Source: Clostridia bacterium (lineage in GTDB: Bacteria > Bacillota > Clostridia > Oscillospirales > UBA644). From it: 64,000 nt of DNA. How positions within the stretch are numbered: position 1 is the first letter of the stretch; the number at the start of each line of letters is the position of its first letter. A program made the position numbers and the translations under genes. Shown here piece by piece: positions 1 to 64,000 of this stretch. The stretch spans positions 1 through 64,000 of the forward strand of contig JAGASR010000037.1 in NCBI GenBank assembly GCA_017621705.1. The letters run 5' to 3'. Under the pieces are notes generated by a model. It had not been told where the DNA came from. It saw only the letters and a list, made by a program, of their open reading frames with translations, and did no database searches.

Positions 1-5
1 GATGT

Positions 6-578
6 TTAACCGTCCATTTTCGGAAGATTTTCACGCAAATAGAGAATATCCTCAAAAGGAGTCACGTAATCCTCAGGATTATCGACATTTTCATATTCTT
101 CAATAGGTTCAAAGTCCGTAGGTTCGTCCCAAGGTATCTCAACTTCGGGTAATTCCTCTGGAAGCTCCGGTACAGGTTCTTCAATTACAGGATCCTCTTC
201 AACGGGAGGCTCTTCGACAACAGGTTCCTCGATCACGGGTTCTTCTATCACGGGTTCTTCTTCAATTACAGGTTCCTCTTCGATCACGGGGTCTTCCTCG
301 ATTACAGGATCTTCCTCAATAACAGGTTCTTCCTCAATAACAGGTTCCTCCTCTATCACGGGCTCTTCCTCAATTACGGGTTCTTCCTCGATTACAGGAT
401 CTTCCTCGATTATAGGATCTTCGATAACAGGGTCCTCTTCAATAGGATTTTCAGTTACAGGATCTTCAATCACGGAATCATCCTGTTCGATATCGGGAAC
501 ATCCTGATTGCATGCCGAAAGTGTTGATAAAAACATTGATGATGCAAGCAAGACAGCAAGAAGTTTAGTTTTTCTCAT
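6..578 (-). CDS. Acidic repeat-rich lipoprotein
   Basis: A 190-residue protein with a basic, hydrophobic N-terminal signal and a lipobox L-S-A-C with the lipidated Cys at residue 23, so it should be anchored on the outer face of the membrane. After the Cys almost the whole chain is Glu, Pro, Val and Ile; residues 36-137 are about 16 copies of a hexapeptide of the type E-E-E/D-P-V-I. The tail is acidic and tyrosine-containing, with no recognisable domain. Such a chain should be extended and strongly negative, fitting a wall-spanning stalk, spacer or cation-binding surface protein, but no function can be assigned. A ribosome site (AAGGAG) precedes the start and it has its own promoter. Confidence 0.85.
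   Translation of the reverse strand: MRKTKLLAVLLASSMFLSTLSACNQDVPDIEQDDSVIEDPVTENPIEEDPVIEDPIIEEDPVIEEEPVIEEEPVIEEEPVIEEEPVIEEDPVIEEDPVIEEEPVIEEEPVIEEPVIEEPVVEEPPVEEDPVIEEPVPELPEELPEVEIPWDEPTDFEPIEEYENVDNPEDYVTPFEDILYLRENLPKMDG
168..473 (-). repeat. In-frame 18-bp minisatellite coding for EEEPVI-type repeats
   Basis: Tandem 18-bp units encode E-E-E/D-P-V-I hexapeptides. Units differ mostly at synonymous third positions and by Asp/Glu swaps, so the protein pattern is kept while the DNA drifts. Copy number could change by slippage or recombination. Confidence 0.85.
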
Positions 579-649
579 AGTAAATTCTCCTTTCGAAAGG
601 TAATACGGTTTGATTGTTATGTTCAGAGTAATTCTGTGTTTATATATAA

Positions 650-679
650 ATTATAGCACAAATGTATGTATGCTGTCAA
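650..679 (-). promoter_or_regulatory. Sigma-A promoter of the repeat lipoprotein
   Basis: Reading leftward, TTGACA (674-679) and TATAAT (650-655) are separated by 18 bp; both hexamers match consensus. Confidence 0.75.
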
Positions 680-685
680 GCGTTA

Positions 686-694
686 CCCCCCCCC
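686..694. repeat. Nine-base C/G homopolymer beside the lipoprotein promoter
   Basis: Nine consecutive C (G on the lipoprotein strand) lie 6 bp upstream of the -35 box of the lipoprotein promoter. Long G tracts at promoters are classical slippage sites for phase variation, but no second copy length can be seen here. Confidence 0.6.
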
Positions 695-774
695 GAAAAA
701 ATTAACAAATATTTCACATTTACTGTTTTTCATCATAAAACTTGTCTTTCTGTGAATAAATATGCAAACAAATA

Positions 775-803
775 TTGACAAAACGTATTTTTTAAGGTAT
801 AAT
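775..803 (+). promoter_or_regulatory. Sigma-A promoter of malQ
   Basis: TTGACA (775-780) and TATAAT (798-803) with a 17-bp spacer, 40 bp upstream of the malQ start. Confidence 0.8.
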
Positions 804-843
804 ATTTTCATTAACATAAAAATCCACGAGAGGCTGAATAATT

Positions 844-2277
844 ATGAAAAGATCAAGCGGTGTATTAATGCACGTTTCAACACTTTGGGGCGAACACTCC
901 GAAGGCAGTTTCGGTCAGGCCGCAAAAGAATGGATAGATTTTCTTTGTGATTGCGGTTTTTCCTATTGGCAGACTCTCCCCTTCTGTCTCCCCGACCAAT
1001 ATAACTCCCCTTACTGTTCGCTGAGCACATTTTCCGTAAATCCATATTTTATAGATCTTCCGACGTTGCAAAAAGAAGGACTTCTGACAAAAGCGGAAGT
1101 TGATAAAGCGAAACAAAAAACCCCGTACAGCTGCGAATTCAAACGTCTTAATAAAGAACGTCTTGATTTGTTAAACATTGCGGCAAAACGTTGTAAAGAC
1201 AAAAAAGAAATCGAAGAATTTCTTGAAAAACATCCGAGAACCGCGGATTTCTGTAAATTCATGGCAATCAGAGCGTCAAACGATGATCTTCTTTGGACAG
1301 AATGGACGAACGATACTGTAGACGAAGAAGTTCTTCAGCTCTGGCAGTTTATGCAGTACACATTCTTCCGTCAGTGGAAAGATATAAAAGATTACGCAAA
1401 TAAAAAAGGGATTTCTATAATCGGTGATATCCCCATTTACGTTGCGCTCGACTCTTCCGACGTATGGGCGGCACCCGAACAGTTCCAACTTGATGAGGAC
1501 AACAAGCCGACAGGTATTGCAGGCGTACCTCCCGATTATTTCAGCGAAGACGGTCAGGTCTGGAGAAATCCGCTTTACGATTGGGATAAAATGGAAGAAG
1601 ACGGCTTTACATGGTGGAAAGACCGTATCAGCTTTATGTGCGAACTTTTCGACGGCGTGCGTATCGATCATTTCCGCGGACTTGAATCGTATTTCTCGAT
1701 TCCCGCAGATGAAAATACAGCAAAGAACGGCAAATGGGTCAAAGGTCCCGGCATGAAGCTTATAGGTGCGCTCAAAGAAGTCTGCCCCGATAAACTTCTT
1801 ATTGCGGAAGACCTCGGAGATATAACCCCCGAAGTTGCACAGCTCGTTAAAGACAGCGGATTCCCGGGAATGAGAATTCTGCAGTTTGCATTCCTCGGAG
1901 ACCCCGGTTCGCCGCATCTGCCGCATAACTACGACAACCACTGCATTGCGTACACCGGAACTCATGATAACAATACACTTCTCGGTTATATCTGGGATCT
2001 TGATGACGAAACGAGAAGACACGTACTCACCTACTGCGGATATTTCGGAGAAGACTGGGATAAAGGATATGACGAAATTCTCAGAACAATGTTCCAGAGC
2101 CATGCAGGTTTACTGATCCTCCCCGTTCAGGATCTACTGCTTTACGGAAAAGATACACGTCTGAATGTTCCCGGAACGAGCGACGATAACTGGAGCTACA
2201 GACTAACAAAAGAACAGCTCGAAAAGATCGACCGCAAGAAATTCCTTAAATGGAATAAGCTTTACGGAAGAATATAA
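844..2277 (+). CDS. malQ: 4-alpha-glucanotransferase (amylomaltase, GH77)
   Basis: This 477-residue protein is a standard-length amylomaltase that transfers alpha-1,4-glucan segments between maltodextrins in the cytoplasm. The GH77 hallmarks are all present: the N-terminal W-Q-x-L-P-F region, the nucleophile motif DGVRIDHFRG (Asp275), the acid/base motif IAEDLGD (Glu322) and the transition-state Asp in YTGTHDNNT. It stands alone between its own promoter and terminator. A branching enzyme lies at 47.4-49.4 kb, so the organism probably makes and remodels an intracellular alpha-glucan. The Shine-Dalgarno is weak (GAGAGG). Confidence 0.95.
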   Translation: MKRSSGVLMHVSTLWGEHSEGSFGQAAKEWIDFLCDCGFSYWQTLPFCLPDQYNSPYCSLSTFSVNPYFIDLPTLQKEGLLTKAEVDKAKQKTPYSCEFKRLNKERLDLLNIAAKRCKDKKEIEEFLEKHPRTADFCKFMAIRASNDDLLWTEWTNDTVDEEVLQLWQFMQYTFFRQWKDIKDYANKKGISIIGDIPIYVALDSSDVWAAPEQFQLDEDNKPTGIAGVPPDYFSEDGQVWRNPLYDWDKMEEDGFTWWKDRISFMCELFDGVRIDHFRGLESYFSIPADENTAKNGKWVKGPGMKLIGALKEVCPDKLLIAEDLGDITPEVAQLVKDSGFPGMRILQFAFLGDPGSPHLPHNYDNHCIAYTGTHDNNTLLGYIWDLDDETRRHVLTYCGYFGEDWDKGYDEILRTMFQSHAGLLILPVQDLLLYGKDTRLNVPGTSDDNWSYRLTKEQLEKIDRKKFLKWNKLYGRI

Positions 2278-2286
2278 ACTGACAGT

Positions 2287-2323
2287 AAAACCGTATGAAA
2301 TTAATACTTTCATACGGTTTTTT
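2287..2323 (+). terminator. Intrinsic terminator after malQ
   Basis: A hairpin with arms AAACCGTATGAAA and TTTCATACGGTTT and a short AT-rich loop runs into TTTTTT nine bases after the malQ stop codon. Confidence 0.85.
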
Positions 2324-2344
2324 GTTACAGCAACAGCGTGTTGC

Positions 2345-2373
2345 TTGAAATTTACAGACGATTATGGTATAAT
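2345..2373 (+). promoter_or_regulatory. Sigma-A promoter of the XRE/zinc-ribbon gene
   Basis: TTGAAA (2345-2350), 17-bp spacer, TATAAT (2368-2373). It lies inside the longest possible reading frame of the next gene, which argues that translation begins downstream at 2404. Confidence 0.75.
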
Positions 2374-2403
2374 ACAGTCAGAACAAACGAAGGCGGAATG
2401 ATT

Positions 2404-3168
2404 ATGGAAACAAAAGATATTATTCGTACTTTACGGACGGAAAAAGGTCTTTCGCAGGACGAGCTTGCGGAGAAGCTATTCGTTACAAGACAAGCTGTTT
2501 CCCGTTGGGAGACGGGTGAAACGACACCGAACATCGACACGTTAAAGCTTCTGTCAAAACTTTTTGACGTATCTATAAACACGCTCCTCGGCTCTCCGAG
2601 AAAGCTGATATGTCAGTGCTGCGGTATGCCGTTAGACGATTCATGCATAAGCAAGGAGCCTGACGGAGTATTCAACGAAGAATACTGTAAATGGTGCTAT
2701 GCGGATGGTGAATACACATACGACAACATGGACGACCTGATCGATTTCTGCGCCGAAAACATGGCAAACGAACATCTGACTGAGGAACAGGTTCGGGCAT
2801 ATATGAAAGAAATGCTGCCGAAACTCAATTATTGGAAAAGATATACAGATATCGGCGGACAGGAAAAGTTTGACGAATTTAAAAATCAGATCATTAATGA
2901 ATTCAATGCTCTGAATATAGAGGGAATGCCGAAAGTTACGGAGCTAAATGCTCTTATCGGAAGTTTCGTTAATTTAGAGTACCCCCTGCCTAACGGAAAG
3001 ACCGTAAAACTACTTGACGATAACGCAACTTATCTCGGCAATCAGCTTGAATGCGAGTTCGGCGGAGACAAATGCTTCGGAATAATTGCGAATATGGATT
3101 TTCTTCTCGTCTGCACGTATGAAGAAAACGGCGAAAATCCCGAGCTTATTCTCTATAAGAAAAGATAG
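2404..3168 (+). CDS. XRE-family regulator with zinc-ribbon C-terminal domain
   Basis: Residues 1-65 form a Cro/C1-type helix-turn-helix (LSQDELAEKLFVTRQAVSRWETG). Next comes a putative zinc-ribbon module with pairs C-Q-C-C and C-K-W-C around G-M-P-L and E-Y-C, of the type annotated as a putative zinc-ribbon domain. The last 110 residues are unassigned. It is probably a DNA-binding transcription regulator whose zinc site may be structural or sensory. The start at 2404 is chosen because AGGCGG sits 7 bp upstream; an upstream extension would include the promoter. It is monocistronic between terminators, and its target is unknown. Confidence 0.85.
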   Translation: METKDIIRTLRTEKGLSQDELAEKLFVTRQAVSRWETGETTPNIDTLKLLSKLFDVSINTLLGSPRKLICQCCGMPLDDSCISKEPDGVFNEEYCKWCYADGEYTYDNMDDLIDFCAENMANEHLTEEQVRAYMKEMLPKLNYWKRYTDIGGQEKFDEFKNQIINEFNALNIEGMPKVTELNALIGSFVNLEYPLPNGKTVKLLDDNATYLGNQLECEFGGDKCFGIIANMDFLLVCTYEENGENPELILYKKR

Positions 3169-3187
3169 AAATTGATATTAAAATATG

Positions 3188-3219
3188 AAAGACAGTATGG
3201 AAAACCATACTGTCTTTTT
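3188..3219. terminator. Bidirectional terminator between the regulator and lacZ
   Basis: A hairpin with arms AAAGACAGTATGG and CCATACTGTCTTT around AAAA, with T runs on the + side, separates two convergent genes and can serve both. Confidence 0.8.
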
Positions 3220-3238
3220 CTGTCTGTTATTTATTTTT

Positions 3239-6397
<3,159 letters not shown>

Positions 6398-6408
6398 TCA
6401 GTAAAATA

Positions 6409-6437
6409 AGTATAGCATATTTTTTAGGGTTAGTCAA
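6409..6437 (-). promoter_or_regulatory. Sigma-A promoter of lacZ
   Basis: Leftward TTGACT (6432-6437), 17-bp spacer, TATACT (6409-6414). Confidence 0.75.
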
Positions 6438-6447
6438 TCGAAGTTTA

Positions 6448-6480
6448 TAAAAAAAGAACTTCATATGAAGTCCTTTTTTA
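6448..6480 (-). terminator. Terminator at the end of the SDR gene
   Basis: On the minus strand GGACTTC-ATAT-GAAGTTC is followed by a run of seven T. It overlaps the SDR stop codon and lies just upstream of the lacZ promoter. Confidence 0.6.
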
Positions 6481-7269
6481 ACGTAAAAATCATTTTTATA
6501 ACAAATAACTGCAGACGTTTCGGCATGATGTTGAGGAGAAGAAGCAAAGGATTTCTGTTTATGCTGTATGCAAAAGACGGAGAACGTTTTGAGATAACAG
6601 ACAAAACCTTTTTTGCTATCTTTTCGGGAGATATTGATCTTGCTTCAACGCTTTCAACGATCTTTTTAAATCGGTCTGCATTGCAGGTATAAAGCTTTGT
6701 TTTATCACAAAAACGGTCGAGCGCATCGGTTGAAGCGCCAAGCATACCTGTATCGACAGCACCTGCACGAAGAACGGATACGAAAATGCCGAGAAGCTGA
6801 AGCTCCATTCGCAAAGAATAGGCATATTTATCAAGTGCGCTTTTTGTAACGGCATATATACCCGTAAAAGGCAGAGGATCAAGGGGTGCAAGTTCGCTCG
6901 TTGTTATTAAAATCCGACTGCCGTTTTTTAGCAACGGAAGAAACGTTTTATTGATAAGAAATGCACCGTGAAGATTAATATCAAAATACGGCGAAAGCTT
7001 TCGTTTTCGATCTCGACGAGTGAATCGAGCATATATACTCCCGCAAAATGAACGATCGCAAAAAGTTCGTCGGTATATGTCTTGACGGTCTCAAAAGCTT
7101 TGATTATTTCTTTTTCGTCGGTTATATCCGTTTCGATCGGGATAATATTTTCTTCGGGATTTCCGACTTTACGGTCAAGTGCAAAGACACGAAAGCCCTG
7201 TTCTTTTAAAGTAAGAACCGCGGCTCTCCCCATACCGCCGTATTCACCCGTTACGAGAATATTTTTCAT
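6461..7269 (-). pseudogene. Short-chain dehydrogenase/reductase split by a frameshift
   Basis: Two overlapping frames together make one SDR-family oxidoreductase of about 270 residues. The 5' part (6928-7269) has the nucleotide-binding motif TGEYGGMGRA and the acidic DITD segment. The 3' part (down to 6461) has the catalytic pattern with Ser in TTSELAPL and YAVTK. The frames join at an A4 run (T4 on the coding strand) at 6983-6986: adding one base gives the continuous SDR sequence SFRRIFDINLHGAFLINKTF. This is either a real single-base deletion or a sequence error. The gene starts 33 bp after the MATE gene, with AGGGGAG upstream, and is probably co-transcribed with it. Confidence 0.8.
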
Positions 7270-7302
7270 AGACGACTCTCCCCTTTCGGAACGATCTAAA
7301 AT

Positions 7303-8667
7303 TTAATCTTCATCTTTGGGAAGTCGACGTAAAAATAAAAGCATCATCGGCAAAGAGACCATTGCGGAGAAGAAATAAGCAAGGGGCTGAGAAACTTCGA
7401 TACCGCGGACACCGAAAATAAGAGGAAGGATCGTACAGAGAGGAATAAAGAAAAGTCCACTCTGCAGACATGAAAGAATAAGCGCAGGAATACTTTTGCC
7501 GATACTCTGAAAAAGCATCGTTGCAACAACGGAAACCGGAAGAAACATCAGGAAGACGCACATAATTCGGAGCGCTTCGCCGCCGATCGCCATAACAAGC
7601 TCTTCTTTTCGGAAAAGACCGATGATCTGCGGTGCAAAAACAAAACAGCAAGCGGAAATAACTCCCATAAAGGTAGCTCCGATAGCAAGAGTTACCCATG
7701 TTGCTTTTTTAACACGTGAATATTTTCCTGCACCGTAGTTGAAAGCGGCAACAGGCTGAAAGCCCTGACCGATACCGAGACCTACACTGAAAATAAGACT
7801 GGATGTACGACCTACATACCCCATTGCGGCAATAGCGGCATCGCCGAAAGCTTTAGCCTGAGCGTTAAGAACAATAGTCGAAACACTGTTGAGTCCCTGT
7901 CTTGCAAGACTCGGCAGACCTGTAAGAACAATATCTTTGAGTTCGGAAAAATTTCCGGAAACAGTTTTCAGGGAGATCGTTACCTGAGTTTTTTTGAAAA
8001 AGAACATCGAAAAGAGAATACAGAACGAAATATACTGCGAGACTGCGGTTGCAAGACCTGCGCCGCTGATACCTAAATTTAATTTAAAGATAAATATCGG
8101 GTCAAGAATAATATTGAGAATACCACCTGTTGTAAGGCCGATCATTGCGAGAGTAGCTTTGCCTTCATATCGGAGGATATTGTTAAGAACACAGCTTGAA
8201 GTCATGACAGGCGCTGCAATAAGGATCCAGAAGCCGTAAGCCTTTGAATACGGAAGAATGGTATCCGTACTGCCGAGAAGGCGCATAAGAGGTGTCAGGA
8301 ATATGAGCCCGAAAGTCATAATAAACAGACCGCATAAAAGTGCGCAGAAAAAGCCCGTTGAAGCATATCTGTTTGCTTTTTCGATATGTCTGCTGCCGAG
8401 CATTCGACTGATATTGCTTCCTGCGCCGTGACCGAACATAAATCCGAACGCCTGCAAAATCGACATGATACCGAAAACGATGCTTGTCGCACCGCCTGCA
8501 CTAAGGGAGATCTTACTTACAAAATAAGAGTCCGCCATATTATAGATATTTGTGATGAGCATACTTATGGTTGTCGGTATGCCGAGAGAAATAACAAGCC
8601 TTGTGACGGGCGTCTCAGTCATTTTGATATACTGTTTATTTTCTCTTGACAGTGTTTCGTTTTTCAT
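7303..8667 (-). CDS. MATE-family multidrug/sodium antiporter
   Basis: A 454-residue polytopic membrane protein with about 12 predicted membrane segments in two similar halves, the usual MATE size. The N-terminal region (VTRLVISLGIPTTISMLITNIYNMADSYFVSK, residues about 20-50) is characteristic of the DinF/NorM-like group, and GQGFQPVAAFNYGA in the second half is the matching family signature. It probably exports cationic drugs or metabolites in exchange for Na+ or H+; the substrate cannot be read from sequence. It leads a small unit with the frameshifted SDR gene. Confidence 0.92.
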   Translation of the reverse strand: MKNETLSRENKQYIKMTETPVTRLVISLGIPTTISMLITNIYNMADSYFVSKISLSAGGATSIVFGIMSILQAFGFMFGHGAGSNISRMLGSRHIEKANRYASTGFFCALLCGLFIMTFGLIFLTPLMRLLGSTDTILPYSKAYGFWILIAAPVMTSSCVLNNILRYEGKATLAMIGLTTGGILNIILDPIFIFKLNLGISGAGLATAVSQYISFCILFSMFFFKKTQVTISLKTVSGNFSELKDIVLTGLPSLARQGLNSVSTIVLNAQAKAFGDAAIAAMGYVGRTSSLIFSVGLGIGQGFQPVAAFNYGAGKYSRVKKATWVTLAIGATFMGVISACCFVFAPQIIGLFRKEELVMAIGGEALRIMCVFLMFLPVSVVATMLFQSIGKSIPALILSCLQSGLFFIPLCTILPLIFGVRGIEVSQPLAYFFSAMVSLPMMLLFLRRLPKDED

Positions 8668-8722
8668 GATATTCTTCTTTCGGTTTATTTATACTTTTTT
8701 TATTTCTATATACATTTTCCCC

Positions 8723-8751
8723 ATTATACCACTTTCATCGACAAATAGCAA
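8723..8751 (-). promoter_or_regulatory. Sigma-A promoter of the MATE gene
   Basis: Leftward TTGCTA (8746-8751), 17-bp spacer, TATAAT (8723-8728). Confidence 0.65.
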
Positions 8752-8872
8752 GGGGCGGACGGAATAGGTTCAAAAACTTGTAATCAGTTTGCTTTTATTT
8801 AAAGAACTATGAAAAGAAGAAAGATAATTTCACATTACGTCAAATTTTTCTTATAAACGACGAAACATCCTC

Positions 8873-8901
8873 TTGAAAAGTGAGTGCAAATGTGATATAA
8901 T
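8873..8901 (+). promoter_or_regulatory. Sigma-A promoter of the Y-family polymerase operon
   Basis: TTGAAA (8873-8878), 17-bp spacer, TATAAT (8896-8901). I see no convincing LexA box overlapping it. Confidence 0.7.
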
Positions 8902-8930
8902 AGTATAAACGCAAAAAGGAGGACGGCAGG

Positions 8931-10427
8931 ATGAAACAAAGAACATATATCGCAATAGACCTGAAAAGCTTTTATGCATCGGTCGAATGCCGAGAACGCG
9001 GACTTGATCCAATGAACACAAATCTTGTGGTCGCAGACGAAAGCCGTACGGATAAAACGATCTGTCTTGCTGTAACGCCTCCGCTGAAAAGTTTCGGAGT
9101 TCCCGGGAGACCGAGGCTTTTTGAAGTTAAACAAAAGCTGAAAGAAGTCAATGCGCAGAGAAAAAGAAAAACTCCGCAGAGAAAATTTGAGGGCTCCTCC
9201 GTTTATTTTTCCGAGCTTTGGGAAAATCCAAAGCTTGAGATCGATTTTCTTATTGCGCCGCCGAGAATGGCGTGCTATATGGATTACAGCACACGGATAT
9301 ACAGCATTTATATGAAATACGTAGCCCCCGAAGATATAATCGTTTATTCTATAGACGAAGTTTTCATGGATGTTACGGATTATCTGAAGACATACGAAAA
9401 GACTCCCCGTGAGTTTGCGATGACGATCATTCTCGACGTTTTGAATACGACGGGAATTACCGCAACTGCAGGCATCGGCACGAACTTATTTTTAAGCAAA
9501 GTTGCAATGGATATAGTTGCAAAACGTATTCCTGCGGATAAAAACGGAGTTCGTATCGCAGAGCTTGACGAAATGAGTTTCAGAAAAGAACTCTGGGAAC
9601 ACCGTCCACTTACGGATTTCTGGAGAGTGGGTCCGGGATACTCAAAAAAGCTTGAGGAATACGGAATGTATACGATGGGAGACGTCGCAAGATGTTCCGT
9701 AACAAACGAAGATCTTCTTTATAAGCTTTTCGGAAAGAATGCGGAGCTGCTGATCGATCATGCGTGGGGCTGGGAACCGTGCACCGTAAAAGAAATAAAG
9801 GCATACAAACCGAGCACGAACAGCCTCGGATCGGGACAGGTACTGCATTGCGCATATACGGCAGACAAGGCAAAACTCGTTTTGAGAGAAATGGCAGATC
9901 TGCTGGTTCTTGATCTTGTTGAAAAAAGATTGGTAACAAATCAGATCGTTGTGACTGTGGGATACGACGTTGAAAGCCTCTCAAACGGAAAAGAATATGA
10001 CGGAGAAGTAGTTAAAGATCATTACGGACGAAAGATACCGAAGCAAGCGCACGGATCGGCAAACCTCGGATGCTACACATCGTCAACCAAAAGAATATTG
10101 AATGCGGTTTCCGAGCTTTATGACAGAATAGTCGATAAAGATCTGCTTATCCGTCGAATGAACATAACCGCCGCAGGCGTTATTGACGAAAACTCCGTTC
10201 CGAACGAAGAAAAATGCGAACAGCTTGATCTTTTTACTGACTACAAAGCGCTCGAAGAAGAGCAGAAAAACGAGCAGGCAGAGCTTGATCGCGAAAAGAA
10301 AATGCAGCAGGCAATTTTAAGTATAAAGAAAAAATTCGGCAAAAACGCCGTACTGAAAGGCATGAATCTTGAAGAGGGCGCGACAGCGAAAGACCGAAAC
10401 GCGCAGATCGGAGGACATAAGGCATGA
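8931..10427 (+). CDS. Y-family translesion DNA polymerase (UmuC/UvrX type)
   Basis: This 498-residue protein starts with the Y-polymerase palm motif AIDLKSFYASVEC and carries the second catalytic motif YSIDEVFMDVT near residue 145, giving the three metal-binding acidic residues. The thumb helix-hairpin-helix region (WRVGPGYSKKLEEYGMYTMGDVA) and the little finger follow. The C-terminal 60 residues are charged and could hold a clamp-binding peptide. It should copy damaged DNA with low fidelity. AAAGGAGG lies 9 bp upstream, and the stop overlaps the next start by four bases (ATGA). UvrX/YqjW-type polymerases of Firmicutes have the same gene partner. Confidence 0.93.
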   Translation: MKQRTYIAIDLKSFYASVECRERGLDPMNTNLVVADESRTDKTICLAVTPPLKSFGVPGRPRLFEVKQKLKEVNAQRKRKTPQRKFEGSSVYFSELWENPKLEIDFLIAPPRMACYMDYSTRIYSIYMKYVAPEDIIVYSIDEVFMDVTDYLKTYEKTPREFAMTIILDVLNTTGITATAGIGTNLFLSKVAMDIVAKRIPADKNGVRIAELDEMSFRKELWEHRPLTDFWRVGPGYSKKLEEYGMYTMGDVARCSVTNEDLLYKLFGKNAELLIDHAWGWEPCTVKEIKAYKPSTNSLGSGQVLHCAYTADKAKLVLREMADLLVLDLVEKRLVTNQIVVTVGYDVESLSNGKEYDGEVVKDHYGRKIPKQAHGSANLGCYTSSTKRILNAVSELYDRIVDKDLLIRRMNITAAGVIDENSVPNEEKCEQLDLFTDYKALEEEQKNEQAELDREKKMQQAILSIKKKFGKNAVLKGMNLEEGATAKDRNAQIGGHKA

Positions 10428-10849
10428 ACGGGAAATATGACGATATAATCGATCTGCCGCACCACGTCTCCCCTACCCGTCCGCAAATGCCGATGGCAGA
10501 CCGTGCAGCGCAGTTTTCTCCGTTCGCGGCGCTTACGGGATACGATGACGAAATAAAAGAAACAGCACGTCTTACCGATGATATGATCGAAATGAATGAA
10601 GAAGCCCTGAATATGCTGAATATGAAATTTCAGATGCTCATTGACAGGCTGAACGATAAGCCGAAAGTCATTTTCACGTATTTTCAGCCCGACGAAAGAA
10701 AAGACGGCGGCGCTTTTTTGACTATCGAAGGAGTCGTTAAAAAAGTAGACGTATTTGAACGTATTGTAATCCTGCAGAACGGCACAAAACTGCAAATGGA
10801 TAATGTTCTAGATATCGATGGCGAAATATTCAAGGGAAATATTATATAA
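10424..10849 (+). CDS. YolD-like protein, partner of the Y-family polymerase
   Basis: A 141-residue YolD-like family protein, recognised by the conserved block MADRAAQFSPFAALTGYDD (residues 24-42), a following helical segment and a C-terminal beta-rich half. YolD-like genes are regularly fused to or overlapped with UvrX/UmuC-type polymerases in Firmicutes, as here (ATGA overlap). They have been proposed as UmuD-like accessory factors, but the biochemical role is not established. A strong terminator ends the operon. Confidence 0.9.
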   Translation: MNGKYDDIIDLPHHVSPTRPQMPMADRAAQFSPFAALTGYDDEIKETARLTDDMIEMNEEALNMLNMKFQMLIDRLNDKPKVIFTYFQPDERKDGGAFLTIEGVVKKVDVFERIVILQNGTKLQMDNVLDIDGEIFKGNII

Positions 10850-10852
10850 CAT

Positions 10853-10883
10853 AAACCGCATGGAGTTTTTTCCATGCGGTTTT
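10853..10883. terminator. Terminator after the polymerase operon
   Basis: A hairpin AAACCGCATGGA / TCCATGCGGTTT with a T-rich loop lies just after the YolD-like gene, between convergent genes. Confidence 0.8.
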
Positions 10884-10921
10884 AAGATATAAGTACGCGC
10901 TGAAAAGCCTTAATCTGTGCC

Positions 10922-13108
10922 TCAGAAAGTATTTCTTGACATAAAATCATCTTGTGCTTTTTTGCACATATCGACAAAAACCGCACTGTATCCCGTAACT
11001 CTCACCATAAGATCCCTGTACAAGGCAGGGTTTTCCTGAGCTTTGAGGAGCATCTCTTTGTCAACAGCACTAAGCTGAACCTGAAGCCCGCCTTTCTCAA
11101 AATAGACAGCCAAAATGTGAGCAAGATTTTCAAGACCGTTTGCTCCTTCAAAATTACTCGGCTGAATATTAATATTAAGAGCGCCCGATGCAAAATTATC
11201 AAACGGAATGTTTAAAAGAGACGACAGCATGGCCGTAAGACCATTCTTTGCAGAACCGACAGAAGGCTGACAGTTTTGAGCTATAGGCTCACCTCTTTTG
11301 CGTCCGTCCGGGGTTGCGCCCAATATTCGGTTATAGTCAAGATGACAGTTATCATTTTCAACACAGAAACGAAGCTTAAAAAATTCGGGAAAATCCTTAC
11401 ATGCATCGGTGTATGCTTTAATTATTGTTTCCGTAAGCGCCTTTGCCCAGAAAGATGATACTGCGTTGTCGTCTCCGAGCTTCGGTGCATTCTTACAGAG
11501 AGCGTAAATAACAGGCTCATTTTCGAATTCCTTGCCGCAGGCATCAAAAAGCTTTTCAGGCGCTATATTTTTCTCGTTTATCAGATAATCGACAGCTGAA
11601 ACAATATCAATAAGCGTTGCGATACCGCCAAATGGAACTATAAGATTTTTGTACTCAAAATACAGTCCGCCTTTTTCGGCGTTTTCATGCGCGAAACAAC
11701 AGTAGAATCGGAGGTCATTCGGATCGGGGTCGTTTCTTTTCGGTAAATTCGGGACAAACTCGGTTTTGATCCTATTGTAAAAATACGTATATATGGTTTG
11801 AAGCAATTTATCTCGGGAAAATTCACCTTTATGCGACTTCACAGCTTCAAAAAGAGCCGGTGCCATTGAGAAGTCCAATCCGTATCGGAACGCATAGTAT
11901 AACGGATAATCTTTTGCAGGAATTGTCGGCCAATTACAGCCGTAAAATTCATGAGAAAAAGCATCGTATCTGCTGACACCGTACTTTTCGTACATCCGGC
12001 ATACGCTGATATCATTGTATACTATGATCGAAGCACTGTCTCTCATTTTTGAAACAAGAGTCTTCCATATTTTCTCGTGATTCCGCGCAAAGTCTCGTGT
12101 GTATCTGAAAACTATGACCGGATTTTTATATTTGGGATTTATTTGTTCGATAAAAAGTTCTGTAAGTTCATTTGCGCAAGTTTTTTCACTGTCGGGATCA
12201 ATTCCGGAGAGGATCAGGTATTGCGGAGAGTCATAGGCCAGTATTCTACGCCAGCCCGTACAGTTCGGGGAACCTTCACGCTCAGATATCTGATGCTCTC
12301 CTCTTCCCAATATGAGATTGTTTTTCGCATAAAAATCGTCGATAATCAAAGCCGCAGTCTTGCGGTCAATCTTTCCCGATGCGACTTCCTTTTTAAAAAT
12401 ATCGAAAAGAAAAAGATCAAGCCTTCCGAGCGTTAAAGTTGGATTAGGTGTTATATAAGCACAAAATATAAATTCAATAGACCACACAAGCTGAAGCGCG
12501 CTATGAAGGGTATCCGGAGCACCGGATGCCGCCTTTCTGCACGCATTTGCCGATTCTGTAAGTCCTGCTTTTTCAGCCTCATCAGCAGATCGATTTATAA
12601 ATAAGATTATCGCATCGTATATTCTTATCATACAGCTGACAAACTCGCATTTTTCCGAATCGCCTGCCATTTGGTGTTCGATCAAACAGCTTTGGACATG
12701 ATCTCTCATAGCAGGAAGACCTTTTGTTATTATGTCTTTCCAACGAAAAGACTGATGTCCCTCGTCTGTTATGAAAGTCGGAATACCGTGAGCCGATATA
12801 TATTTGTCTATATATTTTTCTCTGAAAAGCTCTTCTTGTTCTTCCGAAAAACTTTCTTCGACCATTCGACCGATGAGAATGTCGGTTTCTTTTACAGGAA
12901 TAGAAACTCTCGAGAGAAACTTTTCTATCGCGTATGAGAACTTGAGCGGCTGTGTCGGCAGATCGTCAACCTCTTTTGCAACAGAACTCCAGAGGCGCAC
13001 GCGCTCGGATGAATAAGTTGTAACGGGTTTTTCTGTAATCGCCGAAATCGCTTCACGCTCTATACTCTTATGAAGCTCAAAAAAACTTTTTTCCGCAGAT
13101 CCTCTCAT
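10922..13108 (-). CDS. Atypical glycyl radical enzyme (GRE1, pyruvate formate-lyase superfamily)
   Basis: A full-length 728-residue GRE. The C-terminal glycyl-radical loop is clear (RVTGYSAVF, Gly706), with the preceding AVYFEKGGLQVQLSAVD strand. The thiyl Cys is Cys391 in YGCNWPTIPAKD. Aligned with eliminating GREs, which have G-C-V-E-P-x-V-P-G, the catalytic Glu position is Trp393. The enzyme therefore keeps both radical residues but lacks the usual acid/base, so diol dehydration or C-N/C-S lyase chemistry by the standard mechanism is unlikely; the substrate is unknown. It lies 102 bp after a fucosidase gene in the same direction, with no terminator between them. No activase gene is adjacent; the only one in the window is at 43.1-43.9 kb. 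Confidence 0.88.
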   Translation of the reverse strand: MRGSAEKSFFELHKSIEREAISAITEKPVTTYSSERVRLWSSVAKEVDDLPTQPLKFSYAIEKFLSRVSIPVKETDILIGRMVEESFSEEQEELFREKYIDKYISAHGIPTFITDEGHQSFRWKDIITKGLPAMRDHVQSCLIEHQMAGDSEKCEFVSCMIRIYDAIILFINRSADEAEKAGLTESANACRKAASGAPDTLHSALQLVWSIEFIFCAYITPNPTLTLGRLDLFLFDIFKKEVASGKIDRKTAALIIDDFYAKNNLILGRGEHQISEREGSPNCTGWRRILAYDSPQYLILSGIDPDSEKTCANELTELFIEQINPKYKNPVIVFRYTRDFARNHEKIWKTLVSKMRDSASIIVYNDISVCRMYEKYGVSRYDAFSHEFYGCNWPTIPAKDYPLYYAFRYGLDFSMAPALFEAVKSHKGEFSRDKLLQTIYTYFYNRIKTEFVPNLPKRNDPDPNDLRFYCCFAHENAEKGGLYFEYKNLIVPFGGIATLIDIVSAVDYLINEKNIAPEKLFDACGKEFENEPVIYALCKNAPKLGDDNAVSSFWAKALTETIIKAYTDACKDFPEFFKLRFCVENDNCHLDYNRILGATPDGRKRGEPIAQNCQPSVGSAKNGLTAMLSSLLNIPFDNFASGALNINIQPSNFEGANGLENLAHILAVYFEKGGLQVQLSAVDKEMLLKAQENPALYRDLMVRVTGYSAVFVDMCKKAQDDFMSRNTF

Positions 13109-13210
13109 AATAGCTTTCCTTTTTCTTTATAAACCACACATTGCCCAACGAAAAAACAAAACAGAATTTAATTTATACTCATGCCTTTTTAGATTTCCAT
13201 AAAAACAACT

Positions 13211-14584
13211 TTACTCAACAACGTTAACACCCTCGGTTTTCACATTTACGGGCTCTTCTGTTTTTATGGAAAGGATGATATCCGTAAAATCAGATTCGGG
13301 AACGGTAACGATGAGGTTGTTATCGGTTATTTCTGTTTTTACGTTTTCGCCCGTGAGACATTCGATAGATTTAACAACAATGTCTTCAAGAGGCAGAATG
13401 ACTTTGCCGCTTTCTGGACGGGAGACGATATGGACATAAATATTATCATCTTTATAGACACTGCCGCCGAAGACAGACGGATTCCACGGGCCGCTTCTTG
13501 TTCCGTAAACGGTATGACCGTATTTTTTCAGCCAGTCGCCGAGATTAAGCATACTTTCGGTTTCTTCGGGTGCGATCTTGCCGTTCGGCATACAGCCGAT
13601 ACTGAGAAGATAGTTTCCGTCGCCGCAGACTGCATGGATAAACTGATCGAGAACAACCTTGAAAGGTTTGATTCCGTTGCCTGCCCATGCCCATTCGTTG
13701 CCGAGAGGCATGCATGTTTCCCATGCACGGTTACGCTGAACAAATCCGATACGACCTTCGGGGGTATCAAAGTCGCCCGGGAGCGATGCTCTGTTATTGA
13801 TAATAATATCGGGCTGTTTTGCTCTGACTTTTTCTTCGATCGTTTTTGAATCCCACATATCGGCTTTATACATGCCGCCCCACCATGCGCTGTCCCACCA
13901 AAGAATATCGATCTTGCCGTATTTTTCCATAAGTTCAAGCACGGAATTATGCATGTATTCAATATATTTATGATGATTTTTACCTGCGTGGCTGGGCTTA
14001 CCGTCTTTTGTAGTATAACAAAGAGTATCGGGAATCTGCACAGAATCATTCACATCTACGGGCTCGTAATCGGGATGAGTCCAGTCTCTCTGCGAATAGT
14101 AAAGACCGACGGGCATATTTTTACGGTGGCACGCATCGATAAGTTCTCCGAGATAATCGCGCGCCATGGGCGAATTTGTTATTTTATAATCGGAATATGC
14201 GGTATCCCACATATTAAAGCCGTCGTGATGTTTTGTTATGATAACAACATATTTGAAGCCACCGGCAATCGCAAGATCGATCCATTCATCGGCGCTGAAA
14301 TCTTCCATCTTGATCTCTTTTGCCCAGCCGTCATAGATTTCATCGGCGATAGGTCCGACACCGGGGTCGGGAAGCTTATGAGTATGCCTCGACCAGCCGA
14401 TATCTACTTTCCCGAGCGCGGAAATACCGACATGAAAGAAAAGACCGAGCTTTGCATCTCGGAACCATTTGAGTTTTTCTTCACCTGCGAACGGGTATTC
14501 TGCCCATTCTTTCTCGGTGAAAGGCTGGAACAAAATAGAGGGTTTATATTCTTGACCGTCTTTTACAAGCATTGACCAGCACAT
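13211..14584 (-). CDS. Alpha-L-fucosidase, GH29
   Basis: A 457-residue GH29 enzyme: WFRDAKLGLFFHVG (residues 40-53), YVVIITKHHDGFNMWD (HH at 119-120) and the nucleophile region IDILWWDSAWWGG with Asp231. A C-terminal beta-sandwich follows the catalytic barrel. It should release terminal alpha-L-fucose, or a related deoxyhexose, from glycans. There is no signal peptide, so it acts on imported oligosaccharides. The start is fixed by AAGGAG 6 bp upstream. It sits between the beta-helix protein (26-bp gap) and GRE1; a second, shorter GH29 is at 19.96-20.94 kb. Confidence 0.92.
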   Translation of the reverse strand: MCWSMLVKDGQEYKPSILFQPFTEKEWAEYPFAGEEKLKWFRDAKLGLFFHVGISALGKVDIGWSRHTHKLPDPGVGPIADEIYDGWAKEIKMEDFSADEWIDLAIAGGFKYVVIITKHHDGFNMWDTAYSDYKITNSPMARDYLGELIDACHRKNMPVGLYYSQRDWTHPDYEPVDVNDSVQIPDTLCYTTKDGKPSHAGKNHHKYIEYMHNSVLELMEKYGKIDILWWDSAWWGGMYKADMWDSKTIEEKVRAKQPDIIINNRASLPGDFDTPEGRIGFVQRNRAWETCMPLGNEWAWAGNGIKPFKVVLDQFIHAVCGDGNYLLSIGCMPNGKIAPEETESMLNLGDWLKKYGHTVYGTRSGPWNPSVFGGSVYKDDNIYVHIVSRPESGKVILPLEDIVVKSIECLTGENVKTEITDNNLIVTVPESDFTDIILSIKTEEPVNVKTEGVNVVE

Positions 14585-14610
14585 AATAATCTCCTTAAAC
14601 TAAACAAATT

Positions 14611-16635
14611 CTAAAACTTGAAGTCGGGAAGCAGACCGACAGTTGAAGTATCTATCGGTTTAAAACCGAGCTTGAGTGCAGGGGAATTTTCGTCAAGACG
14701 GTAATCGTGGTTTGCAGCATCGACAAACATGGGATCGGCAACGATACTTTCCGCTTCGTATTTATGAGTATTTTTCTCGTAATTCTGCCACTCTTCGAGA
14801 GAAAGGAGTTTGCCGTCGATCTTGAACTGAGTTGCGCCTTTTGCGTTGAAATAAATATTTTTATCCATTTCGTCGAGTGAATCGAACGCAGATTTCTGAC
14901 CGCAGTTTGCGCTGTCGTCAAGAATATACATAATACGTGCATTGTCGCCGTCTTCGGTAAATGAACCGTCATCATGAAGCGAGCCGACGACTTCGGAATA
15001 AACGATATTATTTTTGAATACGGATCCGCCTGCGGGGCAAAGGAACGGCTGGATATCCGCAGCACCGTTCTTTTCGTAACCGACGTCGAAAATATTATTT
15101 ACAACATAGTTTTCGATGCTCTTGATAAACATACCTGCGTTTACGGCAACTGCATTTTCATCATAAACGATATTATTGGTAACTTTTGCTTTGTGGCACG
15201 CATCGTCAAGGAAAATACTGTGTCCGCGCCAGCCCGTTGTCGGGATACCGCGATATGCGTTGAAAATGATATTATTATCGATATGATTGTACGGACCCAT
15301 GCCCCAGCCTTCGATACCGCCGCCGTCACCTGAACGTGCGCCCGTATTGTAGATCTTATTAAATCCGAAATAGTTTTTGGTCGTCTGATTATATTTCCAA
15401 TGATCTTCGAACGGAACATCGCCGAGGCCGTTATCTCCGAAAATGCCGTAACGTATGCCTTTCATGGAAATGCCGTAACGGGGAACATTGCAGATCTCGT
15501 TATGAGTTACGGTATTCTCGCCGCTGTTCATAAGGTAGATACCTGCACCGTGACCGACAAAATTGCCGACATCGTGAATCTTATTGTTTGAAATTGTGTT
15601 GCATCTGCTGCAATAATTGAGGCTTCCTGGATCTTCACCGATCATGAAAATGCCAGCGTAACCCGTCTGCGTGATATCGTTGCCGTAAACAGTATTGTTC
15701 TGCGCGTAACCCTGCATGACGACGCCGACATAGCCTGCGTTTGACATACGGCAGTCTTTGACGGTAACGTTTTCCGCATTGTTAAGATAAACAAGAGCGC
15801 CGAGATTTGTATCAAATTCAGAGGTAACATTGTGGGGTCTTGCATGTGCCGCAAGGTTTTCGCCGAATGCGTTCATTTCAAGGTTAAGGCCGCTGATAAC
15901 GATATTTTTTACGTGTTCATCGTCTGTACCTCTGACAGTAAAGATATTACCGACAGTTCCCGCAATTATTTCCGCGGATTCGAGAGCAGAAGGATCTTTT
16001 GGTTTATAATAAACTTTATTTCCTTCGATCGCCCATTCGCCTGCTTCGGTTATATATTCGCGAGCACCCTGAAGATACTGCAGATCACCGCTCCAGTCGC
16101 ACTTGGTAATATAGGTCTTAATATTATCGCCGTCAATGCTTTCAATTTTGAGAACATCTCCGAACCAGCTCGATGCACTGCCGTAAACAGCCTGAAGGTG
16201 AGACGGATCTTTAACAGCTTTTGCTTTCCAATCGGTTTCTCTTGCGGCGGTAAGGCAAACACCGTTTTCATAAAGAGCGTAAAAATCATTATTGAACGAA
16301 ACATCTGCTTCGAAAACACCGTCACCGTCGGGATCGGACCAGCCAGTTACGGGAGTACCGCCGATAAGACGAACTTTCTCGTCATTGCAGTTGGTATAAT
16401 GAACGGTATATTTTGCATCACAGTCTTCCGCACCGATAAGAATAGTATCTTTAAGATAATATGTTCCGCCTTTGATATAGATATAGGCATCATCTGTAAT
16501 GCCGCCGTTTTTGATCGCTTTGCGAATTACTTTCTGAGCGGCACCGACAGTCGCAAAAGGACGGTCAAAAGAGCCGTTTCCGCATTCGTCACAGCCGTCG
16601 GTTGCAACGTAAAGTTTAATAATATCGTTTGTCAT
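14611..16635 (-). CDS. Right-handed parallel beta-helix glycan-active protein (GH141-like)
   Basis: The 674-residue protein begins with the family hallmark GNGSFDRPFATVGAAQKVIR, then two beta-rich blocks. From about residue 240 it shows many beta-helix turns with Asn ladders and His/Gly loops (ENTVTHNEICNVPRYGISMKG, YNHIDNNIIFNAYRGIP). This architecture is shared by GH141 and some pectin- and xylan-active families, so fucosidase, xylanase or pectin-type activity is plausible; the family assignment is tentative. There is no signal peptide. The start at 16635 has GAGGA 8 bp upstream, better than an in-frame ATG 27 bp earlier. It heads the leftward unit with GH29 and possibly GRE1. Confidence 0.8.
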   Translation of the reverse strand: MTNDIIKLYVATDGCDECGNGSFDRPFATVGAAQKVIRKAIKNGGITDDAYIYIKGGTYYLKDTILIGAEDCDAKYTVHYTNCNDEKVRLIGGTPVTGWSDPDGDGVFEADVSFNNDFYALYENGVCLTAARETDWKAKAVKDPSHLQAVYGSASSWFGDVLKIESIDGDNIKTYITKCDWSGDLQYLQGAREYITEAGEWAIEGNKVYYKPKDPSALESAEIIAGTVGNIFTVRGTDDEHVKNIVISGLNLEMNAFGENLAAHARPHNVTSEFDTNLGALVYLNNAENVTVKDCRMSNAGYVGVVMQGYAQNNTVYGNDITQTGYAGIFMIGEDPGSLNYCSRCNTISNNKIHDVGNFVGHGAGIYLMNSGENTVTHNEICNVPRYGISMKGIRYGIFGDNGLGDVPFEDHWKYNQTTKNYFGFNKIYNTGARSGDGGGIEGWGMGPYNHIDNNIIFNAYRGIPTTGWRGHSIFLDDACHKAKVTNNIVYDENAVAVNAGMFIKSIENYVVNNIFDVGYEKNGAADIQPFLCPAGGSVFKNNIVYSEVVGSLHDDGSFTEDGDNARIMYILDDSANCGQKSAFDSLDEMDKNIYFNAKGATQFKIDGKLLSLEEWQNYEKNTHKYEAESIVADPMFVDAANHDYRLDENSPALKLGFKPIDTSTVGLLPDFKF

Positions 16636-16671
16636 ATTGTAATCCTCACTGTAAAAAATCACTTTATTTTG

Positions 16672-16700
16672 ATTATATCATAAATAGATATAAAAATCAA
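16672..16700 (-). promoter_or_regulatory. Promoter of the beta-helix/fucosidase unit
   Basis: Leftward TTGATT (16695-16700), 17-bp spacer, TATAAT (16672-16677). Confidence 0.65.
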
Positions 16701-16744
16701 GGTTAAATCGAGCGTATTTTTTATTTTATTATCAAGATAAAATA

Positions 16745-16773
16745 TTGACTTTCCGATAAAAATCTGTTATCAT
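16745..16773 (+). promoter_or_regulatory. Promoter of the esterase/MBL unit
   Basis: TTGACT (16745-16750), 17-bp spacer, TATCAT (16768-16773), divergent from the beta-helix promoter. Confidence 0.65.
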
Positions 16774-16805
16774 TTAAGCATAAGAACAGCGAAAGGGATC
16801 TGATT

Positions 16806-18548
16806 ATGAACGGGAAATACAGAGTTCTCGGACGTGCGCCCGAAGATGCACGATTAAGGATTGACAGGCATACCGACAAATTTTTTGATATTACGAATTT
16901 TGACTCACTCGAAGAAGTAGAAAAACGAAAAGAAGAGCTGAAATTCAATTTACGCATGGCGGCAGGACTTTACCCCTGGCCCGATAAAACTCCGCTGAAT
17001 ATTGAGACGGAAACCGTCGGTGAATTTGACGGATACACGGTAAAAAAGATCAGTTTTGAAAGTTATCCGGGATTTCGTTCGACGGGGAATCTGTATCTGC
17101 CATCCCCTCTCAAAGAAAAGCATCCTGCGATACTGAATGTTCTCGGACATTTTGAAAATCAGAGACTTCACAGAGAAGAAAAAGGTGATTTTCCGCAACA
17201 GCTTGCGAATTTTGCACGGATGGGATTTATCTGTCTCATTACGGATATGATCGGCAGGATCGATAACACCCAGATCAGCCACGATTACGGTTCGGACGAA
17301 AAAGATCTCTGGTCATCTAACGGACTTGGGGTTCAGCTCTGGAACAATATACGTGCGATGGATGTTTTATGTTCGATGCCCGAAGTTGATAAAGATAATA
17401 TCGGAGTTACGGGCTGTTCGGGCGGCGGTTCGCAGACATTACTTTTAGGGCTCGTTGATGAAAGAGTTAAAGCTGCGGCGCCGATAAATATGATCTCTTT
17501 ACAGATGCAGGGCGGATGCAGATGCGAAAATGCGGCAGGGTTAAGAATAAACACTGATAACACCGAGATGTGCGCAATGCTTGCGCCGAAACCGTTATTT
17601 TTGGCAGGTTCTACGGGAGACTGGACGAAATACCTCGAAACGGCCGAACTTCCGGGCGTATTGGAAGCGTACAGGCAGTACGGCGCGGAAGATATGGTCG
17701 AGCATTTTTATCAGGATGCGGGACATCAGTATAACGCGAAAACGAGACATCTTGTTTACAGCTTTTTTGCGAGACACTTAATGGGCTGTGATCCGAAATG
17801 GGTCGAGCAGGAGATTAAAACGGATGATCTTTCCGAATATACATGGCTGAAAGGCAAAGTTGATATTTCATGGCAAGAGCAGGACGAAAAGTTCTTTGAG
17901 TTCCATAAAAAAGAACGTCTTGAAAAGATCTCTGCTTTATCCGATGACGAAAAGAGAAAAATGCTTTGCCATATAACAGGCATAAAAGAAACAGAATATA
18001 AGATCATAAAATTAAAAACCGAAAAAGCAGACGAAGCGTCAATCGAAAAATGCGTAATTTACGGTCAGAACGGTGAAAAACTGCCTTGCGTTAAAATTCT
18101 GCCCGAAAACTGGGACGGCGAAAAGATCTGCGTTATGCTCGGAAATGACTGTCCGAACGAAGCAGAAGTTGAGAAGCTGATAGAAGAAAACGTTGCGGTC
18201 ATAAGCGGTGATCTGTTTATGACAGGCGAATTTGAGGGTTCAAAGCGTCTTAACGAAGAGCACAGATTTTTCACTACCTTCAACTATACGACCGATGCAT
18301 ACAGAGCGCAGGATGCGGCATTATTTATAAAAGCGGCAAAAGATACGGCAAAGGAAATAACCGTAAGAGCTGACGGGAAAGCTGCGGCGGCAACCGTTTG
18401 CGCAATTGCTGTCTGCGACGGAATAAAAACGGCAAAAATAGAAAAAGCAGCGATAGAATATGAAGATTTTACCGTTCCGGGTATTCTTGCGATGGGCGGA
18501 ATTCAAGAAATAATCAAACTTGCAAAATGTAAGACCGAAACTTTTTAA
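16806..18548 (+). CDS. Alpha/beta-hydrolase, acetylxylan-esterase-like
   Basis: A 580-residue protein with an alpha/beta-hydrolase core over residues 70-340. The nucleophile elbow is GCSGGGS with Ser205, a likely acid is in AGSTGDW (Asp272) and the His is in QDAGHQY (His307). The C-terminal 240 residues form a second, unassigned alpha/beta domain. Its nearest known relatives by motif are carbohydrate esterases that remove acetyl or similar groups from plant glycans; the substrate is inferred only from neighbouring glycosidases. It has no signal peptide and is followed after 37 bp by the MBL-fold gene in the same unit. Confidence 0.75.
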   Translation: MNGKYRVLGRAPEDARLRIDRHTDKFFDITNFDSLEEVEKRKEELKFNLRMAAGLYPWPDKTPLNIETETVGEFDGYTVKKISFESYPGFRSTGNLYLPSPLKEKHPAILNVLGHFENQRLHREEKGDFPQQLANFARMGFICLITDMIGRIDNTQISHDYGSDEKDLWSSNGLGVQLWNNIRAMDVLCSMPEVDKDNIGVTGCSGGGSQTLLLGLVDERVKAAAPINMISLQMQGGCRCENAAGLRINTDNTEMCAMLAPKPLFLAGSTGDWTKYLETAELPGVLEAYRQYGAEDMVEHFYQDAGHQYNAKTRHLVYSFFARHLMGCDPKWVEQEIKTDDLSEYTWLKGKVDISWQEQDEKFFEFHKKERLEKISALSDDEKRKMLCHITGIKETEYKIIKLKTEKADEASIEKCVIYGQNGEKLPCVKILPENWDGEKICVMLGNDCPNEAEVEKLIEENVAVISGDLFMTGEFEGSKRLNEEHRFFTTFNYTTDAYRAQDAALFIKAAKDTAKEITVRADGKAAAATVCAIAVCDGIKTAKIEKAAIEYEDFTVPGILAMGGIQEIIKLAKCKTETF

Positions 18549-18585
18549 ATTCAAATACTAATCAAATATCAAGGAGAGCAATGAA

Positions 18586-19887
18586 ATGGAAATGATTAAG
18601 AAATGGTTATTTGACTGTCCGCAACCGAAATGCGGAGAACTTGCGAACGGTTATTATAATGTCGGTCCGATGCTTGCGGACGACCGAGAAGGTCCTACGG
18701 ACGAAGACTCGAGAATGCACGTAATAACGAGTGTCACATTAAAAGATTATGATGAGTACATCTCCGAAATAAAGAAAACAGATGCGAAATTCTACCTTGA
18801 CAATACGGTTGTAAATGACCGTTATACCGGTTTTGAGCTTAACGGAAAGCAGTACATAGCATCGTTTATCGCAAAGCGCGGAGAGATACGAGTTATTGAA
18901 GATATCGCATCGACAGCGCTCGATAAATTCGGATATAACGTACAAGGCGAAAAGAGCACCGTGCTTTATCCTTACGGTCTTTACCACGACCCGGAAAACC
19001 AGAATACGGACTGCACGATAAACTGCGGCATGGTTTATTTTATCAGACTTTCGGATAACAGCCTTTTTGTCATTGATGCGGGCTATTATTTTCAGCACAG
19101 CATGGAAGCGACCGAGGGCATGTGGAAATTTATGCACGATATCACGGGCACGCCCGACGGAGAAAAGATCAGAATAAGCTGTTGGTACTACACCCACGGT
19201 CATGACGATCATACAGATGGCTGTTTACGTCTTCTCACTCTTCACAGCGATGAAATCATTCTTGAAAGAGTAATGCACGGATTCCCGTCATTTACTCATG
19301 CGAAGGGGGCATCCCCTGCTTCTTTCAGAATGAAAGAAACCGTAAAAGAAAAATATCCGGATATAAGTTGTCTGCAGCTTCATACGGGTCAGAAATTCAA
19401 TCTTGCGGATATGACGGTAGAAGTAATTTACGCAGAAGAAGATACTGCAGAAGCCGTTGATCTTGAAAAAATTAACATCAGAGACTTTAACGGCACATCA
19501 ACAATCATCAAGCTGACTGTCAAGGGCAAAACAATGATGATACTCGGGGATACAAACAGCGAGACAGAAGCGTTTACCGAAAAATACGGTAATCCCGAAA
19601 TTTGGAAGTCAGACATGGTTCAGGTTGCGCATCATTGTTTCAACTATCTGCCGAAAATGTATAAATGGATAGACGCGCCCTTTGCATCTGTTCCTCACAG
19701 AAAAGAAGGAGCATACAGACCCGACAATATCCATAAGATCCAAGATGTTCTTCAATACGTAAAAGACGATCAGGTATATTATTCAGGTGATGCGACAAGA
19801 GGCTTTGAAATAACGGAAAACGGATTCAAGCTCATACATGAATCCCCCGTTGTCGGCAAGGAGTTTGACCACAGCTGGATGCACTAA
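18586..19887 (+). CDS. Metallo-beta-lactamase-fold hydrolase
   Basis: The 433-residue protein has an N-terminal region of about 140 residues of unknown fold. An MBL domain follows with the metal motif THGHDDHTDG (His204, His206, Asp208, His209) and downstream ligands in LGDTNSE and VAHHC. The arrangement is closest to ComEC/Rec2-like or lactonase-like MBL proteins. It may open a lactone or cleave a phosphoester, but the substrate is not readable. AAGGAG precedes the start, and it is co-directional with the esterase and flanked by a fucosidase. Confidence 0.75.
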   Translation: MEMIKKWLFDCPQPKCGELANGYYNVGPMLADDREGPTDEDSRMHVITSVTLKDYDEYISEIKKTDAKFYLDNTVVNDRYTGFELNGKQYIASFIAKRGEIRVIEDIASTALDKFGYNVQGEKSTVLYPYGLYHDPENQNTDCTINCGMVYFIRLSDNSLFVIDAGYYFQHSMEATEGMWKFMHDITGTPDGEKIRISCWYYTHGHDDHTDGCLRLLTLHSDEIILERVMHGFPSFTHAKGASPASFRMKETVKEKYPDISCLQLHTGQKFNLADMTVEVIYAEEDTAEAVDLEKINIRDFNGTSTIIKLTVKGKTMMILGDTNSETEAFTEKYGNPEIWKSDMVQVAHHCFNYLPKMYKWIDAPFASVPHRKEGAYRPDNIHKIQDVLQYVKDDQVYYSGDATRGFEITENGFKLIHESPVVGKEFDHSWMH

Positions 19888-19895
19888 AAAAATTA

Positions 19896-19931
19896 ATTCC
19901 ACGGTAGTATTTAAAACTGCCGTGGAATATT
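19896..19931. terminator. Bidirectional terminator between MBL and fucosidase genes
   Basis: The inverted repeat ATTCCACGGTAG / CTGCCGTGGAAT lies between two convergent genes, with AT-rich flanks on both sides. Confidence 0.75.
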
Positions 19932-19955
19932 TGTTTATACTGTAATCTTACTATT

Positions 19956-20939
19956 TTATCTTATTTTTCCGACTTCACGCAAAATATCAACAGCAGGCGC
20001 AGGAATTCTTCCAAGGTGATCGGGGCCGACATTAAGAAGAAGATTCGCCCCCTGGGAATTACATCTGTTAAGAATCTCAAGAACTGTTTCGGGACTCTTC
20101 CAATTATTATCAAAAGATTTGTATCCCCAGGTATTATTAAGAGTTATGGGAGATTCAACAAGTCCCTCGCTGTGTTGATCGGGAAGAGAGTTGTCATTAC
20201 CTGAGCTGTAGTCGCCGTAATAATTTCCGAGACGGGAACTGACAAGACAACCGGGCTGGCATTCTCTTACAAGCTCAAATAGCTCTTTTGAGGATTCCGC
20301 GCTCTGCTCGTCCATCGGAGTATCAAACCAAATAAGACAAATATCGCCGTACTTGGTAAGAATTTCTCTAACCTGAGGTTTGATCTTCTTTTCAAGACAG
20401 ATTCTGTAGTCTTTTTTATCATTGTTAGGAAAATCCCATGAATTGCCCCAATAACAAGAAACATCTCGGTCTTCATGATGATGCATTTTCAAATATCCGC
20501 CACCATGCTCCTCATGCCAGTCAAGACACTGTGAATAATACAATCCGAGTTTAATACCGTGTTTATAACATGCTTCCGCAAGTTCTCCGATTATATCTCT
20601 TTTAAACGGAGTGGCATCAACACAGTTATAATTATCAACATCAGATTTAAACAAACAAAAGCCATCATGATGCTTACTTGTTACAACTATATATTCCATA
20701 CCCGCACTTTTGGCGATTCTGACCCATTCTTCAGCATTAAAATAAATGGGGTTGAAAATATCTGCAAGCTTCGAATATTCTGCTATGGGTATTTCATATT
20801 GATGCATTACCCATTCACCTATATAATTCATTCTTTGAGAACGCCACTCGCCTCCGAGCACACTGTAAAGACCCCAGTGAACCATCATGCCGAATTTAGC
20901 ATTCTTAAACCATTTTTTATTTTCTTCTAATGTTACCAT
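19956..20939 (-). CDS. Alpha-L-fucosidase, GH29, catalytic domain only
   Basis: A 327-residue GH29 protein: FGMMVHWGLYSVLGGEW (residues 17-32), YIVVTSKHHDGFCLF (HH at 90-91) and the nucleophile strand ICLIWFDTPMD with Asp206. It stops after the barrel (LLLNVGPDHLGRIP), lacking the C-terminal beta domain of the other GH29, which is common for the shorter subgroup. It has its own promoter and no signal peptide, so it is probably cytoplasmic. Base composition is slightly more AT-rich than the other fucosidase, so the two look like independent acquisitions rather than a recent duplication. Confidence 0.9.
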   Translation of the reverse strand: MVTLEENKKWFKNAKFGMMVHWGLYSVLGGEWRSQRMNYIGEWVMHQYEIPIAEYSKLADIFNPIYFNAEEWVRIAKSAGMEYIVVTSKHHDGFCLFKSDVDNYNCVDATPFKRDIIGELAEACYKHGIKLGLYYSQCLDWHEEHGGGYLKMHHHEDRDVSCYWGNSWDFPNNDKKDYRICLEKKIKPQVREILTKYGDICLIWFDTPMDEQSAESSKELFELVRECQPGCLVSSRLGNYYGDYSSGNDNSLPDQHSEGLVESPITLNNTWGYKSFDNNWKSPETVLEILNRCNSQGANLLLNVGPDHLGRIPAPAVDILREVGKIR

Positions 20940-20967
20940 AAAAACACCCCTACCTTCATGTGGCCCA

Positions 20968-20996
20968 ATTATATCATATCATTGTCAAAAAGTCAA
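20968..20996 (-). promoter_or_regulatory. Promoter of the second fucosidase gene
   Basis: Leftward TTGACT (20991-20996), 17-bp spacer, TATAAT (20968-20973). Confidence 0.7.
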
Positions 20997-21062
20997 CACA
21001 CGTAATATGAAACGATTGCTTTGATTTTATCTGAAAGTTCACGCATTTACTACATTAAAGCA

Positions 21063-21091
21063 TTGACAAAGAAATAATTATATGATATAAT
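21063..21091 (+). promoter_or_regulatory. Promoter of the DUF1538/PII operon
   Basis: TTGACA (21063-21068), 17-bp spacer, TATAAT (21086-21091); both boxes are consensus. Confidence 0.8.
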
Positions 21092-21152
21092 TATAATAGG
21101 TAGATTTATGCAACATTAAGCTTTACATAAAATAATAAAGAAAGAAGGTGCT

Positions 21153-22679
21153 GTGTTGAACCAGAAATTAAAAGAAAAAATTTATGAATCACTCGCGGCG
21201 GTCTTGCCTATAACGGCTATCGTTTTTCTTATAAGCTTGTTTTTTGTTCCGATGGATCTCGGAAAAATCGCAATGTTTTTATCGGGTTCGGTAATGCTTA
21301 TAATAGGTATGGGGCTGTTCCAACTCGGCGCGGAGATGTCAATGACACCTATCGGTGAAGGTATCGGTGTTCAGATATCAAAAACGCGTAAAATGATTAT
21401 CGTTCTGCTTATCGGCTTTCTGATGGGCGTTATAATAACGATATCCGAACCTGACTTGCAGGTTCTTGCAGAACAGGTGCCTGCCGTTCCGAATCTGACA
21501 CTTATTCTTACGGTTGCAATCGGTGTCGGCATATTCCTTGCGCTTGCGATAATGAGAATTCTTCTTCGAATCAGTCTTTCAAAGATGCTTATAATTCTTT
21601 ATATTGCATTGATGATCGGCTCGTTCTTTATTCCGAAAGAGTTTATTGCTGTGGCGTTTGACTCCGGCGGTGTTACGACAGGTCCGATGACAGTACCTTT
21701 TATCATGGCGCTGGGTGTCGGTCTTGCATCCGTCCGAAGCGACAAAAACGCGACGAGCGACAGTTTCGGTCTCGTTGCGCTTTCAAGTATCGGCCCTATT
21801 ATCGCAGTTCTTATTCTCGGTCTTTTCTTTAAACCGACGGAAGCTGAATATTCGCTTTCTCATATTGCGGATGTTTACACAACGCAGGACGTCGTTATGG
21901 TATTCATCAAGGGTTTACCGAAATATATTGAAGAAGTTGCGATATCAATTCTTCCGATAGTACTTGTTTTTGCGATATTCCAGCTTGCCTGCAAAAGATA
22001 TCAGAAGGCGCAGGTCAAGAGAGTTATAATCGGTTTACTTTATACATATCTCGGTCTTGTAATGTTCCTTTGCGGTGTTAACATAGGTTTTGCGCCCGTA
22101 GGTTCGTTCCTCGGAGAGGAACTTGCATCGTTATCCTATAATTGGATACTTATCCCGATCGGCGCGCTCATCGGTTACTTTATTGTCAAAGCAGAACCTG
22201 CTATTCAAGTTCTTAACCATCAGGTAGAGGGTGTTACGAATGGCGCTATATCCGTAAGGGCGATGAACAGAAGTATGTCGATTGGTGTTGCGGTGAGTGT
22301 GGCACTTGCAATGCTCAAAGTTCTTCTCAGTATTCCCATCCAGTGGATAATCATTCCGGGGTATGCTGTTGCATTGATCCTTTCATGCTTTGTACCTAAG
22401 ATATTCGTCGGTATCGCGTTCGACTCAGGCGGAGTTGCCAGCGGACCTATGACTACGACTTTCCTTCTGCCGCTCAGTATCGGCGTTTGCGAAGCGACCG
22501 GCGGTAATATAATGACAGACGCATTCGGCGTTATTTCTCTTGTTGCGCTCACCCCCCTTATCGCTATTCAGATAATGGGTCTCGTATTTAAGTTCAAGAC
22601 TATGAACGAAGAGCAGAAAGTTACGCCTATCATCTCGCAGGCAGATGCAGATGAAATCTTTGATTTTGAGGAGGATTAA
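21153..22679 (+). CDS. DUF1538 membrane protein, likely transporter
   Basis: A 508-residue protein with about 12 membrane segments and a clear internal duplication. Residues about 168-230 (FDSGGVTTGPMTVPF ... SDSFGLVALSSIGPI) are repeated at about 425-490 (FDSGGVASGPMTTTF ... TDAFGVISLVALTPL). This is the DUF1538 family, and the two-repeat build with a conserved FDSGG-TGPM loop in each half looks like an inverted-repeat transporter or channel. Its substrate is unknown. The start is GTG at 21153 or TTG at 21156; AGAAGG fits the TTG slightly better. The PII-like gene follows after 3 bp, so the transporter is probably gated by it. Confidence 0.85.
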   Translation: MLNQKLKEKIYESLAAVLPITAIVFLISLFFVPMDLGKIAMFLSGSVMLIIGMGLFQLGAEMSMTPIGEGIGVQISKTRKMIIVLLIGFLMGVIITISEPDLQVLAEQVPAVPNLTLILTVAIGVGIFLALAIMRILLRISLSKMLIILYIALMIGSFFIPKEFIAVAFDSGGVTTGPMTVPFIMALGVGLASVRSDKNATSDSFGLVALSSIGPIIAVLILGLFFKPTEAEYSLSHIADVYTTQDVVMVFIKGLPKYIEEVAISILPIVLVFAIFQLACKRYQKAQVKRVIIGLLYTYLGLVMFLCGVNIGFAPVGSFLGEELASLSYNWILIPIGALIGYFIVKAEPAIQVLNHQVEGVTNGAISVRAMNRSMSIGVAVSVALAMLKVLLSIPIQWIIIPGYAVALILSCFVPKIFVGIAFDSGGVASGPMTTTFLLPLSIGVCEATGGNIMTDAFGVISLVALTPLIAIQIMGLVFKFKTMNEEQKVTPIISQADADEIFDFEED

Positions 22680-22682
22680 ACG

Positions 22683-23390
22683 GTGGCAACTGAAGGTAAA
22701 AAAACTGAATTCAGAGTACTGTTTCTAATAGCATCTCAAAAACTAGGTCTCAAAGCTCAAGATCTATTTTTGGCAAATCATCTCCCGATGCAATATCATG
22801 TTTTAGGCAAAGGTACAGCATCCGGTGAAATAATAGATATACTTGGTCTCGGCGAGATTGAAAAGACGATAATCGTTTCAATGATGCAAAGAGAAAAAGC
22901 ATCGGAAATGCTCGCTCAATTAAAAAACAGACTTTATCTCGGAACTCCGAACACGGGTATAGCGTTTACCTTGCCCATTTCGGGAGGAAGCGGAGCGGCG
23001 GTAAGGCTGATGAAAAATGCCGAATCAGAGAATTATCCTGAAAGGACTGAAGAAAAGAGAATGAATAACAAGCACGTAATGATAATGGCATTCGTAAACC
23101 AAGGTTTCAGCGAAGAGGTCATGGCGGCGGCAAAACCCGCAGGCGCAGGCGGCGGAACTGTTTTCCACAGCAGACGTGTTTCCAGCGAAGAATCAAGACA
23201 GATCTGGGGCATTACGATCCAGCAGGAAAGAGAAGTCGTTCTCATTCTTGCAGACGATGATAAGAAAGTCCCCATAATGCAGGCTATCACCGAAAAATGC
23301 GGTGTACAGAGCGATGCACACGGCATAGTCGTCTCCCTTCCCGTTGACGAAGTTGCAGGCCTCAATACATACGCATCACTTTCACTGTAA
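22683..23390 (+). CDS. Tandem PII-like signalling protein
   Basis: The 235-residue protein contains two PII/CutA-like ferredoxin-fold segments in one chain: residues about 8-110 (start FRVLFLIAS; GTPNTGIAFTLPI) and about 128-235 (start KHVMIMAFVNQGFSEEVM; HGIVVSLPVDEVAGL). PII proteins sense nucleotides and 2-oxoglutarate and bind membrane transporters; the immediate linkage to the DUF1538 gene suggests it regulates that transporter. GTG start, with GAGGAGG inside the end of the upstream gene. The uridylylated Tyr of classical GlnB is not evident, so it is PII-like rather than GlnB/GlnK. Confidence 0.8.
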   Translation: MATEGKKTEFRVLFLIASQKLGLKAQDLFLANHLPMQYHVLGKGTASGEIIDILGLGEIEKTIIVSMMQREKASEMLAQLKNRLYLGTPNTGIAFTLPISGGSGAAVRLMKNAESENYPERTEEKRMNNKHVMIMAFVNQGFSEEVMAAAKPAGAGGGTVFHSRRVSSEESRQIWGITIQQEREVVLILADDDKKVPIMQAITEKCGVQSDAHGIVVSLPVDEVAGLNTYASLSL

Positions 23391-23527
23391 AACAACTTAA
23401 AACAGATAAACGGCATGACTGATTTGATCGGTCGTGCCGTTTTTGTTAAATCAAATCCTGCTGCTTCAAATTATCAACTGTCGGTTAAACTATGTTGCGT
23501 GTCTGTGCCTTGCAAGATTCTTATTTA
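23390..23527 (+). repeat. 138-bp direct repeat, left copy
   Basis: About 95% identical, without gaps, to 24769-24906. It contains the PII-gene terminator and, near its end, the TTGCAA -35 box of the next gene. The pair brackets the XRE regulator gene. Confidence 0.9.
23408..23444 (+). terminator. Terminator in the left repeat
   Basis: AAACGGCATGAC / GTCGTGCCGTTT stem with an 11-base loop and trailing T run, 18 bp after the PII-like stop codon. Confidence 0.8.
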
Positions 23528-23538
23528 TAGTGTATAAT
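23510..23538 (+). promoter_or_regulatory. Promoter of the XRE gene
   Basis: TTGCAA (23510-23515), 17-bp spacer, TATAAT (23533-23538). The -35 box is inside the direct repeat and the -10 is just outside it. Confidence 0.65.
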
Positions 23539-23585
23539 ATATTCAGAAACACCGGTGATTCAAATTTCAGAAACGAGGTAAAAGT

Positions 23586-24719
23586 ATGCAATTATACATT
23601 GGAGAAAATATAAAGCGTCTGCGCAAGCAAAAGGGAATCACGCAAGACACCCTCGCGGAGCATATGCACGTTTCGACGGCGGCTGTTTCAAAATGGGAGA
23701 GAAACGAGTCACTTCCCGATATTAGCCTTGTTATACCGCTCGCATCATACTTTAATGTATCAACCGATGAAATATTAGGTCTCGACACCGCAAAAAACGA
23801 AGAAAAAATCAATCAGTATTTAGAAAAGTCCCAGAATCTTGCTGCGACAGGAAAAGCATGTGAACGTTTTGAATTAATCACGAAAGCATACGATGAATTT
23901 CCAAACGATTGGAGAATCATTGAAGAGTATATGTGGCAACTCAACTATGATCCTAATTGCACAGAGCCACATGGTAACGAAGTTCATAAAGAAGAGTTAT
24001 ATCGTTTGTGCGAACGTGTCCTTGATGAATGTACTATGGATAAAACAAGATATGCAGCACTCTCAATTATAGGTGGACTGTACATTCTTGATGGCGAAAA
24101 GGAAAAAGCTATAGAGACAGCAAAACGTTTTCCGCCCTATTGGATGACAGTAGGAGAAGAACTTGAAGGCTGTTTTGACCGTGACAATGGTAAGATTGAT
24201 GGTTGGTTTATACAGTTGCGAGAAAATATCTGGGATATCACAGATATTCTTCAGGTAAAAATCAGAAATGCAGCATTGAACGCAAAAGATACGAATCATC
24301 ATGAACAGATCAAACATATCCAAAAAGCAATATCACTCATAAACCTGATTTTTGACGATGGGGATTATGGTTTCTACAATTATGATCTGAGCAATCTCTA
24401 TATTTGGATTGCAAATCGATATTTTTGGATGAACGATTTCGACAAAGCATTTGAAAATTACGAACTCGGATTCAAGTATGCCAAGGCTTATGACGATTTG
24501 CCGAAAATCATAACGCATACATCATTCTTAGTAAAAGGAAAAATCTTTGATATGTCGAAAACCAATTCGGATAACGAAGAAAATATGGTTGCGTACACTA
24601 TAAACAGACTGCGGTCATGGGGAATATACGAAAAGATGAAAGACATTCCTAAAATGAAAGCACTGATTGCTAAATACGAGCCATTAGTGGGAAATAAAAA
24701 AGATTATTCTCAAACATAA
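23586..24719 (+). CDS. XRE-family regulator with TPR-like C-terminal region
   Basis: A 377-residue protein: an N-terminal Cro/C1 helix-turn-helix at residues 6-60 (GITQDTLAEHMHVSTAAVSKWERN), then an all-helical region with repeats resembling tetratricopeptides (for example ANRYFWMNDFDKAFENYELGFKYA). This layout is shared with Gram-positive regulators in which the TPR part binds peptides or partner proteins. Its 1.2-kb unit is more AT-rich than the flanks and lies between two 138-bp direct repeats, so it looks like an inserted module. RBS GAGGTAAAA. No obvious peptide gene follows it. Confidence 0.85.
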   Translation: MQLYIGENIKRLRKQKGITQDTLAEHMHVSTAAVSKWERNESLPDISLVIPLASYFNVSTDEILGLDTAKNEEKINQYLEKSQNLAATGKACERFELITKAYDEFPNDWRIIEEYMWQLNYDPNCTEPHGNEVHKEELYRLCERVLDECTMDKTRYAALSIIGGLYILDGEKEKAIETAKRFPPYWMTVGEELEGCFDRDNGKIDGWFIQLRENIWDITDILQVKIRNAALNAKDTNHHEQIKHIQKAISLINLIFDDGDYGFYNYDLSNLYIWIANRYFWMNDFDKAFENYELGFKYAKAYDDLPKIITHTSFLVKGKIFDMSKTNSDNEENMVAYTINRLRSWGIYEKMKDIPKMKALIAKYEPLVGNKKDYSQT

Positions 24720-24768
24720 AAATAATTTTGTTAATTGGTACGAATTACTGTCTTTGTAAAACCATTAT

Positions 24769-24906
24769 AAACAACTTAAAACAGATAAACGGCATGACTG
24801 ATTTGATCGGTCGTGCCGTTTTTATTAAAACAAATCCTGCTTCTTCAAATTTTCAACTGTCGGTTAAACCGTATTGCGTGTCTGTGCCTTGCAAGATTCT
24901 TATTTT
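24769..24906 (+). repeat. 138-bp direct repeat, right copy
   Basis: Matches 23390-23527 at an offset of 1379 bp with about seven substitutions. In this copy the TTGCAA box has no good -10 at the right distance, so the promoter part looks inactive. Confidence 0.9.
24787..24823 (+). terminator. Terminator in the right repeat
   Basis: The same 12-bp stem and T run as in the left repeat; here it would end the XRE transcript. Confidence 0.75.
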
Positions 24907-24923
24907 TGATTTGATATTAATTA

Positions 24924-24952
24924 TAGACAACCTCAAATTTTTGTGATATAAT
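24924..24952 (+). promoter_or_regulatory. Promoter of the sigma-factor gene
   Basis: TAGACA (24924-24929), 17-bp spacer, TATAAT (24947-24952). Confidence 0.6.
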
Positions 24953-25035
24953 TTTATTAAAACAGCGAATCAACCATATTTTTCTGCAACTAATATGCTG
25001 AAAACAGCCAAAGACGGCAGAAAGGAGAAACCTCT

Positions 25036-26697
25036 ATGATCGAATTTGAAAAAGATTTTGAGAAGCAGAGTGAGGTATATTTGGAGTATCTCTATCGCCT
25101 TGCTCAAAAACTGTATAACGATTGTCCGAATATTGATGCCTTGATACAGGACACGCTTACGGTCTTGATTATAAAAGTCCGCAATGGAGAAAAGGTTGAA
25201 CACACCAAGGGATTTTTATCTGCAGTTCTCAAAAATAAATACAATGCATGGCTTCGTGAAAAGTACAAAGCAGAATACGTAGAATACTCTGACGGTACTA
25301 TCAGCGAAACACACAACGATTTAACAGAATGGGAAGAAGCCCAAAGCAAAAAAGAAGAATACGAATCGGTACGCCGTGAGATCGGACGTCTGATCCGCAT
25401 TTATCGTGATGTCACAGTACGCCACTACGTTCACGGCCAAACTGTAGATCAGATTTGCAAAGAGTTGGGTCTACCCCGAGGAACGGTATTATCCCGTCTG
25501 TCAACGGCAAGAGATCAGATCAAAGAGGGACTTGAAAATATGGAAAAATATTCGCAAATCAGTTATGAACCTAAATCCGCATCCATTGGTATATGGGGCA
25601 ACTGCGGACTAAACAGCGAACCGTTCTCTCTTATGCGATCGGATATTGAAGCTAATATATTGAATTTGGCATATGAAAATCCCGTATCGGTGCGTGGCAT
25701 CGCTGATACAATGGGAATGCCATGCGCATATCTTGAACCTATAATTGATATTTTAATTCATGGTGAACTGATGGGAAGGACATCGGGGGGACTTGTTTAT
25801 ACCCGATGCTTCGTGCAGAAATACGAAGAGGCTTTTGGAGATATTCCTGCGCAAGAAAAGCTTGCCGATAAATATGCCTCCCGTGTATGGGAGATCGTTT
25901 GGAAACATCTTGAACCGCTGACCGAGCATGATGACTTCGCGGAAATGTCCGACAAGCAAAAAGCAACAATGCTTTTGTTTATTATGAATCAGATGCTAAG
26001 TGAAGTTTTACGTAATAGCCGTCCTGATTCGGAAAATACTCCTAAATATCCACCTGAACGTCCCGATGCAGGCAGATGGCTTGCAACAGTGACCGTATAT
26101 GGGCATAATCAAAAAAATATTAACCAGTATGAAGGCTCCGGTCCCGTACGTGTTTCATACAGTTCAAATAATGATGGCAAGGTTGATTGTCAGATGTTCG
26201 ATTGTCAATCGCTTTTCGGTGATGCACATTGGGCATATAATAAGTTCAAATACAGATGTTCTCTGCAGAGTATTCTGAGGTTCTACGCATCATTGTTGCC
26301 TTGTGATGTTAAAATAGACACCGAGCTTATTTATGAGTTGATTCCCGAATTTGAAAAACTGTGTATAATAAAGCGTGACACTGACGGCGAGATCAAGCTG
26401 GATATTCCCGCATTGCCATTTACCGAAGTGACAGAGCATTGGAATCCTGTTTGCGAAACAATAAAGAAGGAACTATATGATCTGTTGTCGGATGATCTGC
26501 GTATGCTTTGGTCCAAGACAAGGAACCGTGTGCCCAAGAATGTTGATGAAGCGGAATATTTCACTTATGCCGGAATGATGGGCGCGTATGTAAAAGCTCA
26601 GCTTCTCGCGATCGTGAACAAGAATCTGTTGCCTTATCCTGTGGTTATCGGCAAAACACCGCTGATTTACATTGCCTACCGAAAAAAGGATGCGTAA
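25036..26697 (+). CDS. ECF-like sigma factor with long C-terminal extension
   Basis: Residues 1-170 are a sigma-70/ECF unit. A region-2-like helical bundle (LIQDTLTVLIIKVRNGE, TKGFLSAVLKNKYNAWLREKY) is followed by a clear region-4 helix-turn-helix (GQTVDQICKELGLPRGTVLSRLSTARDQIKEGL, about 132-165). Residues 171-553 are extra: a winged-helix-like part (SVRGIADTMGMPCAYLEPIIDILIHGELMG) and then about 300 residues of unknown fold. ECF factors are usually near 180 residues, so the extension is probably sensory or autoregulatory. No anti-sigma gene is adjacent. RBS AAAGGAG. Confidence 0.8.
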   Translation: MIEFEKDFEKQSEVYLEYLYRLAQKLYNDCPNIDALIQDTLTVLIIKVRNGEKVEHTKGFLSAVLKNKYNAWLREKYKAEYVEYSDGTISETHNDLTEWEEAQSKKEEYESVRREIGRLIRIYRDVTVRHYVHGQTVDQICKELGLPRGTVLSRLSTARDQIKEGLENMEKYSQISYEPKSASIGIWGNCGLNSEPFSLMRSDIEANILNLAYENPVSVRGIADTMGMPCAYLEPIIDILIHGELMGRTSGGLVYTRCFVQKYEEAFGDIPAQEKLADKYASRVWEIVWKHLEPLTEHDDFAEMSDKQKATMLLFIMNQMLSEVLRNSRPDSENTPKYPPERPDAGRWLATVTVYGHNQKNINQYEGSGPVRVSYSSNNDGKVDCQMFDCQSLFGDAHWAYNKFKYRCSLQSILRFYASLLPCDVKIDTELIYELIPEFEKLCIIKRDTDGEIKLDIPALPFTEVTEHWNPVCETIKKELYDLLSDDLRMLWSKTRNRVPKNVDEAEYFTYAGMMGAYVKAQLLAIVNKNLLPYPVVIGKTPLIYIAYRKKDA

Positions 26698-26732
26698 CCT
26701 GAAAATTATTAAAAACCCATCTGTTTTTCGGC

Positions 26733-26761
26733 TTGACTTTTCTTTGTTAATATGATAAGAT
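26733..26761 (+). promoter_or_regulatory. Promoter of the esterase gene
   Basis: TTGACT (26733-26738), 17-bp spacer, TAAGAT (26756-26761). Confidence 0.6.
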
Positions 26762-26800
26762 TAATACATAGAATCATATTTCAGACAAGGAGATGTTAAC

Positions 26801-27580
26801 ATGATTGAAATACAGATGTGGGACAACGTTCCGGCAGTTGACGGTTTTTCACCCGTACTTGAATATTATCCCGCTGAAAAGAAAAAAACAGATGCGACAG
26901 TCGTTATCTTCCCCGGTGGCGGATATGCAGGCAGAGCAGGTCACGAGGGCGAAGGATATGCGCTTTTCCTTAATTCGATCGGAATGGATGCGTTCGTTTG
27001 CGAATACAGAGTATCCCCCTATCGCTTTCCGATTCCCCTGCTCGATGCGAGACGCGCTGTAAGATACGTAAGAGCGAATGCCGAAAAATACGGTATAGAT
27101 CCGAATAAGGTTGCGGTCATGGGTTCTTCAGCAGGCGGACATCTTGCGGCGTTTGTTTCGACGTACAGAGATCCTATCGAATATGAAGGAGCAGACGAGA
27201 TCGATGCTATCTGTCCGATCCCGAATGCGACGATCCTCTGCTACCCCGTTATTCATCATCCCGATGAAACAAACGTTGCGCATGTCGGAAGCTACGAAAA
27301 CCTTATGGGAGAAAATAAAGATTACGAAAAAGTTTCTCCCGATCTGCTTGTAACAGACACGACTCCTACTGCGTTTATCTGGCACACTTCTGATGACGGC
27401 GGCGTTAACGTTATAAACAGCTACCTTTACGCTACGGCGCTCAGAAACCACAATATAGAGCATGAAATGCATGTATTCCCCAACGGTCCTCACGGCCTCG
27501 GCCTTGCGAAAAACGACCATCACGTTTCACAGTGGACTGTTTCTTTGACGAACTGGTTTGTGTATTTAGGTTGGCTGTAA
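26801..27580 (+). CDS. Alpha/beta-hydrolase, acetyl-esterase-like
   Basis: A compact 259-residue carboxylesterase: the oxyanion motif FPGGGYAGRAGHEGEG (residues 37-52), the nucleophile elbow GSSAGGHLA near residue 107, and a C-terminal HVFPNGPHGLG His motif with the acid in HTSDDGGV. It belongs with BD-FAE/acetylxylan-esterase-like enzymes that deacetylate sugars or hydrolyse small esters. No signal peptide is present, so it acts in the cytoplasm. It is monocistronic with a strong AAGGAG site. Confidence 0.85.
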   Translation: MIEIQMWDNVPAVDGFSPVLEYYPAEKKKTDATVVIFPGGGYAGRAGHEGEGYALFLNSIGMDAFVCEYRVSPYRFPIPLLDARRAVRYVRANAEKYGIDPNKVAVMGSSAGGHLAAFVSTYRDPIEYEGADEIDAICPIPNATILCYPVIHHPDETNVAHVGSYENLMGENKDYEKVSPDLLVTDTTPTAFIWHTSDDGGVNVINSYLYATALRNHNIEHEMHVFPNGPHGLGLAKNDHHVSQWTVSLTNWFVYLGWL

Positions 27581-27596
27581 AATTATATTAAGACAA

Positions 27597-27640
27597 AACC
27601 ACCCGAGGAAGAGCTGTAAAACTCTTTTTCGGGTGGTAAA
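27597..27640 (+). terminator. Probable terminator after the esterase gene
   Basis: ACCACCCGAG pairs with TTCGGGTGGT around an inner AGAG/CTCT stem; the T tail is weak. Confidence 0.5.
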
Positions 27641-27701
27641 TTTATATCAGAAATATATTTCGATTATCGAACATTTTCATGAAAGGCGAATTTATTTATA
27701 C

Positions 27702-27729
27702 TTGCATTTTTTAGAAAATATGATATAAT
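27702..27729 (+). promoter_or_regulatory. Promoter of the leader peptide/ABC exporter unit
   Basis: TTGCAT (27702-27707), 16-bp spacer, TATAAT (27724-27729). It is about 230 bp upstream of the ABC gene, leaving a long regulatory leader. Confidence 0.7.
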
Positions 27730-27757
27730 AAAGGAAATAGACATAAGGAGTTTTTAT

Positions 27758-27799
27758 ATGCGTTGTTACTGTTGCTATAAGCCCTATATCAATAACTGA
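27758..27799 (+). CDS. 13-residue leader peptide MRCYCCYKPYINN
   Basis: A short frame of 13 codons plus TGA has an ideal AAGGAG ribosome site 7 bp upstream and sits 29 bp after the -10 box. The peptide is rich in Cys (three) and Tyr (three). Its stop codon abuts the first arm of the attenuator hairpin, the position expected of a leader peptide whose translation state controls the RNA fold. Stalling by a ribosome-targeting drug, or scarcity of Cys- or Tyr-tRNA, are possible signals; sequence alone does not say which. Confidence 0.7.
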   Translation: MRCYCCYKPYINN

Positions 27800-27932
27800 T
27801 CCGTAAAGATAATTCACTAAAACATAGATTTTCAAGGTCAGCGATGCTGCCCTTTGTTTGGTGCTGTCTTTACGGATTTTTTAGACAGCACCTGAGACTG
27901 ACGCCGCAGGTGCTTTTCCTGTGGCGTTTTTA
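27800..27932 (+). promoter_or_regulatory. Transcription attenuator with overlapping hairpins upstream of the ABC exporter
   Basis: Four competing pairings are visible. (1) TCCGTAAAGA (27800-27809) with TCTTTACGGA (27867-27876), followed by six T: a terminator. (2) GGTGCTGTC (27860-27868) with GACAGCACC (27884-27892), excluding pairing 1. (3) AGCACCTG (27887-27894) with CAGGTGCT (27907-27914), excluding pairings 2 and 4. (4) ACGCCGCAGG (27901-27910) with CCTGTGGCGT (27918-27927) plus a T run: a second terminator just before the ABC ribosome site. This interlocking set is a classic attenuation layout. Confidence 0.75.
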
Positions 27933-27959
27933 TTATTGGTATTTATTAGGAGGAAATCT

Positions 27960-29717
27960 ATGTTTAAGGGCTTATTTTTCTTTATAAAACAAGGATGGAA
28001 ATATGATAAACGTTATATTATGTGGAACATTCTAAGTCAACTCGTCAATGCTCCTCTTCCGTTTTTTTCTGCAGTACTTCCCAAACTTATTATCGACGAA
28101 TTAACGACGCAAAAGCGCATTATGTTTCTCATTATTTATGTTACTGTATTTACAGGATATGTATTGACCGCAAGAATCTTTTCATCGTATTTTCAAAGAG
28201 ACGGATTTACAAGGCGATGTCAAGTTGCGGCAGAATTTGACAATGATCTTCACCGACAATTATATGAATGTGATTTTGAAAACCTTGAAAGTTGCCATTT
28301 TCTTGAAATGCAAGAAAAAGCAAAGAAATTTCTATATTGCAACTGGCATGGTTTCGGCTATCTCTTGGATTGCGTATTGAATATCGGAGGATATATTATC
28401 GGGTTGGCAGGAGTAATCGCAATTATTGCGATGCTGGATGTCTGGATCGTTATTTTATTCGTACTTTTTTCGTTGTTGGGCGCATACATCGATAAGATAA
28501 TCAAAAAGAAAGTCAAGAAAATGGAAGATACGTTGATCTTTGATCAAAGAGGATGGTCTTATTATTCAAGTCTTTTTGAAAAAGCTGAATACGGAAAGGA
28601 ATTTCGGATATATCAAGTTGGGGAATGGTTATTAAATAAAGAGAGAGAGTTTTTTACTCGCGCGAATTCAACATTGAAAAAGCAAAACAAATATTTTATG
28701 ATATCTGATCATTTTAACGCGCTTTTCACATTTGTCCAACAAGCAGTTGCATACGGCTATTTGATATATTGCGTTATATCGAAAGACATGTCGTTAGGAT
28801 CTTTCTCAATGTATATCAGCGCCATTACAGCGTTCGCCGCAAGTTTCAGACAAATTACGAGTTCTCTTGTTGAGATACGCACTTACGATATGTACTATGA
28901 GGATCTCGATAAATATCTGTCTATCCCTAAGAACATAAGAAAAACAGGAAATAATAAAATCAAAATCAAAGATCACGTAATAGAATTTAAAAATGTTTCT
29001 TTCCGATATCCGGGGAGTAGCCTCTACGCTTTGCAGAATATCAACATAAGGATTAATCCCCAAGAAAAACTTCTACTTGTTGGCGAAAATGGTGCAGGAA
29101 AATCAACGTTTATAAAACTGCTTTTAAGGTTATATGATCCGACGGATGGAGAAATATTGTTGGACGGCGTAAATATTAAAACGATTGATTACGATAATTA
29201 TATTAAATTATTTTCAGCTGTTTTTCAAGATTTTCATTTATATTCGTTTTCGATAAAAGAAAACGTGGCTATGTCCAACAGAGCTAGTGATGAAAAAATC
29301 GACTGTATTTTACGAAAAGTAGGATTGGGTGACAAGATCGACGGGTTAAAAAACGGAATCAATACAAGCTTACATAAGAATCTTGATGAACAAGGTTTTG
29401 AGCCATCCGGTGGAGAAGCGCAAAGGATCGCAATTGCACGCGCACTTTTTAAAGATGCTCCGATAGTTGTTTTGGATGAACCAACAGCAGCGCTAGACCC
29501 TCGTGCAGAGTTTGAAATATATGAACAGTTCAACGATATGACGACTTGTAAAACCGCAATATATATTTCTCATCGATTAAGTAGTGCTAAATTTTGCGAC
29601 AAAATAGCTGTATTCGAAAATAGCCACATTACAGAATATGGAGACCACGACTGTTTAATTAATAATAACGGGAAATACAGCGAGTTATTCAATATGCAAG
29701 CAGAATTTTATACATAA
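27960..29717 (+). CDS. ABC exporter, fused permease and ATPase
   Basis: A 585-residue half-transporter: a six-helix membrane domain over about residues 1-330, then an ATPase with Walker A GENGAGKST, a signature variant PSGGEAQRIA, Walker B VVLDEPTAALDP and the H-loop His in YISHRLS. It probably works as a homodimer, or with a partner elsewhere, exporting a drug, peptide or lipid. The start at 27960 is set by AGGAGG 6 bp upstream; an upstream GTG would overlap the attenuator stem. Composition is clearly more AT-rich than the flanking genes, suggesting horizontal transfer. The leader peptide and attenuator suggest inducible drug resistance (inference). Confidence 0.9.
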   Translation: MFKGLFFFIKQGWKYDKRYIMWNILSQLVNAPLPFFSAVLPKLIIDELTTQKRIMFLIIYVTVFTGYVLTARIFSSYFQRDGFTRRCQVAAEFDNDLHRQLYECDFENLESCHFLEMQEKAKKFLYCNWHGFGYLLDCVLNIGGYIIGLAGVIAIIAMLDVWIVILFVLFSLLGAYIDKIIKKKVKKMEDTLIFDQRGWSYYSSLFEKAEYGKEFRIYQVGEWLLNKEREFFTRANSTLKKQNKYFMISDHFNALFTFVQQAVAYGYLIYCVISKDMSLGSFSMYISAITAFAASFRQITSSLVEIRTYDMYYEDLDKYLSIPKNIRKTGNNKIKIKDHVIEFKNVSFRYPGSSLYALQNINIRINPQEKLLLVGENGAGKSTFIKLLLRLYDPTDGEILLDGVNIKTIDYDNYIKLFSAVFQDFHLYSFSIKENVAMSNRASDEKIDCILRKVGLGDKIDGLKNGINTSLHKNLDEQGFEPSGGEAQRIAIARALFKDAPIVVLDEPTAALDPRAEFEIYEQFNDMTTCKTAIYISHRLSSAKFCDKIAVFENSHITEYGDHDCLINNNGKYSELFNMQAEFYT

Positions 29718-29725
29718 GCAATGCA

Positions 29726-29762
29726 AAAACACGGTACAGTCAAGACTGTACCGTGTTTTTTG
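29726..29762 (+). terminator. Terminator after the ABC exporter
   Basis: AAACACGGTACAGT / ACTGTACCGTGTTT stem with a four-base loop and T run. Confidence 0.85.
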
Positions 29763-29802
29763 ACTGTCCTTTTGTACACATAAAGGACTCTTGTGTTTTT
29801 AA

Positions 29803-30207
29803 TTATACTAAATTCATCCAAATGATCAATGCTATACCCGAAAGGATGAGATAAAACGCTCCGACGATGAAAACGAAGATCGGAGTTTTTCCTCTTTTTT
29901 CATCTTTTTCGATTTTATAGTCGTAGTATGATTTACGTTCACCCTTATTGAAAAAAGGAAGAATGATATGCATACCGACTTTTACGGCATAACCGACGGA
30001 GTCGAAAAAGCCTGTCGTAGCGATCCAGATAAGACATCCGACCATTGTTAAAAGAATACCAGGGACGAAGAACGCATCACAGAAAACAGCCGCCATTTCG
30101 GCATAGTTGCCCCAAACAAGAGACAATCCTTCCGTCTGCATGACCCAGTAGGCCATGAGCGCACCGATCAATAAGCAGATACCGTACTGTAAAAGTTTTT
30201 TCTTCAC
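29803..30207 (-). CDS. DUF3899-like membrane protein
   Basis: A 134-residue protein with an N-terminal pair of membrane helices (about residues 8-25 and 42-68), a charged cytoplasmic stretch (KGERKSYYDYKIEKDEKRGK) and a C-terminal helix. It matches the DUF3899 pattern of small membrane proteins of unknown function. It begins 5 bp after the oppF stop codon, so it is the last gene of the Opp operon and may be an accessory subunit. Confidence 0.7.
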   Translation of the reverse strand: MKKKLLQYGICLLIGALMAYWVMQTEGLSLVWGNYAEMAAVFCDAFFVPGILLTMVGCLIWIATTGFFDSVGYAVKVGMHIILPFFNKGERKSYYDYKIEKDEKRGKTPIFVFIVGAFYLILSGIALIIWMNLV

Positions 30208-30212
30208 TAAGA

Positions 30213-31337
30213 TCAGCCCTCGATAATTTCTTTATATTTTTTCTCTTCGCTGTCGGAACAGAGGACGAAATGTCCGGGAGAAACTTCTCTGAAAGAAGGC
30301 TGTTCGACAGAATAATCATGGTCACGAAGAGGAACGTAAGTTATACGCTGTCTGTTCTTCTCATAATCGGGGTCGGGAAGAGGAATAGCGGAAAGAAGAG
30401 AACGGGTATAGGGATGGAGAGGATGTTTGAACAGTTCATCCGCATCCGCAAGTTCTACCATCTTACCGAAATACATAACGCCGATACGATCGGAGAAATA
30501 TTTGACGACAGAAAGGTCATGCGCAACGAAAAGGATAGTGATGCCGAGTTCGCGACGCAGATCGTTAAGAAGGTTGATTACCTGAGCCTGAATGGAAACG
30601 TCGAGCGCGGAAACAGGTTCGTCGGCAATGATAAGCTCGGGCTTCATAATAACAGCACGGGCAACGCCGATACGCTGTCTCTGACCGCCTGAGAATTCAT
30701 GGGGATAACGGCCTGCATGGTCACGAACGAGACCTACGGTCTCAAGCACCTCGTAAACCATTTCATCGATCTTCGCTTTATCTTTCATACCCTTGATAAC
30801 AAGACCTTCGGAAATAATCTCGCGAACAGTCATACGAGGGTCAAGGGAAGCGATAGGATCCTGGAAGATCATCTGGATCCGGGTGATGAGATCTCTGTCG
30901 ACATTTTTATTATCGTTCTTTGCGGAAGCGATAAGCGCTTTCTGCTCTGCAACGAATTTTTTCAGATCCGCTTTTTTCTTTGCGATCTGTTCGGATTTAT
31001 CGGAAGCGGAAGATTTTTTTAATTCGTCAACTTCCTTTTTGAAGTTTTCGTTTGCGTTTTTAATAGCATTTTTATAGGAAAGAGTACCGGCACCGATTCT
31101 CTGTCCCTTAAAGTAAATGCTGCCGGAGGTTATATTGTAAAGCTTGATAATTGATCTGCCGGTCGTAGTCTTACCGCAGCCGGATTCACCTACAAGACCG
31201 AAAACTTCGCCTTTTTTGATATCGAAAGAGACGTTATCAACTGCTTTCAGTTCGCCGAAATGCTGAGAGAGGTTTTCAACGCGAAGAAGGACATTATCGT
31301 CATTTGCGTTAACGGTCTGTTTATTGTTTTCAGCCAT
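30213..31337 (-). CDS. oppF: Oligopeptide ABC importer ATPase OppF, with insertion
   Basis: This 374-residue ATPase has Walker [10 protein letters not shown] (residues 50-58), a Q-loop at [13 protein letters not shown], signature [14 protein letters not shown], Walker [13 protein letters not shown] and the OppF C-terminal Fe-S/oligopeptide motif region ([16 protein letters not shown]). Between Walker A and the Q-loop a lysine-rich, coiled-coil-like insert of about 65 residues (84-150) is present, absent from ordinary OppF. With OppD it powers peptide uptake. The start at 31337 has AGGAGG 8 bp upstream; the longer frame overlaps oppD further and lacks a ribosome site. Confidence 0.9.
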
Positions 31338-33501
31338 TGTTGGAACCTCCTTCTGCATTTTTCTTGCTTCTTGCAATACGTTCGGTAACGATTTTCGGCG
31401 GATCTACATGGGGAGCATCGGGATGCAGGAGCCATGTAGCGGCGCTGTGAGTTTCGCTGATCTTAAACATCGGCGGCTGTTTTTCGAAGTCGATCTTGAG
31501 AGCGTATTTATTTCTTTCCGCGAACGCATCACCAACGGGAGGATAGATCATGTTGGGAGGAGTACCGGGAATAGCTTCGAGTTTTTCGTTTGTATCAAGG
31601 TCGGGCATAGAAGAAAGAAGCGCCCATGTGTACGGATGAGCGGGAGAATAGAAAACTTCTCTCGAGGTGCCGTATTCAACGATCTTACCTGCATACATAA
31701 CTGCGATCTTGTCAGCCATATTTGCAACAACGCCAAGGTCGTGAGTGATGAAGATAATGGAAAGGTTTCTTTCCTTTTTAAGCTTATTGATAAGCTCGAG
31801 GATCTGCGCCTGAATGGTAACGTCAAGAGCAGTTGTGGGCTCGTCGCAGATAAGGATATCGGGGTTTGCGGCAAGAGCAATCGCGATAACGATACGCTGT
31901 CTCATACCGCCCGAGAACTCGAAGGGATACTGTCTGTATCTCTTTCTGGGCTCGGGAATACCGACTTCTTCCATGAGTTTGAGTGCACGGAGCTTTGCCA
32001 TACGGCGGGTTACTTTATTTGCAAAACCGGAAGCGTTGAGTTTTAAGAAATCGATAACAGCAACTGCTTCTTCGGAATAATCACGCTGATCTTTTGCTGC
32101 AAGCTGTTCTTCGTAATGAGCGCAAAGGTTGGAGATGATCTTGCAGATATTTTCCTTTGCAAGGTCAAGATCGACAACAGCCGCAGGAGTAACTTTCCAG
32201 GAAAGTTCTCCGCCTGCTTTTGCGGCTTTTCTGTCGTATTCTGCTTTCTGCTTTGCGTAACGTTTTTCTTCAACAACGTTTTTCTTTTCGCCGTTGAAAT
32301 ATACCGAAACAGCGGAGTGAATACTGGATTCGAAAGTATGAGCCGCACTGTCCTTTGTTATCTCAAGAGGATCGATTGATCCTTTGACGCTCTTAACAAG
32401 AGCATTAACAATATTATCAATATCGGGCTGTTTGAATTCACATGTCTTGAGAGTTTCAAGAGCAGACTTAAACTCCCCTACTACTCTCTGTTTGATAGCA
32501 AAATGTTCTTCAGCGGAATCTTTGAGGGATACTTTTACGTTTTCAATAAATTCGAGCATGTAATTCTTATCAAGATAATTACGGAGGAATTTATTGAGTT
32601 CATCCATGGGCATCTTGGGAAGCGGTTCGTTCGCAAAAGTGAGATAATAACCCATAGAGAAGAAGTTGGGCATTTCTTTTGCGACTGCGGATTTGAGGAT
32701 CTCATCGAGACGTTTGAGAGTCTTAACGATAAGGTCAAATTCTCCGCTCTTTATAGCCTTGGAATCTTCTTTTCTGATAGTTGCAACGAGTTCTTTGAGC
32801 TCGTTTGCATCTTCGTTAACTACATATTCATTGAGCGCACCGAGTGCGAGGTCGTCAACGATAGAGAGGCTTTCTTTTGCATCTTTTACAGCTTTCTTTT
32901 CGATAAGGAAAAGAAGGTTTTCGATTTCGGAAATTGCATCGTTTGCATTATTGATGGCGCTGTTGTATGCAATTTCAAGTTCAAGATGCTTGCCTTCGAA
33001 TTTATCGAAGTCTTTGCACTTCTGAGAAAGGATCTTTGCTTTTTCAGCGTCGCCTTTTGCAACGGATCTGATCATTGCTTTTTCGAGCAATGCGAGATAA
33101 TCGTTAAATGCCGCGCGGCATGCTTTCTGACGAGCCTTGCCTTTGAGGATCATAGCTTCGGTAAGCTGTTTACCGATTCGCATGATGGGGTTAAGACTGG
33201 AAAGAGGATCCTGGAAGATCATGGCGATTTTATCGCCGCGGATTTTATAAAATTCGTCTTCGGGAATTTTGAGAAGGTCTTTGCCGTCGTAAATGATTTC
33301 GCCGCCGTCAACTATAGAATTACCTGCAAGGATACCGAGAATTGCTTTAGAGGTTACGGATTTACCCGAACCGGATTCACCTACGATAGCGAGTGTCTCA
33401 CCGTCTTTGAGGTCAAAAGAAATATCGCGAACCGCCTGAAGTTTACCGGAAACGGTACGGAAAGAAATTCTGAGATTTCTGACTTCTAATTTATTTGCCA
33501 T
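31330..33501 (-). CDS. oppD: Oligopeptide ABC importer ATPase OppD, with very large insertion
   Basis: The 723-residue protein is over twice the usual OppD length (about 330). Walker A is GESGSGKSV (residues 41-49) and the Q-loop is MIFQDPLSSLNP (94-105). The signature FSGGMRQRIVIA comes only at 529, with Walker B ILICDEPTTALD right after it and the usual OppD tail (HPYTWALLSSMPDL, PGTPPNMIYPP). The roughly 370 extra residues between Q-loop and signature are Lys/Glu/Ala-rich, mostly helical and probably coiled coil. All ATPase motifs are intact, so it is likely functional. The insertion falls in the helical subdomain that faces the permease. Confidence 0.9.
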   Translation of the reverse strand: MANKLEVRNLRISFRTVSGKLQAVRDISFDLKDGETLAIVGESGSGKSVTSKAILGILAGNSIVDGGEIIYDGKDLLKIPEDEFYKIRGDKIAMIFQDPLSSLNPIMRIGKQLTEAMILKGKARQKACRAAFNDYLALLEKAMIRSVAKGDAEKAKILSQKCKDFDKFEGKHLELEIAYNSAINNANDAISEIENLLFLIEKKAVKDAKESLSIVDDLALGALNEYVVNEDANELKELVATIRKEDSKAIKSGEFDLIVKTLKRLDEILKSAVAKEMPNFFSMGYYLTFANEPLPKMPMDELNKFLRNYLDKNYMLEFIENVKVSLKDSAEEHFAIKQRVVGEFKSALETLKTCEFKQPDIDNIVNALVKSVKGSIDPLEITKDSAAHTFESSIHSAVSVYFNGEKKNVVEEKRYAKQKAEYDRKAAKAGGELSWKVTPAAVVDLDLAKENICKIISNLCAHYEEQLAAKDQRDYSEEAVAVIDFLKLNASGFANKVTRRMAKLRALKLMEEVGIPEPRKRYRQYPFEFSGGMRQRIVIAIALAANPDILICDEPTTALDVTIQAQILELINKLKKERNLSIIFITHDLGVVANMADKIAVMYAGKIVEYGTSREVFYSPAHPYTWALLSSMPDLDTNEKLEAIPGTPPNMIYPPVGDAFAERNKYALKIDFEKQPPMFKISETHSAATWLLHPDAPHVDPPKIVTERIARSKKNAEGGSNNG

Positions 33502-33504
33502 ACT

Positions 33505-35043
33505 TTATTCCTCCACTCCACGAAGCGACGGGTTGAACGCATCGCGCAAACCGTTACCGAACAAGTTGAACGAAATTTCGAGCAATGAAATGAAGAGCGC
33601 CGGGAAGAGAATGATGTGCGGATAAGTCTGGAGATAACCCTGACCCTGAGACAGCATCGTACCGACGGACGTAAGTGCCGAAGTTTCGAGATTAATAATA
33701 CCTAAATAAGAAAGAGAAGATTCGGAGAAGATAACACCGGGAATAGTGAGAACTGCGCCGGTGATGATCGTACCGATAGAGTTCGGGAAGATATGTTTGA
33801 ACATAAGTCTTCCGTCTTTTGCACCGAGAGTTCTCGCCGCAAGGATATATTCATGACCTTTAAAGCGGTAGAACTGGAGACGTACTCTCGAAGCCATACC
33901 TACCCAGCCGGTCATGACGAATGCGAAAAGCAATGACGGCAAAGTGCCAACCTTTTCGGCAAGGTGTAATTTAAACAGAGTTACAACAACGATAAACGGA
34001 ACAGATGCGAGGATATCGCTGATACGTTCCATGATAATATCGGTAGCGCCGCCGTAATAACCTTCAATGGATCCGTAAACAGCGCCGATGGTGAGGTTAA
34101 TTACAGAAACAAAGATAGCAAGGAGGAAGGAGAGTCTTGCGCCTGCAGCGAGACAGGTGAAGATATCCTGACCGTATGCATTGGTACCGAAAAGGAAGAG
34201 AGGTTCGTGACCGTTTTTATAGATATAATATTCACGGTAAAGAACACGGACTTTATAACCTGTCTGGTTCTTTACAGAATAAACATACCAGTCGCCACCC
34301 TCACCGTTATCGCCTTCGATACGCATAGTGGAGGTATAGTCACCTCGTTCTTTATTGGAACTGGTGATATAGTTGGGAACATAATTACCGTCTTTATCAA
34401 GAGCGGGTTCGCCTGTGGAGTTTGCTTTGTCGTTTTTAAGCTTGTACCAGAAGTTTGCACCTGCATTACCGATAGTATAATTGGTTTTATAGGTATCGGG
34501 CATGGGGTAAATAACCTGAACCTGATTTTCGTCCTGATACTTCTGAAGAGCGATAAATTCATCATAAGTAAGGTTAAGGAAAACATAACCTACCATGTTA
34601 TAAGAGTCTACTTTAAATTTATAGGAATCATTACCCTGAGTGTCCGTAACGATCTTGGGTTCGCTTACAACTGCATCAAATCCGCTTTCAACGCCGATAG
34701 AGCTGTAGTAGAGGTAGCCTGCTTTTGTATCGGACTTCATGGAAGTGCCGTCCCAGATACCGAGAGGCGCGAGAAGTTCATTTTTGGGAAGAACAGTCTT
34801 GTAGTAGCCGTCACGGTCGGTAACGGTATACGGAGAGAAAAGAGGAACGATTATTGCGAAAATTACAAGGATAATGATGATCCATGCCGCAATAACGGAA
34901 CTCTTGTTTTTACGGAAACGGATCCACGCATCTTTGAAATAACCAATGGGTTTAGTATCGAGCTTTTTATCGTAGATCTTTTCGCCGTGACCCGCAAATT
35001 CGAATTTTTCTTTGGGGATATTGATATATTCGTTATTCTGCAT
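33505..35043 (-). CDS. oppC: Oligopeptide ABC importer permease OppC, with extracellular insertion
   Basis: A 512-residue permease against the usual 300 or so. The first membrane helix is at about residues 37-60 and the remaining five helices lie after about 290, with the EAA coupling loop in EYILAARTLGAKDGRLMFKHIFPNS. Between helix 1 and helix 2 lies a polar, Tyr/Asn/Asp-rich region of about 210 residues, expected outside the membrane where the binding protein docks. The start overlaps the oppB stop by one base. Confidence 0.88.
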   Translation of the reverse strand: MQNNEYINIPKEKFEFAGHGEKIYDKKLDTKPIGYFKDAWIRFRKNKSSVIAAWIIIILVIFAIIVPLFSPYTVTDRDGYYKTVLPKNELLAPLGIWDGTSMKSDTKAGYLYYSSIGVESGFDAVVSEPKIVTDTQGNDSYKFKVDSYNMVGYVFLNLTYDEFIALQKYQDENQVQVIYPMPDTYKTNYTIGNAGANFWYKLKNDKANSTGEPALDKDGNYVPNYITSSNKERGDYTSTMRIEGDNGEGGDWYVYSVKNQTGYKVRVLYREYYIYKNGHEPLFLFGTNAYGQDIFTCLAAGARLSFLLAIFVSVINLTIGAVYGSIEGYYGGATDIIMERISDILASVPFIVVVTLFKLHLAEKVGTLPSLLFAFVMTGWVGMASRVRLQFYRFKGHEYILAARTLGAKDGRLMFKHIFPNSIGTIITGAVLTIPGVIFSESSLSYLGIINLETSALTSVGTMLSQGQGYLQTYPHIILFPALFISLLEISFNLFGNGLRDAFNPSLRGVEE

Positions 35044-36002
35044 TATTTTTTACCCCCCATTCTGATTCTCGGATCGATAAAGCCATAGCTGATATCCATA
35101 CAAATACCGGAGAAAAGACCGATAAAAGTATAGAAGAAAGTAAGAGCCATAAAGAAGTTATAGTCGCGAAGGTTGATAGAGCTGATATAAAGGCTGCCGA
35201 CACCGGGAATCGCAAAAATCTGCTCGATAATAAGCGAACCGGAGATAATACCGATAAATTCACCGATGATCATGGGAAGTATAACGACCATTGCGTTACG
35301 CATCGCATGACGTGCGGTAGCCTGAGCTTTGGTAAGACCCTTTGTTCTTGCAAGGAGCATATAGTCACCTGTAAGAACTTCGGAAAGTTCGGCACGGGTA
35401 TAACGGGTAAGACCTGCAATAACACCGAAACCGAGAGAAAGGATCGCAGGCATCATACTGATAAACATTTTAATACTGAACAGTGAAGCATCCTGTGCCG
35501 ACGGTATGGTTATCGGGAAAAGACCTGCTTTAAAGCAAAGGAAATACTGAACGAGGAACGCATAAACATACGACGGAACCGAAATGAAGATCATAACGGC
35601 GGTCGAGATAACATGGTCCTGCCATTTGTTCTTTTTAAGAGCCGCATAGATACCGAATGCGAGACCGATCGGGATCGCAATCAATATCGAATACAAGTTT
35701 ACGGTAATGGTATACGGAAGTTTCTGCATAAGAACGCCCCATACATCAAGCGTTTCGTACATCTGTTCACCTACACCCCAGTCCCACTGAGTGATGACTG
35801 ATTTGAGGAACAAAGCATACTGCACGGGTATAGGCTTACCGTAACCCATCTGTTCACGTCTCATAAGGATGATATTGATATCCTTACCCATTTCTTTAAT
35901 TGCGGGAAGAGGTAAAAGTTTAATAAGGACAAAACACATTGTCATGATGACGAACAATGTGAATATCATCAAAAGAACTCTTTTTATGGCATATTTTACC
36001 AT
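35043..36002 (-). CDS. oppB: Oligopeptide ABC importer permease OppB
   Basis: A 319-residue permease with the OppB N-terminal signature (MVKYAIKRVLLMIFTLFVIMTM), six predicted helices and the EAA loop in DYMLLARTKGLTKAQATARHAMRNA. Normal length with a modest periplasmic-side loop of 50 residues. The ATG at 36002 is preferred; an in-frame TTG three codons upstream is possible. It is the first gene after the oppA intergenic hairpin. Confidence 0.9.
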   Translation of the reverse strand: MVKYAIKRVLLMIFTLFVIMTMCFVLIKLLPLPAIKEMGKDINIILMRREQMGYGKPIPVQYALFLKSVITQWDWGVGEQMYETLDVWGVLMQKLPYTITVNLYSILIAIPIGLAFGIYAALKKNKWQDHVISTAVMIFISVPSYVYAFLVQYFLCFKAGLFPITIPSAQDASLFSIKMFISMMPAILSLGFGVIAGLTRYTRAELSEVLTGDYMLLARTKGLTKAQATARHAMRNAMVVILPMIIGEFIGIISGSLIIEQIFAIPGVGSLYISSINLRDYNFFMALTFFYTFIGLFSGICMDISYGFIDPRIRMGGKK

Positions 36003-36121
36003 TATCTCCAAACTCCAATCTTTTAAAGTTTATATTTATGCGGTTATATCCAAAGCAGTGTGTGTAGAAGTTACACGACAGAAAATTCGGGGTCTACCCA
36101 TACTGTTTTGGATATAGCCGA

Positions 36122-36160
36122 ATCTTCGGGCAGCACGTTAACCGTAAACTGCCCGAAGAT
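36122..36160 (-). promoter_or_regulatory. Intercistronic hairpin between oppA and oppB
   Basis: A perfect 12-bp inverted repeat ATCTTCGGGCAG / CTGCCCGAAGAT with no T run. It is probably an mRNA-stabilising or partial-termination hairpin that keeps oppA transcript in excess over the permease and ATPase genes. Confidence 0.55.
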
Positions 36161-36223
36161 CCATTATCAGGAGCCGATAAACGGCTCAGAGAGTATCAAA
36201 TTTATTTAAATTATAAATTCAAA

Positions 36224-38713
36224 TTAATAAGAGATACCGCTCTTAGTAGTAGCCCACTCAGCATCAGTGTAGTTGTAGGTGATGTATCTGAGTCCACCGT
36301 AAGCAACGAGCTGGAGGTAATCGGTGGTAGCGTATTCGAGCTTACGAGAAAGGAGAGAAGCACCGTTTCTATAGTACATAGGAGCGGTTACGAAGCTGTC
36401 GAGGTAAGTATATTCGAGAGCTGCGAATACTTCACATCTTTCGGGATAGGTGTAGTCTGCGAATTTACCGAGTTTGGAGTCGATAACTTCTACAGCGTCA
36501 CCGTTACACCAGTGAGCCCAGTTCTGGAGAGAGGTTTCGAGAGTTGTACCCTTAACGGTGAGTTCAACCATAACTTTGTCGGTTTCATAACCGAGTTCCA
36601 TCTGGTTACCGGAACCGTCAGCTGCGTCACAGTAGCACTGATAGAGCATGGTGAACGGAGACATAGCAGCGCCGCCCCAAGTGGTGAAGATGATGGTAGC
36701 GTTACCGGAGTACATGGTTTCGTAGTAGTCGGGGTCTTCAGTCATCTGGAGACGGATCTTACCTTCAAAGGGAGTGCCTACGCAAACTGCTTTAAGGGAC
36801 TCATCAAAGAAGGTGAACATCTGAACGTAGATTTCGTCAGAAGAGTATACACGGAAGTCGAGGATGATTTCGGAAGCGCCGTCCCAGAGACCTTCGGTAA
36901 CTGCTTTATCAGCAGCGGTCTTCATGAGTTCGGTAGCTTTTGCGGGATCGTAACCAGTGATAGCATCATAAGCTTCTTCGAGGTCGCCGTATGCTTTGCC
37001 TTCGCCGTATTCGATTTCGTAAAGATCAACAATAGCCTTCATAGCGTATTCGCTGTCACGGTAAAGTTCACCGGTGAAGGGATTGTAGCAGTACATGTAG
37101 TTGAGGAGGCCGTAGCCGGGTTCGTGAGCTGCGGTGTATTCAGCGCAGAAGGTTTCACGGTCCATAGCGAGAGAGAATGCTTCTCTGAATTCGGGGATGG
37201 TGAGGATAACTGCGTTGTTGCCGATAGCTTCGAGTTTTTCTTTATTGGTGTTGAAAGAGATCTTAGTGGTGTAAGATTCGGGAGTGTAGAGGAGTCTGTC
37301 GCTGGAAGCGTAAGTTTCGAGGTCGGTAGAGTCAAGACTGATGCTGTCGATTTCGCCGTTAAGGAAGGACTGGAGAGCAGTCTTATGTTCGGAGATAACC
37401 TGGCAGGAGATCTTGTCGGTCTGGTACTGACCAACGTGTTTACCGTCGGAGTAACCGTACCAAGAATCGTTTCTGGTGAAAGTGAGCTGTTTGTCGAGCT
37501 CATAGAAAGTGAGGTCGTAAGGACCGTAAGAAGTGGATTTATCAACGGTGGTGCAGTAGGTGTTGGTGATGGAGAATGCATCAGCAGAACCTGCTTCAAC
37601 AACGTTACCGTCAACGTCATACCAGGTCTGGCATGCTTCGTAGAGGTCTTTCTTTACAAGCCATGTAGAAGAAAGGTTGTAGGGCATGTAGAATTCGGGT
37701 TCAGCAACGGGAGAAGCGGTTACGAGAAGGATGGTGTATTCGTCAAGAGCCTTGATACCAACTTCTTCAAAGGTAACCTTGGGAAGAGACTGAGATACGT
37801 AGAGGTAATCTGCAGCATATGCTTCGTAAGGCATACCGGAAGCGAGGTAGGTTTCGTAAAGGTATTTAGCGGAGATCCAGTCTTCGGGCTGACCTTCTTC
37901 AACAGCAGTATCACGGTAGAGAGTTTCGTCGGTGATATTGATGTACTGAGGAGCAGCGTTGCCTTCAGCGTCGAGAGCGCCTACGCAACCCCAGAAGCCC
38001 ATATCGATGTAGCAGTTGCCGTTAGCAATTGCATCAGCGAGAGCGGAGCCTGCGAGAGCGTAAGAAGTCTTACCGTTATAGAAGTAAGCTTTAGCGTTAA
38101 CGATTTCGAAATCGCCGGAGTAGAAGGAGTCTGCACGTCTGTTAAGAGCGAGGGGGTTGAGGAGCTGTTCCATAGAGTAAACGTATGTTTCAGCGTTGAT
38201 GGGAGTACCGTCAGCCCACTTAACATCGGGGTTAAGAGCGATCTTCCAAGCTTTTGCGGTTTCGCCTTCAACGATGCCGTACTGACCAACATAGTCAGCG
38301 GTTACGTCTACAGGGAGTTCTGCAGCAGCTTCGGGAATGATGGTGTAACCGGAGAGGTCGCCATTAATAACGAAGTCATAGAGGGGAGTGGTGATGTAAC
38401 CAAGAACGTAAGAGTCGTCATTGGTTTCCCAAGCATGGGGGTTCCAGTTAAGACCGGTGGTACCGCCGATATATTCGAGAAGAGTATATTCAGCTTCGTC
38501 ACTGTAGTCTTTACCTGCGACACCTGCATAGATGTCATAATCATAATCAACGGTTTCGTCGCCGTCGGAAGGTGTGTTAGCGTCGTCGCCGCCTTCAACA
38601 ACATTGTTGTCGTCACCTTCATTGTTGTCTTCATTGCCGTTATCGCATGCTACGAGAGCAAACATGGAAAAACCCATAACGATAGCAAGAAGAAGAGCAA
38701 TCAGTCTTTTCAT
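36224..38713 (-). CDS. oppA: Oligopeptide-binding lipoprotein OppA, enlarged
   Basis: The 829-residue solute-binding protein begins with a lipoprotein signal (lipobox LVAC, Cys23) and an acidic Asn/Asp-rich linker. An SBP family 5 core follows (LLEYIGGTTGLNWNPHAW, WKIALNPDVKWADGTPINAETYVYS, REAFSLAMDRETF). It is about 280 residues longer than usual. It captures peptides outside the cell for the OppBCDF importer. Strong codon bias (many GTT, GCT, GAA codons) and a consensus promoter indicate high expression; this bias also creates a long open frame on the opposite strand, which is not a gene. Confidence 0.92.
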   Translation of the reverse strand: MKRLIALLLAIVMGFSMFALVACDNGNEDNNEGDDNNVVEGGDDANTPSDGDETVDYDYDIYAGVAGKDYSDEAEYTLLEYIGGTTGLNWNPHAWETNDDSYVLGYITTPLYDFVINGDLSGYTIIPEAAAELPVDVTADYVGQYGIVEGETAKAWKIALNPDVKWADGTPINAETYVYSMEQLLNPLALNRRADSFYSGDFEIVNAKAYFYNGKTSYALAGSALADAIANGNCYIDMGFWGCVGALDAEGNAAPQYINITDETLYRDTAVEEGQPEDWISAKYLYETYLASGMPYEAYAADYLYVSQSLPKVTFEEVGIKALDEYTILLVTASPVAEPEFYMPYNLSSTWLVKKDLYEACQTWYDVDGNVVEAGSADAFSITNTYCTTVDKSTSYGPYDLTFYELDKQLTFTRNDSWYGYSDGKHVGQYQTDKISCQVISEHKTALQSFLNGEIDSISLDSTDLETYASSDRLLYTPESYTTKISFNTNKEKLEAIGNNAVILTIPEFREAFSLAMDRETFCAEYTAAHEPGYGLLNYMYCYNPFTGELYRDSEYAMKAIVDLYEIEYGEGKAYGDLEEAYDAITGYDPAKATELMKTAADKAVTEGLWDGASEIILDFRVYSSDEIYVQMFTFFDESLKAVCVGTPFEGKIRLQMTEDPDYYETMYSGNATIIFTTWGGAAMSPFTMLYQCYCDAADGSGNQMELGYETDKVMVELTVKGTTLETSLQNWAHWCNGDAVEVIDSKLGKFADYTYPERCEVFAALEYTYLDSFVTAPMYYRNGASLLSRKLEYATTDYLQLVAYGGLRYITYNYTDAEWATTKSGISY

Positions 38714-38780
38714 GGTGAAAATCCTCCAAATAAATTTTTAACACAATGCGCGATCGTGTCCGCATTCAGTTATACACTAT

Positions 38781-38809
38781 ATTATACATAAAACGCCGTT
38801 GCTTGTCAA
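38781..38809 (-). promoter_or_regulatory. Consensus sigma-A promoter of the opp operon
   Basis: Leftward TTGACA (38804-38809), 17-bp spacer, TATAAT (38781-38786); both hexamers match consensus exactly. Confidence 0.85.
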
Positions 38810-39065
38810 GCCTATACCTAAAAAAGTTCAATTTCATTTTTGCAAAAAACATCAAAAATTACATATTATAATTAAATTTTAAGCCTATTTTAGTTTAATT
38901 CAACAATTAATTTATTACTTTATTTTGATAATTCGAGTCTACTCAACTTCTTTTGTCGAATTATTTTAACAACAAGGAAACTTGTATGTTAAATTCCGAC
39001 GATGTCACAGATCGGATCTGCTTCATACAGACAAAAAAGGAAAAATCATACTTCAATTTAACAGC
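38810..39065. other. AT-rich gene-free spacer
   Basis: No supported gene. The only structure seen is a 9-bp inverted repeat, ATAATTCGA (38928-38936) and TCGAATTAT (38956-38964), with a 19-base loop. It may be a weak terminator or protein site. Confidence 0.4.
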
Positions 39066-39102
39066 AAAAACACACCGCAGACGGCAATATCTGCGGTGTG
39101 TG
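39066..39102 (-). terminator. Terminator after adenine deaminase
   Basis: On the minus strand ACACCGCAGA / TCTGCGGTGT with an eight-base loop is followed by GTTTTTG. It would end the long carbohydrate/GRE operon. Confidence 0.8.
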
Positions 39103-39129
39103 ATATATAAATATGTAGAGATCGATAAA

Positions 39130-40824
39130 CTATTCAGCAAAGAGAGAGATGAGAGAAAAACTGTCAACATCGAAAAGGCCGAAAGTTGTAAGTTTGATAT
39201 GAGGGATAACGGGAAGGCTTACAAACGACATATTCATAAACGGCTCAACATCTTCGGGACAACCGAGACTGTGAGCGGCTTTGCGGATATCCTCATTTTG
39301 CTTTGCGCAAACAAAAGCAGTTTCGTCGCTCATAAGACCCGCGATCGGCAACGGCATTTCGCAAAGCACTTTACCGTTATCGACTGCGACAAGTCCGCCC
39401 CCTATTTCTTTTATACGTTCGGAGGCAACGAGCATATCGTGTTCGTTCGTTCCGATAACGATAAGATTATGAGAGTCGTGAGAAACAGATGAAGCGATCG
39501 AACCCGATCTGAGGCCTGCACCGTTGATAAAGCCGAGACCGATATGACCCGTATTTTTATGACGTTCAATTACGGCGATCTTGAGAATATCTTTCGAAAT
39601 ATCAATACCGTTATTTACTGAAAAATCTATATCGCAGATGAGTTTTTCGGTAAGTATCTGTCCTTTGAGGATCCTGATAACATTGCACTTTTTCTTTTGA
39701 CTGCAATCAATAAGAAAATCTTTTTCGGTAAGAGTTCTGAAATTGAACGAACCGCGGACTTTCATTTCGAGTTCGGGATCAACAGTCGGAGCAGTAATTT
39801 TGCAAGCGGAACCGTTTTCGACAACACGCTTTCCGTTTTTATAGACATCCGATATCTTCATACTGCAAAGATCGTCAAGGATCAAAATATCTGCCGTATA
39901 ACCCGGAGCAACAGCACCGAGATCGTCAAGTTTAAAATGCTGAGCGGCATTGATCGTTGCCATTTTAATTGCGGAAACAACGGATTTACCCTCAGAGACT
40001 GCGATACGTATCGCATCGTCGATATGACCTTTTGAAAGAAGATCGGCAGGATGCTTATCGTCGGAAACCAAAAGACAGCGATCAGCCCACGGTTTTTCGA
40101 AAAGCGGAAGAAGATCACGAAGATTTTTTGCCGCCGTCCCCTGACGAATCATTACTTTCTGACCTTTGCGAATACGTTCTTTTGCTTCTTCGGTAGATGA
40201 ACATTCATGATCGTCACGAATTGAGGCGGAAACGTATTTATCGAGATCTTTACCCGAAAGAAGAGGCGCATGACCGTTTATTACGGCACCGTGCTTCTTT
40301 GCGGACTCGATCTTTTTAAGCATAGCGTCATTTCCGAAAAGGACTGCCGGGTAGTCCATAACTTCTCCGAGCCCCACTACCCTTTTATCCGAATAGAACG
40401 GTTCGAGATCTTCAGCCGCAAGGATCGCACCCGATTCATCAAAAGAAGTGGACGGAACGCATGACGGCAAAACGATATAAACCGTAAGAGGAAGATCTCG
40501 GCTTGATTGGAGCATATAACGAAGACCGTCAGTTCCGCAGACATTTGCGATTTCATGCGGATCGGCAATTACGGCAGTTGTACCGTGAGGCACTGCGACA
40601 CGTGCAAACTCAACGGGCGAAAGCATCGTGCTTTCGATATGGATATGGCTGTCGATAAAACCGGGACAGACATATTTACCTGATATATCAACGGTTTCGT
40701 CTGCAATTTCATCGGAATAGTCCCCTACCCCGATTATTTTACCGTCTTCGATAAGAACATCGCAACGTTCTATCTCTTCGGAAAAGACATTGACGACCGA
40801 ACCGTTTTTAAGCAATATTTTCAT
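39130..40824 (-). CDS. adeC: Adenine deaminase
   Basis: A 564-residue amidohydrolase of the AdeC/Ade type, converting adenine to hypoxanthine in purine salvage. It shows the metal motif PGFIDSHIHIESTM (HxH near residue 60), the PHGTTAVIADPHEIANV block and the C-terminal adenine-deaminase domain (GGGLVAVDNGKVLCEMPLPIAGLMSDE). Length is normal. It starts 23 bp after the GRE2 stop with no terminator between them, so it appears to be the last gene of that operon, although it has no evident link to sugar chemistry. No purine riboswitch is present. Confidence 0.95.
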   Translation of the reverse strand: MKILLKNGSVVNVFSEEIERCDVLIEDGKIIGVGDYSDEIADETVDISGKYVCPGFIDSHIHIESTMLSPVEFARVAVPHGTTAVIADPHEIANVCGTDGLRYMLQSSRDLPLTVYIVLPSCVPSTSFDESGAILAAEDLEPFYSDKRVVGLGEVMDYPAVLFGNDAMLKKIESAKKHGAVINGHAPLLSGKDLDKYVSASIRDDHECSSTEEAKERIRKGQKVMIRQGTAAKNLRDLLPLFEKPWADRCLLVSDDKHPADLLSKGHIDDAIRIAVSEGKSVVSAIKMATINAAQHFKLDDLGAVAPGYTADILILDDLCSMKISDVYKNGKRVVENGSACKITAPTVDPELEMKVRGSFNFRTLTEKDFLIDCSQKKKCNVIRILKGQILTEKLICDIDFSVNNGIDISKDILKIAVIERHKNTGHIGLGFINGAGLRSGSIASSVSHDSHNLIVIGTNEHDMLVASERIKEIGGGLVAVDNGKVLCEMPLPIAGLMSDETAFVCAKQNEDIRKAAHSLGCPEDVEPFMNMSFVSLPVIPHIKLTTFGLFDVDSFSLISLFAE

Positions 40825-40847
40825 AGATAGCTACCTATTATAATGTG

Positions 40848-43040
40848 TTATTCAAATCTTGAGATCATTTCATCCTGAAGTTCTTTCGGAAGATCAACGA
40901 AATGAGCAGATACGCCCCAAAGACGTACTATAAGATCTTTATATTTTTCGGGATGGAGCTGTGCCTGTTTGAGTTCTTCAACATCCAGGACATTCGGCTG
41001 ATGTTGCATACCGCCCCGGCTGAAATAACCGTTAAGAAGAGTTTTGAAAGTTTCCTTTCCGTTATTGCCTTTGAAGACCGAAGCAAAATAATTTATCATG
41101 ACACAATAATTCCACTGAATAAGCATGGAGTCGATCTTAGAGGCAGAGGAAAGGGCGGCAGTCGGGCCGTTTTTCATTGTACCGCTTGCAGGAGTTAAAG
41201 TTACTGCAACGGCTTCACCTTTTGATCTTCCGTCGGGAGTTGCCATAAGACCGCCGCCTGTCGGAACGGGATGGGGCTGATGGATACCGCCGAGAACCTG
41301 ACCTCCGGCATAAGTTTTATATTTACGACATTCTTTAAGACAAAATTCAAGAATATCTTTTGCTATATCATCAACATAGCTGTCATCATTACCCCATTTC
41401 GGGCAATTAAAGAGGACGTTCTTGATGATCTTTCCGTTTTCGCCCTCGAAGTTTGATTCGCAAGCAGCAAAGACTTCATCAAGAGTATAACGCTTATCTT
41501 CAAAAACAGTTTTCTTAATTGCGGCAAGAGAGTTTATAGTTTCGGTAGCGGTACCGAATAACATACCTTTTTCTTTTATGGGATACGGTTCGAGCGTAAC
41601 ATCAAGAGCATTTTCAATACAACCGTGATACAGACCGCTCAGATACGGAAGCGGAGCCATGGGGCTGTTACCGCCGCGGTTAACGGGCTTGTTATGATTT
41701 TTTACACCGTCAAAATATTCATCAAGTTTACCCGATGCATAAAGTAAGATCTGTTCCTGCGCATTGTTAAAATTGTCAACATCCCTTTTGATTTGTTCTG
41801 AGATCCTTACTTTCAATTCGGCGATAAGCTCGTCAAAGGTTTTAAAGGAACGATCGTTTTTCAGTATATTAAGCAACATCCCAATTAAGCCAGGACCGCC
41901 TACGATCCAAAAATCGCCGTAACCCGGGATATTTATATCCTGGCAAAGATCGAATCCGTAGCAACGGGCATATTCAAGAGGAACACCTGCTCTATGAAGG
42001 CTTTCGACGAAAAGATCGTCATTATAATAAGAAACGAAGTTGCAGCCGGAGATAGTAAGTTCTGCGGCTTTGTCAATAAATTCGGGAGGATTTTTACTGT
42101 TAACACGCAGATTAAATTCAGGTTCGGGAAGACGTACTTTATCAATAGCCTCAAGGAACATCATTGTGACATCGTTAACAGCATTTTCGCCGTTTGAAAG
42201 AACACCGCCGAGAGTTACAACGAGCTGCGCGGCATATTTTCCGAGATATGAATTATTTATGTCTACCTGATCGTACATTTTTAGAAGCAAGCATTCGATA
42301 AGCTGTTGCGCTTCGTTTTTCGGAGTATTACCGAGGAATTCACCGAGGATAACGTCAAGTCTGCCGTAGTTTACAAACTCAAAGCTTTCGATAATAGTAC
42401 CGAGATGTGCAAACCAAAGGAGCTGAACGGCTTCATGGAAAGTTTCTGCAGGTTCGCCGCTTATTTTTTTGCAAATACGAGCGATCTCCAAAAGCTCTGT
42501 TTTATCTGTTCCTTCTGCTGTCTCAGAAAGAAGAAGAGCTTCATCAGCATAACGGAGAATGAGATTTTTAAGACCGCTGTAAGCAATAATAACGCTTGAC
42601 AGAAAATCAAGATTTACTGAATGAAGAGACGGATCTTTTTTCTTTTCTTCGGCGCTGTTGATTATTCCGTCAATACCTTTTTTGAGAATAATACCGAGAT
42701 CGGGGGTTATATGGGTCTTATTTGTAAACTGTTGGTTGCAACCGAAAAGCTCGATATCTTTTTCGTTTATGTATTCATAACCGCCCCAAAGACCGTAATC
42801 AAAGATATCGTGACCATCTTCGTTACCTTTGTTCGGATTAAAGAACGTTCTCGTACCGACGATGAGTTCTTTCGGTCCGATATAAACGGGCATGGTATCG
42901 AATATTTTCTTTAAACCAAGAGCTTTTCTTTCAGCAATACTCGGAGCATCGTTCGCAACCGATATTTTGGGTATAGGTGTACGTCGGCACTTGTTAGCGC
43001 CGGAAAGAGTCTGTTCTTTTAAAAATTCCGTTCTTGTCAT
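40848..43040 (-). CDS. Glycyl radical enzyme (GRE2) of a kinase/aldolase/alcohol dehydrogenase operon
   Basis: A 730-residue GRE. The radical loop is RLWGVSAHF (Gly709), where most GREs have R-V-x-G-Y-S-A-x-F. The thiyl residue is Cys366 in YGFDLCQDINIPG; aligned with the C-V-E-P-x-V-P-G of eliminating GREs, it keeps an acid as Asp368 but with a changed frame of residues. It should abstract hydrogen from a polyol, sugar or anhydrosugar (probably phosphorylated, given the kinase) and eliminate a hydroxyl or ether oxygen (inference). Its activase is directly upstream, followed upstream by an iron alcohol dehydrogenase, FGGY kinase and DeoC-like aldolase in one transcript. It does not match any characterised GRE closely enough for me to name. 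Confidence 0.88.
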   Translation of the reverse strand: MTRTEFLKEQTLSGANKCRRTPIPKISVANDAPSIAERKALGLKKIFDTMPVYIGPKELIVGTRTFFNPNKGNEDGHDIFDYGLWGGYEYINEKDIELFGCNQQFTNKTHITPDLGIILKKGIDGIINSAEEKKKDPSLHSVNLDFLSSVIIAYSGLKNLILRYADEALLLSETAEGTDKTELLEIARICKKISGEPAETFHEAVQLLWFAHLGTIIESFEFVNYGRLDVILGEFLGNTPKNEAQQLIECLLLKMYDQVDINNSYLGKYAAQLVVTLGGVLSNGENAVNDVTMMFLEAIDKVRLPEPEFNLRVNSKNPPEFIDKAAELTISGCNFVSYYNDDLFVESLHRAGVPLEYARCYGFDLCQDINIPGYGDFWIVGGPGLIGMLLNILKNDRSFKTFDELIAELKVRISEQIKRDVDNFNNAQEQILLYASGKLDEYFDGVKNHNKPVNRGGNSPMAPLPYLSGLYHGCIENALDVTLEPYPIKEKGMLFGTATETINSLAAIKKTVFEDKRYTLDEVFAACESNFEGENGKIIKNVLFNCPKWGNDDSYVDDIAKDILEFCLKECRKYKTYAGGQVLGGIHQPHPVPTGGGLMATPDGRSKGEAVAVTLTPASGTMKNGPTAALSSASKIDSMLIQWNYCVMINYFASVFKGNNGKETFKTLLNGYFSRGGMQHQPNVLDVEELKQAQLHPEKYKDLIVRLWGVSAHFVDLPKELQDEMISRFE

Positions 43041-43064
43041 AGCTTTTGATCCCTTTCAAATAGA

Positions 43065-43892
43065 TTAAGCCAATGTAATATTTCTTTTTATAAATATTTT
43101 ACGGAAAGAATCCATTTCTTCTTCCGTTATTTTTTTATTAGTATCGTACGGATATTCCAATCCGAGAGTTTTATACTTACTTGCGCCGAGTGTGTGATAC
43201 GGCATCAATGTGACTTGCTCAACAGTCTTTAGCGATGCAGCAAGTTCAGCTATCGCCGTCATTTCATCTTCGTTATTGTTGAAGTCCGGAATAACGGGAA
43301 CACGAATCCAAATAGATTTACCTGCTTCGGAAAGACGTTTGATATTATCTATTATTAACATATTATCCACGCCTGTATATTCTTTATGAACAGACGGAGT
43401 AAAACATTTAATATCATAAAGATAAAGCTCACAGCAATCAAGAGTTTTTTCAAATGATGCCCAAGGAACATAACCGGAAGTGTCGATTGCGGTATGAAGC
43501 CCCATTGCTTTGGCTCTTGTTAAAACAGAAGCCACAAAATCAGCCTGAAGCATACACTCCCCACCCGAAAAAGTAACACCGCCGTTGTTTCCGTAGAAAT
43601 CACGGTCTTTTAAGAGCTCACGGATAAGCTCATCTTCGTCAATCTCGCGACCGCACTTTACAAGAGCCTCTGCAGGACATTTTTCAGCATCGGAAATATT
43701 AGCTCTATTTCCGCATGAGCCGCAACCAATACACTTTTCATCAAAAAACTGCAGTTGAATACCTGCATTCAGTCCCTCGGGGTTATGGCACCATTTACAG
43801 CGGAGCGGACAACCTTTCATAAAAACGGTCGTTCTGATCCCGGGACCGTCATGCACGGAAAAACGCTGAATATCAAAAATCAAGCCGTTCAA
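43065..43892 (-). CDS. Glycyl radical enzyme activating enzyme (radical SAM)
   Basis: The 275-residue protein uses S-adenosylmethionine and a [4Fe-4S] cluster to place the glycyl radical on GRE2. The radical SAM motif is GCPLRCKWCHNP (Cys28, Cys32, Cys35). A ferredoxin-like insert carries a single additional Cys cluster, C-x2-C-x2-C-x11-C (Cys54, 57, 60, 72), and the GG-SAM motif is VTFSGGECMLQ. PFL activase lacks such an insert, and many eliminase activases have two clusters. It is the only activase in the window, so it might also serve GRE1. It lies 24 bp from GRE2. Confidence 0.92.
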   Translation of the reverse strand: MNGLIFDIQRFSVHDGPGIRTTVFMKGCPLRCKWCHNPEGLNAGIQLQFFDEKCIGCGSCGNRANISDAEKCPAEALVKCGREIDEDELIRELLKDRDFYGNNGGVTFSGGECMLQADFVASVLTRAKAMGLHTAIDTSGYVPWASFEKTLDCCELYLYDIKCFTPSVHKEYTGVDNMLIIDNIKRLSEAGKSIWIRVPVIPDFNNNEDEMTAIAELAASLKTVEQVTLMPYHTLGASKYKTLGLEYPYDTNKKITEEEMDSFRKIFIKRNITLA

Positions 43893-43903
43893 AAAATCAT
43901 CTC

Positions 43904-45094
43904 CTAAAGAGCAAGCTTATAGATAGCGTAAGCCTCATCACGAATAATGGGAGGAATGCTTGCGAGAGTTCCGTCAGAGGAGAACGATACCTCGACAACG
44001 CCATTCGTAAGTTCTTCGAGGCTTGCTTCGGTGCAACCAAACTGAGAAATTCTTGTTTCGACACCTGCAGCTTTGATATATTCCTCAAAAATATCTGCGG
44101 CTTTTAGAAGATCGTCCGTACCCCACATAGCCTTTGCAAATGCAACGAAACGCTCGTTCTGTTTACGGGTCGCAAAATATCTCATCCATGCAAGCATCAT
44201 AGTCGCAAGAGTTGCACCGTGAGTAGCTTTATAATGAGAAGAAAGGACGTGACCCATCTGATGCATGGGAGTCCAACCCTGAACACCGCAAGTGAGCCAA
44301 CCGTTAAGCGCAACAGTCGCAGAGAACTGCATTACGGAGCGAAGCTCGATATTGTTGGGATCGGCGAGAACTTTGGGAAGATTATCGTATATCGTTTTGA
44401 CAACGCCAAGCTGCATATTGGATTGAAGATCAATGTTACCGTAAGTCGCTTCATCGCTGAAAAAAAACGGTTCAACAGCGTGGCTGATAGAGTCGATAGC
44501 ACCCGAAGCCGTCTGATAAGCAGGAAGAGTAAGGGTAAGGGACGGGTCAAGGATAGAAACCTTAGGATAAAGGCACGCCGGTTCCCATACGTAGCTCTTG
44601 CGAAGCGTTTCATCGTCAGTAATAACAGCTGTGGGATTCATTTCGCTCGCAGTAGCAGGAAGGGTCGGAATCATTATCATGGGAAGAGCTTCCGTGGGAG
44701 CGATCTGTACATCGGAAGAATGGCTGAACTTGATCATTTTTCTTATATCATGAGGGTACTTGACGCCTGCAGCGATTATCTTTGTAAGGTCCATAACACT
44801 GCCGCCGCCTACGCCGATAAGCATATCCGCGCCAACAGCTTTTGCCTTTTCAACGCCGGCTATAGCTTCGGTTATTTTTGGGTTTGCGGTCGCACCGAAG
44901 AATGTATGACTTTCGATACCCTCAGCGGAAAGGAATCCTGCTATTTTTTCAAAGAGATCTCCGTAGAAATCAACATTTGAATACGACACAATAAGCGCGC
45001 ATGTTCCGATACCTTTGGCGTAAACACCTATTTTTTCGGATTCACCGTTACCGAAAACCAGTTTAACGGGATTATAAAACTCAAAATTATTCAT
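43904..45094 (-). CDS. Iron-containing alcohol dehydrogenase
   Basis: The 396-residue protein is a group III Fe-ADH of the BdhA-like type: NAD(P)-binding loop GVGGGSVMDLTKI, a TLPATASEMNPTAVI block, and metal ligands in GAIDSISHAVEP and MHQMGHVLSSHYKATHG. It should reduce an aldehyde or ketone with NAD(P)H. In this operon the likely substrate is the small carbonyl released by the aldolase, for example acetaldehyde or hydroxyacetone, regenerating NAD+. The start at 45094 has GAGGAG upstream; the longer frame begins inside the kinase gene without a ribosome site. Confidence 0.9.
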   Translation of the reverse strand: MNNFEFYNPVKLVFGNGESEKIGVYAKGIGTCALIVSYSNVDFYGDLFEKIAGFLSAEGIESHTFFGATANPKITEAIAGVEKAKAVGADMLIGVGGGSVMDLTKIIAAGVKYPHDIRKMIKFSHSSDVQIAPTEALPMIMIPTLPATASEMNPTAVITDDETLRKSYVWEPACLYPKVSILDPSLTLTLPAYQTASGAIDSISHAVEPFFFSDEATYGNIDLQSNMQLGVVKTIYDNLPKVLADPNNIELRSVMQFSATVALNGWLTCGVQGWTPMHQMGHVLSSHYKATHGATLATMMLAWMRYFATRKQNERFVAFAKAMWGTDDLLKAADIFEEYIKAAGVETRISQFGCTEASLEELTNGVVEVSFSSDGTLASIPPIIRDEAYAIYKLAL

Positions 45095-45107
45095 AATAAG
45101 CATCTCC

Positions 45108-46637
45108 TCATATATTTTTAAGAAGGTCACCCACATCTGAGCTTATATCGAGCAATTTTCTGAAAGATGGGATAAGAGAGTTGTAAAAAGATGAAAGTTC
45201 TTCAGAAGGGACCGTCAGTTTTTCATCATTGACAATAGATTTGATCTTCTCGAAATCGGTCCAGACACCTGCGCCGACAGCGGCAACAGCAGCAGCACCG
45301 AAGCTTCCTGCATCCTGACCGACGCGCGCTGTGGCGATATTCATTTCATAGACATCGGCAAAGATCTGTCTCCAAAGAGGACTTTTCGAGCCGCCGCCGA
45401 CAATGAGCATATTTTCACCGACAGTAACGTACTTTTTTAGAACATCGAGGGCGACACGAAGATTTAACGCTATCCCTTCGAGTGTGGCTCTTGCGATATC
45501 GGAGCGAGTGTGCATCAAGTCAAGACCGAAATAACAACCTTTGGCATCGGCGCTCTTATCAAGAGAGCTTCCGCCTGCAAGCGTGGGAATAAAAAACACC
45601 TTATTTGAGCCTGCAGGAGAATTTTCTGCAAGACTGTCAATCTCTTTATAGCTTGGTGCGCCGCCGGCGAGCTCTGCCGAGTAAAAATCGGCGAAGAATT
45701 TATCTCGAACCCATCGCAGACTGTTACCTGCGGAAAAAATAGCGACAGCGGAAACATATTTATCAGGTAAACAATGGGCGAAGACATATGGTCGGTTTTC
45801 AGTATCCACTACGGGTACACGGTCGCAAACGGCAATCCACGCGGAGGTACCGAGACTTGTATAAACATCGCCGTCATCCGTACAACCTGCGCCGAGAGCC
45901 ATGCACGCATTGTCAACACCGCCGGCACAAACGAGAGTTTCGCCCGACAGCCCCAATTCCTCGGCGACTTCAGGAAGAATATTGCCGACAATATCGGTAC
46001 TGTTTAAAATATCCGGCAATTTATTTCTATCTATGCCGCTGATATCAATATATTTTTCGTTATATCGATTATCTTTCAGGGAGAACACACCGCAACCAGA
46101 CGCATAGCTTCTGTCCGTTGCGAGTACACCCGTCATTTTATAATTTATGTAGTCTTTTGTGCCGATAAATTTATCGGTATTTTCATAGACCTCGGGCATG
46201 TTGTCTTTATACCAAAGGATCTTAAAAAGGCTGTACAGTTCAGGCGGAAAACCATTGCCTGTCGAGAGATACCACTCGTCTTCCGATGTTTTTTCAAAGA
46301 AAGCTTCTGCCTGAGCTTTTGCTCTTGAGTCATTCCATATAGGAACATATTCGCAAAGCAGTTGACCGTTATAACCTATGGGCAGAGCTCCGAGGCTGTG
46401 TCCCGAAACAGCAAGAGAAACGATTTGATTCGGATCGATCCCCGTTTCGAGAAGAACAGTAGAGGTCGTTGTCTTAACAGCCTCCCACCAAGTATCGGGA
46501 CGTTGTTCTCTGAAACCTTCTTTCGGAAAGCTTGTATCATATGGGAGAAAACTGAAGCCTTTGGAGATACCGTCTTCTCCGAAAATGCTTGTTTTTATAC
46601 CACCCGTACCAAGGTCGTATGCTATTACGTATTTCAT
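45108..46637 (-). CDS. FGGY-family carbohydrate kinase
   Basis: A 509-residue sugar or polyol kinase with the FGGY/actin-like fold. The N-terminal phosphate loop is AYDLGTGGIKTSIF, the catalytic base motif is GGVDNACMALGAG, and the nucleotide-binding region is VGGGSKSPLWRQIFADV. By motif it is nearest to xylulokinase-like members, but family members also act on ribulose, fuculose, erythritol and pentitols, so the substrate is open. Three bases separate it from the aldolase gene and 13 from the dehydrogenase, so it is surely co-transcribed. Confidence 0.9.
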   Translation of the reverse strand: MKYVIAYDLGTGGIKTSIFGEDGISKGFSFLPYDTSFPKEGFREQRPDTWWEAVKTTTSTVLLETGIDPNQIVSLAVSGHSLGALPIGYNGQLLCEYVPIWNDSRAKAQAEAFFEKTSEDEWYLSTGNGFPPELYSLFKILWYKDNMPEVYENTDKFIGTKDYINYKMTGVLATDRSYASGCGVFSLKDNRYNEKYIDISGIDRNKLPDILNSTDIVGNILPEVAEELGLSGETLVCAGGVDNACMALGAGCTDDGDVYTSLGTSAWIAVCDRVPVVDTENRPYVFAHCLPDKYVSAVAIFSAGNSLRWVRDKFFADFYSAELAGGAPSYKEIDSLAENSPAGSNKVFFIPTLAGGSSLDKSADAKGCYFGLDLMHTRSDIARATLEGIALNLRVALDVLKKYVTVGENMLIVGGGSKSPLWRQIFADVYEMNIATARVGQDAGSFGAAAVAAVGAGVWTDFEKIKSIVNDEKLTVPSEELSSFYNSLIPSFRKLLDISSDVGDLLKNI

Positions 46638-46640
46638 GGT

Positions 46641-47339
46641 CTATACCTCAAAATCCCATTCTTTGCCGTATTTTACATACGCCTCTTTCATAATTGAGAT
46701 GGCACTATTAGTACCTATACCGAAACGCGAAGCACCTGCATCGACCATTTCAAGGAGAGTGTCGAGCGTTCTTACACCGCCTGCGGCTTTAATTTTAGCG
46801 GAATCTCCTATTTCGGACTTGATTATCTTTATTGTTTCGACAGTGGTGGGCTTTGATGCCCAGCCTGTACCGGTTTTAACGTACGTAACACCTGCGCGAA
46901 CAGCGAGTTCGGAACCGCGTCTGATCTCATCATCCGTAAGATGCGCGATCTCAAGGATACATTTAACGGGCATACCGTTCGCTGTCTGAACAACGGAATG
47001 GATATCGTTATATACCTCATCGTAAAGACCGCTTTTGAGTGCGCCTACATTGATGACCATGTCGAGTTCGTCAACGCCTGCTGCCATCATTTCTTTTGCG
47101 ATTGCAACCTTTACAGAAGTCGTATCTGTTCCAGACGGAAAACCGACAACGCCGCCGACTAAAATATCATTTTCGGTAGAAAGCATATCTACGAGCCTTT
47201 TTGTAAAACTCGGCATTGCAAAAGAACAGATAAATCGGAAATGTTTAGCGACTTCCACCATACGCGTTATCTCGGTGACCGTAGACTCCGCTTTGACAGA
47301 ACTGATATCTATCATTCTTGCTATAGAACTAACATCCAT
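46641..47339 (-). CDS. DeoC-family class I aldolase (deoxyribose-phosphate aldolase type)
   Basis: A 232-residue TIM-barrel aldolase. The Schiff-base Lys is Lys155 in YVKTGTGW, the proton-relay Lys is Lys184 in IKAAGGVRT and Asp93 is in ELDMVINVGA. The usual N-terminal D-H-T-L-L-K-P is D-I-S-S-V-K-A, a modest change next to the active site. The known reaction is 2-deoxyribose 5-phosphate to acetaldehyde and glyceraldehyde 3-phosphate; here it would split the deoxy-sugar phosphate made by GRE2 (inference). The start at 47339 has GGAG 8 bp upstream. It follows glgB after 14 bp. No nucleoside phosphorylase or phosphopentomutase, the usual deoC partners, is nearby. Confidence 0.88.
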   Translation of the reverse strand: MDVSSIARMIDISSVKAESTVTEITRMVEVAKHFRFICSFAMPSFTKRLVDMLSTENDILVGGVVGFPSGTDTTSVKVAIAKEMMAAGVDELDMVINVGALKSGLYDEVYNDIHSVVQTANGMPVKCILEIAHLTDDEIRRGSELAVRAGVTYVKTGTGWASKPTTVETIKIIKSEIGDSAKIKAAGGVRTLDTLLEMVDAGASRFGIGTNSAISIMKEAYVKYGKEWDFEV

Positions 47340-47353
47340 TTTTTTAACTCCAT

Positions 47354-49363
47354 TCATTTACTTTTTTTTCGCGGTGTCGTAACTTTCTTCAGACATACAG
47401 CAGTTCTGGACGGAAGATATATCTGCAATTTTGCGTTGTTATCGGGATGAACGCTTGAAGTATAAACATAATCTTCGGAAACCCTGTCAAAACCGCCGTA
47501 ATTTTCTCTGTCGGTAGAAAATACGACCTGATATTTACCTTTGGTGGGGACTGTCAGCCAGTAATCTTCAAAAGACTTATTGGGATTGAAGTTAAGTGCA
47601 AAAACGTAACCTGCGCATTCATACATAAGGATCTGACAGTTCTGATCGATAAAGAGAGCTTTTGCGGGAGAAGAGAGGATCTTGTTTTCTGTAATGAATT
47701 TAACCATCTCTTTATTGAATGTCTGGAGATATTTATAGCGAAGTGTCGTATCTTCAACAAGGTGCCACTGGCGGCGACAATAGAAATGACTCCAACCATT
47801 GCCTTCGCGCGGAAAATCGATCCACTCGGGATGGCCGAATTCGTTGCCCATAAAATTGAGATAACCTTCGCCGCCGAGAGTCATGGTTGCAAGAGTGATC
47901 ATTTTATGGAGCGCGATACCGCGGTCGATATCTGCATCGTGTCTGAAAACAGACATATCGGTATACATCTTGCTGTCGCAAAGACGGAAGATAATGGTCT
48001 TATCACCGACGAGAGCCTGGTCGTGAGACTCGGAATAGCCGATATATTTTTCATGAGGACGTCTGCTTGTAAGTTCACCCCAGATGCGCCACATATCCCA
48101 GTTTTCATCTGGACAGTCTTTCAGAAGTTTGATCCAGAGATCGGGCTGTCCCATTGCGAGACGGTAGTCAAAACCTATACCGCCGTCTTTTATGGGTACG
48201 CACATACCGGGCATCGCGGACATATCCTCGGCAACAGTTATTGCCTTGGGATTGACCTGACGGATAAGCTCATTTGCAAGCTGAAGGTAGGTTATGGATT
48301 CGGTATCCGTATTAAGAGAGAAATATTTGCTGTAATCGGTAAACGCAACCCCGAGACCGTGATCATGATAGATCATGGATGTTACGCCGTCAAAACGAAA
48401 ACCGTCAAAATGGAATTCCGTCATCCAGAATTTGAGGTTGGATAAAAGGAAGTGAAGGACTTCGTTTTTGTTATAATTGAAAAGTTTCGTTCCCCATGCG
48501 GGATGCTCGCCCTTCGGTCCGTCATGGAAGAACTGATAAGTTGTTCCGTCAAACTCGTTGATGCCCTCGGCTGTATTTTTGACGGCATGAGAGTGAACAA
48601 CGTCGAGAAGAACATTTATACCCATACCGTGAGCGGCATCGATAAGTTCTTTAAGCTCGTTGGGAGTGCCGAAACGGGAAGAAGCGGCATAGAAAGAAGA
48701 AACTTGATAGCCGAACGAACCGTAATACGGATGCTCCATTATAGCCATGATCTGAATGGTATTGTAACCGAGATCTTTTATGCGCGGCAGGATATTTTCA
48801 CGGAATTCGGAATAAGTTCCGACCGCTTCTTTTTCCTGCGCCATACCGATATGACATTCATAAATGCAGATATCTTTTTTCTTCGGAACGAAATCGTTGT
48901 TTTTCCATTCGTATGCAGGTTCATCAACTATGCATCCGCACCATTTATGTGTCTGCTTATCCTGAACGACACGGCGAATATAAAGGGGAATACGTTCAAA
49001 GAAACGGCCCGAGTTATTTACTATTGTTTTGACGAGACAGCCATCGTAAAGTCTGTCAGTACCCGGCAAAAAGATCTCAAAGACACCGTTGCCGATATTA
49101 GTAAGCTGAAGATCGAACCAATGCCAGTCGACCATATCGCCCGTAAGATATACTTCATCTGCGGCAGGCGCCCATTCTCGGTAATACCAGCCGTCATTGG
49201 TTTTATGAAAACCGAAATACTCATGAGCGTTTGCGAAATCAATAAGCTTTCCGGAAGTACCGACAAGCTCCTTTTTCTTGCGCTTATAATTATTCATACG
49301 AAGGTTGATATCATTCTCAAAATTCAACAGAATGGGATCGTATTCAAAAATTTTATACGCCAT
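47354..49363 (-). CDS. glgB: 1,4-alpha-glucan branching enzyme, GH13
   Basis: The 669-residue branching enzyme introduces alpha-1,6 branches into glycogen-like glucan. It has an N-terminal CBM48-like domain (YREWAPAADEVYLTGDMVDW) and the GH13 regions DVVHSHAV, DGFRFDGVTSM (nucleophile Asp), TVAEDMSAMPG (acid/base Glu) and GYSESHDQALVG. The compact N-terminus and motifs resemble the eukaryote-like GH13_8 branching enzymes found in some gut Firmicutes rather than the usual bacterial GlgB. Start set by GAGGA 6 bp upstream. It sits inside the operon that continues to the aldolase, kinase and GRE genes. Confidence 0.92.
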   Translation of the reverse strand: MAYKIFEYDPILLNFENDINLRMNNYKRKKKELVGTSGKLIDFANAHEYFGFHKTNDGWYYREWAPAADEVYLTGDMVDWHWFDLQLTNIGNGVFEIFLPGTDRLYDGCLVKTIVNNSGRFFERIPLYIRRVVQDKQTHKWCGCIVDEPAYEWKNNDFVPKKKDICIYECHIGMAQEKEAVGTYSEFRENILPRIKDLGYNTIQIMAIMEHPYYGSFGYQVSSFYAASSRFGTPNELKELIDAAHGMGINVLLDVVHSHAVKNTAEGINEFDGTTYQFFHDGPKGEHPAWGTKLFNYNKNEVLHFLLSNLKFWMTEFHFDGFRFDGVTSMIYHDHGLGVAFTDYSKYFSLNTDTESITYLQLANELIRQVNPKAITVAEDMSAMPGMCVPIKDGGIGFDYRLAMGQPDLWIKLLKDCPDENWDMWRIWGELTSRRPHEKYIGYSESHDQALVGDKTIIFRLCDSKMYTDMSVFRHDADIDRGIALHKMITLATMTLGGEGYLNFMGNEFGHPEWIDFPREGNGWSHFYCRRQWHLVEDTTLRYKYLQTFNKEMVKFITENKILSSPAKALFIDQNCQILMYECAGYVFALNFNPNKSFEDYWLTVPTKGKYQVVFSTDRENYGGFDRVSEDYVYTSSVHPDNNAKLQIYLPSRTAVCLKKVTTPRKKSK

Positions 49364-49407
49364 AAATATTCCTCTTTTCATATAATAATAAAGATTTAGT
49401 TAACTTA

Positions 49408-51180
49408 TCAGGAAAGGAACGGGATAACTTCTGCAAGAGCCATGAGGTTACTGGTTTCGGACCAGCAGCTTCCGTTAAAGACACCGCCGATGTTGCGGTA
49501 ATCTTCCCAGTCGGACATATTGACTCGCTCGTTGATAAAGCCCTGGGGCAGACGGTGTTCTTCAATTACGGAAAGATCTTCCGCATCGCGAAGTTCGGGA
49601 TCGGTATTCCAGTCGTAGATCGGTTTTTCATCTGTAGAAAGATACTGACCGATAGTAAGAGCGATGTCTTTGATAAGTTCAAGATAAAGGGGATCTTTTG
49701 TCCATCTCCAGAGTTTCAATACGCTGTCACCCGAAAGTGTGCAGATACCGGGAGCGGAATGTTTATTCTGAATATTAGCAAAGACTGAGCCGATCGTTTT
49801 CTTATCGTGTCTGCCGAATTCGCTCTTCGGAGGGAACTTATAGTTATAGCTTACGACCCAGCTGCTGCAGTAGTGAACACATTCTTTTGCGTATCTGAGC
49901 CATTTTTCGTTACCTGTGACATCATAAAGGGTAACATAACTTTCAAGAAGACCGAAAGCGCTTTCGCTGTCAACGCCCTGAAGAATTTCGCCGGGGCCGC
50001 CGGTAGTGTAGCCTTTGCTTAACGAAGTCTGATAATAATATTCGGCACTTTCTTCCGCAACTCGCAGATATTCGGGATCCCCGAAAAATCTGTATGCTTC
50101 TGCAAGACCTGCGGGAGCAATAGCGCCGCTCGTCGAACCGCCGACGCAAATATCACCCGTTTCGACATCAACGTGGTGACCGAACTGACCGTATTTATTG
50201 AAGAGACGGACAAAACCGTTCGCGGTCTTTTTAGTGCCTTCTATGAAAGATTCGGGAATCTCAATATTTCTTTCTTTCATAAGATTGAGGTGTTTGAAAA
50301 GATAAACAAGAATATCAGAAGACTTGCGGATAAGATGCCAGTTATCGGTACCCTCTACCCAGAAACCGTCGCCGTGTTCAACACCGTCGATATCGATAAT
50401 ACCGGGGAAGAAGCCGCTTTCACGCTGGGATTTAAAGAGATATTCGAGAGTTTTGATCTGTCTTTCCTGTTCAAGCGGGCCGCCGAGCTTCATAAGAGAA
50501 TAGCCGCTGAGTGCGCCACCTGTCCAACCGGGCTGCCAGACCTGAAAACGTGTAAGGTCTGTGCCGATCATGTAGAACTGATCTTTTTCGTTCCAGTTCA
50601 TGGCGTTGAATTTATCGCGCTGGATCTCAAACTGTTTTTCGGGAGGAAGGACTTCGGGACGTTCACAGTCAAGTCCCATTATTTTACGGTTTTCAAAGAA
50701 TACACGGTAAAATTCTGCAAGAGATTCACAAGAAAAATCAAGGATCTTGTAAGGAATCTCCGCAGGTTTATCTTCCCAAGGAGTTTCGTTTTTGAAAGTA
50801 TGACACATGCGGTACTCTATTTCTCGTTTTACGGGCCATGTAAGACGGATCTGACCTTTTTCATATGCAAGACCGAGGTTTTCACCTTCTATCTGCTGAA
50901 CGGTAAAGACAAGAATACCTCTCTTTTCGGATGCGGAGAAAACACCGATACAGGGAGTTGCGGCATCGCCCGTATTGACTTCGATCTTTCCGCTTCCGTC
51001 TTTTTCAAGACGGGGAACGTCTGTTATGGTAACGGGCATATCTATTTTTGCATCCTCGAGCGTAAACATCGGAGGATAACCGTATTTGCGTACTTCAAAC
51101 TGATTGCCTGCATAGCAGCAAGCAGGAATAAAAACATAATTATCCGGATTATAGAAAGCTTCAATTATTTTTATAGCCAT
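49408..51180 (-). CDS. Six-hairpin (alpha/alpha barrel) glycosidase-like protein
   Basis: The 590-residue protein has an N-terminal beta-sandwich of about 150 residues. A helical barrel with repeated helix pairs follows, as in six-hairpin glycosidases (QPGWTGGALSGYSLMKLG, GFFPGIIDIDGVEHGDGFW, GGPGEILQGVDSESAFGLLESYVTLYDVTGNEKWL). I cannot place it in a named family. Polar residues such as Asp-Gly-Asp and Trp-rich loops at the barrel mouth suggest a carbohydrate substrate. No signal peptide. It is first in the operon, 44 bp before glgB. Start set by AAAAGGAG 8 bp upstream. Confidence 0.7.
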   Translation of the reverse strand: MAIKIIEAFYNPDNYVFIPACCYAGNQFEVRKYGYPPMFTLEDAKIDMPVTITDVPRLEKDGSGKIEVNTGDAATPCIGVFSASEKRGILVFTVQQIEGENLGLAYEKGQIRLTWPVKREIEYRMCHTFKNETPWEDKPAEIPYKILDFSCESLAEFYRVFFENRKIMGLDCERPEVLPPEKQFEIQRDKFNAMNWNEKDQFYMIGTDLTRFQVWQPGWTGGALSGYSLMKLGGPLEQERQIKTLEYLFKSQRESGFFPGIIDIDGVEHGDGFWVEGTDNWHLIRKSSDILVYLFKHLNLMKERNIEIPESFIEGTKKTANGFVRLFNKYGQFGHHVDVETGDICVGGSTSGAIAPAGLAEAYRFFGDPEYLRVAEESAEYYYQTSLSKGYTTGGPGEILQGVDSESAFGLLESYVTLYDVTGNEKWLRYAKECVHYCSSWVVSYNYKFPPKSEFGRHDKKTIGSVFANIQNKHSAPGICTLSGDSVLKLWRWTKDPLYLELIKDIALTIGQYLSTDEKPIYDWNTDPELRDAEDLSVIEEHRLPQGFINERVNMSDWEDYRNIGGVFNGSCWSETSNLMALAEVIPFLS

Positions 51181-51220
51181 AAGAATTTCTCCTTTTGGGG
51201 ATAATAATACTATTAACATT

Positions 51221-51249
51221 ATTATACAACATTTCAATTATATTTTCAA
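51221..51249 (-). promoter_or_regulatory. Promoter of the six-hairpin/glgB/deoC-like/GRE2 operon
   Basis: Leftward TTGAAA (51244-51249), 17-bp spacer, TATAAT (51221-51226). No other good promoter is seen before the terminator at 39.07-39.10 kb, so eight genes may form one transcript. Confidence 0.75.
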
Positions 51250-51287
51250 TAGAAAAAGCATAGTTTTGTAAATTTTTTTTTGAAGTA

Positions 51288-51326
51288 ATAATAAAAGAGT
51301 CTCCCATTCGGGCAGAATGAGAGACT
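51288..51326 (-). terminator. Terminator after the GH36-like gene
   Basis: On the minus strand AGTCTCTCATTC / GAATGGGAGACT with a five-base loop is followed by CTTTTATTATT. Confidence 0.75.
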
Positions 51327-51332
51327 GTAAAT

Positions 51333-53342
51333 TTATTCAAAGAATACGATGGCTGCATCAGCGGCGTCAAAGGTCACATTAAGCTTTATCTTATCGCCTT
51401 TTTCGATCTTTACATTGCCAAAAACAGTTATATTATCGGTATTGGGAACAGCCTGCAGGCAATATTCATATGTTCCGGGCATATTGGCAAACAGAACGAC
51501 AGCGCCCCTGCCGTTATAAAGTTTTTCATGGACTTCAAACGTAGCGCCCGGCTGACCGAGGACGTACGGATATGCAGACGTTATATCGTCGCGAACTCTC
51601 TTATAAACGGTAAGAATCTTATCGAAAAGTGCAACTCCTTCTTTTGAGACATTGAAGATGTTTCCCCAGATGCCATTCTGACCGAGAATGAGAGATGCGA
51701 TATTTATCATCTGCGATCTTGCGGGCTCGTTGGGAAGATAATGGGTCATCATAAGAACAGACGGAATCCATTTATCGTAACAGAGAACTTTTCTGCAGAT
51801 CCACGAACGTGCAGGTCCCGGATGAACAAAAATATTGCTCCATACATCGCTCGGAATGGGAATATTGTAACAGCTGTAATACGGACCGTTATTCATCGCA
51901 AAATATTTGCCTGAAGAAAGGAAACCGAGACCGACGTAACGGCAACCTTCCGTTATATCGAAATCGACGATTGCTTCGGGGTGAACCTTGCAGACTTTAT
52001 CGACGACTTTGGACATATATTTGCCGATAAGGAAGCCGTAACAGTCGTGAGATTCCTCTTCGGTTGCCCCCTCCCCTCCGTGGAAATGATCGAGGCGGTT
52101 GCAACCGTACTGACCGATGGCATCCCATTTAAAATAAGTTACACCGAGAGTATCGACAAGTTTTATCAGATGATCGGCAAAAGCTTCCCAATATTCGGAA
52201 ACAAGGCACATCGGATAGCTTGCTTCGGTCTCCCATATTTCCCATGCACGGGGATCTTTGCCGTTGATTTTAGAGAGAGAATTAGGATAATCTTTAAGAA
52301 GTTTACTTGTAACGGCGGCAACAGTCGGGTTGAACCACAGACCGAGCTTCATTCCGTACGATTCGATTTTTTCGCGGATCGCCTTCATGCCGTCGGGGAA
52401 TTCCGAGAGATTGACTTCCCAGTCACCTGTTTTCTGGAACCAACCTGTATCGATAACAAAGACGTCAACGCCCATATCATGAGCAATATCGATCTCTTTT
52501 TCGATATGTTCGCTGTTCATCGTTGCAAGATAGGTCGATTTATCATAGAATTTATTGCTTTCCTGAAAGCCCCATGTGTTATAAAAAATATACGGTTTGC
52601 GGCTTTCGGGATTCAATGTGCAATATTTTAACTGAAATTCTCTGTATGAATGCGCAAGATCATCAACTGTTCCTTTAACGGCGCAGATCTGGAACCATAT
52701 AGTTTCATAAGGCTCCTTTTTGACGGAAAGACCGTTCCAGTAATTTCCGCGCAACGCCTTGAGCATAATATTATTATTTTCGCGTTCAAACACAACGAAT
52801 TTATCGGGATACTGAGAACCGTGTTCGTATGCCGTCAAAACAGATACATTCGCTTTCGGACGGTATTCCGCAAGGATCGGGCCCATAAGCTGAGTCTCGA
52901 TCTCAAAAGCATTGATCTCCTCAAGCTGATAACCGTGAACGAGATAATCGTAGCCGGAAAAACGGACTTCAGTTTGCTGTGCATCTTCGGAAATCGGATA
53001 TGTCAAATATGTCAGACGTTCTTTTTCGGTCTTCGTCATTTTAAGATCTTTATCGGAAGACAAAATATAACGAAAACGAATGACGGGCGAGCGGTCGCAA
53101 ACGCGCAGTTCGATCTTCAATTCAGCACCGCAGGAAAGAGTGCCGATACCTGTAATCTGCATGATATCGTCATTGAGCATTTCACGGGAGACTTCGCAAA
53201 AATCAGACGGAGCATCGGTAAGAACTCCGTTCAACTCAAACTGCGGCCATGAAAAAAGAACGGACGAGCCGTTAACTTCGTAATTTAACGCCGCCTCTCC
53301 GCCAATGGTCAAAGAATAATAATCATTTTTATAGCAAAACAT
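51333..53342 (-). CDS. GH36-like alpha-galactosidase family protein
   Basis: A 669-residue clan GH-D protein: an N-terminal beta-sandwich of about 230 residues, then a TIM barrel with FVIDTGWFQKTGDWEVN, MKLGLWFNP and the nucleophile strand TYFKWDAIGQYGCN (Asp in KWD, as in GH36). At the acid/base strand, GH36 has G-G-R-F-D; this protein reads EGCRYVGLGF, so the normal Asp is missing there. It may use another residue or hydrolyse a different glycoside. There is no signal peptide. The start at 53342 has GAGGAG 8 bp upstream; the longer frame begins inside that site. Confidence 0.8.
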   Translation of the reverse strand: MFCYKNDYYSLTIGGEAALNYEVNGSSVLFSWPQFELNGVLTDAPSDFCEVSREMLNDDIMQITGIGTLSCGAELKIELRVCDRSPVIRFRYILSSDKDLKMTKTEKERLTYLTYPISEDAQQTEVRFSGYDYLVHGYQLEEINAFEIETQLMGPILAEYRPKANVSVLTAYEHGSQYPDKFVVFERENNNIMLKALRGNYWNGLSVKKEPYETIWFQICAVKGTVDDLAHSYREFQLKYCTLNPESRKPYIFYNTWGFQESNKFYDKSTYLATMNSEHIEKEIDIAHDMGVDVFVIDTGWFQKTGDWEVNLSEFPDGMKAIREKIESYGMKLGLWFNPTVAAVTSKLLKDYPNSLSKINGKDPRAWEIWETEASYPMCLVSEYWEAFADHLIKLVDTLGVTYFKWDAIGQYGCNRLDHFHGGEGATEEESHDCYGFLIGKYMSKVVDKVCKVHPEAIVDFDITEGCRYVGLGFLSSGKYFAMNNGPYYSCYNIPIPSDVWSNIFVHPGPARSWICRKVLCYDKWIPSVLMMTHYLPNEPARSQMINIASLILGQNGIWGNIFNVSKEGVALFDKILTVYKRVRDDITSAYPYVLGQPGATFEVHEKLYNGRGAVVLFANMPGTYEYCLQAVPNTDNITVFGNVKIEKGDKIKLNVTFDAADAAIVFFE

Positions 53343-53383
53343 AAAAAAACTCCTCATCTTTCAGAGAATTATTTATTATGTTT

Positions 53384-53412
53384 ATTATAATATAAGAAAA
53401 CGGTGTTGTCAA
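53384..53412 (-). promoter_or_regulatory. Promoter of the GH36-like gene
   Basis: Leftward TTGACA (53407-53412), 17-bp spacer, TATAAT (53384-53389), an exact consensus pair. Confidence 0.8.
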
Positions 53413-53425
53413 GAAGAAAATTAAT

Positions 53426-53460
53426 ATAAAAAAGGAAGCCTTGTTAAACAAGACTTCCTT
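53426..53460 (-). terminator. Terminator after tRNA-Arg
   Basis: AAGGAAGTCTTG / CAAGGCTTCCTT with a five-base loop and T run on the minus strand, starting at the tRNA CCA end. Confidence 0.8.
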
Positions 53461-53536
53461 GGCGCGCTGTGAGGGACTCGAACCCCCGACCTACTGGTTC
53501 GTAGCCAGTCACTCTATCCAGCTGAGCTAACAGCGC
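53460..53536 (-). tRNA. tRNA-Arg (anticodon ACG), CCA encoded
   Basis: The cloverleaf is complete: acceptor GCGCTGT/ACAGCGC, D-arm AGCTCAGCTGGATAGAG, anticodon stem-loop ACTGG-CTACGAA-CCAGT with anticodon ACG, T-arm GGGGGTTCGAGTCCCTC, discriminator G, then encoded CCA. It reads CGN Arg codons after wobble deamination to inosine. Confidence 0.97.
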
Positions 53537-53736
53537 ATTCAATATTAAATTGCTTGTTCAAAACTCTCGTTTCAGAACTCGTATATTATATCACAGATCT
53601 TCAGAAAAATCAAGCCCTAAAATTTGTAAATTTATGTAAACTTTTCTGTACTAACATACTTCAAAAAAGTAACGCATATATTTTGGTGTATAAACAACGT
53701 ACCCTATTTTATTCGCATTGCGAAAGGAGAATATCA

Positions 53737-54294
53737 ATGTTTATTTTTTCAACAAAAGTGACGCGCGGAAAACTTCTCACTCTTGCGCTCGTGTGTGCAT
53801 GCCTTGCGATCGTAATCATCGCATCTGTTCCCGGCGGAGAAGTTGACACGGCAAAAAAGATCTCGCTCAAGGCAAAAACAAACGAGCAACGGCTCGAATA
53901 TCTCGAATCGTTCGGATGGACAGTCGAAAGCGAACCGACGGAAACTTCCGAGATCGTCATTCCGACCCAATTTGATGAAACATACGAAAACTACAATACC
54001 ATGCAGTTATCGCAGGGCTTCGATCTTGTAAGCTATAAAGGAAAGAAAGCGACGAGATATTCGTATACCGTAACAAACTATCCGCAGTCGCAGGAAGATC
54101 CCGTTTATGCAACGCTTATTGTTATTGACGGAAGAATAGTTGCGGGAGATATAGCGTCGACATCTCTCGGCGGATTTATGCATTCGCTCGTTATGCCTAA
54201 AGATACAGTTTCTGAATTTGAAACGGTTCAGGACGAACTGCTGCCTACCGCAACGGAAATTCTCGACGGTGTTATTTTAAATTCGGGTAAATAA
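53737..54294 (+). CDS. DUF4830-domain protein, membrane-anchored
   Basis: A 185-residue protein with one N-terminal membrane helix (residues about 12-30), then a soluble extracytoplasmic domain beginning NEQRLEYLESFGWTVESEP, the DUF4830 signature. A beta-rich end follows. The function of the family is unknown. The start at 53737 is fixed by AAAGGAG 7 bp upstream; in-frame codons further upstream run through spacer DNA and lack a ribosome site. Confidence 0.82.
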   Translation: MFIFSTKVTRGKLLTLALVCACLAIVIIASVPGGEVDTAKKISLKAKTNEQRLEYLESFGWTVESEPTETSEIVIPTQFDETYENYNTMQLSQGFDLVSYKGKKATRYSYTVTNYPQSQEDPVYATLIVIDGRIVAGDIASTSLGGFMHSLVMPKDTVSEFETVQDELLPTATEILDGVILNSGK

Positions 54295-54365
54295 TGCATA
54301 ACGACCGTTATCAGTTCAAAAACTGAAAACGGCCGTCAGCATAACCCAAACACACAACAAACACT

Positions 54366-54475
54366 AAAGGAATAAGTGGTGAAAGCAAAGGGAATCAAAC
54401 CCCAAGAATATGGTAATCGCCGTCAGGCGCTTCCGTATAATTCCAAAAGTGTTGCCATGTATTTCCTTTTTCTGT
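54366..54475. other. Unclassified structured or tRNA-like element
   Basis: An outer stem AAAGGAATA-x2-TGG / CCA-x2-TATTTCCTTT encloses a long imperfect hairpin (54408-54436, CGCC-GTCA-GGCG tip), with a T run at the + end. Read on the minus strand, 54377-54466 is 90 nt, ends in ACCA, has a T-loop-like TTTGATT and acceptor halves GGAAATA/TGCTTTC, but no convincing D-arm or anticodon. It is either a degenerate class II tRNA or a small RNA; I cannot classify it. Confidence 0.35.
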
Positions 54476-54526
54476 ATTATATAACATTTTTTTTGATTTG
54501 TCAAGGGGTAAATTATAATTTTTTAT

Positions 54527-54563
54527 AAAATATGCGGCGGAAATTTTTATTATTCCGCCGCAT
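54527..54563 (-). terminator. Terminator after trxB
   Basis: ATGCGGCGGAA / TTCCGCCGCAT with a ten-base loop, followed on the minus strand by ATTTTAT, five bases after the trxB stop codon. Confidence 0.8.
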
Positions 54564-54567
54564 TACA

Positions 54568-55425
54568 CTATTTCTTGATAAAAATAAGGGCAGATCTTGC
54601 GGCAATAGCACCGTCGGAAACGGCTTTATAGATCTGAAGAGTACCGCCCACGCAATCACCTGCGGCAAAAAGTCCGGGAACGGAAGTCGACAAAGAAGCA
54701 TCGACCGTAATTTTACCGTTATCGATAATCGCCCCGATCTTTCTTGCGATATCCGTACTGCCCGCAACACCGAGAGCAATAAATACGCCTTTAACATCGA
54801 TCTTTTCGCCCGATTCAAAAGCGACGGATGAAACATTTTCCTCTCCGCATATTTCGGTTATCTTATCTTTTACAACGGTAAACGGGCTCATATCTACGAG
54901 CGGTTCCGAGCCGTTAGTCAAAACGGTTACGTTATCGGTGACATTTGCAAGCTCACGAGCTTCTTTGAGCGCATATTCACCTTCGCCGATAACTGCGACA
55001 GCTTTCTTTCTGTAGAAGAATGAGTCGCATACCGCGCAATAGCTCACTCCCCTGCCCTCGAACTCGGAAAGACCTTTTATATTAGGAGTACGGCGGGAAG
55101 TTCCCGTTGCGAGAATAAGCGTTTTTGAAGTAAACGAAGAAGTCGGAGTAACGACAGAGTAATCACCGAGATATTCGACCGAAACGACCTGTTCGCGGAC
55201 TAGGCGAACTCCGAGAGCTTCTGCCTGCTTCTCGCCTATTGCATGAAGTTCAGCACCCGAAACAGGATGGTCGAGACCATAGAAATTCTCTATTTTTTCG
55301 GCTTTTTCAAGCGCGCCCATACCTGCGGAGATAATAAGAGTTTTAAGTCCTGCGCGAGCCGTATAAAGCGCTGCGGAAACACCTGCAGGGCCTGAGCCTA
55401 CGATAATGACATCAAAATCAGCCAT
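54568..55425 (-). CDS. trxB: Thioredoxin reductase-like flavoprotein
   Basis: A 285-residue NAD(P)H/FAD disulfide reductase. The FAD motif is VGSGPAGVSAALYTARAG, the redox pair is in YCAVCD (about residue 130), a nucleotide-binding segment follows, and the C-terminal FAD motif is VPGLFAAGDCVGGTLQIYKAV. The nucleotide loop reads GEGEYALKEA rather than the usual GGGDSAxEEA, an atypical variant that could change cofactor preference. It may reduce thioredoxin or a related small protein. It is the last gene of the leftward block, 22 bp after clpE. Confidence 0.85.
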   Translation of the reverse strand: MADFDVIIVGSGPAGVSAALYTARAGLKTLIISAGMGALEKAEKIENFYGLDHPVSGAELHAIGEKQAEALGVRLVREQVVSVEYLGDYSVVTPTSSFTSKTLILATGTSRRTPNIKGLSEFEGRGVSYCAVCDSFFYRKKAVAVIGEGEYALKEARELANVTDNVTVLTNGSEPLVDMSPFTVVKDKITEICGEENVSSVAFESGEKIDVKGVFIALGVAGSTDIARKIGAIIDNGKITVDASLSTSVPGLFAAGDCVGGTLQIYKAVSDGAIAARSALIFIKK

Positions 55426-55447
55426 GTTAAAACCACTTTCCGATCAA

Positions 55448-57742
55448 TTATTCGACTTCGACTTTAAGTTTTTCTCCATCCGCTGAAACGGTGATCTTCT
55501 TGGGGATCATATCGCTTTCGCACATAACGGAAACAACTTTATCTTCGATTTCTTTCTGGACGATTCTGCGAACATTTCTTGCGCCGTATTCGGAAGAATA
55601 GCTCATATCTGCAAGAACGTTGAGGACAGCATCATCGTAAACAAGTTCGATCTCGCGTTCAACAAGACCGGAGCGAAGTTCTTCGAGTCTGATCTTTACG
55701 ATATCCGCAAAAAGTTCTTTGCCGAGCGGATTGAATGTTATTATTTCGTCAACTCTGTTAAGGAATTCGGGACGTAAAAATTCGCGGAGAGCTTTCTTGG
55801 TCTTTTCTGCGGAAACAACGGAAACAGATTTATTGAAACCTACTTCGCCGCCCCTGATATTGGAGCCTGCGTTGGTAGTCATAACGATAAGCGCGTGTTC
55901 AAAGCTTACCTTGCGTCCGTGAGAATCGGTAAGAATACCGTCATCAAGGATCTGAAGAAGGATATTGAGAACATCGGGATGAGCTTTTTCGATCTCGTCG
56001 AAAAGAATTACGGAATACGGTTTACGTCTGATCTTTTCGGTGAGCTGACCTGCTTCATCGTAACCGACATAGCCCGGAGGAGAACCGATAAGACGTGAAA
56101 CGGCATGTTTTTCCATAAATTCGCTCATATCGAGACGGATAAGGGTCTCGGGAGAGTCGAAAAGCTCGGATGCGAGAACTTTTACGAGTTCTGTTTTACC
56201 GACACCTGTGGGGCCTGAGAAAATAAACGAAACGGGGCGTTTTCTCGGGACAAGGCTGATTCTTCCGCGTTTTACCGCGTTTGCAACTGCTTCAACAGCT
56301 GTATCCTGACCGACGATATGTTTTTTCAGTTCGTTTTCAAGACCGCGGAGTTTAGCATATTCGCCCTCTTTAATCTTGGATGCGGGAATACCCGTCCAGA
56401 GTTCGATAACAGCGGCAAGATCATCAAAAGTTACGGTACATTCCGTGATTTTCTCTGAAAGTTCATCGTAAGCGGCTTTAAGGCGAAGTTCTTCGGAACG
56501 TGCTTCTGCGATAAGCTGATAATCCGCTTCTTCTTTTTCCTCTTTTGCTTCGAGAGCCTCGGCTTCTTTCTTTACGGTATTGAGACGTTCGCCGAGTTTG
56601 AAGAATTCATCGTAAATCGGATTTTTAAGGACAGCGTTTGAGCATGCCTCATCGATAAGGTCGATAGCTTTATCGGGAAGGAATCTGTCGTTTACATATC
56701 TTTCGGACATTTCGACAGCTCTTTCGGCAATGAGCATGGGGATCTTTATATTATGGAATTTTTCATAATAAGCTTTGATGCCTCTTATCATTTCGATAGA
56801 CTCTTCAATAGACGGTTCATTGACCATGACGGGCTGGAAACGTCTTTCGAGAGCGGCATCTTTTTCGATATATTTACGGTATTCTTTGAGAGTTGTGGCA
56901 CCGATAACCTGTATTTCCCCTCTTGAAAGAGCGGGTTTGAGCATATTGGCGGCATTCATTGAGCCTTCGGCATCGCCCGTTCCGACGAGAGAATGTACTT
57001 CGTCGATAACAAGAATTATATTGCCGATTGCTTTTACTTCTTCAATAAGACCTTTCACACGGCTTTCGAACTGACCGCGAAACTGTGTACCGGCAATAAG
57101 AGCGGTAAGGTCGAGAAGATAGATTTGCTTGTTTGCGAGTTTTGCGGGAATTTCTTTATTTGCGATCTTGATAGCTATGCCCTCTGCTATAGCGGTCTTA
57201 CCGACACCGGGTTCACCGATAAGGCAGGGATTATTTTTAGTACGGCGGGAGAGGATCTGAAGAACCCTTTCTACCTCTTTTTCTCGGCCGATGACGTTAT
57301 CGAGCTTGCCTTCTGCGGCAGCCTTTGTGAGATTTTTGCAGAACTGACCGAGGAAACGGGTTTTATGCGGCGTATTTTTCGGTTCTCCGCGTTTTTTGCC
57401 GTCGTGCTTTTCATTATTTTCGGCAGGCTGATTTTCATCCTCGCCGCCCTGAATCTCGTCGAATATTTTATTATCGGGATCAAGGCTGAGAGCGCCGCCG
57501 AGGGAGAAATCACCGTCGGGTGAATCTGCCATCATATTGCTGATCTCTTCGCTCATAGCTTCGAGCTGTTTTTCATCGATACCGAAATTTGTTGCGAGAT
57601 CTTTTGTGGGATCCATACCGAGCTCCCTTGCGCATTTAAGGCAGAGTGCCTGTTTCTTGGGAACTCCGTTTTCCATTTTTGTGATAAAGACCATAGCGAT
57701 GCGCTTATGGCATCTGTCACACATGAGACGTTTTATATCCAT
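55448..57742 (-). CDS. clpE: ClpE-type AAA+ unfoldase with N-terminal zinc finger
   Basis: The 764-residue Clp ATPase feeds proteins to ClpP. It starts with a treble-clef zinc finger C-D-R-C ... C-L-K-C (residues 8-40), as in ClpE rather than ClpC, then an acidic linker. AAA1 has Walker [10 protein letters not shown] and Walker [10 protein letters not shown] middle coiled coil (about 410-450) and AAA2 with GPTGVGKTE follow. The ClpP-docking tripeptide is probably VGF in GGEVGFNKS. The start overlaps the end of pgsA by 26 bp, with AAGGA 7 bp upstream. No CtsR operator is seen, consistent with transcription from upstream genes. Confidence 0.9.
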
Positions 57743-58304
57743 CTTTTAATCCTTTATTCTTTTTATGTTCGTTGTTTATTGCTACTGCGGCACGCGTATA
57801 GCTGACCGCGGAAATGATCGAGAAGATCATAGTTATTCCTGCAAGAACGGAAACTATGATAACGGAAGTTTTCAGGTCTGCATTCATAAAATCGAGGAAG
57901 AACGATATAACAAACATCGAGAAAAGCAGACATGATGTAAGTTTACCGTACCATTTGGATGCTATGACTGCGTGTGTTTTATGATAAAAAACAGAGCCGC
58001 CTATGAGCATAAAGAGATCTTTTGCGATCATAATACAGAGAAGCCACCAACCGACAGCACCGTCTACACAAAGACAGGTAACCGTCGATAGCTGGAAAAG
58101 CTTATCGGCAATCGGGTCAAGAACCTTGCCGACTCTGGAAACAAGATTGAATTTTCTTGCGATCATACCGTCAAGGACATCGGAAATGCCCGACAGCACG
58201 AGTATTATAAACGCTGCCCAGCGAAGATCGGGCGTAAAATATAAAACACAAAAAGCAGGAACAAGGGCTATCCTTATTATGCTTATTATATTGGGAATCG
58301 TCAC
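57717..58304 (-). CDS. pgsA: CDP-alcohol phosphatidyltransferase (PgsA type)
   Basis: A 195-residue membrane enzyme with the CDP-alcohol phosphotransferase motif D-x2-D-G-x2-A-R-x8-G-x3-D-x3-D visible in SDVLDGMIARKFNLVSRVGKVLDPIADK (residues about 39-67). The N-terminus MTIPNIISIIRI is typical of phosphatidylglycerophosphate synthase. It makes phosphatidylglycerol phosphate from CDP-diacylglycerol and glycerol 3-phosphate. Its 3' end overlaps clpE. Confidence 0.9.
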   Translation of the reverse strand: MTIPNIISIIRIALVPAFCVLYFTPDLRWAAFIILVLSGISDVLDGMIARKFNLVSRVGKVLDPIADKLFQLSTVTCLCVDGAVGWWLLCIMIAKDLFMLIGGSVFYHKTHAVIASKWYGKLTSCLLFSMFVISFFLDFMNADLKTSVIIVSVLAGITMIFSIISAVSYTRAAVAINNEHKKNKGLKDGYKTSHV

Positions 58305-58343
58305 AGCGTGCCCCCTGAAATATTTAAAAATTTTGCGAATGAA

Positions 58344-59102
58344 TTATTTGGTTTCCGATTCGACGCCGAGAAGACTCGTTATCGGATTTATATTCTGAAA
58401 TTGCTCGTAAAGGATCGTTCCCTCTACGATATTCTGTTTTTCTTCATAAGTCATATCTTTGAGAAGATACTGCGATGTAAGACCGATTACGGAAACAGTA
58501 ACGAAAACGATAAGAATACCGTTAAGAGCGCCGAAAACAAAGCCGCCGAGAGTATCGAGCTGTCTTACGATGGGAAGATTTATTATAAGGTCGGAAAGCC
58601 ACCAAAGGACTGCAACACCGATAGCGCAGACGATAAAAATGATAAGGAATGCGGCAATACGGCTTATTACTGCAGAAACGGGAGAGACCATAAAGTCTAT
58701 TATAGCAGCCTTTGCCTGCTCTATACCCTGCTCTTTGATAGAAAAATAACGGCCTGCGGTTTCATCGATATTGATATTGAGAAGATTTGTTATATTGACA
58801 AAAAAGTCGGGACGGTTATTGAAAAGAGAGTCAAGATCGAGAGCCGAAATCGATGCATTTATATTTTCCGAAGTCGGAGAAAGCTGGTTTACGAGCCACT
58901 GGCGCATCGGATTGTGAATGTAGTTTTTATCAAGATACGTTCCGAGATTTTCTGAGAGAAAGAATGCGGCAACAAGGGAAATTATCTTTCCGAAAAAGCC
59001 GATAACGGAGCGTACCAGACCTTTTCTGCAACCGAGGACGATGCATATAAGCAAAATCGCAACGATCAGTAGATCCAAACCTGTACTTAAAGCAATATTC
59101 AA
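58344..59102 (-). CDS. CvpA-family membrane protein
   Basis: A 252-residue protein with four predicted helices: two near the N-terminus (LIVAILLICIVLGCRKGLVRSVIGFFGKIISLVAAFFLSE), the CvpA signature, and two in the second half around LGGFVFGALNGILIVFV. The loop between the pairs is long (residues 60-130). CvpA proteins are linked to colicin V production and envelope stress, but the molecular role is unknown. It is part of the leftward housekeeping block. Confidence 0.85.
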   Translation of the reverse strand: MNIALSTGLDLLIVAILLICIVLGCRKGLVRSVIGFFGKIISLVAAFFLSENLGTYLDKNYIHNPMRQWLVNQLSPTSENINASISALDLDSLFNNRPDFFVNITNLLNINIDETAGRYFSIKEQGIEQAKAAIIDFMVSPVSAVISRIAAFLIIFIVCAIGVAVLWWLSDLIINLPIVRQLDTLGGFVFGALNGILIVFVTVSVIGLTSQYLLKDMTYEEKQNIVEGTILYEQFQNINPITSLLGVESETK

Positions 59103-59153
59103 AGTAAAAGCCCCTTTCCTTAATGGCTGTGTGTTGTGGTTTTGTGTTATTTT

Positions 59154-60302
59154 TTATTTAACTATATCGGATATTGAAAGTATATAAGCTTTTTCTGCGC
59201 CGTAAAGAACGCATTTATGTTTTCCGACAACAATTCCTGTCATACCCTCGGGTATTTCTTTTTCGAAAACGACCGTACCCGTACGGTCAAAAGACTGAAG
59301 TTTGTTACCGGTAAGAACAAATATCGTATCGGCAAAAGCGCTTACCGAACGGACGTTTTCAACGATAGTCTCAAACTGTTTATTTCCCGTTATATCGGTA
59401 ACATAAATGGAAAAATGATCGTTCTGCGTATGAAGATCATATGCAAAAACAGTATATTTATCGCTTTGATAGAATTTATACGGTGTACGTGCGCCGTAGG
59501 AATATATGGTATTGCATCCGCCGCTTCTGAAAGAAACAAGGCCTGTTTCGGAAAGAATTTCTACGGAACCGTCATTTTTTTCGGCAACAGCAAGCGGAAA
59601 TACATTTCTCGAAGTAATTCGCGAACGTTCCTCACCTGCGGAATAGTTTACGGTATAAACGACAGTATCGATATTTTCGAGATTCTGTGCGACAGAAACG
59701 ACGCTGACAGAATGTGTTCCCGTAAAATATACATCCACAAGATAATCATCTGCGGAATACCACATAAAACGTTCTTCAAAAGAAGTGTTGAATACGGTAA
59801 GCTGACCTTTATATCCGTGCTTTTCGGTGATAACGGCAATTCTGCCCGAATCATCGATATCCGCATTGATTATAACATCGGAAAATTCTTTTTCGAAAAG
59901 GAGGTCGAAACTGTTGTAAACACAGAGTTTTTTGCCGCCGCGGTCATAGCAGAGTATATATTCTTCGGAAACGCGCATTACGGGATTGCGAAAACTTGTA
60001 GAATGAACGGAAAACTTGACATTGTCACGGCTGTAAACGGAAACAGACGAATCCTCCAGAACCGCAAGACCGTCCTTGAACGGAGCAAAGACCGGGATAC
60101 TTCCCGAGGAATAAGTCAAGGTATCATTCGCTGTTGCAGATGTCTGAGTAAGCGCCGTTTTTGCACTGAAGCCGAAACGTCGAATATTATCTATGGAAAG
60201 ATACGAAGTGTTCATCAGGATGAAGACAACAACGTATGCAATTATGGTAACGAGAAGAAGTCTTTTTATGAGATAAAGCTGTTTGAGCTTTTTCGCATTC
60301 AT
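59154..60302 (-). CDS. DUF5711-family protein, membrane-anchored beta-propeller-like
   Basis: A 382-residue protein with one N-terminal membrane helix (residues about 13-31) and an extracytoplasmic domain of repeated beta strands with a propeller-like rhythm (LAVLEDSSVSVYSRDNVKF, YILCYDRGGKKLCVYNSFDLLFEK, IFVLTGNKLQSFDRTGTVVFEK). It fits the DUF5711 family, whose function is unknown. It lies between truA and cvpA. Confidence 0.75.
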   Translation of the reverse strand: MNAKKLKQLYLIKRLLLVTIIAYVVVFILMNTSYLSIDNIRRFGFSAKTALTQTSATANDTLTYSSGSIPVFAPFKDGLAVLEDSSVSVYSRDNVKFSVHSTSFRNPVMRVSEEYILCYDRGGKKLCVYNSFDLLFEKEFSDVIINADIDDSGRIAVITEKHGYKGQLTVFNTSFEERFMWYSADDYLVDVYFTGTHSVSVVSVAQNLENIDTVVYTVNYSAGEERSRITSRNVFPLAVAEKNDGSVEILSETGLVSFRSGGCNTIYSYGARTPYKFYQSDKYTVFAYDLHTQNDHFSIYVTDITGNKQFETIVENVRSVSAFADTIFVLTGNKLQSFDRTGTVVFEKEIPEGMTGIVVGKHKCVLYGAEKAYILSISDIVK

Positions 60303-60312
60303 ATTGAAGATA

Positions 60313-61071
60313 TCAGAACCTATCGTATCTCACCTCACAAAGATAAAGTCCGTCGGGCGGCGCGGTATGACCTGCCGAAGACCTGTCTGTATTTTCGATA
60401 ATCAAAGGAACAGCATTCGGAGCAATCTTTCCCGAATTGATATCGAGAAGAGTGCCGACCATTATGCGAACCATATTATATAAAAAGCCGTCAGCACAGA
60501 CCGTAAAAACATACTCACCAGTGCCGACAGAATAAAAATCGGCATCGTAAACTGTTCGGACGGTATCTGTGATCTTACTTCCCGACGCCATAAAAGAACG
60601 AAAATCATGCTTTCCGATAAAATCTCGGCATGCATTTTTCAGAAGACTTTCGTCGATATCATGCGGAAAATGAAGATAAAGTCCGTTTTTAAACGGATCA
60701 CGTGTGGGTGATGTATAAATACGGTATTCGTATTTTTTTGAAACAACAGAATATCTCGCATGAAAATCGTCGCTGACATAGCGGCAATCCGTCACCGAAA
60801 TATCCGGCGGAAGATTTGCGTTAAGTGCACGGATGACAACGGCTTCGGGCAGTTTTTTTTCGGCTGAAAAAGAAACACAGTAGCCTGTCGAATGGACACC
60901 GGAATCTGTCCTTGAACAGCCTGCCAGTTTTTCTACGGAACCGAAAACAGTCAAAACAGCCCTTTTCAGTTCGCCGCCGACAGTTCGTTTTTCGCCGTCC
61001 GCAGTTGTCTGAACCTGGTATCCGCAGAAATTTCTGCCGTCATAACGCAAAGTCAAAAGATAATTAGTCAT
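60313..61071 (-). CDS. truA: tRNA pseudouridine(38-40) synthase
   Basis: The 252-residue TruA modifies the anticodon stem-loop of many tRNAs. It shows the N-terminal YDGRNFCGYQVQ, the catalytic Asp in CSRTDSGVHSTGY and the C-terminal GFLYNMVRIMVGTLLDINSGK. Its place directly after ecfA1-ecfA2-ecfT is the conserved Firmicutes arrangement. The start is 3 bp from the ecfT stop. Confidence 0.95.
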   Translation of the reverse strand: MTNYLLTLRYDGRNFCGYQVQTTADGEKRTVGGELKRAVLTVFGSVEKLAGCSRTDSGVHSTGYCVSFSAEKKLPEAVVIRALNANLPPDISVTDCRYVSDDFHARYSVVSKKYEYRIYTSPTRDPFKNGLYLHFPHDIDESLLKNACRDFIGKHDFRSFMASGSKITDTVRTVYDADFYSVGTGEYVFTVCADGFLYNMVRIMVGTLLDINSGKIAPNAVPLIIENTDRSSAGHTAPPDGLYLCEVRYDRF

Positions 61072-61074
61072 ATA

Positions 61075-61890
61075 TCAAAAACCGAAGAATCGAACATAGT
61101 TCAGAAGAACTGCGATTGCGATCATGCAAATAACTACGATCAGCGCAATCACGTCTCTGCCCGACATCGAGTAACTGACAAGATGAGTTCTGCCCTCGGA
61201 AGAACCCGTATAGCAACGGCATTCCATAGCGGTTGCAAGTTCGTCCGCACGGCGGAAAGCAGAGATAAAAAGAGGAATAAGAATGGGCGCCAGCGCTTTT
61301 GCGCGCTTAATAAGTCCGCCCGTTTCGAAATCCGCGCCTCTTGCTTTCTGCGCATTCATGATCTTATCCGTTTCTTCGAGAAGAGTAGGAATAAAGCGGA
61401 GCGCGATCGTCATCATCATGGAAAATTCATGAACGGGGACTTTGATCTTGCTTAACGGAGAAAGAAGACGCTCAAGACCGTTTGTCAAAACAATCGGAGA
61501 GGTCGTATACGTTAACATTGAAGTCGCAATAACGAGCATAAAAATACGAAGAATCATAAATATCGCATTTTTTATACCGTCCGCAGTTATCTTGAATATC
61601 CAGAATTCGACCAGCGGTTCGCCAGTAGAATAAAAAACATTCAGAAGGGCGGTAAAAATAAGGATAAACAAAAGCGGTTTAAGTCCGCGAAGATACATTT
61701 TAAGGGGTATCTTTGTCAACGAAACAAAAACAAGGGTCGCAGCGATCGCAAAAGCGTAGCCGACAGCGGTCTGAACGACAAAAAGAAACGCAATATAGAG
61801 CGCCGCAAGGATGATCTTTACTCTCGGGTCGAGCTTATGGATAACGGAGTTACCGGGAAAAAACTGACCGAGCGTTATATCTTTTATCAT
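61075..61890 (-). CDS. ecfT: Energy-coupling factor transporter membrane subunit EcfT
   Basis: A 271-residue polytopic protein that couples the ECF ATPases to substrate-specific S components for vitamin or metal uptake. The N-terminal LGQFFPGNSVIHKLDPRVKI is the EcfT signature and a coupling motif Ala-Arg-Gly appears in AQKARGADF. The start at 61890 overlaps the ecfA2 stop (ATGA) with GGGAGG upstream. No S-component gene is present here, so it probably serves several S proteins encoded elsewhere. Confidence 0.93.
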   Translation of the reverse strand: MIKDITLGQFFPGNSVIHKLDPRVKIILAALYIAFLFVVQTAVGYAFAIAATLVFVSLTKIPLKMYLRGLKPLLFILIFTALLNVFYSTGEPLVEFWIFKITADGIKNAIFMILRIFMLVIATSMLTYTTSPIVLTNGLERLLSPLSKIKVPVHEFSMMMTIALRFIPTLLEETDKIMNAQKARGADFETGGLIKRAKALAPILIPLFISAFRRADELATAMECRCYTGSSEGRTHLVSYSMSGRDVIALIVVICMIAIAVLLNYVRFFGF

Positions 61891-62750
61891 CTTTCGCCAC
61901 CTCCCATAAGTTTCATTACGGCATCGCACGCCTGCTTGGGAGTGTATATCGATGTGGGAACATCAAAACCTTTTTCTTTGAGGGAAAGGAAAATACGTGT
62001 GACCTGCGGAACGTTAAGCCCCATTGCGCAAAGTTCTGCCGAACGCTCAAAGACTTCGTTTACGGGAGCAAACATCTCAACTCTGGAGTCTTTCATAACA
62101 AGAACTTTGCTGCAGACACGGGAAATATCTTCCATATTATGAGAAACAAGAATGACCGTCGATTTCTTTTCAACACGGTAGTCCGCAATTTTATTTAATA
62201 TTTCATCTCTGCCTCTCGGATCGAGACCTGCGGTGGGCTCGTCGAGGATAAGGACTTTCGGATCCATAGCCATTATGCCTGCAATGGCAACACGTCTTTT
62301 CTGACCGCCCGAAAGTTCGAACGGAGATGCTGTGCGGACGGAATCGTCAAGTCCGACAAAGCGAAGCGATTCTGCAACGCGTTTTTCGATCTCATTCTGA
62401 GTAAGACCCATATTTTTCGGGCCGAACGCGATATCTTTTTCGACTGTTTCCTCAAAAAGCTGGTATTCGGGATACTGAAAAACGAGACCGACATTAAATC
62501 TTAATGCGTTTCTCGAAAAACCTTTCGCCCAGCAGTCTTCACCGTCATAGTAAAGAGTTCCCGATGAAGGGCGAAGGATACCGTTGAGATGCTGAATAAG
62601 CGTACTTTTACCGGAGCCTGTTCTGCCTATAACTCCGATAAACTCGTTTTCGTGTATCTCAAGGTTTATATTGTCAATGGCGACTTTTTCAAACGGAGTT
62701 CCGACTCCGTAAACATGGCTGAGATTTTCAGCTTTCAAAATAGGATTCAT
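61887..62750 (-). CDS. ecfA2: Energy-coupling factor ATPase EcfA2
   Basis: A 287-residue ATPase: Walker A GRTGSGKST, Q-loop GLVFQYPEYQLFEE, signature LSGGQKRRVAIAG, Walker B VLILDEPTAGLDP. The FQYPEYQLFE form is typical of EcfA2. It forms the asymmetric ATPase pair with EcfA1, whose gene ends immediately upstream. Confidence 0.94.
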   Translation of the reverse strand: MNPILKAENLSHVYGVGTPFEKVAIDNINLEIHENEFIGVIGRTGSGKSTLIQHLNGILRPSSGTLYYDGEDCWAKGFSRNALRFNVGLVFQYPEYQLFEETVEKDIAFGPKNMGLTQNEIEKRVAESLRFVGLDDSVRTASPFELSGGQKRRVAIAGIMAMDPKVLILDEPTAGLDPRGRDEILNKIADYRVEKKSTVILVSHNMEDISRVCSKVLVMKDSRVEMFAPVNEVFERSAELCAMGLNVPQVTRIFLSLKEKGFDVPTSIYTPKQACDAVMKLMGGGER

Positions 62751-63593
62751 TTATGTCGCATTCTTTCGTGTCAAAATATCTGAAAGGACGGAAATACACT
62801 CGTCTTCAGTAAGGACTGCAAGGGGGACTTTCACGCCGTATCTTCGCAGTAAAAACATAAGAGAAGTGCTCTGCGGGACATCAAGGCCGACAGAAGTCAG
62901 AAGTCCTGCATTCTGGAAAACATAGTGCGGAGTTCCGTCGATAAGGATCTCTCCCTCATCGATAACTACAACTCTTTTTGCCTGCGCCGCTTCGTCCATA
63001 TAGTGAGTGATGAGAACGACCGTTACCCCCTGCTCGTTGAGCTTTTTGACGGTTTTTATAACGTCTTCCCTGCCCTGAGGGTCGAGCATTGCGGTGGGTT
63101 CGTCAAGAACGATTATTCTCGGATTCATCGCAATTACGCCTGCGATGGCAATACGCTGTTTCTGACCGCCCGAAAGCTGGGTCGTTGAATGTTTTTTGAA
63201 TTTGAGCATTCCGACGGTTTCGAGAGCTTCGTCAACACGGCGGATCATTTCGTTCTGTTCAACTCCGAGATTTTCAAGAGCGAAAGCGACGTCTTCTTCA
63301 ACAACAGTCGCAATTATCTGGTTATCGGGATTCTGAAAAACCATACCGACGGTTCTGCGGATCTGCGCGAGATTGTTATCATCGGAAGTATCAAGACCTG
63401 CGACGGTAACCTTACCCTCGGATGGGGTCAGAATAGCGTTTAAATGTTTTGCAAAAGTGGATTTACCGCTACCGTTATGACCGAGAATTGCGACAAAGTC
63501 GCCCTCTTCGATCTCAAGAGAGAGATTTTTGATTATATCTTTACCTTCGGAATAGCGGAAAGTAATATTTTCAGCAGTTATTATAGCGCTCAC
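62751..63593 (-). CDS. ecfA1: Energy-coupling factor ATPase EcfA1
   Basis: A 280-residue ATPase: Walker A GHNGSGKST, Q-loop GMVFQNPDNQIIATVVEED (the EcfA1 form), signature LSGGQKQRIAIAG, Walker B IIVLDEPTAMLDP. It directly abuts ecfA2 and together with EcfT builds the energising module of group II ECF transporters. Confidence 0.94.
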   Translation of the reverse strand: MSAIITAENITFRYSEGKDIIKNLSLEIEEGDFVAILGHNGSGKSTFAKHLNAILTPSEGKVTVAGLDTSDDNNLAQIRRTVGMVFQNPDNQIIATVVEEDVAFALENLGVEQNEMIRRVDEALETVGMLKFKKHSTTQLSGGQKQRIAIAGVIAMNPRIIVLDEPTAMLDPQGREDVIKTVKKLNEQGVTVVLITHYMDEAAQAKRVVVIDEGEILIDGTPHYVFQNAGLLTSVGLDVPQSTSLMFLLRRYGVKVPLAVLTEDECISVLSDILTRKNAT

Positions 63594-63605
63594 TTTTACT
63601 CCGTA

Positions 63606-64000
63606 TTATTCAGCAGTCCAGCGTGCGGAAGAACCGCAGGGAAGACTGAAACCCGTTGAGGTGACGGGAAGACCTATTTCATCAAAAGTTATTTTTCCGT
63701 GATCAAAACGTTTTTTCATACATGCGCCGAGAATATAGCCCATGCAGGAAGCGGAAAGACCGGTGGTGTAGGAATTGAGAAGAACAAAAAGCGGTTTATC
63801 GGAAAGGATATCGACTATCTTTTCCATAAGACCGAAGAGCTCGTCTTCAAGCTTCCAGACTTCGCCGTTTGGACCTCTGCCGTAAGACGGCGGGTCGAGA
63901 ATGACGGCATCGTAAGTGTGACCTCTGCGTTTTTCTCTTTCCGCAAATTTAACGCAGTCGTCAACTATAAAACGGATATTTGATATTCCGTTAAGGGTCG
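63606..64000 (-). CDS. Class I SAM-dependent RNA methyltransferase (RlmI/RlmK-like), 5' end cut off
   Basis: The visible C-terminal 130 residues read through the window edge in one frame. They include IRFIVDDCVKFAERE, the catalytic AVILDPPSYGRGPNG motif shared by 23S rRNA and related methyltransferases, and the end LPCGSSARWTAE. The N-terminal part of the SAM-binding fold lies beyond position 64000. It is 12 bp upstream of ecfA1 and probably in the same operon. The exact target base is not determinable. Confidence 0.8.
   Translation of the reverse strand, partial: TLNGISNIRFIVDDCVKFAEREKRRGHTYDAVILDPPSYGRGPNGEVWKLEDELFGLMEKIVDILSDKPLFVLLNSYTTGLSASCMGYILGACMKKRFDHGKITFDEIGLPVTSTGFSLPCGSSARWTAE

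Follow-up and report, generated by a model that had tools for sequence, protein, structure and literature searches.

A probable ribosome-arrest-controlled attenuator with a conserved leader peptide precedes an ABC exporter gene in Clostridia

Upstream of an ABC exporter gene in a Clostridia bacterium genome (64,000 nt analyzed, positions 1 to 64,000 of contig JAGASR010000037.1, assembly GCA_017621705.1; hereafter the window), we found a short leader open reading frame (ORF) that ends at the 5′ arm of a terminator hairpin, T1, and contains the motif KP[FY][IL] (Table 1). Comparison with homologous loci and folding predictions indicate that this region is probably a transcription attenuator controlled by ribosome arrest. 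By default, the ribosome would complete the leader and depart, leaving the T1 5′ arm free, and RNA polymerase would halt at T1. In an arrested ribosome, with the Ile/Leu codon of KP[FY][IL] or the next codon in the P-site, the leading edge would cover the T1 5′ arm, T1 could not form and the exporter would be transcribed. Further downstream, the hairpin T2 would act as a second roadblock. The model presumes that the leader ORF is translated and that arrest occurs at KP[FY][IL]; the trigger would be either an antibiotic that binds the ribosome or the substrate of the exporter itself, and the exporter would then remove it.

Table 1. Positions of the leader, hairpin and exporter features in the window.
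Feature	Position	Strand	Details	Basis
Probable promoter	27702-27729	+	TTGCAT, 16 nt, TATAAT preceded by TGA (extended -10)	Read by eye
Shine-Dalgarno of leader ORF	27745-27750	+	AAGGAG	Read from sequence
Leader ORF	27758-27799	+	MRCYCCYKPYINN*; ATG 27758-27760, TGA 27797-27799, 13 codons	Read from sequence
KP[FY][IL] motif of leader ORF	27779-27790	+	Codons 8-11	Homologue comparison
Terminator T1	27800-27876	+	Arms 27800-27809 / 27867-27876 (10 bp), inner-paired loop; TTTTTT 27877-27882	Folding, covariation
Alternative hairpin B:C	27860-27892	+	Arms 27860-27869 / 27883-27892, -16.0 kcal/mol, excludes T1	Folding
Alternative hairpin D:D′	27888-27913	+	Arms 27888-27894 / 27907-27913, -11.3 kcal/mol, excludes B:C and T2	Folding
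Terminator T2	27900-27931	+	Arms 27900-27910 / 27918-27928, U-run 27927-27931, -19.1 kcal/mol	Folding, terminator scan
Shine-Dalgarno of exporter gene	27949-27954	+	GGAGGA	Read from sequence
ABC exporter	27960-29717	+	585 aa, MsbA/P-glycoprotein type, membrane and ATPase domains in one chain	Domain search, alignment

The first-pass annotation of the window had described a 13-codon frame with a good ribosome site that ends at the first terminator arm, and the sequence agrees, with one small amendment: the T1 5′ arm directly adjoins the leader stop codon, and the A of TGA gives one extra pair. By eye, the Shine-Dalgarno sequence of the leader is strong, and the ORF lies ~20 nt downstream of the probable start site of the extended -10 promoter. 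The -35 element is weak (3/6); our promoter scan asks for 4/6, and the exact TTGCAT/TATAAT pair is absent from its list. Farther upstream, a strong terminator-like hairpin (27598-27637) separates an esterase-like gene (26801-27580) from the leader promoter, and positions 25036-26697 encode a protein of 553 aa whose N-terminal region is ECF-sigma-like (Sigma70_r4 matches) and whose long C-terminal part has no Pfam match.

The controlled gene encodes a membrane exporter. Domain search placed a single ABC_tran domain at residues 358-510, and the protein aligns to MsbA over residues 142-580 and also to P-glycoprotein, part of the membrane region included. An ABC-F resistance factor, which requires two ATPase domains and no membrane domain, was rejected on these grounds. 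None of the best 25 NCBIfam models reaches its cut-off for this protein. Because the Walker A, signature, Walker B and H-loop motifs are all intact, the exporter probably works as a homodimer. Just 3′ of the gene, an inverted repeat followed by a T-run (29730-29763) is likely a terminator that makes the exporter a single-gene transcript. We also considered an exporter frame extending upstream through the hairpins; it is open in several homologues but was dropped since it is not open in all.

Searching genome contigs with the exporter recovered 13 loci. Six have readable upstream DNA (L002, L003, L004, L005, L007 and L008; 49-61% identical to the window protein), two that are cut off by contig ends (L006 and L009) were left out of the leader count, and the remaining five are distant (31-39% identity). 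All six readable loci contain a short ORF at the position equivalent to that in the window (VRCYCCYKPFLHK, MKNFAYKPYINF, MIKCYSFKPFINSEL, MFKNYAPFIYTEL, MIKNYSFKPFIFSEL and MKSMYKPFIIG). An RNA model built from these six loci and the window found one further leader, MRMCNNIKPFIFA, in genome G427, where the exporter is 49% identical. In this sample of eight sequences, which includes three close relatives (83-85% identity) and counts L002 and L045, identical in sequence, as one genome, the leader peptide and terminator that had been proposed for the window are conserved before the ABC exporter: a short ORF with P[FY][IL] lies no more than 300 nt from the ABC start in 8/8 clade members with upstream sequence, versus 0/12 exporters at 43% identity or less. 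Seven of the eight clade leaders have the full KP[FY][IL], and leader length ranges from 11 to 15 codons. The chance level is low, as P[FY][IL] turned up in 104 of 4000 mononucleotide-shuffled upstreams. Whole-genome scans with the RNA model gave a single match per genome, always at this ABC gene, in 8 of 10 genomes; the two genomes that went unmatched are those with a truncated exporter contig.

Conservation within the leader is concentrated in the motif. Amino-acid identity over the aligned codons is 0.75 for Lys, 1.00 for Pro, 0.57 for the Phe/Tyr position and 0.75 for Ile, and it collapses right after that, to 0.14 and then 0.04 in the two codons that follow. The invariant Pro is encoded by both CCC and CCT, Ile by ATC or ATT (with one Leu) and Lys by AAG or AAA, and the Lys, Pro and Ile codons together yield 32 synonymous pairs. 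These codon patterns indicate that selection is acting on the leader peptide, and the abrupt end of conservation is what would be expected if Ile occupied the P-site of an arrested ribosome. In a general translation sensor, the T1 arm would be masked by any delay with a ribosome still at the ORF end, whatever the peptide sequence. Such a sensor would accommodate our folding results, as masking at the stop codon abolishes T1 too, and drug responses with little dependence on sequence context are reported for very short leaders, among them MRI of cplR (PMC10201436). It is nevertheless unlikely here, given that the motif keeps its amino acids while its codons drift synonymously, that conservation ends exactly at the would-be P-site residue and that the position of the stop codon is not kept. 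Counted from the Ile codon, 8-9 nt separate KP[FY][IL] from the T1 arm in 8/8 sequences, and the stop codon has shifted into the T1 arm in L004, L005 and L007. Since the spacing is fixed though the stop codon moves, the motif, and not termination, appears to be the site that matters, as arrest within the leader would predict.

Covariation, which had been put forward together with the original reading of the window as a check on its pairings, is present in the T1 stem. At the T1 base, 95% of the 80 cells in the eight-sequence alignment are paired, and three pairs have changed on both sides, with C-G to U-A changes in four sequences. The covariation score (0.329) was reached by 0 of 500 shuffles, and sliding the partner strand by one to three columns lowers pairing to 33-67%. 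An earlier seven-sequence alignment that took in the weaker inner stem had performed poorly against its control, its covariation score being reached by 20 and its paired cells by 59 of 500 shuffles. The eight-sequence alignment indicates that selection is also acting on the T1 hairpin. Short ORFs and hairpins are common in intergenic regions of this kind, and T2 is missing in 4/8 homologues, so some parts are unconstrained; we therefore weighed a chance short ORF before a tandem terminator of the ordinary kind, there to shield the exporter gene from its neighbor. That reading is scarcely credible in view of an ORF conserved in 8/8 sequences at a fixed spacing and in 0/12 distant exporters, the covariation of T1, the terminator-like hairpin that already follows the upstream gene, and the location of T1 and T2 between the likely promoter and the exporter gene.

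We modeled how a ribosome on the leader would affect T1 by equilibrium folding of each transcript with a 30-nt ribosome footprint masked. The mask assumes that the ribosome covers ~15 nt ahead of its P-site. In the window, predicted T1 formation was 1.00 for a P-site at codon 7, 8 or 9, then fell to 0.90 at Tyr10, 0.58 at Ile11 and 0.28 at Asn12, reaching 0 at Asn13 and at the stop codon; a slightly different measure gave 0.85 at Ile11, 0.46 at Asn12 and 0 at Asn13. The same course was predicted in all eight homologues, with T1 at or above 0.86 as long as the P-site had not reached Ile; values were 0.06-0.85 at Ile, 0.02-0.50 at the following codon and at most 0.12 at the one after that. In 8/8 sequences, T1 is thus lost under masking only once the P-site reaches the Ile codon or beyond. 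The initial proposal of control by ribosome stalling is supported in silico for T1, whose formation is set by the modeled ribosome position in every homologue, and does not extend to T2 of the window. Ribosome masking of the T1 5′ arm is predicted to suffice, with no anti-terminator arm, to prevent T1.

The window peptide holds three Cys and three Tyr in 13 residues, and that of L002 three Cys and two Tyr, a composition that invites comparison with amino-acid attenuation, in which the leader would sense charged tRNA-Cys or tRNA-Tyr, and the terminator would be relieved by ribosomes that wait at Cys or Tyr codons. A response to Cys or Tyr limitation, as first suggested, finds no echo in the homologues: Cys is missing from four of the eight leaders (L003, L005, L007 and L008) and Tyr from one (L056), so that only K, P, [FY] and [IL] are conserved and no conserved run of a sensed amino acid, as in biosynthetic leaders, is seen. 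A ribosome at any Cys codon, or at a Tyr codon before KP, would moreover sit too far upstream to mask T1 (1.00 at codon 7), and the controlled gene encodes an exporter, not a biosynthetic enzyme. We regard this alternative as very unlikely.

Attenuation before ABC transporter genes has precedents. In Bacillus subtilis, the translated leader bmrB precedes the multidrug ABC exporter genes bmrCD, and ribosome-targeting antibiotics are reported to relieve an intrinsic terminator (PMC4191407). With its leader and terminator before an ABC exporter, this is the nearest known system in function. The same text describes bmrB as a 53-residue ORF that contains the terminator and controls a transporter gene pair (PMC4191407), whereas the window has a leader of the 11-15-codon type that ends at the terminator arm and a single half-transporter gene; compared in these features, the two leaders appear unrelated. 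Streptococcus pneumoniae patAB likewise has a terminator-based attenuator before an ABC exporter, but induction is tied to fluoroquinolones and DNA damage, and the accessible portion of the description contains no leader peptide (PMC4319486). At cplR and vmlR, a drug-stalled ribosome on an upstream ORF relieves a terminator, yet these ORFs have three codons (MRI and MIN) and precede ABC-F ribosome-protection factors rather than membrane exporters (PMC10201436). A further study lists 205 candidate attenuators at ABC transporter genes (PMC2965389), which suggests that this kind of attenuator is common though rarely characterized.

As in attenuators of the bmrB/ermK/vmlR kind, a short ORF with a ribosome site lies between promoter and terminator (the ORF is present in 8/8 clade members), and ribosome position decides in silico, for T1 only, whether the terminator forms (8/8). 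The leader can be assigned to this known kind, and its motif is undescribed as far as the literature searched tells. Openly licensed papers yielded none on KPFI as a leader peptide, nor on YKPYI, and the openly licensed literature on leaders, ABC genes and attenuation, covered by titles and abstract openings, held no description of this leader. No Rfam release 15 family reached its gathering score in the window leader or the seven homologue leaders; the best sub-threshold match was suhB (20.3 bits against a cut-off of 41). A leader that precedes tet_protect genes (L071, L072 and L073, from the family of G772), which we take to be tet(W)/tet(O)-like, shares this layout: a promoter, then a short ORF that lies at the first terminator arm, then a second terminator and the ribosome site of the gene. 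Its peptide is MRQGILK without KP[FY]I, and it precedes a ribosome-protection GTPase. We dropped identity with this leader on comparing MRQGILK with MRCYCCYKPYINN, only one tet_protect type having been compared. In L071-L073, the MRQGILK codons themselves form the first terminator arm. Attenuation also regulates tet(M) of Tn916.

More tentatively, and with the odds somewhat against it, KP[FY]I may be an undescribed nascent-chain arrest motif: a 9-11-residue peptide that arrests only with a particular compound, plausibly the substrate of the exporter, and that, together with the exporter, makes up a compact self-regulated cassette occurring at unrelated sites in scattered gut Clostridia. If arrest is real, this would be a new short, sequence-defined arrest peptide that is directly testable, and it would offer a route to the exporter's substrate, since the inducer should be, or resemble, the pumped compound. 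It would also mean that exporter genes of gut commensals are wired to ribosome stress. The geometry is simple, an arrest motif 8-9 nt from a terminator arm, and can be searched for in other genomes.

The exporter clade is rare and scattered. At E 1e-120, the exporter matched 6 of 394 genomes of the order, three of them in the clade (the window's own genome, G058 and G006), and at 1e-110 it matched 7 of 391 genomes of the class, two in the clade; in the family of G772, it matched 2 of 299 genomes, with G772 alone in the clade. Genes flanking the exporter differ between loci (by eye, among the flanks listed). Because the clade is rare and scattered and its neighboring genes differ, the distribution suggests that the cassette moves together with its leader. 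Viral contigs contained no relatives of the exporter. Similarity to the leader DNA was found in three plasmid records at E up to 1, almost only in promoter-like stretches, and in 19 of 20 genomes of the family at E up to 0.1, where besides the window's own match the pieces span ~17-51 nt and are mostly promoter. The RNA model matched 6 of 391 class genomes; two matches are real (the window's own and G427), and the four weak ones (E 0.004-0.01) proved on reading not to be leaders. A motif-plus-arm pattern applied to 398 genomes of the phylum matched 33 genomes, with 35 places listed. Automated in-frame reading covered 29 of these, four (L104, L105, L074 and L093) were read in context, and those in G1102:C22, G1428:C44, G1331 and G1354 were left out of the reading. 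Among the matches read, none except the window is leader-like; those read in context lie inside or antisense to ordinary genes, and the L088 match is antisense within a 711-nt open frame.

Folding of the window recovered all four pairings described at the outset, two of them with T-runs, and they are mutually exclusive as claimed. The T1 fragment folds at -29.9 kcal/mol (z -6.1; beaten or equalled by 0 of 200 shuffles), and the whole leader has a z of -3.6. The strand at 27883-27892 is a good pairing partner for the T1 3′ arm, and pairing of the T1 3′ region with the sequence after the U-run beats dinucleotide shuffles at the 10% level in 7/8 homologues (0, 0, 1, 11, 16, 27 and 28 of 300 shuffles; L056 fails with 165/300). 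Its suggested role as a shared anti-terminator arm has to be given up for T1: the strand is made once polymerase has left the T1 U-run, too late to rescue transcription there, and B:C may only keep the T1 arm from re-forming. No anti-terminator pairing that acts before polymerase leaves T1 was found, the exclusive arm lying 3′ of the U-run; such pairing is common in, and not required of, attenuators of the bmrB/ermK/vmlR kind. In L004, L005 and L007, the partner strand of the T1 3′ arm (~1475-1490) extends over the edge of the exporter Shine-Dalgarno sequence, hinting at an extra translational layer in this subgroup.

Two-step control through tandem terminators, also part of the first-pass annotation, finds no support in T2, which is present in only 4/8 homologues (the window, L003, L004 and L056) and is predicted whatever the ribosome does, at 0.89 or above in every modeled ribosome state of the window. 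T2 of the window does not depend on ribosome position under masked folding, whereas T1 does. Relief of T1 alone would hence leave a terminator ahead. In the window, D:D′ is predicted to form before T2 in the no-arrest state and to be mostly absent when the T1 arm is fully masked, and could delay T2 in the no-arrest state. In the masked state of L003, an extended pairing is predicted to hold the T2 5′ arm before the T2 3′ arm appears. The L056 leader (1385-1484) has a T1 hairpin without a U-run and keeps T2, so only T2 could terminate there, and from this locus T1 and T2 may be interchangeable in evolution.

Follow-up and report, generated by a model that had tools for sequence, protein, structure and literature searches.

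A conserved operon of a new glycyl radical enzyme subfamily with an FGGY kinase, a DeoC-type aldolase and an Fe-alcohol dehydrogenase in an uncultured gut bacterium and its relatives

The genes of a glycyl radical enzyme (GRE), its activase, an FGGY carbohydrate kinase, a DeoC-type aldolase and an Fe-alcohol dehydrogenase (Fe-ADH) form a five-gene operon that is conserved across distantly related bacteria. It is a GRE catabolic operon featuring a new GRE subfamily, here called GRE2, and a new set of partners. GREs, which are oxygen-sensitive, perform much of the hard chemistry of the anaerobic gut. For many clusters in the superfamily no substrate is known; a conserved operon with a kinase, an aldolase and a reductase narrows the substrate search for GRE2 to a few C5 polyols, sugars and their phosphates. 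A first-pass annotation of this DNA had proposed an undescribed GRE fermentation operon: its conservation and the new GRE subfamily strengthen this idea, whereas the specific substrate is tentative.

Layout and conservation of the operon

The window is the whole stretch of DNA that was analysed, 64,000 nucleotides from the genome of an uncultured gut Clostridia bacterium. The locus consists of the following genes:

47354..49381, minus strand: GlgB-like GH13 protein, preceding the operon (GlgB models, below cut-off)
46641..47339, minus strand: DeoC-type class I aldolase, called DeoC-W (TIGR00126)
45108..46637, minus strand: FGGY carbohydrate kinase (PF00370/PF02782)
43904..45094, minus strand: Fe-ADH, BdhA/YqhD-like (PF00465)
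43065..43892, minus strand: GRE activase, radical SAM, CxxxCxxC (TIGR02494)
40848..43040, minus strand: GRE2, uncharacterised GRE subfamily (PF02901 and PF01228)
39130..40824, minus strand: adenine deaminase, downstream neighbour (TIGR01178, 635.7 bits, cut-off 472.5)

Transcription of the operon runs from DeoC over the FGGY kinase, Fe-ADH and activase to GRE2, all on the minus strand. The intergenic gaps are 3, 13, 11 and 24 bp, figures that assume Met15 as the start of Fe-ADH and Met7 as the start of DeoC. The Fe-ADH open reading frame opens at 45136, with Met15 as the likely start, and the DeoC frame reaches 47357, with Met7 (47339, the boundary given in the first-pass annotation) chosen to match the N-terminus of the relative in genome G252. 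The five tightly packed genes of one direction described in the first-pass annotation are hence borne out with gaps of 3–24 bp on the minus strand, and its family labels (FGGY, Fe-ADH, DeoC and GRE) are confirmed by profile searches. Its remark that the aldolase is without nucleoside-salvage partners agrees with the gene content, as there are none among the operon genes. In addition, a search of the entire draft genome, which is 96% complete, yielded no phosphopentomutase DeoB, and a role in nucleoside salvage was discarded on this ground.

Both flanking genes are probably outside the pathway. The adenine deaminase gene, which falls inside the region 39130–47339 covered by the first-pass annotation and is unmentioned there, sits beside GRE2 in the window's genus only, as judged by neighbour comparison. 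The GlgB-like gene stops 14 bp short of DeoC, and its product reaches 295.3 of 577 bits with the best GlgB model in the profile search. In the synteny comparison, this adjacency, too, was seen in the window's genus only; in two genomes, G008 and G013, the gene adjoins activase–GRE2 where aldolase, kinase and ADH are missing. A link to glycogen or alpha-glucan via glgB was rejected, since the adjacency is genus-only and persists where the cassette of aldolase, kinase and ADH is missing.

The same five genes occur in the same order in G346, a single-contig genome of another family, at identities to the window of 59% for DeoC, 49/41% for the FGGY kinase, 50% for Fe-ADH, 51% for the activase and 59% for GRE2. 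There, the locus reads GntR/UTRA regulator, insertion sequences, DeoC, FGGY, Fe-ADH, activase and GRE2, and the kinase gene is broken by a frameshift or stop. Because this order is repeated in G346, the gene set of the window is no chance neighbourhood. In G252, of a third family, the parts are split over two contigs, one with GntR, FGGY, DeoC and Fe-ADH, the other with activase–GRE2. The co-occurrence that the first-pass annotation had put forward as a check thus extends beyond this genome: to the same order in G346 and to all parts in G252. Two further genomes belong to the genus of G346: G134 retains activase–GRE2 alone, and G097 features GntR, a DeoC remnant, an intact FGGY kinase gene and the C-terminal half of GRE2. 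The flanks of the two loci are 93–98% identical, and their gene content is best read as complementary deletions of one apparent ancestral operon. The kinase of G097, which adjoins the truncated GRE2, was also considered as a replacement of GRE2; the comparison with G134 and G346, with its complementary deletions, ruled this out. In G067, DeoC and FGGY are decayed.

Among 345 sampled genomes of the same order, relatives of GRE2 occur in 16 from several families, mostly at 57–73% identity and once at 41%. Close relatives of the FGGY kinase are present in four of the 345, all four GRE2-positive; leaving aside the window genome and its sister G006, both remaining kinase genomes are GRE2-positive (2/2, p ~0.0016). 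Fe-ADH relatives were found in five genomes of this order, three of them alongside the kinase. A class-wide sample yields the FGGY kinase in 7 of 287 genomes, and another class-wide draw yields GRE2 in 2 of 279, namely the window genome and G493, both kinase-positive. GRE2, mostly together with the activase, also occurs without close kinase relatives (G008, G009, G012, G013, G134, G039, G313, G161 and others). G008 and G013, both of the window's genus, keep the GlgB, activase, GRE2, adenine deaminase and transporter genes, and aldolase, kinase and ADH are absent from these loci. This retention of GRE2 without the kinase, aldolase and ADH indicates that it is useful beyond that cassette. Kinase and aldolase without GRE2 occur as well (G504 and G603). 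Where no contig end interrupts the locus, the activase adjoins GRE2 in most relatives.

Features of the encoded enzymes

GRE2 matches PF02901 with 353 bits and PF01228 with 73 bits, and carries the C-terminal glycyl motif and the thiyl Cys loop by which membership in the GRE superfamily is judged. The thiyl Cys366 in FDLCQD and Gly709 in RLWGVSAHF are invariant across 13 relatives, as are the motifs HQPHPV, QHQPN and WGVSA. The activase scores 318 bits with TIGR02494 (cut-off 174.35) and features the motif CPLRCKWC. The identity of GRE2 to the solved GREs compared is at most 30%; it is 28.8% to E. coli PflD and 26.8% to YbiW, both of which retain C-x-E. All NCBIfam equivalog scores are far below cut-off—the best being HypD with 281 of 1100 bits—and the models matched are those of HypD, CutC, sulfopropanediol dehydratase, PflD-type enzymes, the indoleacetate and 4-hydroxyphenylacetate decarboxylases and PFL. 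Distinct GRE activities are separated in similarity networks at about 60% identity (PMC6453916, PMC6386719), and GRE2 lies below this threshold to every structurally solved GRE compared. By these sequence comparisons, GRE2 is a member of no characterised GRE family tested; clustering inside such a family, named in the first-pass annotation as an argument against its proposal, is not seen at identities of up to 30% and scores below cut-off.

The active site of GRE2 differs from that of the dehydratases. Their loop GCVE is LCQD in all GRE2 relatives, including those of G338 (~40% identity) and G493 (45–47%), and Asp replaces the usual catalytic Glu, which is E435 of glycerol dehydratase. According to PMC6453916, deprotonating the substrate hydroxyl requires this Glu. 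H164 of glycerol dehydratase corresponds to H110 of GRE2 and is retained, H281 is changed to Glu and D447 to Val, and the latter two positions are variable among relatives. H281 and D447 (C. butyricum glycerol dehydratase numbering, as for H164) are ligands in that enzyme. GRE2 consequently lacks the residue set of glycerol and propanediol dehydratases: it features C-Q-D and has lost two ligands. The predicted structure, which was used for fold neighbours alone and is of low confidence at the glycyl end, is nearest to glycerol and propanediol dehydratases with Z of 37.8 and 36.9, and other GREs trail these best matches by 1–2 Z units only. GRE2 may act as a C–O lyase; with Asp for Glu and two lost ligands, its reaction may also be other than a dehydration.

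The aldolase DeoC-W scores 194.9 bits with TIGR00126, above the cut-off of 117.3 for the deoxyribose-phosphate aldolase (DERA) family. In the alignment, it keeps the equivalents of Lys167, which forms the Schiff base, Lys201 and Asp102, and its subfamily features the motifs DIS[SC]V, FA[ML]P, KTGTGW and RFGIG. In E. coli numbering, the pocket carries F47, W172 and G238 instead of Cys47, a Lys172-type residue and Ser238/Ser239 of true DERA. Engineered E. coli DERA is poorly active on deoxyribose 5-phosphate in variants such as N21K/C47F and N21K/S238G, and the main phosphate contacts of DERA are backbone amides (PMC7671976). Since these contacts come mainly from the backbone, DeoC-W may nonetheless bind phosphate. 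The pocket changes, taken with the weak engineered variants, suggest that the natural substrate may be a compound other than deoxyribose 5-phosphate. As judged by motifs and alignment, DeoC-W is a divergent subfamily of DeoC-type aldolases with changes at specificity-setting positions (PMC7671976), and the first-pass view that it acts on the natural type of DeoC substrate is not supported.

The FGGY kinase reaches 325.3 bits with the XylB model TIGR01312, below the cut-off of 380.25. Its sugar-site motif SGHSLG is common to the aligned members of the module, whereas the XylB-type kinase of G493 has TGQMHS; on primary structure, the kinase is XylB-like yet of a separate subfamily. The best solved relative of Fe-ADH is the NADH-dependent butanol dehydrogenase 1vlj, followed by 7w9x and YqhD, and the candidate metal-ligand Asp/His residues are in place.

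A proposed pathway and its rivals

Gene neighbourhoods of relatives provide hints to the substrate. In G420 and G493, complete genomes of another order, the DeoC-W and FGGY subfamilies lie beside an SDR and an ABC importer of the sugar type; the SDR of G420 scores 343.7 bits, against a cut-off of 286, as a member of the GolD/DthD family of polyol dehydrogenases. In G603, a divergent GntR accompanies the gene order SDR, DeoC-W and FGGY. G493 encodes its GRE2 relative approximately 35 kb from the DeoC-W/FGGY cluster, in a row with its activase and with genes for a binding protein similar to XylF (373.6 bits, under the cut-off of 389.6), an ABC ATPase, a permease and the xylulokinase XylB (477 bits, over the cut-off of 380); this is the sole GRE2 operon seen that carries a dedicated importer. 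Together with the kinase of the window, the XylB of G493 implies that two different FGGY kinases accompany the GRE2 family in pentose- or polyol-type settings. The conserved operon, the distinct GRE, kinase and aldolase, and the polyol and pentose neighbours make a C5 polyol or sugar pathway plausible. The polyol dehydrogenase of G420 and the XylF-like protein and XylB of G493 are independent hints in favour of the C5 idea of the first-pass annotation; its specific substrate is tentative, and the altered DeoC-W pocket casts doubt on it.

By inspection of neighbours, GRE2 loci also often adjoin fucosidase or rhamnosidase genes: GH29 is near GRE2 in G009, G134, G097 and G346, GH78 in G012 and G252, and GH106 in L057. 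The PfkB kinase beside GRE2 in L061 was considered as a replacement kinase and dismissed, being closest to KDG-kinase models.

The reading we favour, tentatively and short of an even chance, is that the five genes form one catabolic operon for the anaerobic fermentation of a C5 polyol or close sugar. The FGGY kinase would phosphorylate the C5 substrate, and the activase would put the glycyl radical on GRE2, which would strip a hydroxyl as water; the resulting deoxy carbonyl compound would most likely be a deoxypentose phosphate, with a pentitol phosphate as its precursor. DeoC-W would cleave this product, giving a triose phosphate along with a small carbonyl, for instance acetaldehyde, and Fe-ADH would reduce the latter, for example to ethanol, offsetting the NADH from triose oxidation. 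Which of kinase and GRE2 acts first, the C5 nature of the substrate, the stereochemistry and the end products are inferred. By arithmetic, turning a pentitol into ethanol, pyruvate and water leaves the redox balance unchanged; because loss of water from a pentitol gives the equivalent of a deoxypentose, whose conversion to ethanol and pyruvate is balanced, a polyol dehydrogenase would be unnecessary. The fold of GRE2, nearest to glycerol and propanediol dehydratases, also favours the proposal. It is weakened chiefly by the changed pocket of DeoC-W and by the genomes that have GRE2 alone; kinase and aldolase without GRE2, the broken kinase gene of G346 and a dedicated importer in G493 only are further points against it. 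It is possible, if on balance doubtful, that GRE2 represents the first GRE class with an Asp base (C-Q-D), dehydrating pentitols, pentuloses or their phosphates, and that it serves with a new DeoC specificity in a redox-neutral fermentation of gut Clostridia free of cobalamin and polyol dehydrogenase. If true, this would extend the known routes of sugar-alcohol fermentation in gut Clostridia, along with the range of aldolase specificities.

The operon could also unite independent units. Activase–GRE2 would then have a glycan-derived compound as its substrate and might serve as an electron sink, and DeoC-W, FGGY kinase and Fe-ADH would form a separate, co-regulated module for a deoxy-sugar or polyol. 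The many genomes with activase–GRE2 and no cassette, often near glycoside hydrolases, agree with such a division, as do DeoC-W and FGGY kinase without GRE2 in G504 and G603. Against it stand the five-gene order common to two families, the close FGGY relatives, which within the order occur only in GRE2-positive genomes, and the GRE2 relative of G493 with its own kinase and importer. We rate this reading as unlikely, with an appreciable chance of being right. A small chance is left to an ordinary fermentation of deoxyribose, in which the FGGY kinase would be a deoxyribose kinase, DeoC a DERA and Fe-ADH the source of ethanol, with GRE2 incidental. DeoC does score above the DERA family cut-off, the cassette alone would be redox-balanced by arithmetic, and adenine deaminase is next door in the window's genus. 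However, the known deoxyribokinases are of the PfkB family and not FGGY, and the pocket changes of DeoC-W, the genome without DeoB and the conserved linkage to GRE2 and its activase argue against this reading.

Two further readings start from known GRE chemistry. In an anhydroglycolysis-like route, the kinase would yield an anhydrosugar phosphate, GRE2 a 1-deoxyketose phosphate, and DeoC-W, in place of Fsa, hydroxyacetone and glyceraldehyde 3-phosphate, with Fe-ADH reducing the hydroxyacetone. The roles are ordered as in the 1,5-anhydroglucitol route of E. coli (PMC12441222), and the donor pocket of DeoC-W is altered compared with true DERA. However, the operon is without Fsa or PTS, PflD and YbiW are distant from GRE2 and keep C-x-E, and the G493 operon carries a pentose-type importer and XylB; we rate this route as quite improbable. 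No wild-type DERA is known to take hydroxyacetone as donor. The alpha-glucan or anhydrosugar variant raised in the first-pass annotation is weak, given the genus-only glgB adjacency, no Fsa or PTS, and 27–29% identity of GRE2 to YbiW and PflD. Alternatively, GRE2 would be the propanediol or glycerol dehydratase of a fucose/rhamnose pathway, in which the FGGY kinase would phosphorylate a deoxyhexulose and Fe-ADH would reduce propanal or lactaldehyde. Glycerol and propanediol dehydratases are the closest solved relatives of GRE2, and alpha-L-fucosidases and alpha-L-rhamnosidases are neighbours in other genomes. The reading is nevertheless very improbable, as H281 and D447 are not conserved, E435 is Asp, and the operon contains no FucA- or RhaD-type aldolase. 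In addition, no microcompartment shell protein (PF00936) is matched in the draft genome (96% complete), and a link to microcompartments was rejected on this basis.

Comparison with known systems

In the literature covered, which lies mostly outside subscription journals, no account of this system turned up among work on GREs with pentitol, ribitol, deoxyribose or anhydroglucitol as substrate. With glycerol dehydratase (1r8w) and the propanediol dehydratases (5i2a and 9rco), GRE2 shares the fold, the thiyl Cys, the glycyl loop and the equivalent of H164; it differs by an identity of at most 30%, Asp for Glu435, the loss of the H281 and D447 equivalents and invariant motifs of its own. The E. 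coli yjjI–yjjW pair beside deoC likewise features a GRE-type protein and activase adjoining a deoxyribose-phosphate aldolase gene, but the E. coli locus has deo nucleoside genes, and DeoB was not found in the draft genome here. YjjI was discarded as a relative of GRE2, the BLAST similarity being not significant.

The dehydrogenase–kinase catabolism of pentitols, such as the arabitol routes (PMC6685057), likewise employs a kinase for a C5 compound, as is proposed here. The window, in contrast, has a GRE in place of the polyol dehydrogenase, plus a DeoC-type aldolase. E. coli anhydroglycolysis (PMC12441222) and the operon each combine a phosphorylation step with a GRE and its activase, an aldolase of class I and an enzyme for carbonyl reduction. 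Neither Fsa nor PTS was found in the operon or in the examined relatives carrying the cassette: compared with the E. coli route, the operon features an FGGY kinase for PTS, a DeoC-type aldolase for Fsa, an Fe-ADH of the BdhA/YqhD type and a GRE that is 27–29% identical.

Genes adjoining the glycyl radical enzymes of the window

GRE2, the glycyl radical enzyme (GRE) of the operon, is followed by an adenine deaminase gene, and a second, unusual GRE (GRE1) is encoded elsewhere in the window.

39130-40824, minus strand: adenine deaminase, immediately 3' of GRE2
10922-13108, minus strand: GRE1, 25% identical to GRE2
13211-14584: alpha-L-fucosidase family gene, adjoining GRE1

The position of the deaminase beside GRE2 is conserved in four genomes of the window's genus, two of which lack the aldolase–kinase–ADH cassette. 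GRE1 features the thiyl loop GCNWP, in which the +2 residue is neither Glu nor Asp, and no activase was seen near it. Among GRE2 loci (L038, L048, L060, L098, and others), alpha-L-fucosidases of the same family recur as neighbors, and the neighbors found in further genomes are rhamnosidases of GH78 and GH106 or a GH28; this recurrence may be no more than the background of these glycan-degrading genomes.

Variation among related loci

L090 5926-8945 (G252): SDR, then another GRE, convergent to the FGGY–DeoC–Fe-ADH cassette
L098 11367-14847 (G346): several apparent transposase genes, inserted in the interval between the GntR regulator and DeoC

The GRE of L090 carries the thiyl loop GCNE and is 24% identical to GRE2; eight GREs of the G252 genome match GRE2 at E <= 1e-35. 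Three near-identical copies of these apparent transposases (408/362 aa) lie around this part of L098, and the kinase gene bears a frameshift or stop. Pairs of GntR and the divergent aldolase DeoC-W occur without kinase or GRE2 in G240 (L092) and G027 (L093), in both cases near a zinc alcohol dehydrogenase resembling secondary alcohol dehydrogenases.

The yjjI–yjjW neighborhood of Escherichia coli

L101 516-3103 (E. coli K-12): yjjI and yjjW, GRE-like protein and activase, divergent from the adjoining deoC

No significant sequence similarity to GRE2 was found for this K-12 neighborhood. The yjjI–yjjW/deoC arrangement of E. coli K-12 is a second case of a GRE-type gene beside a DeoC gene.
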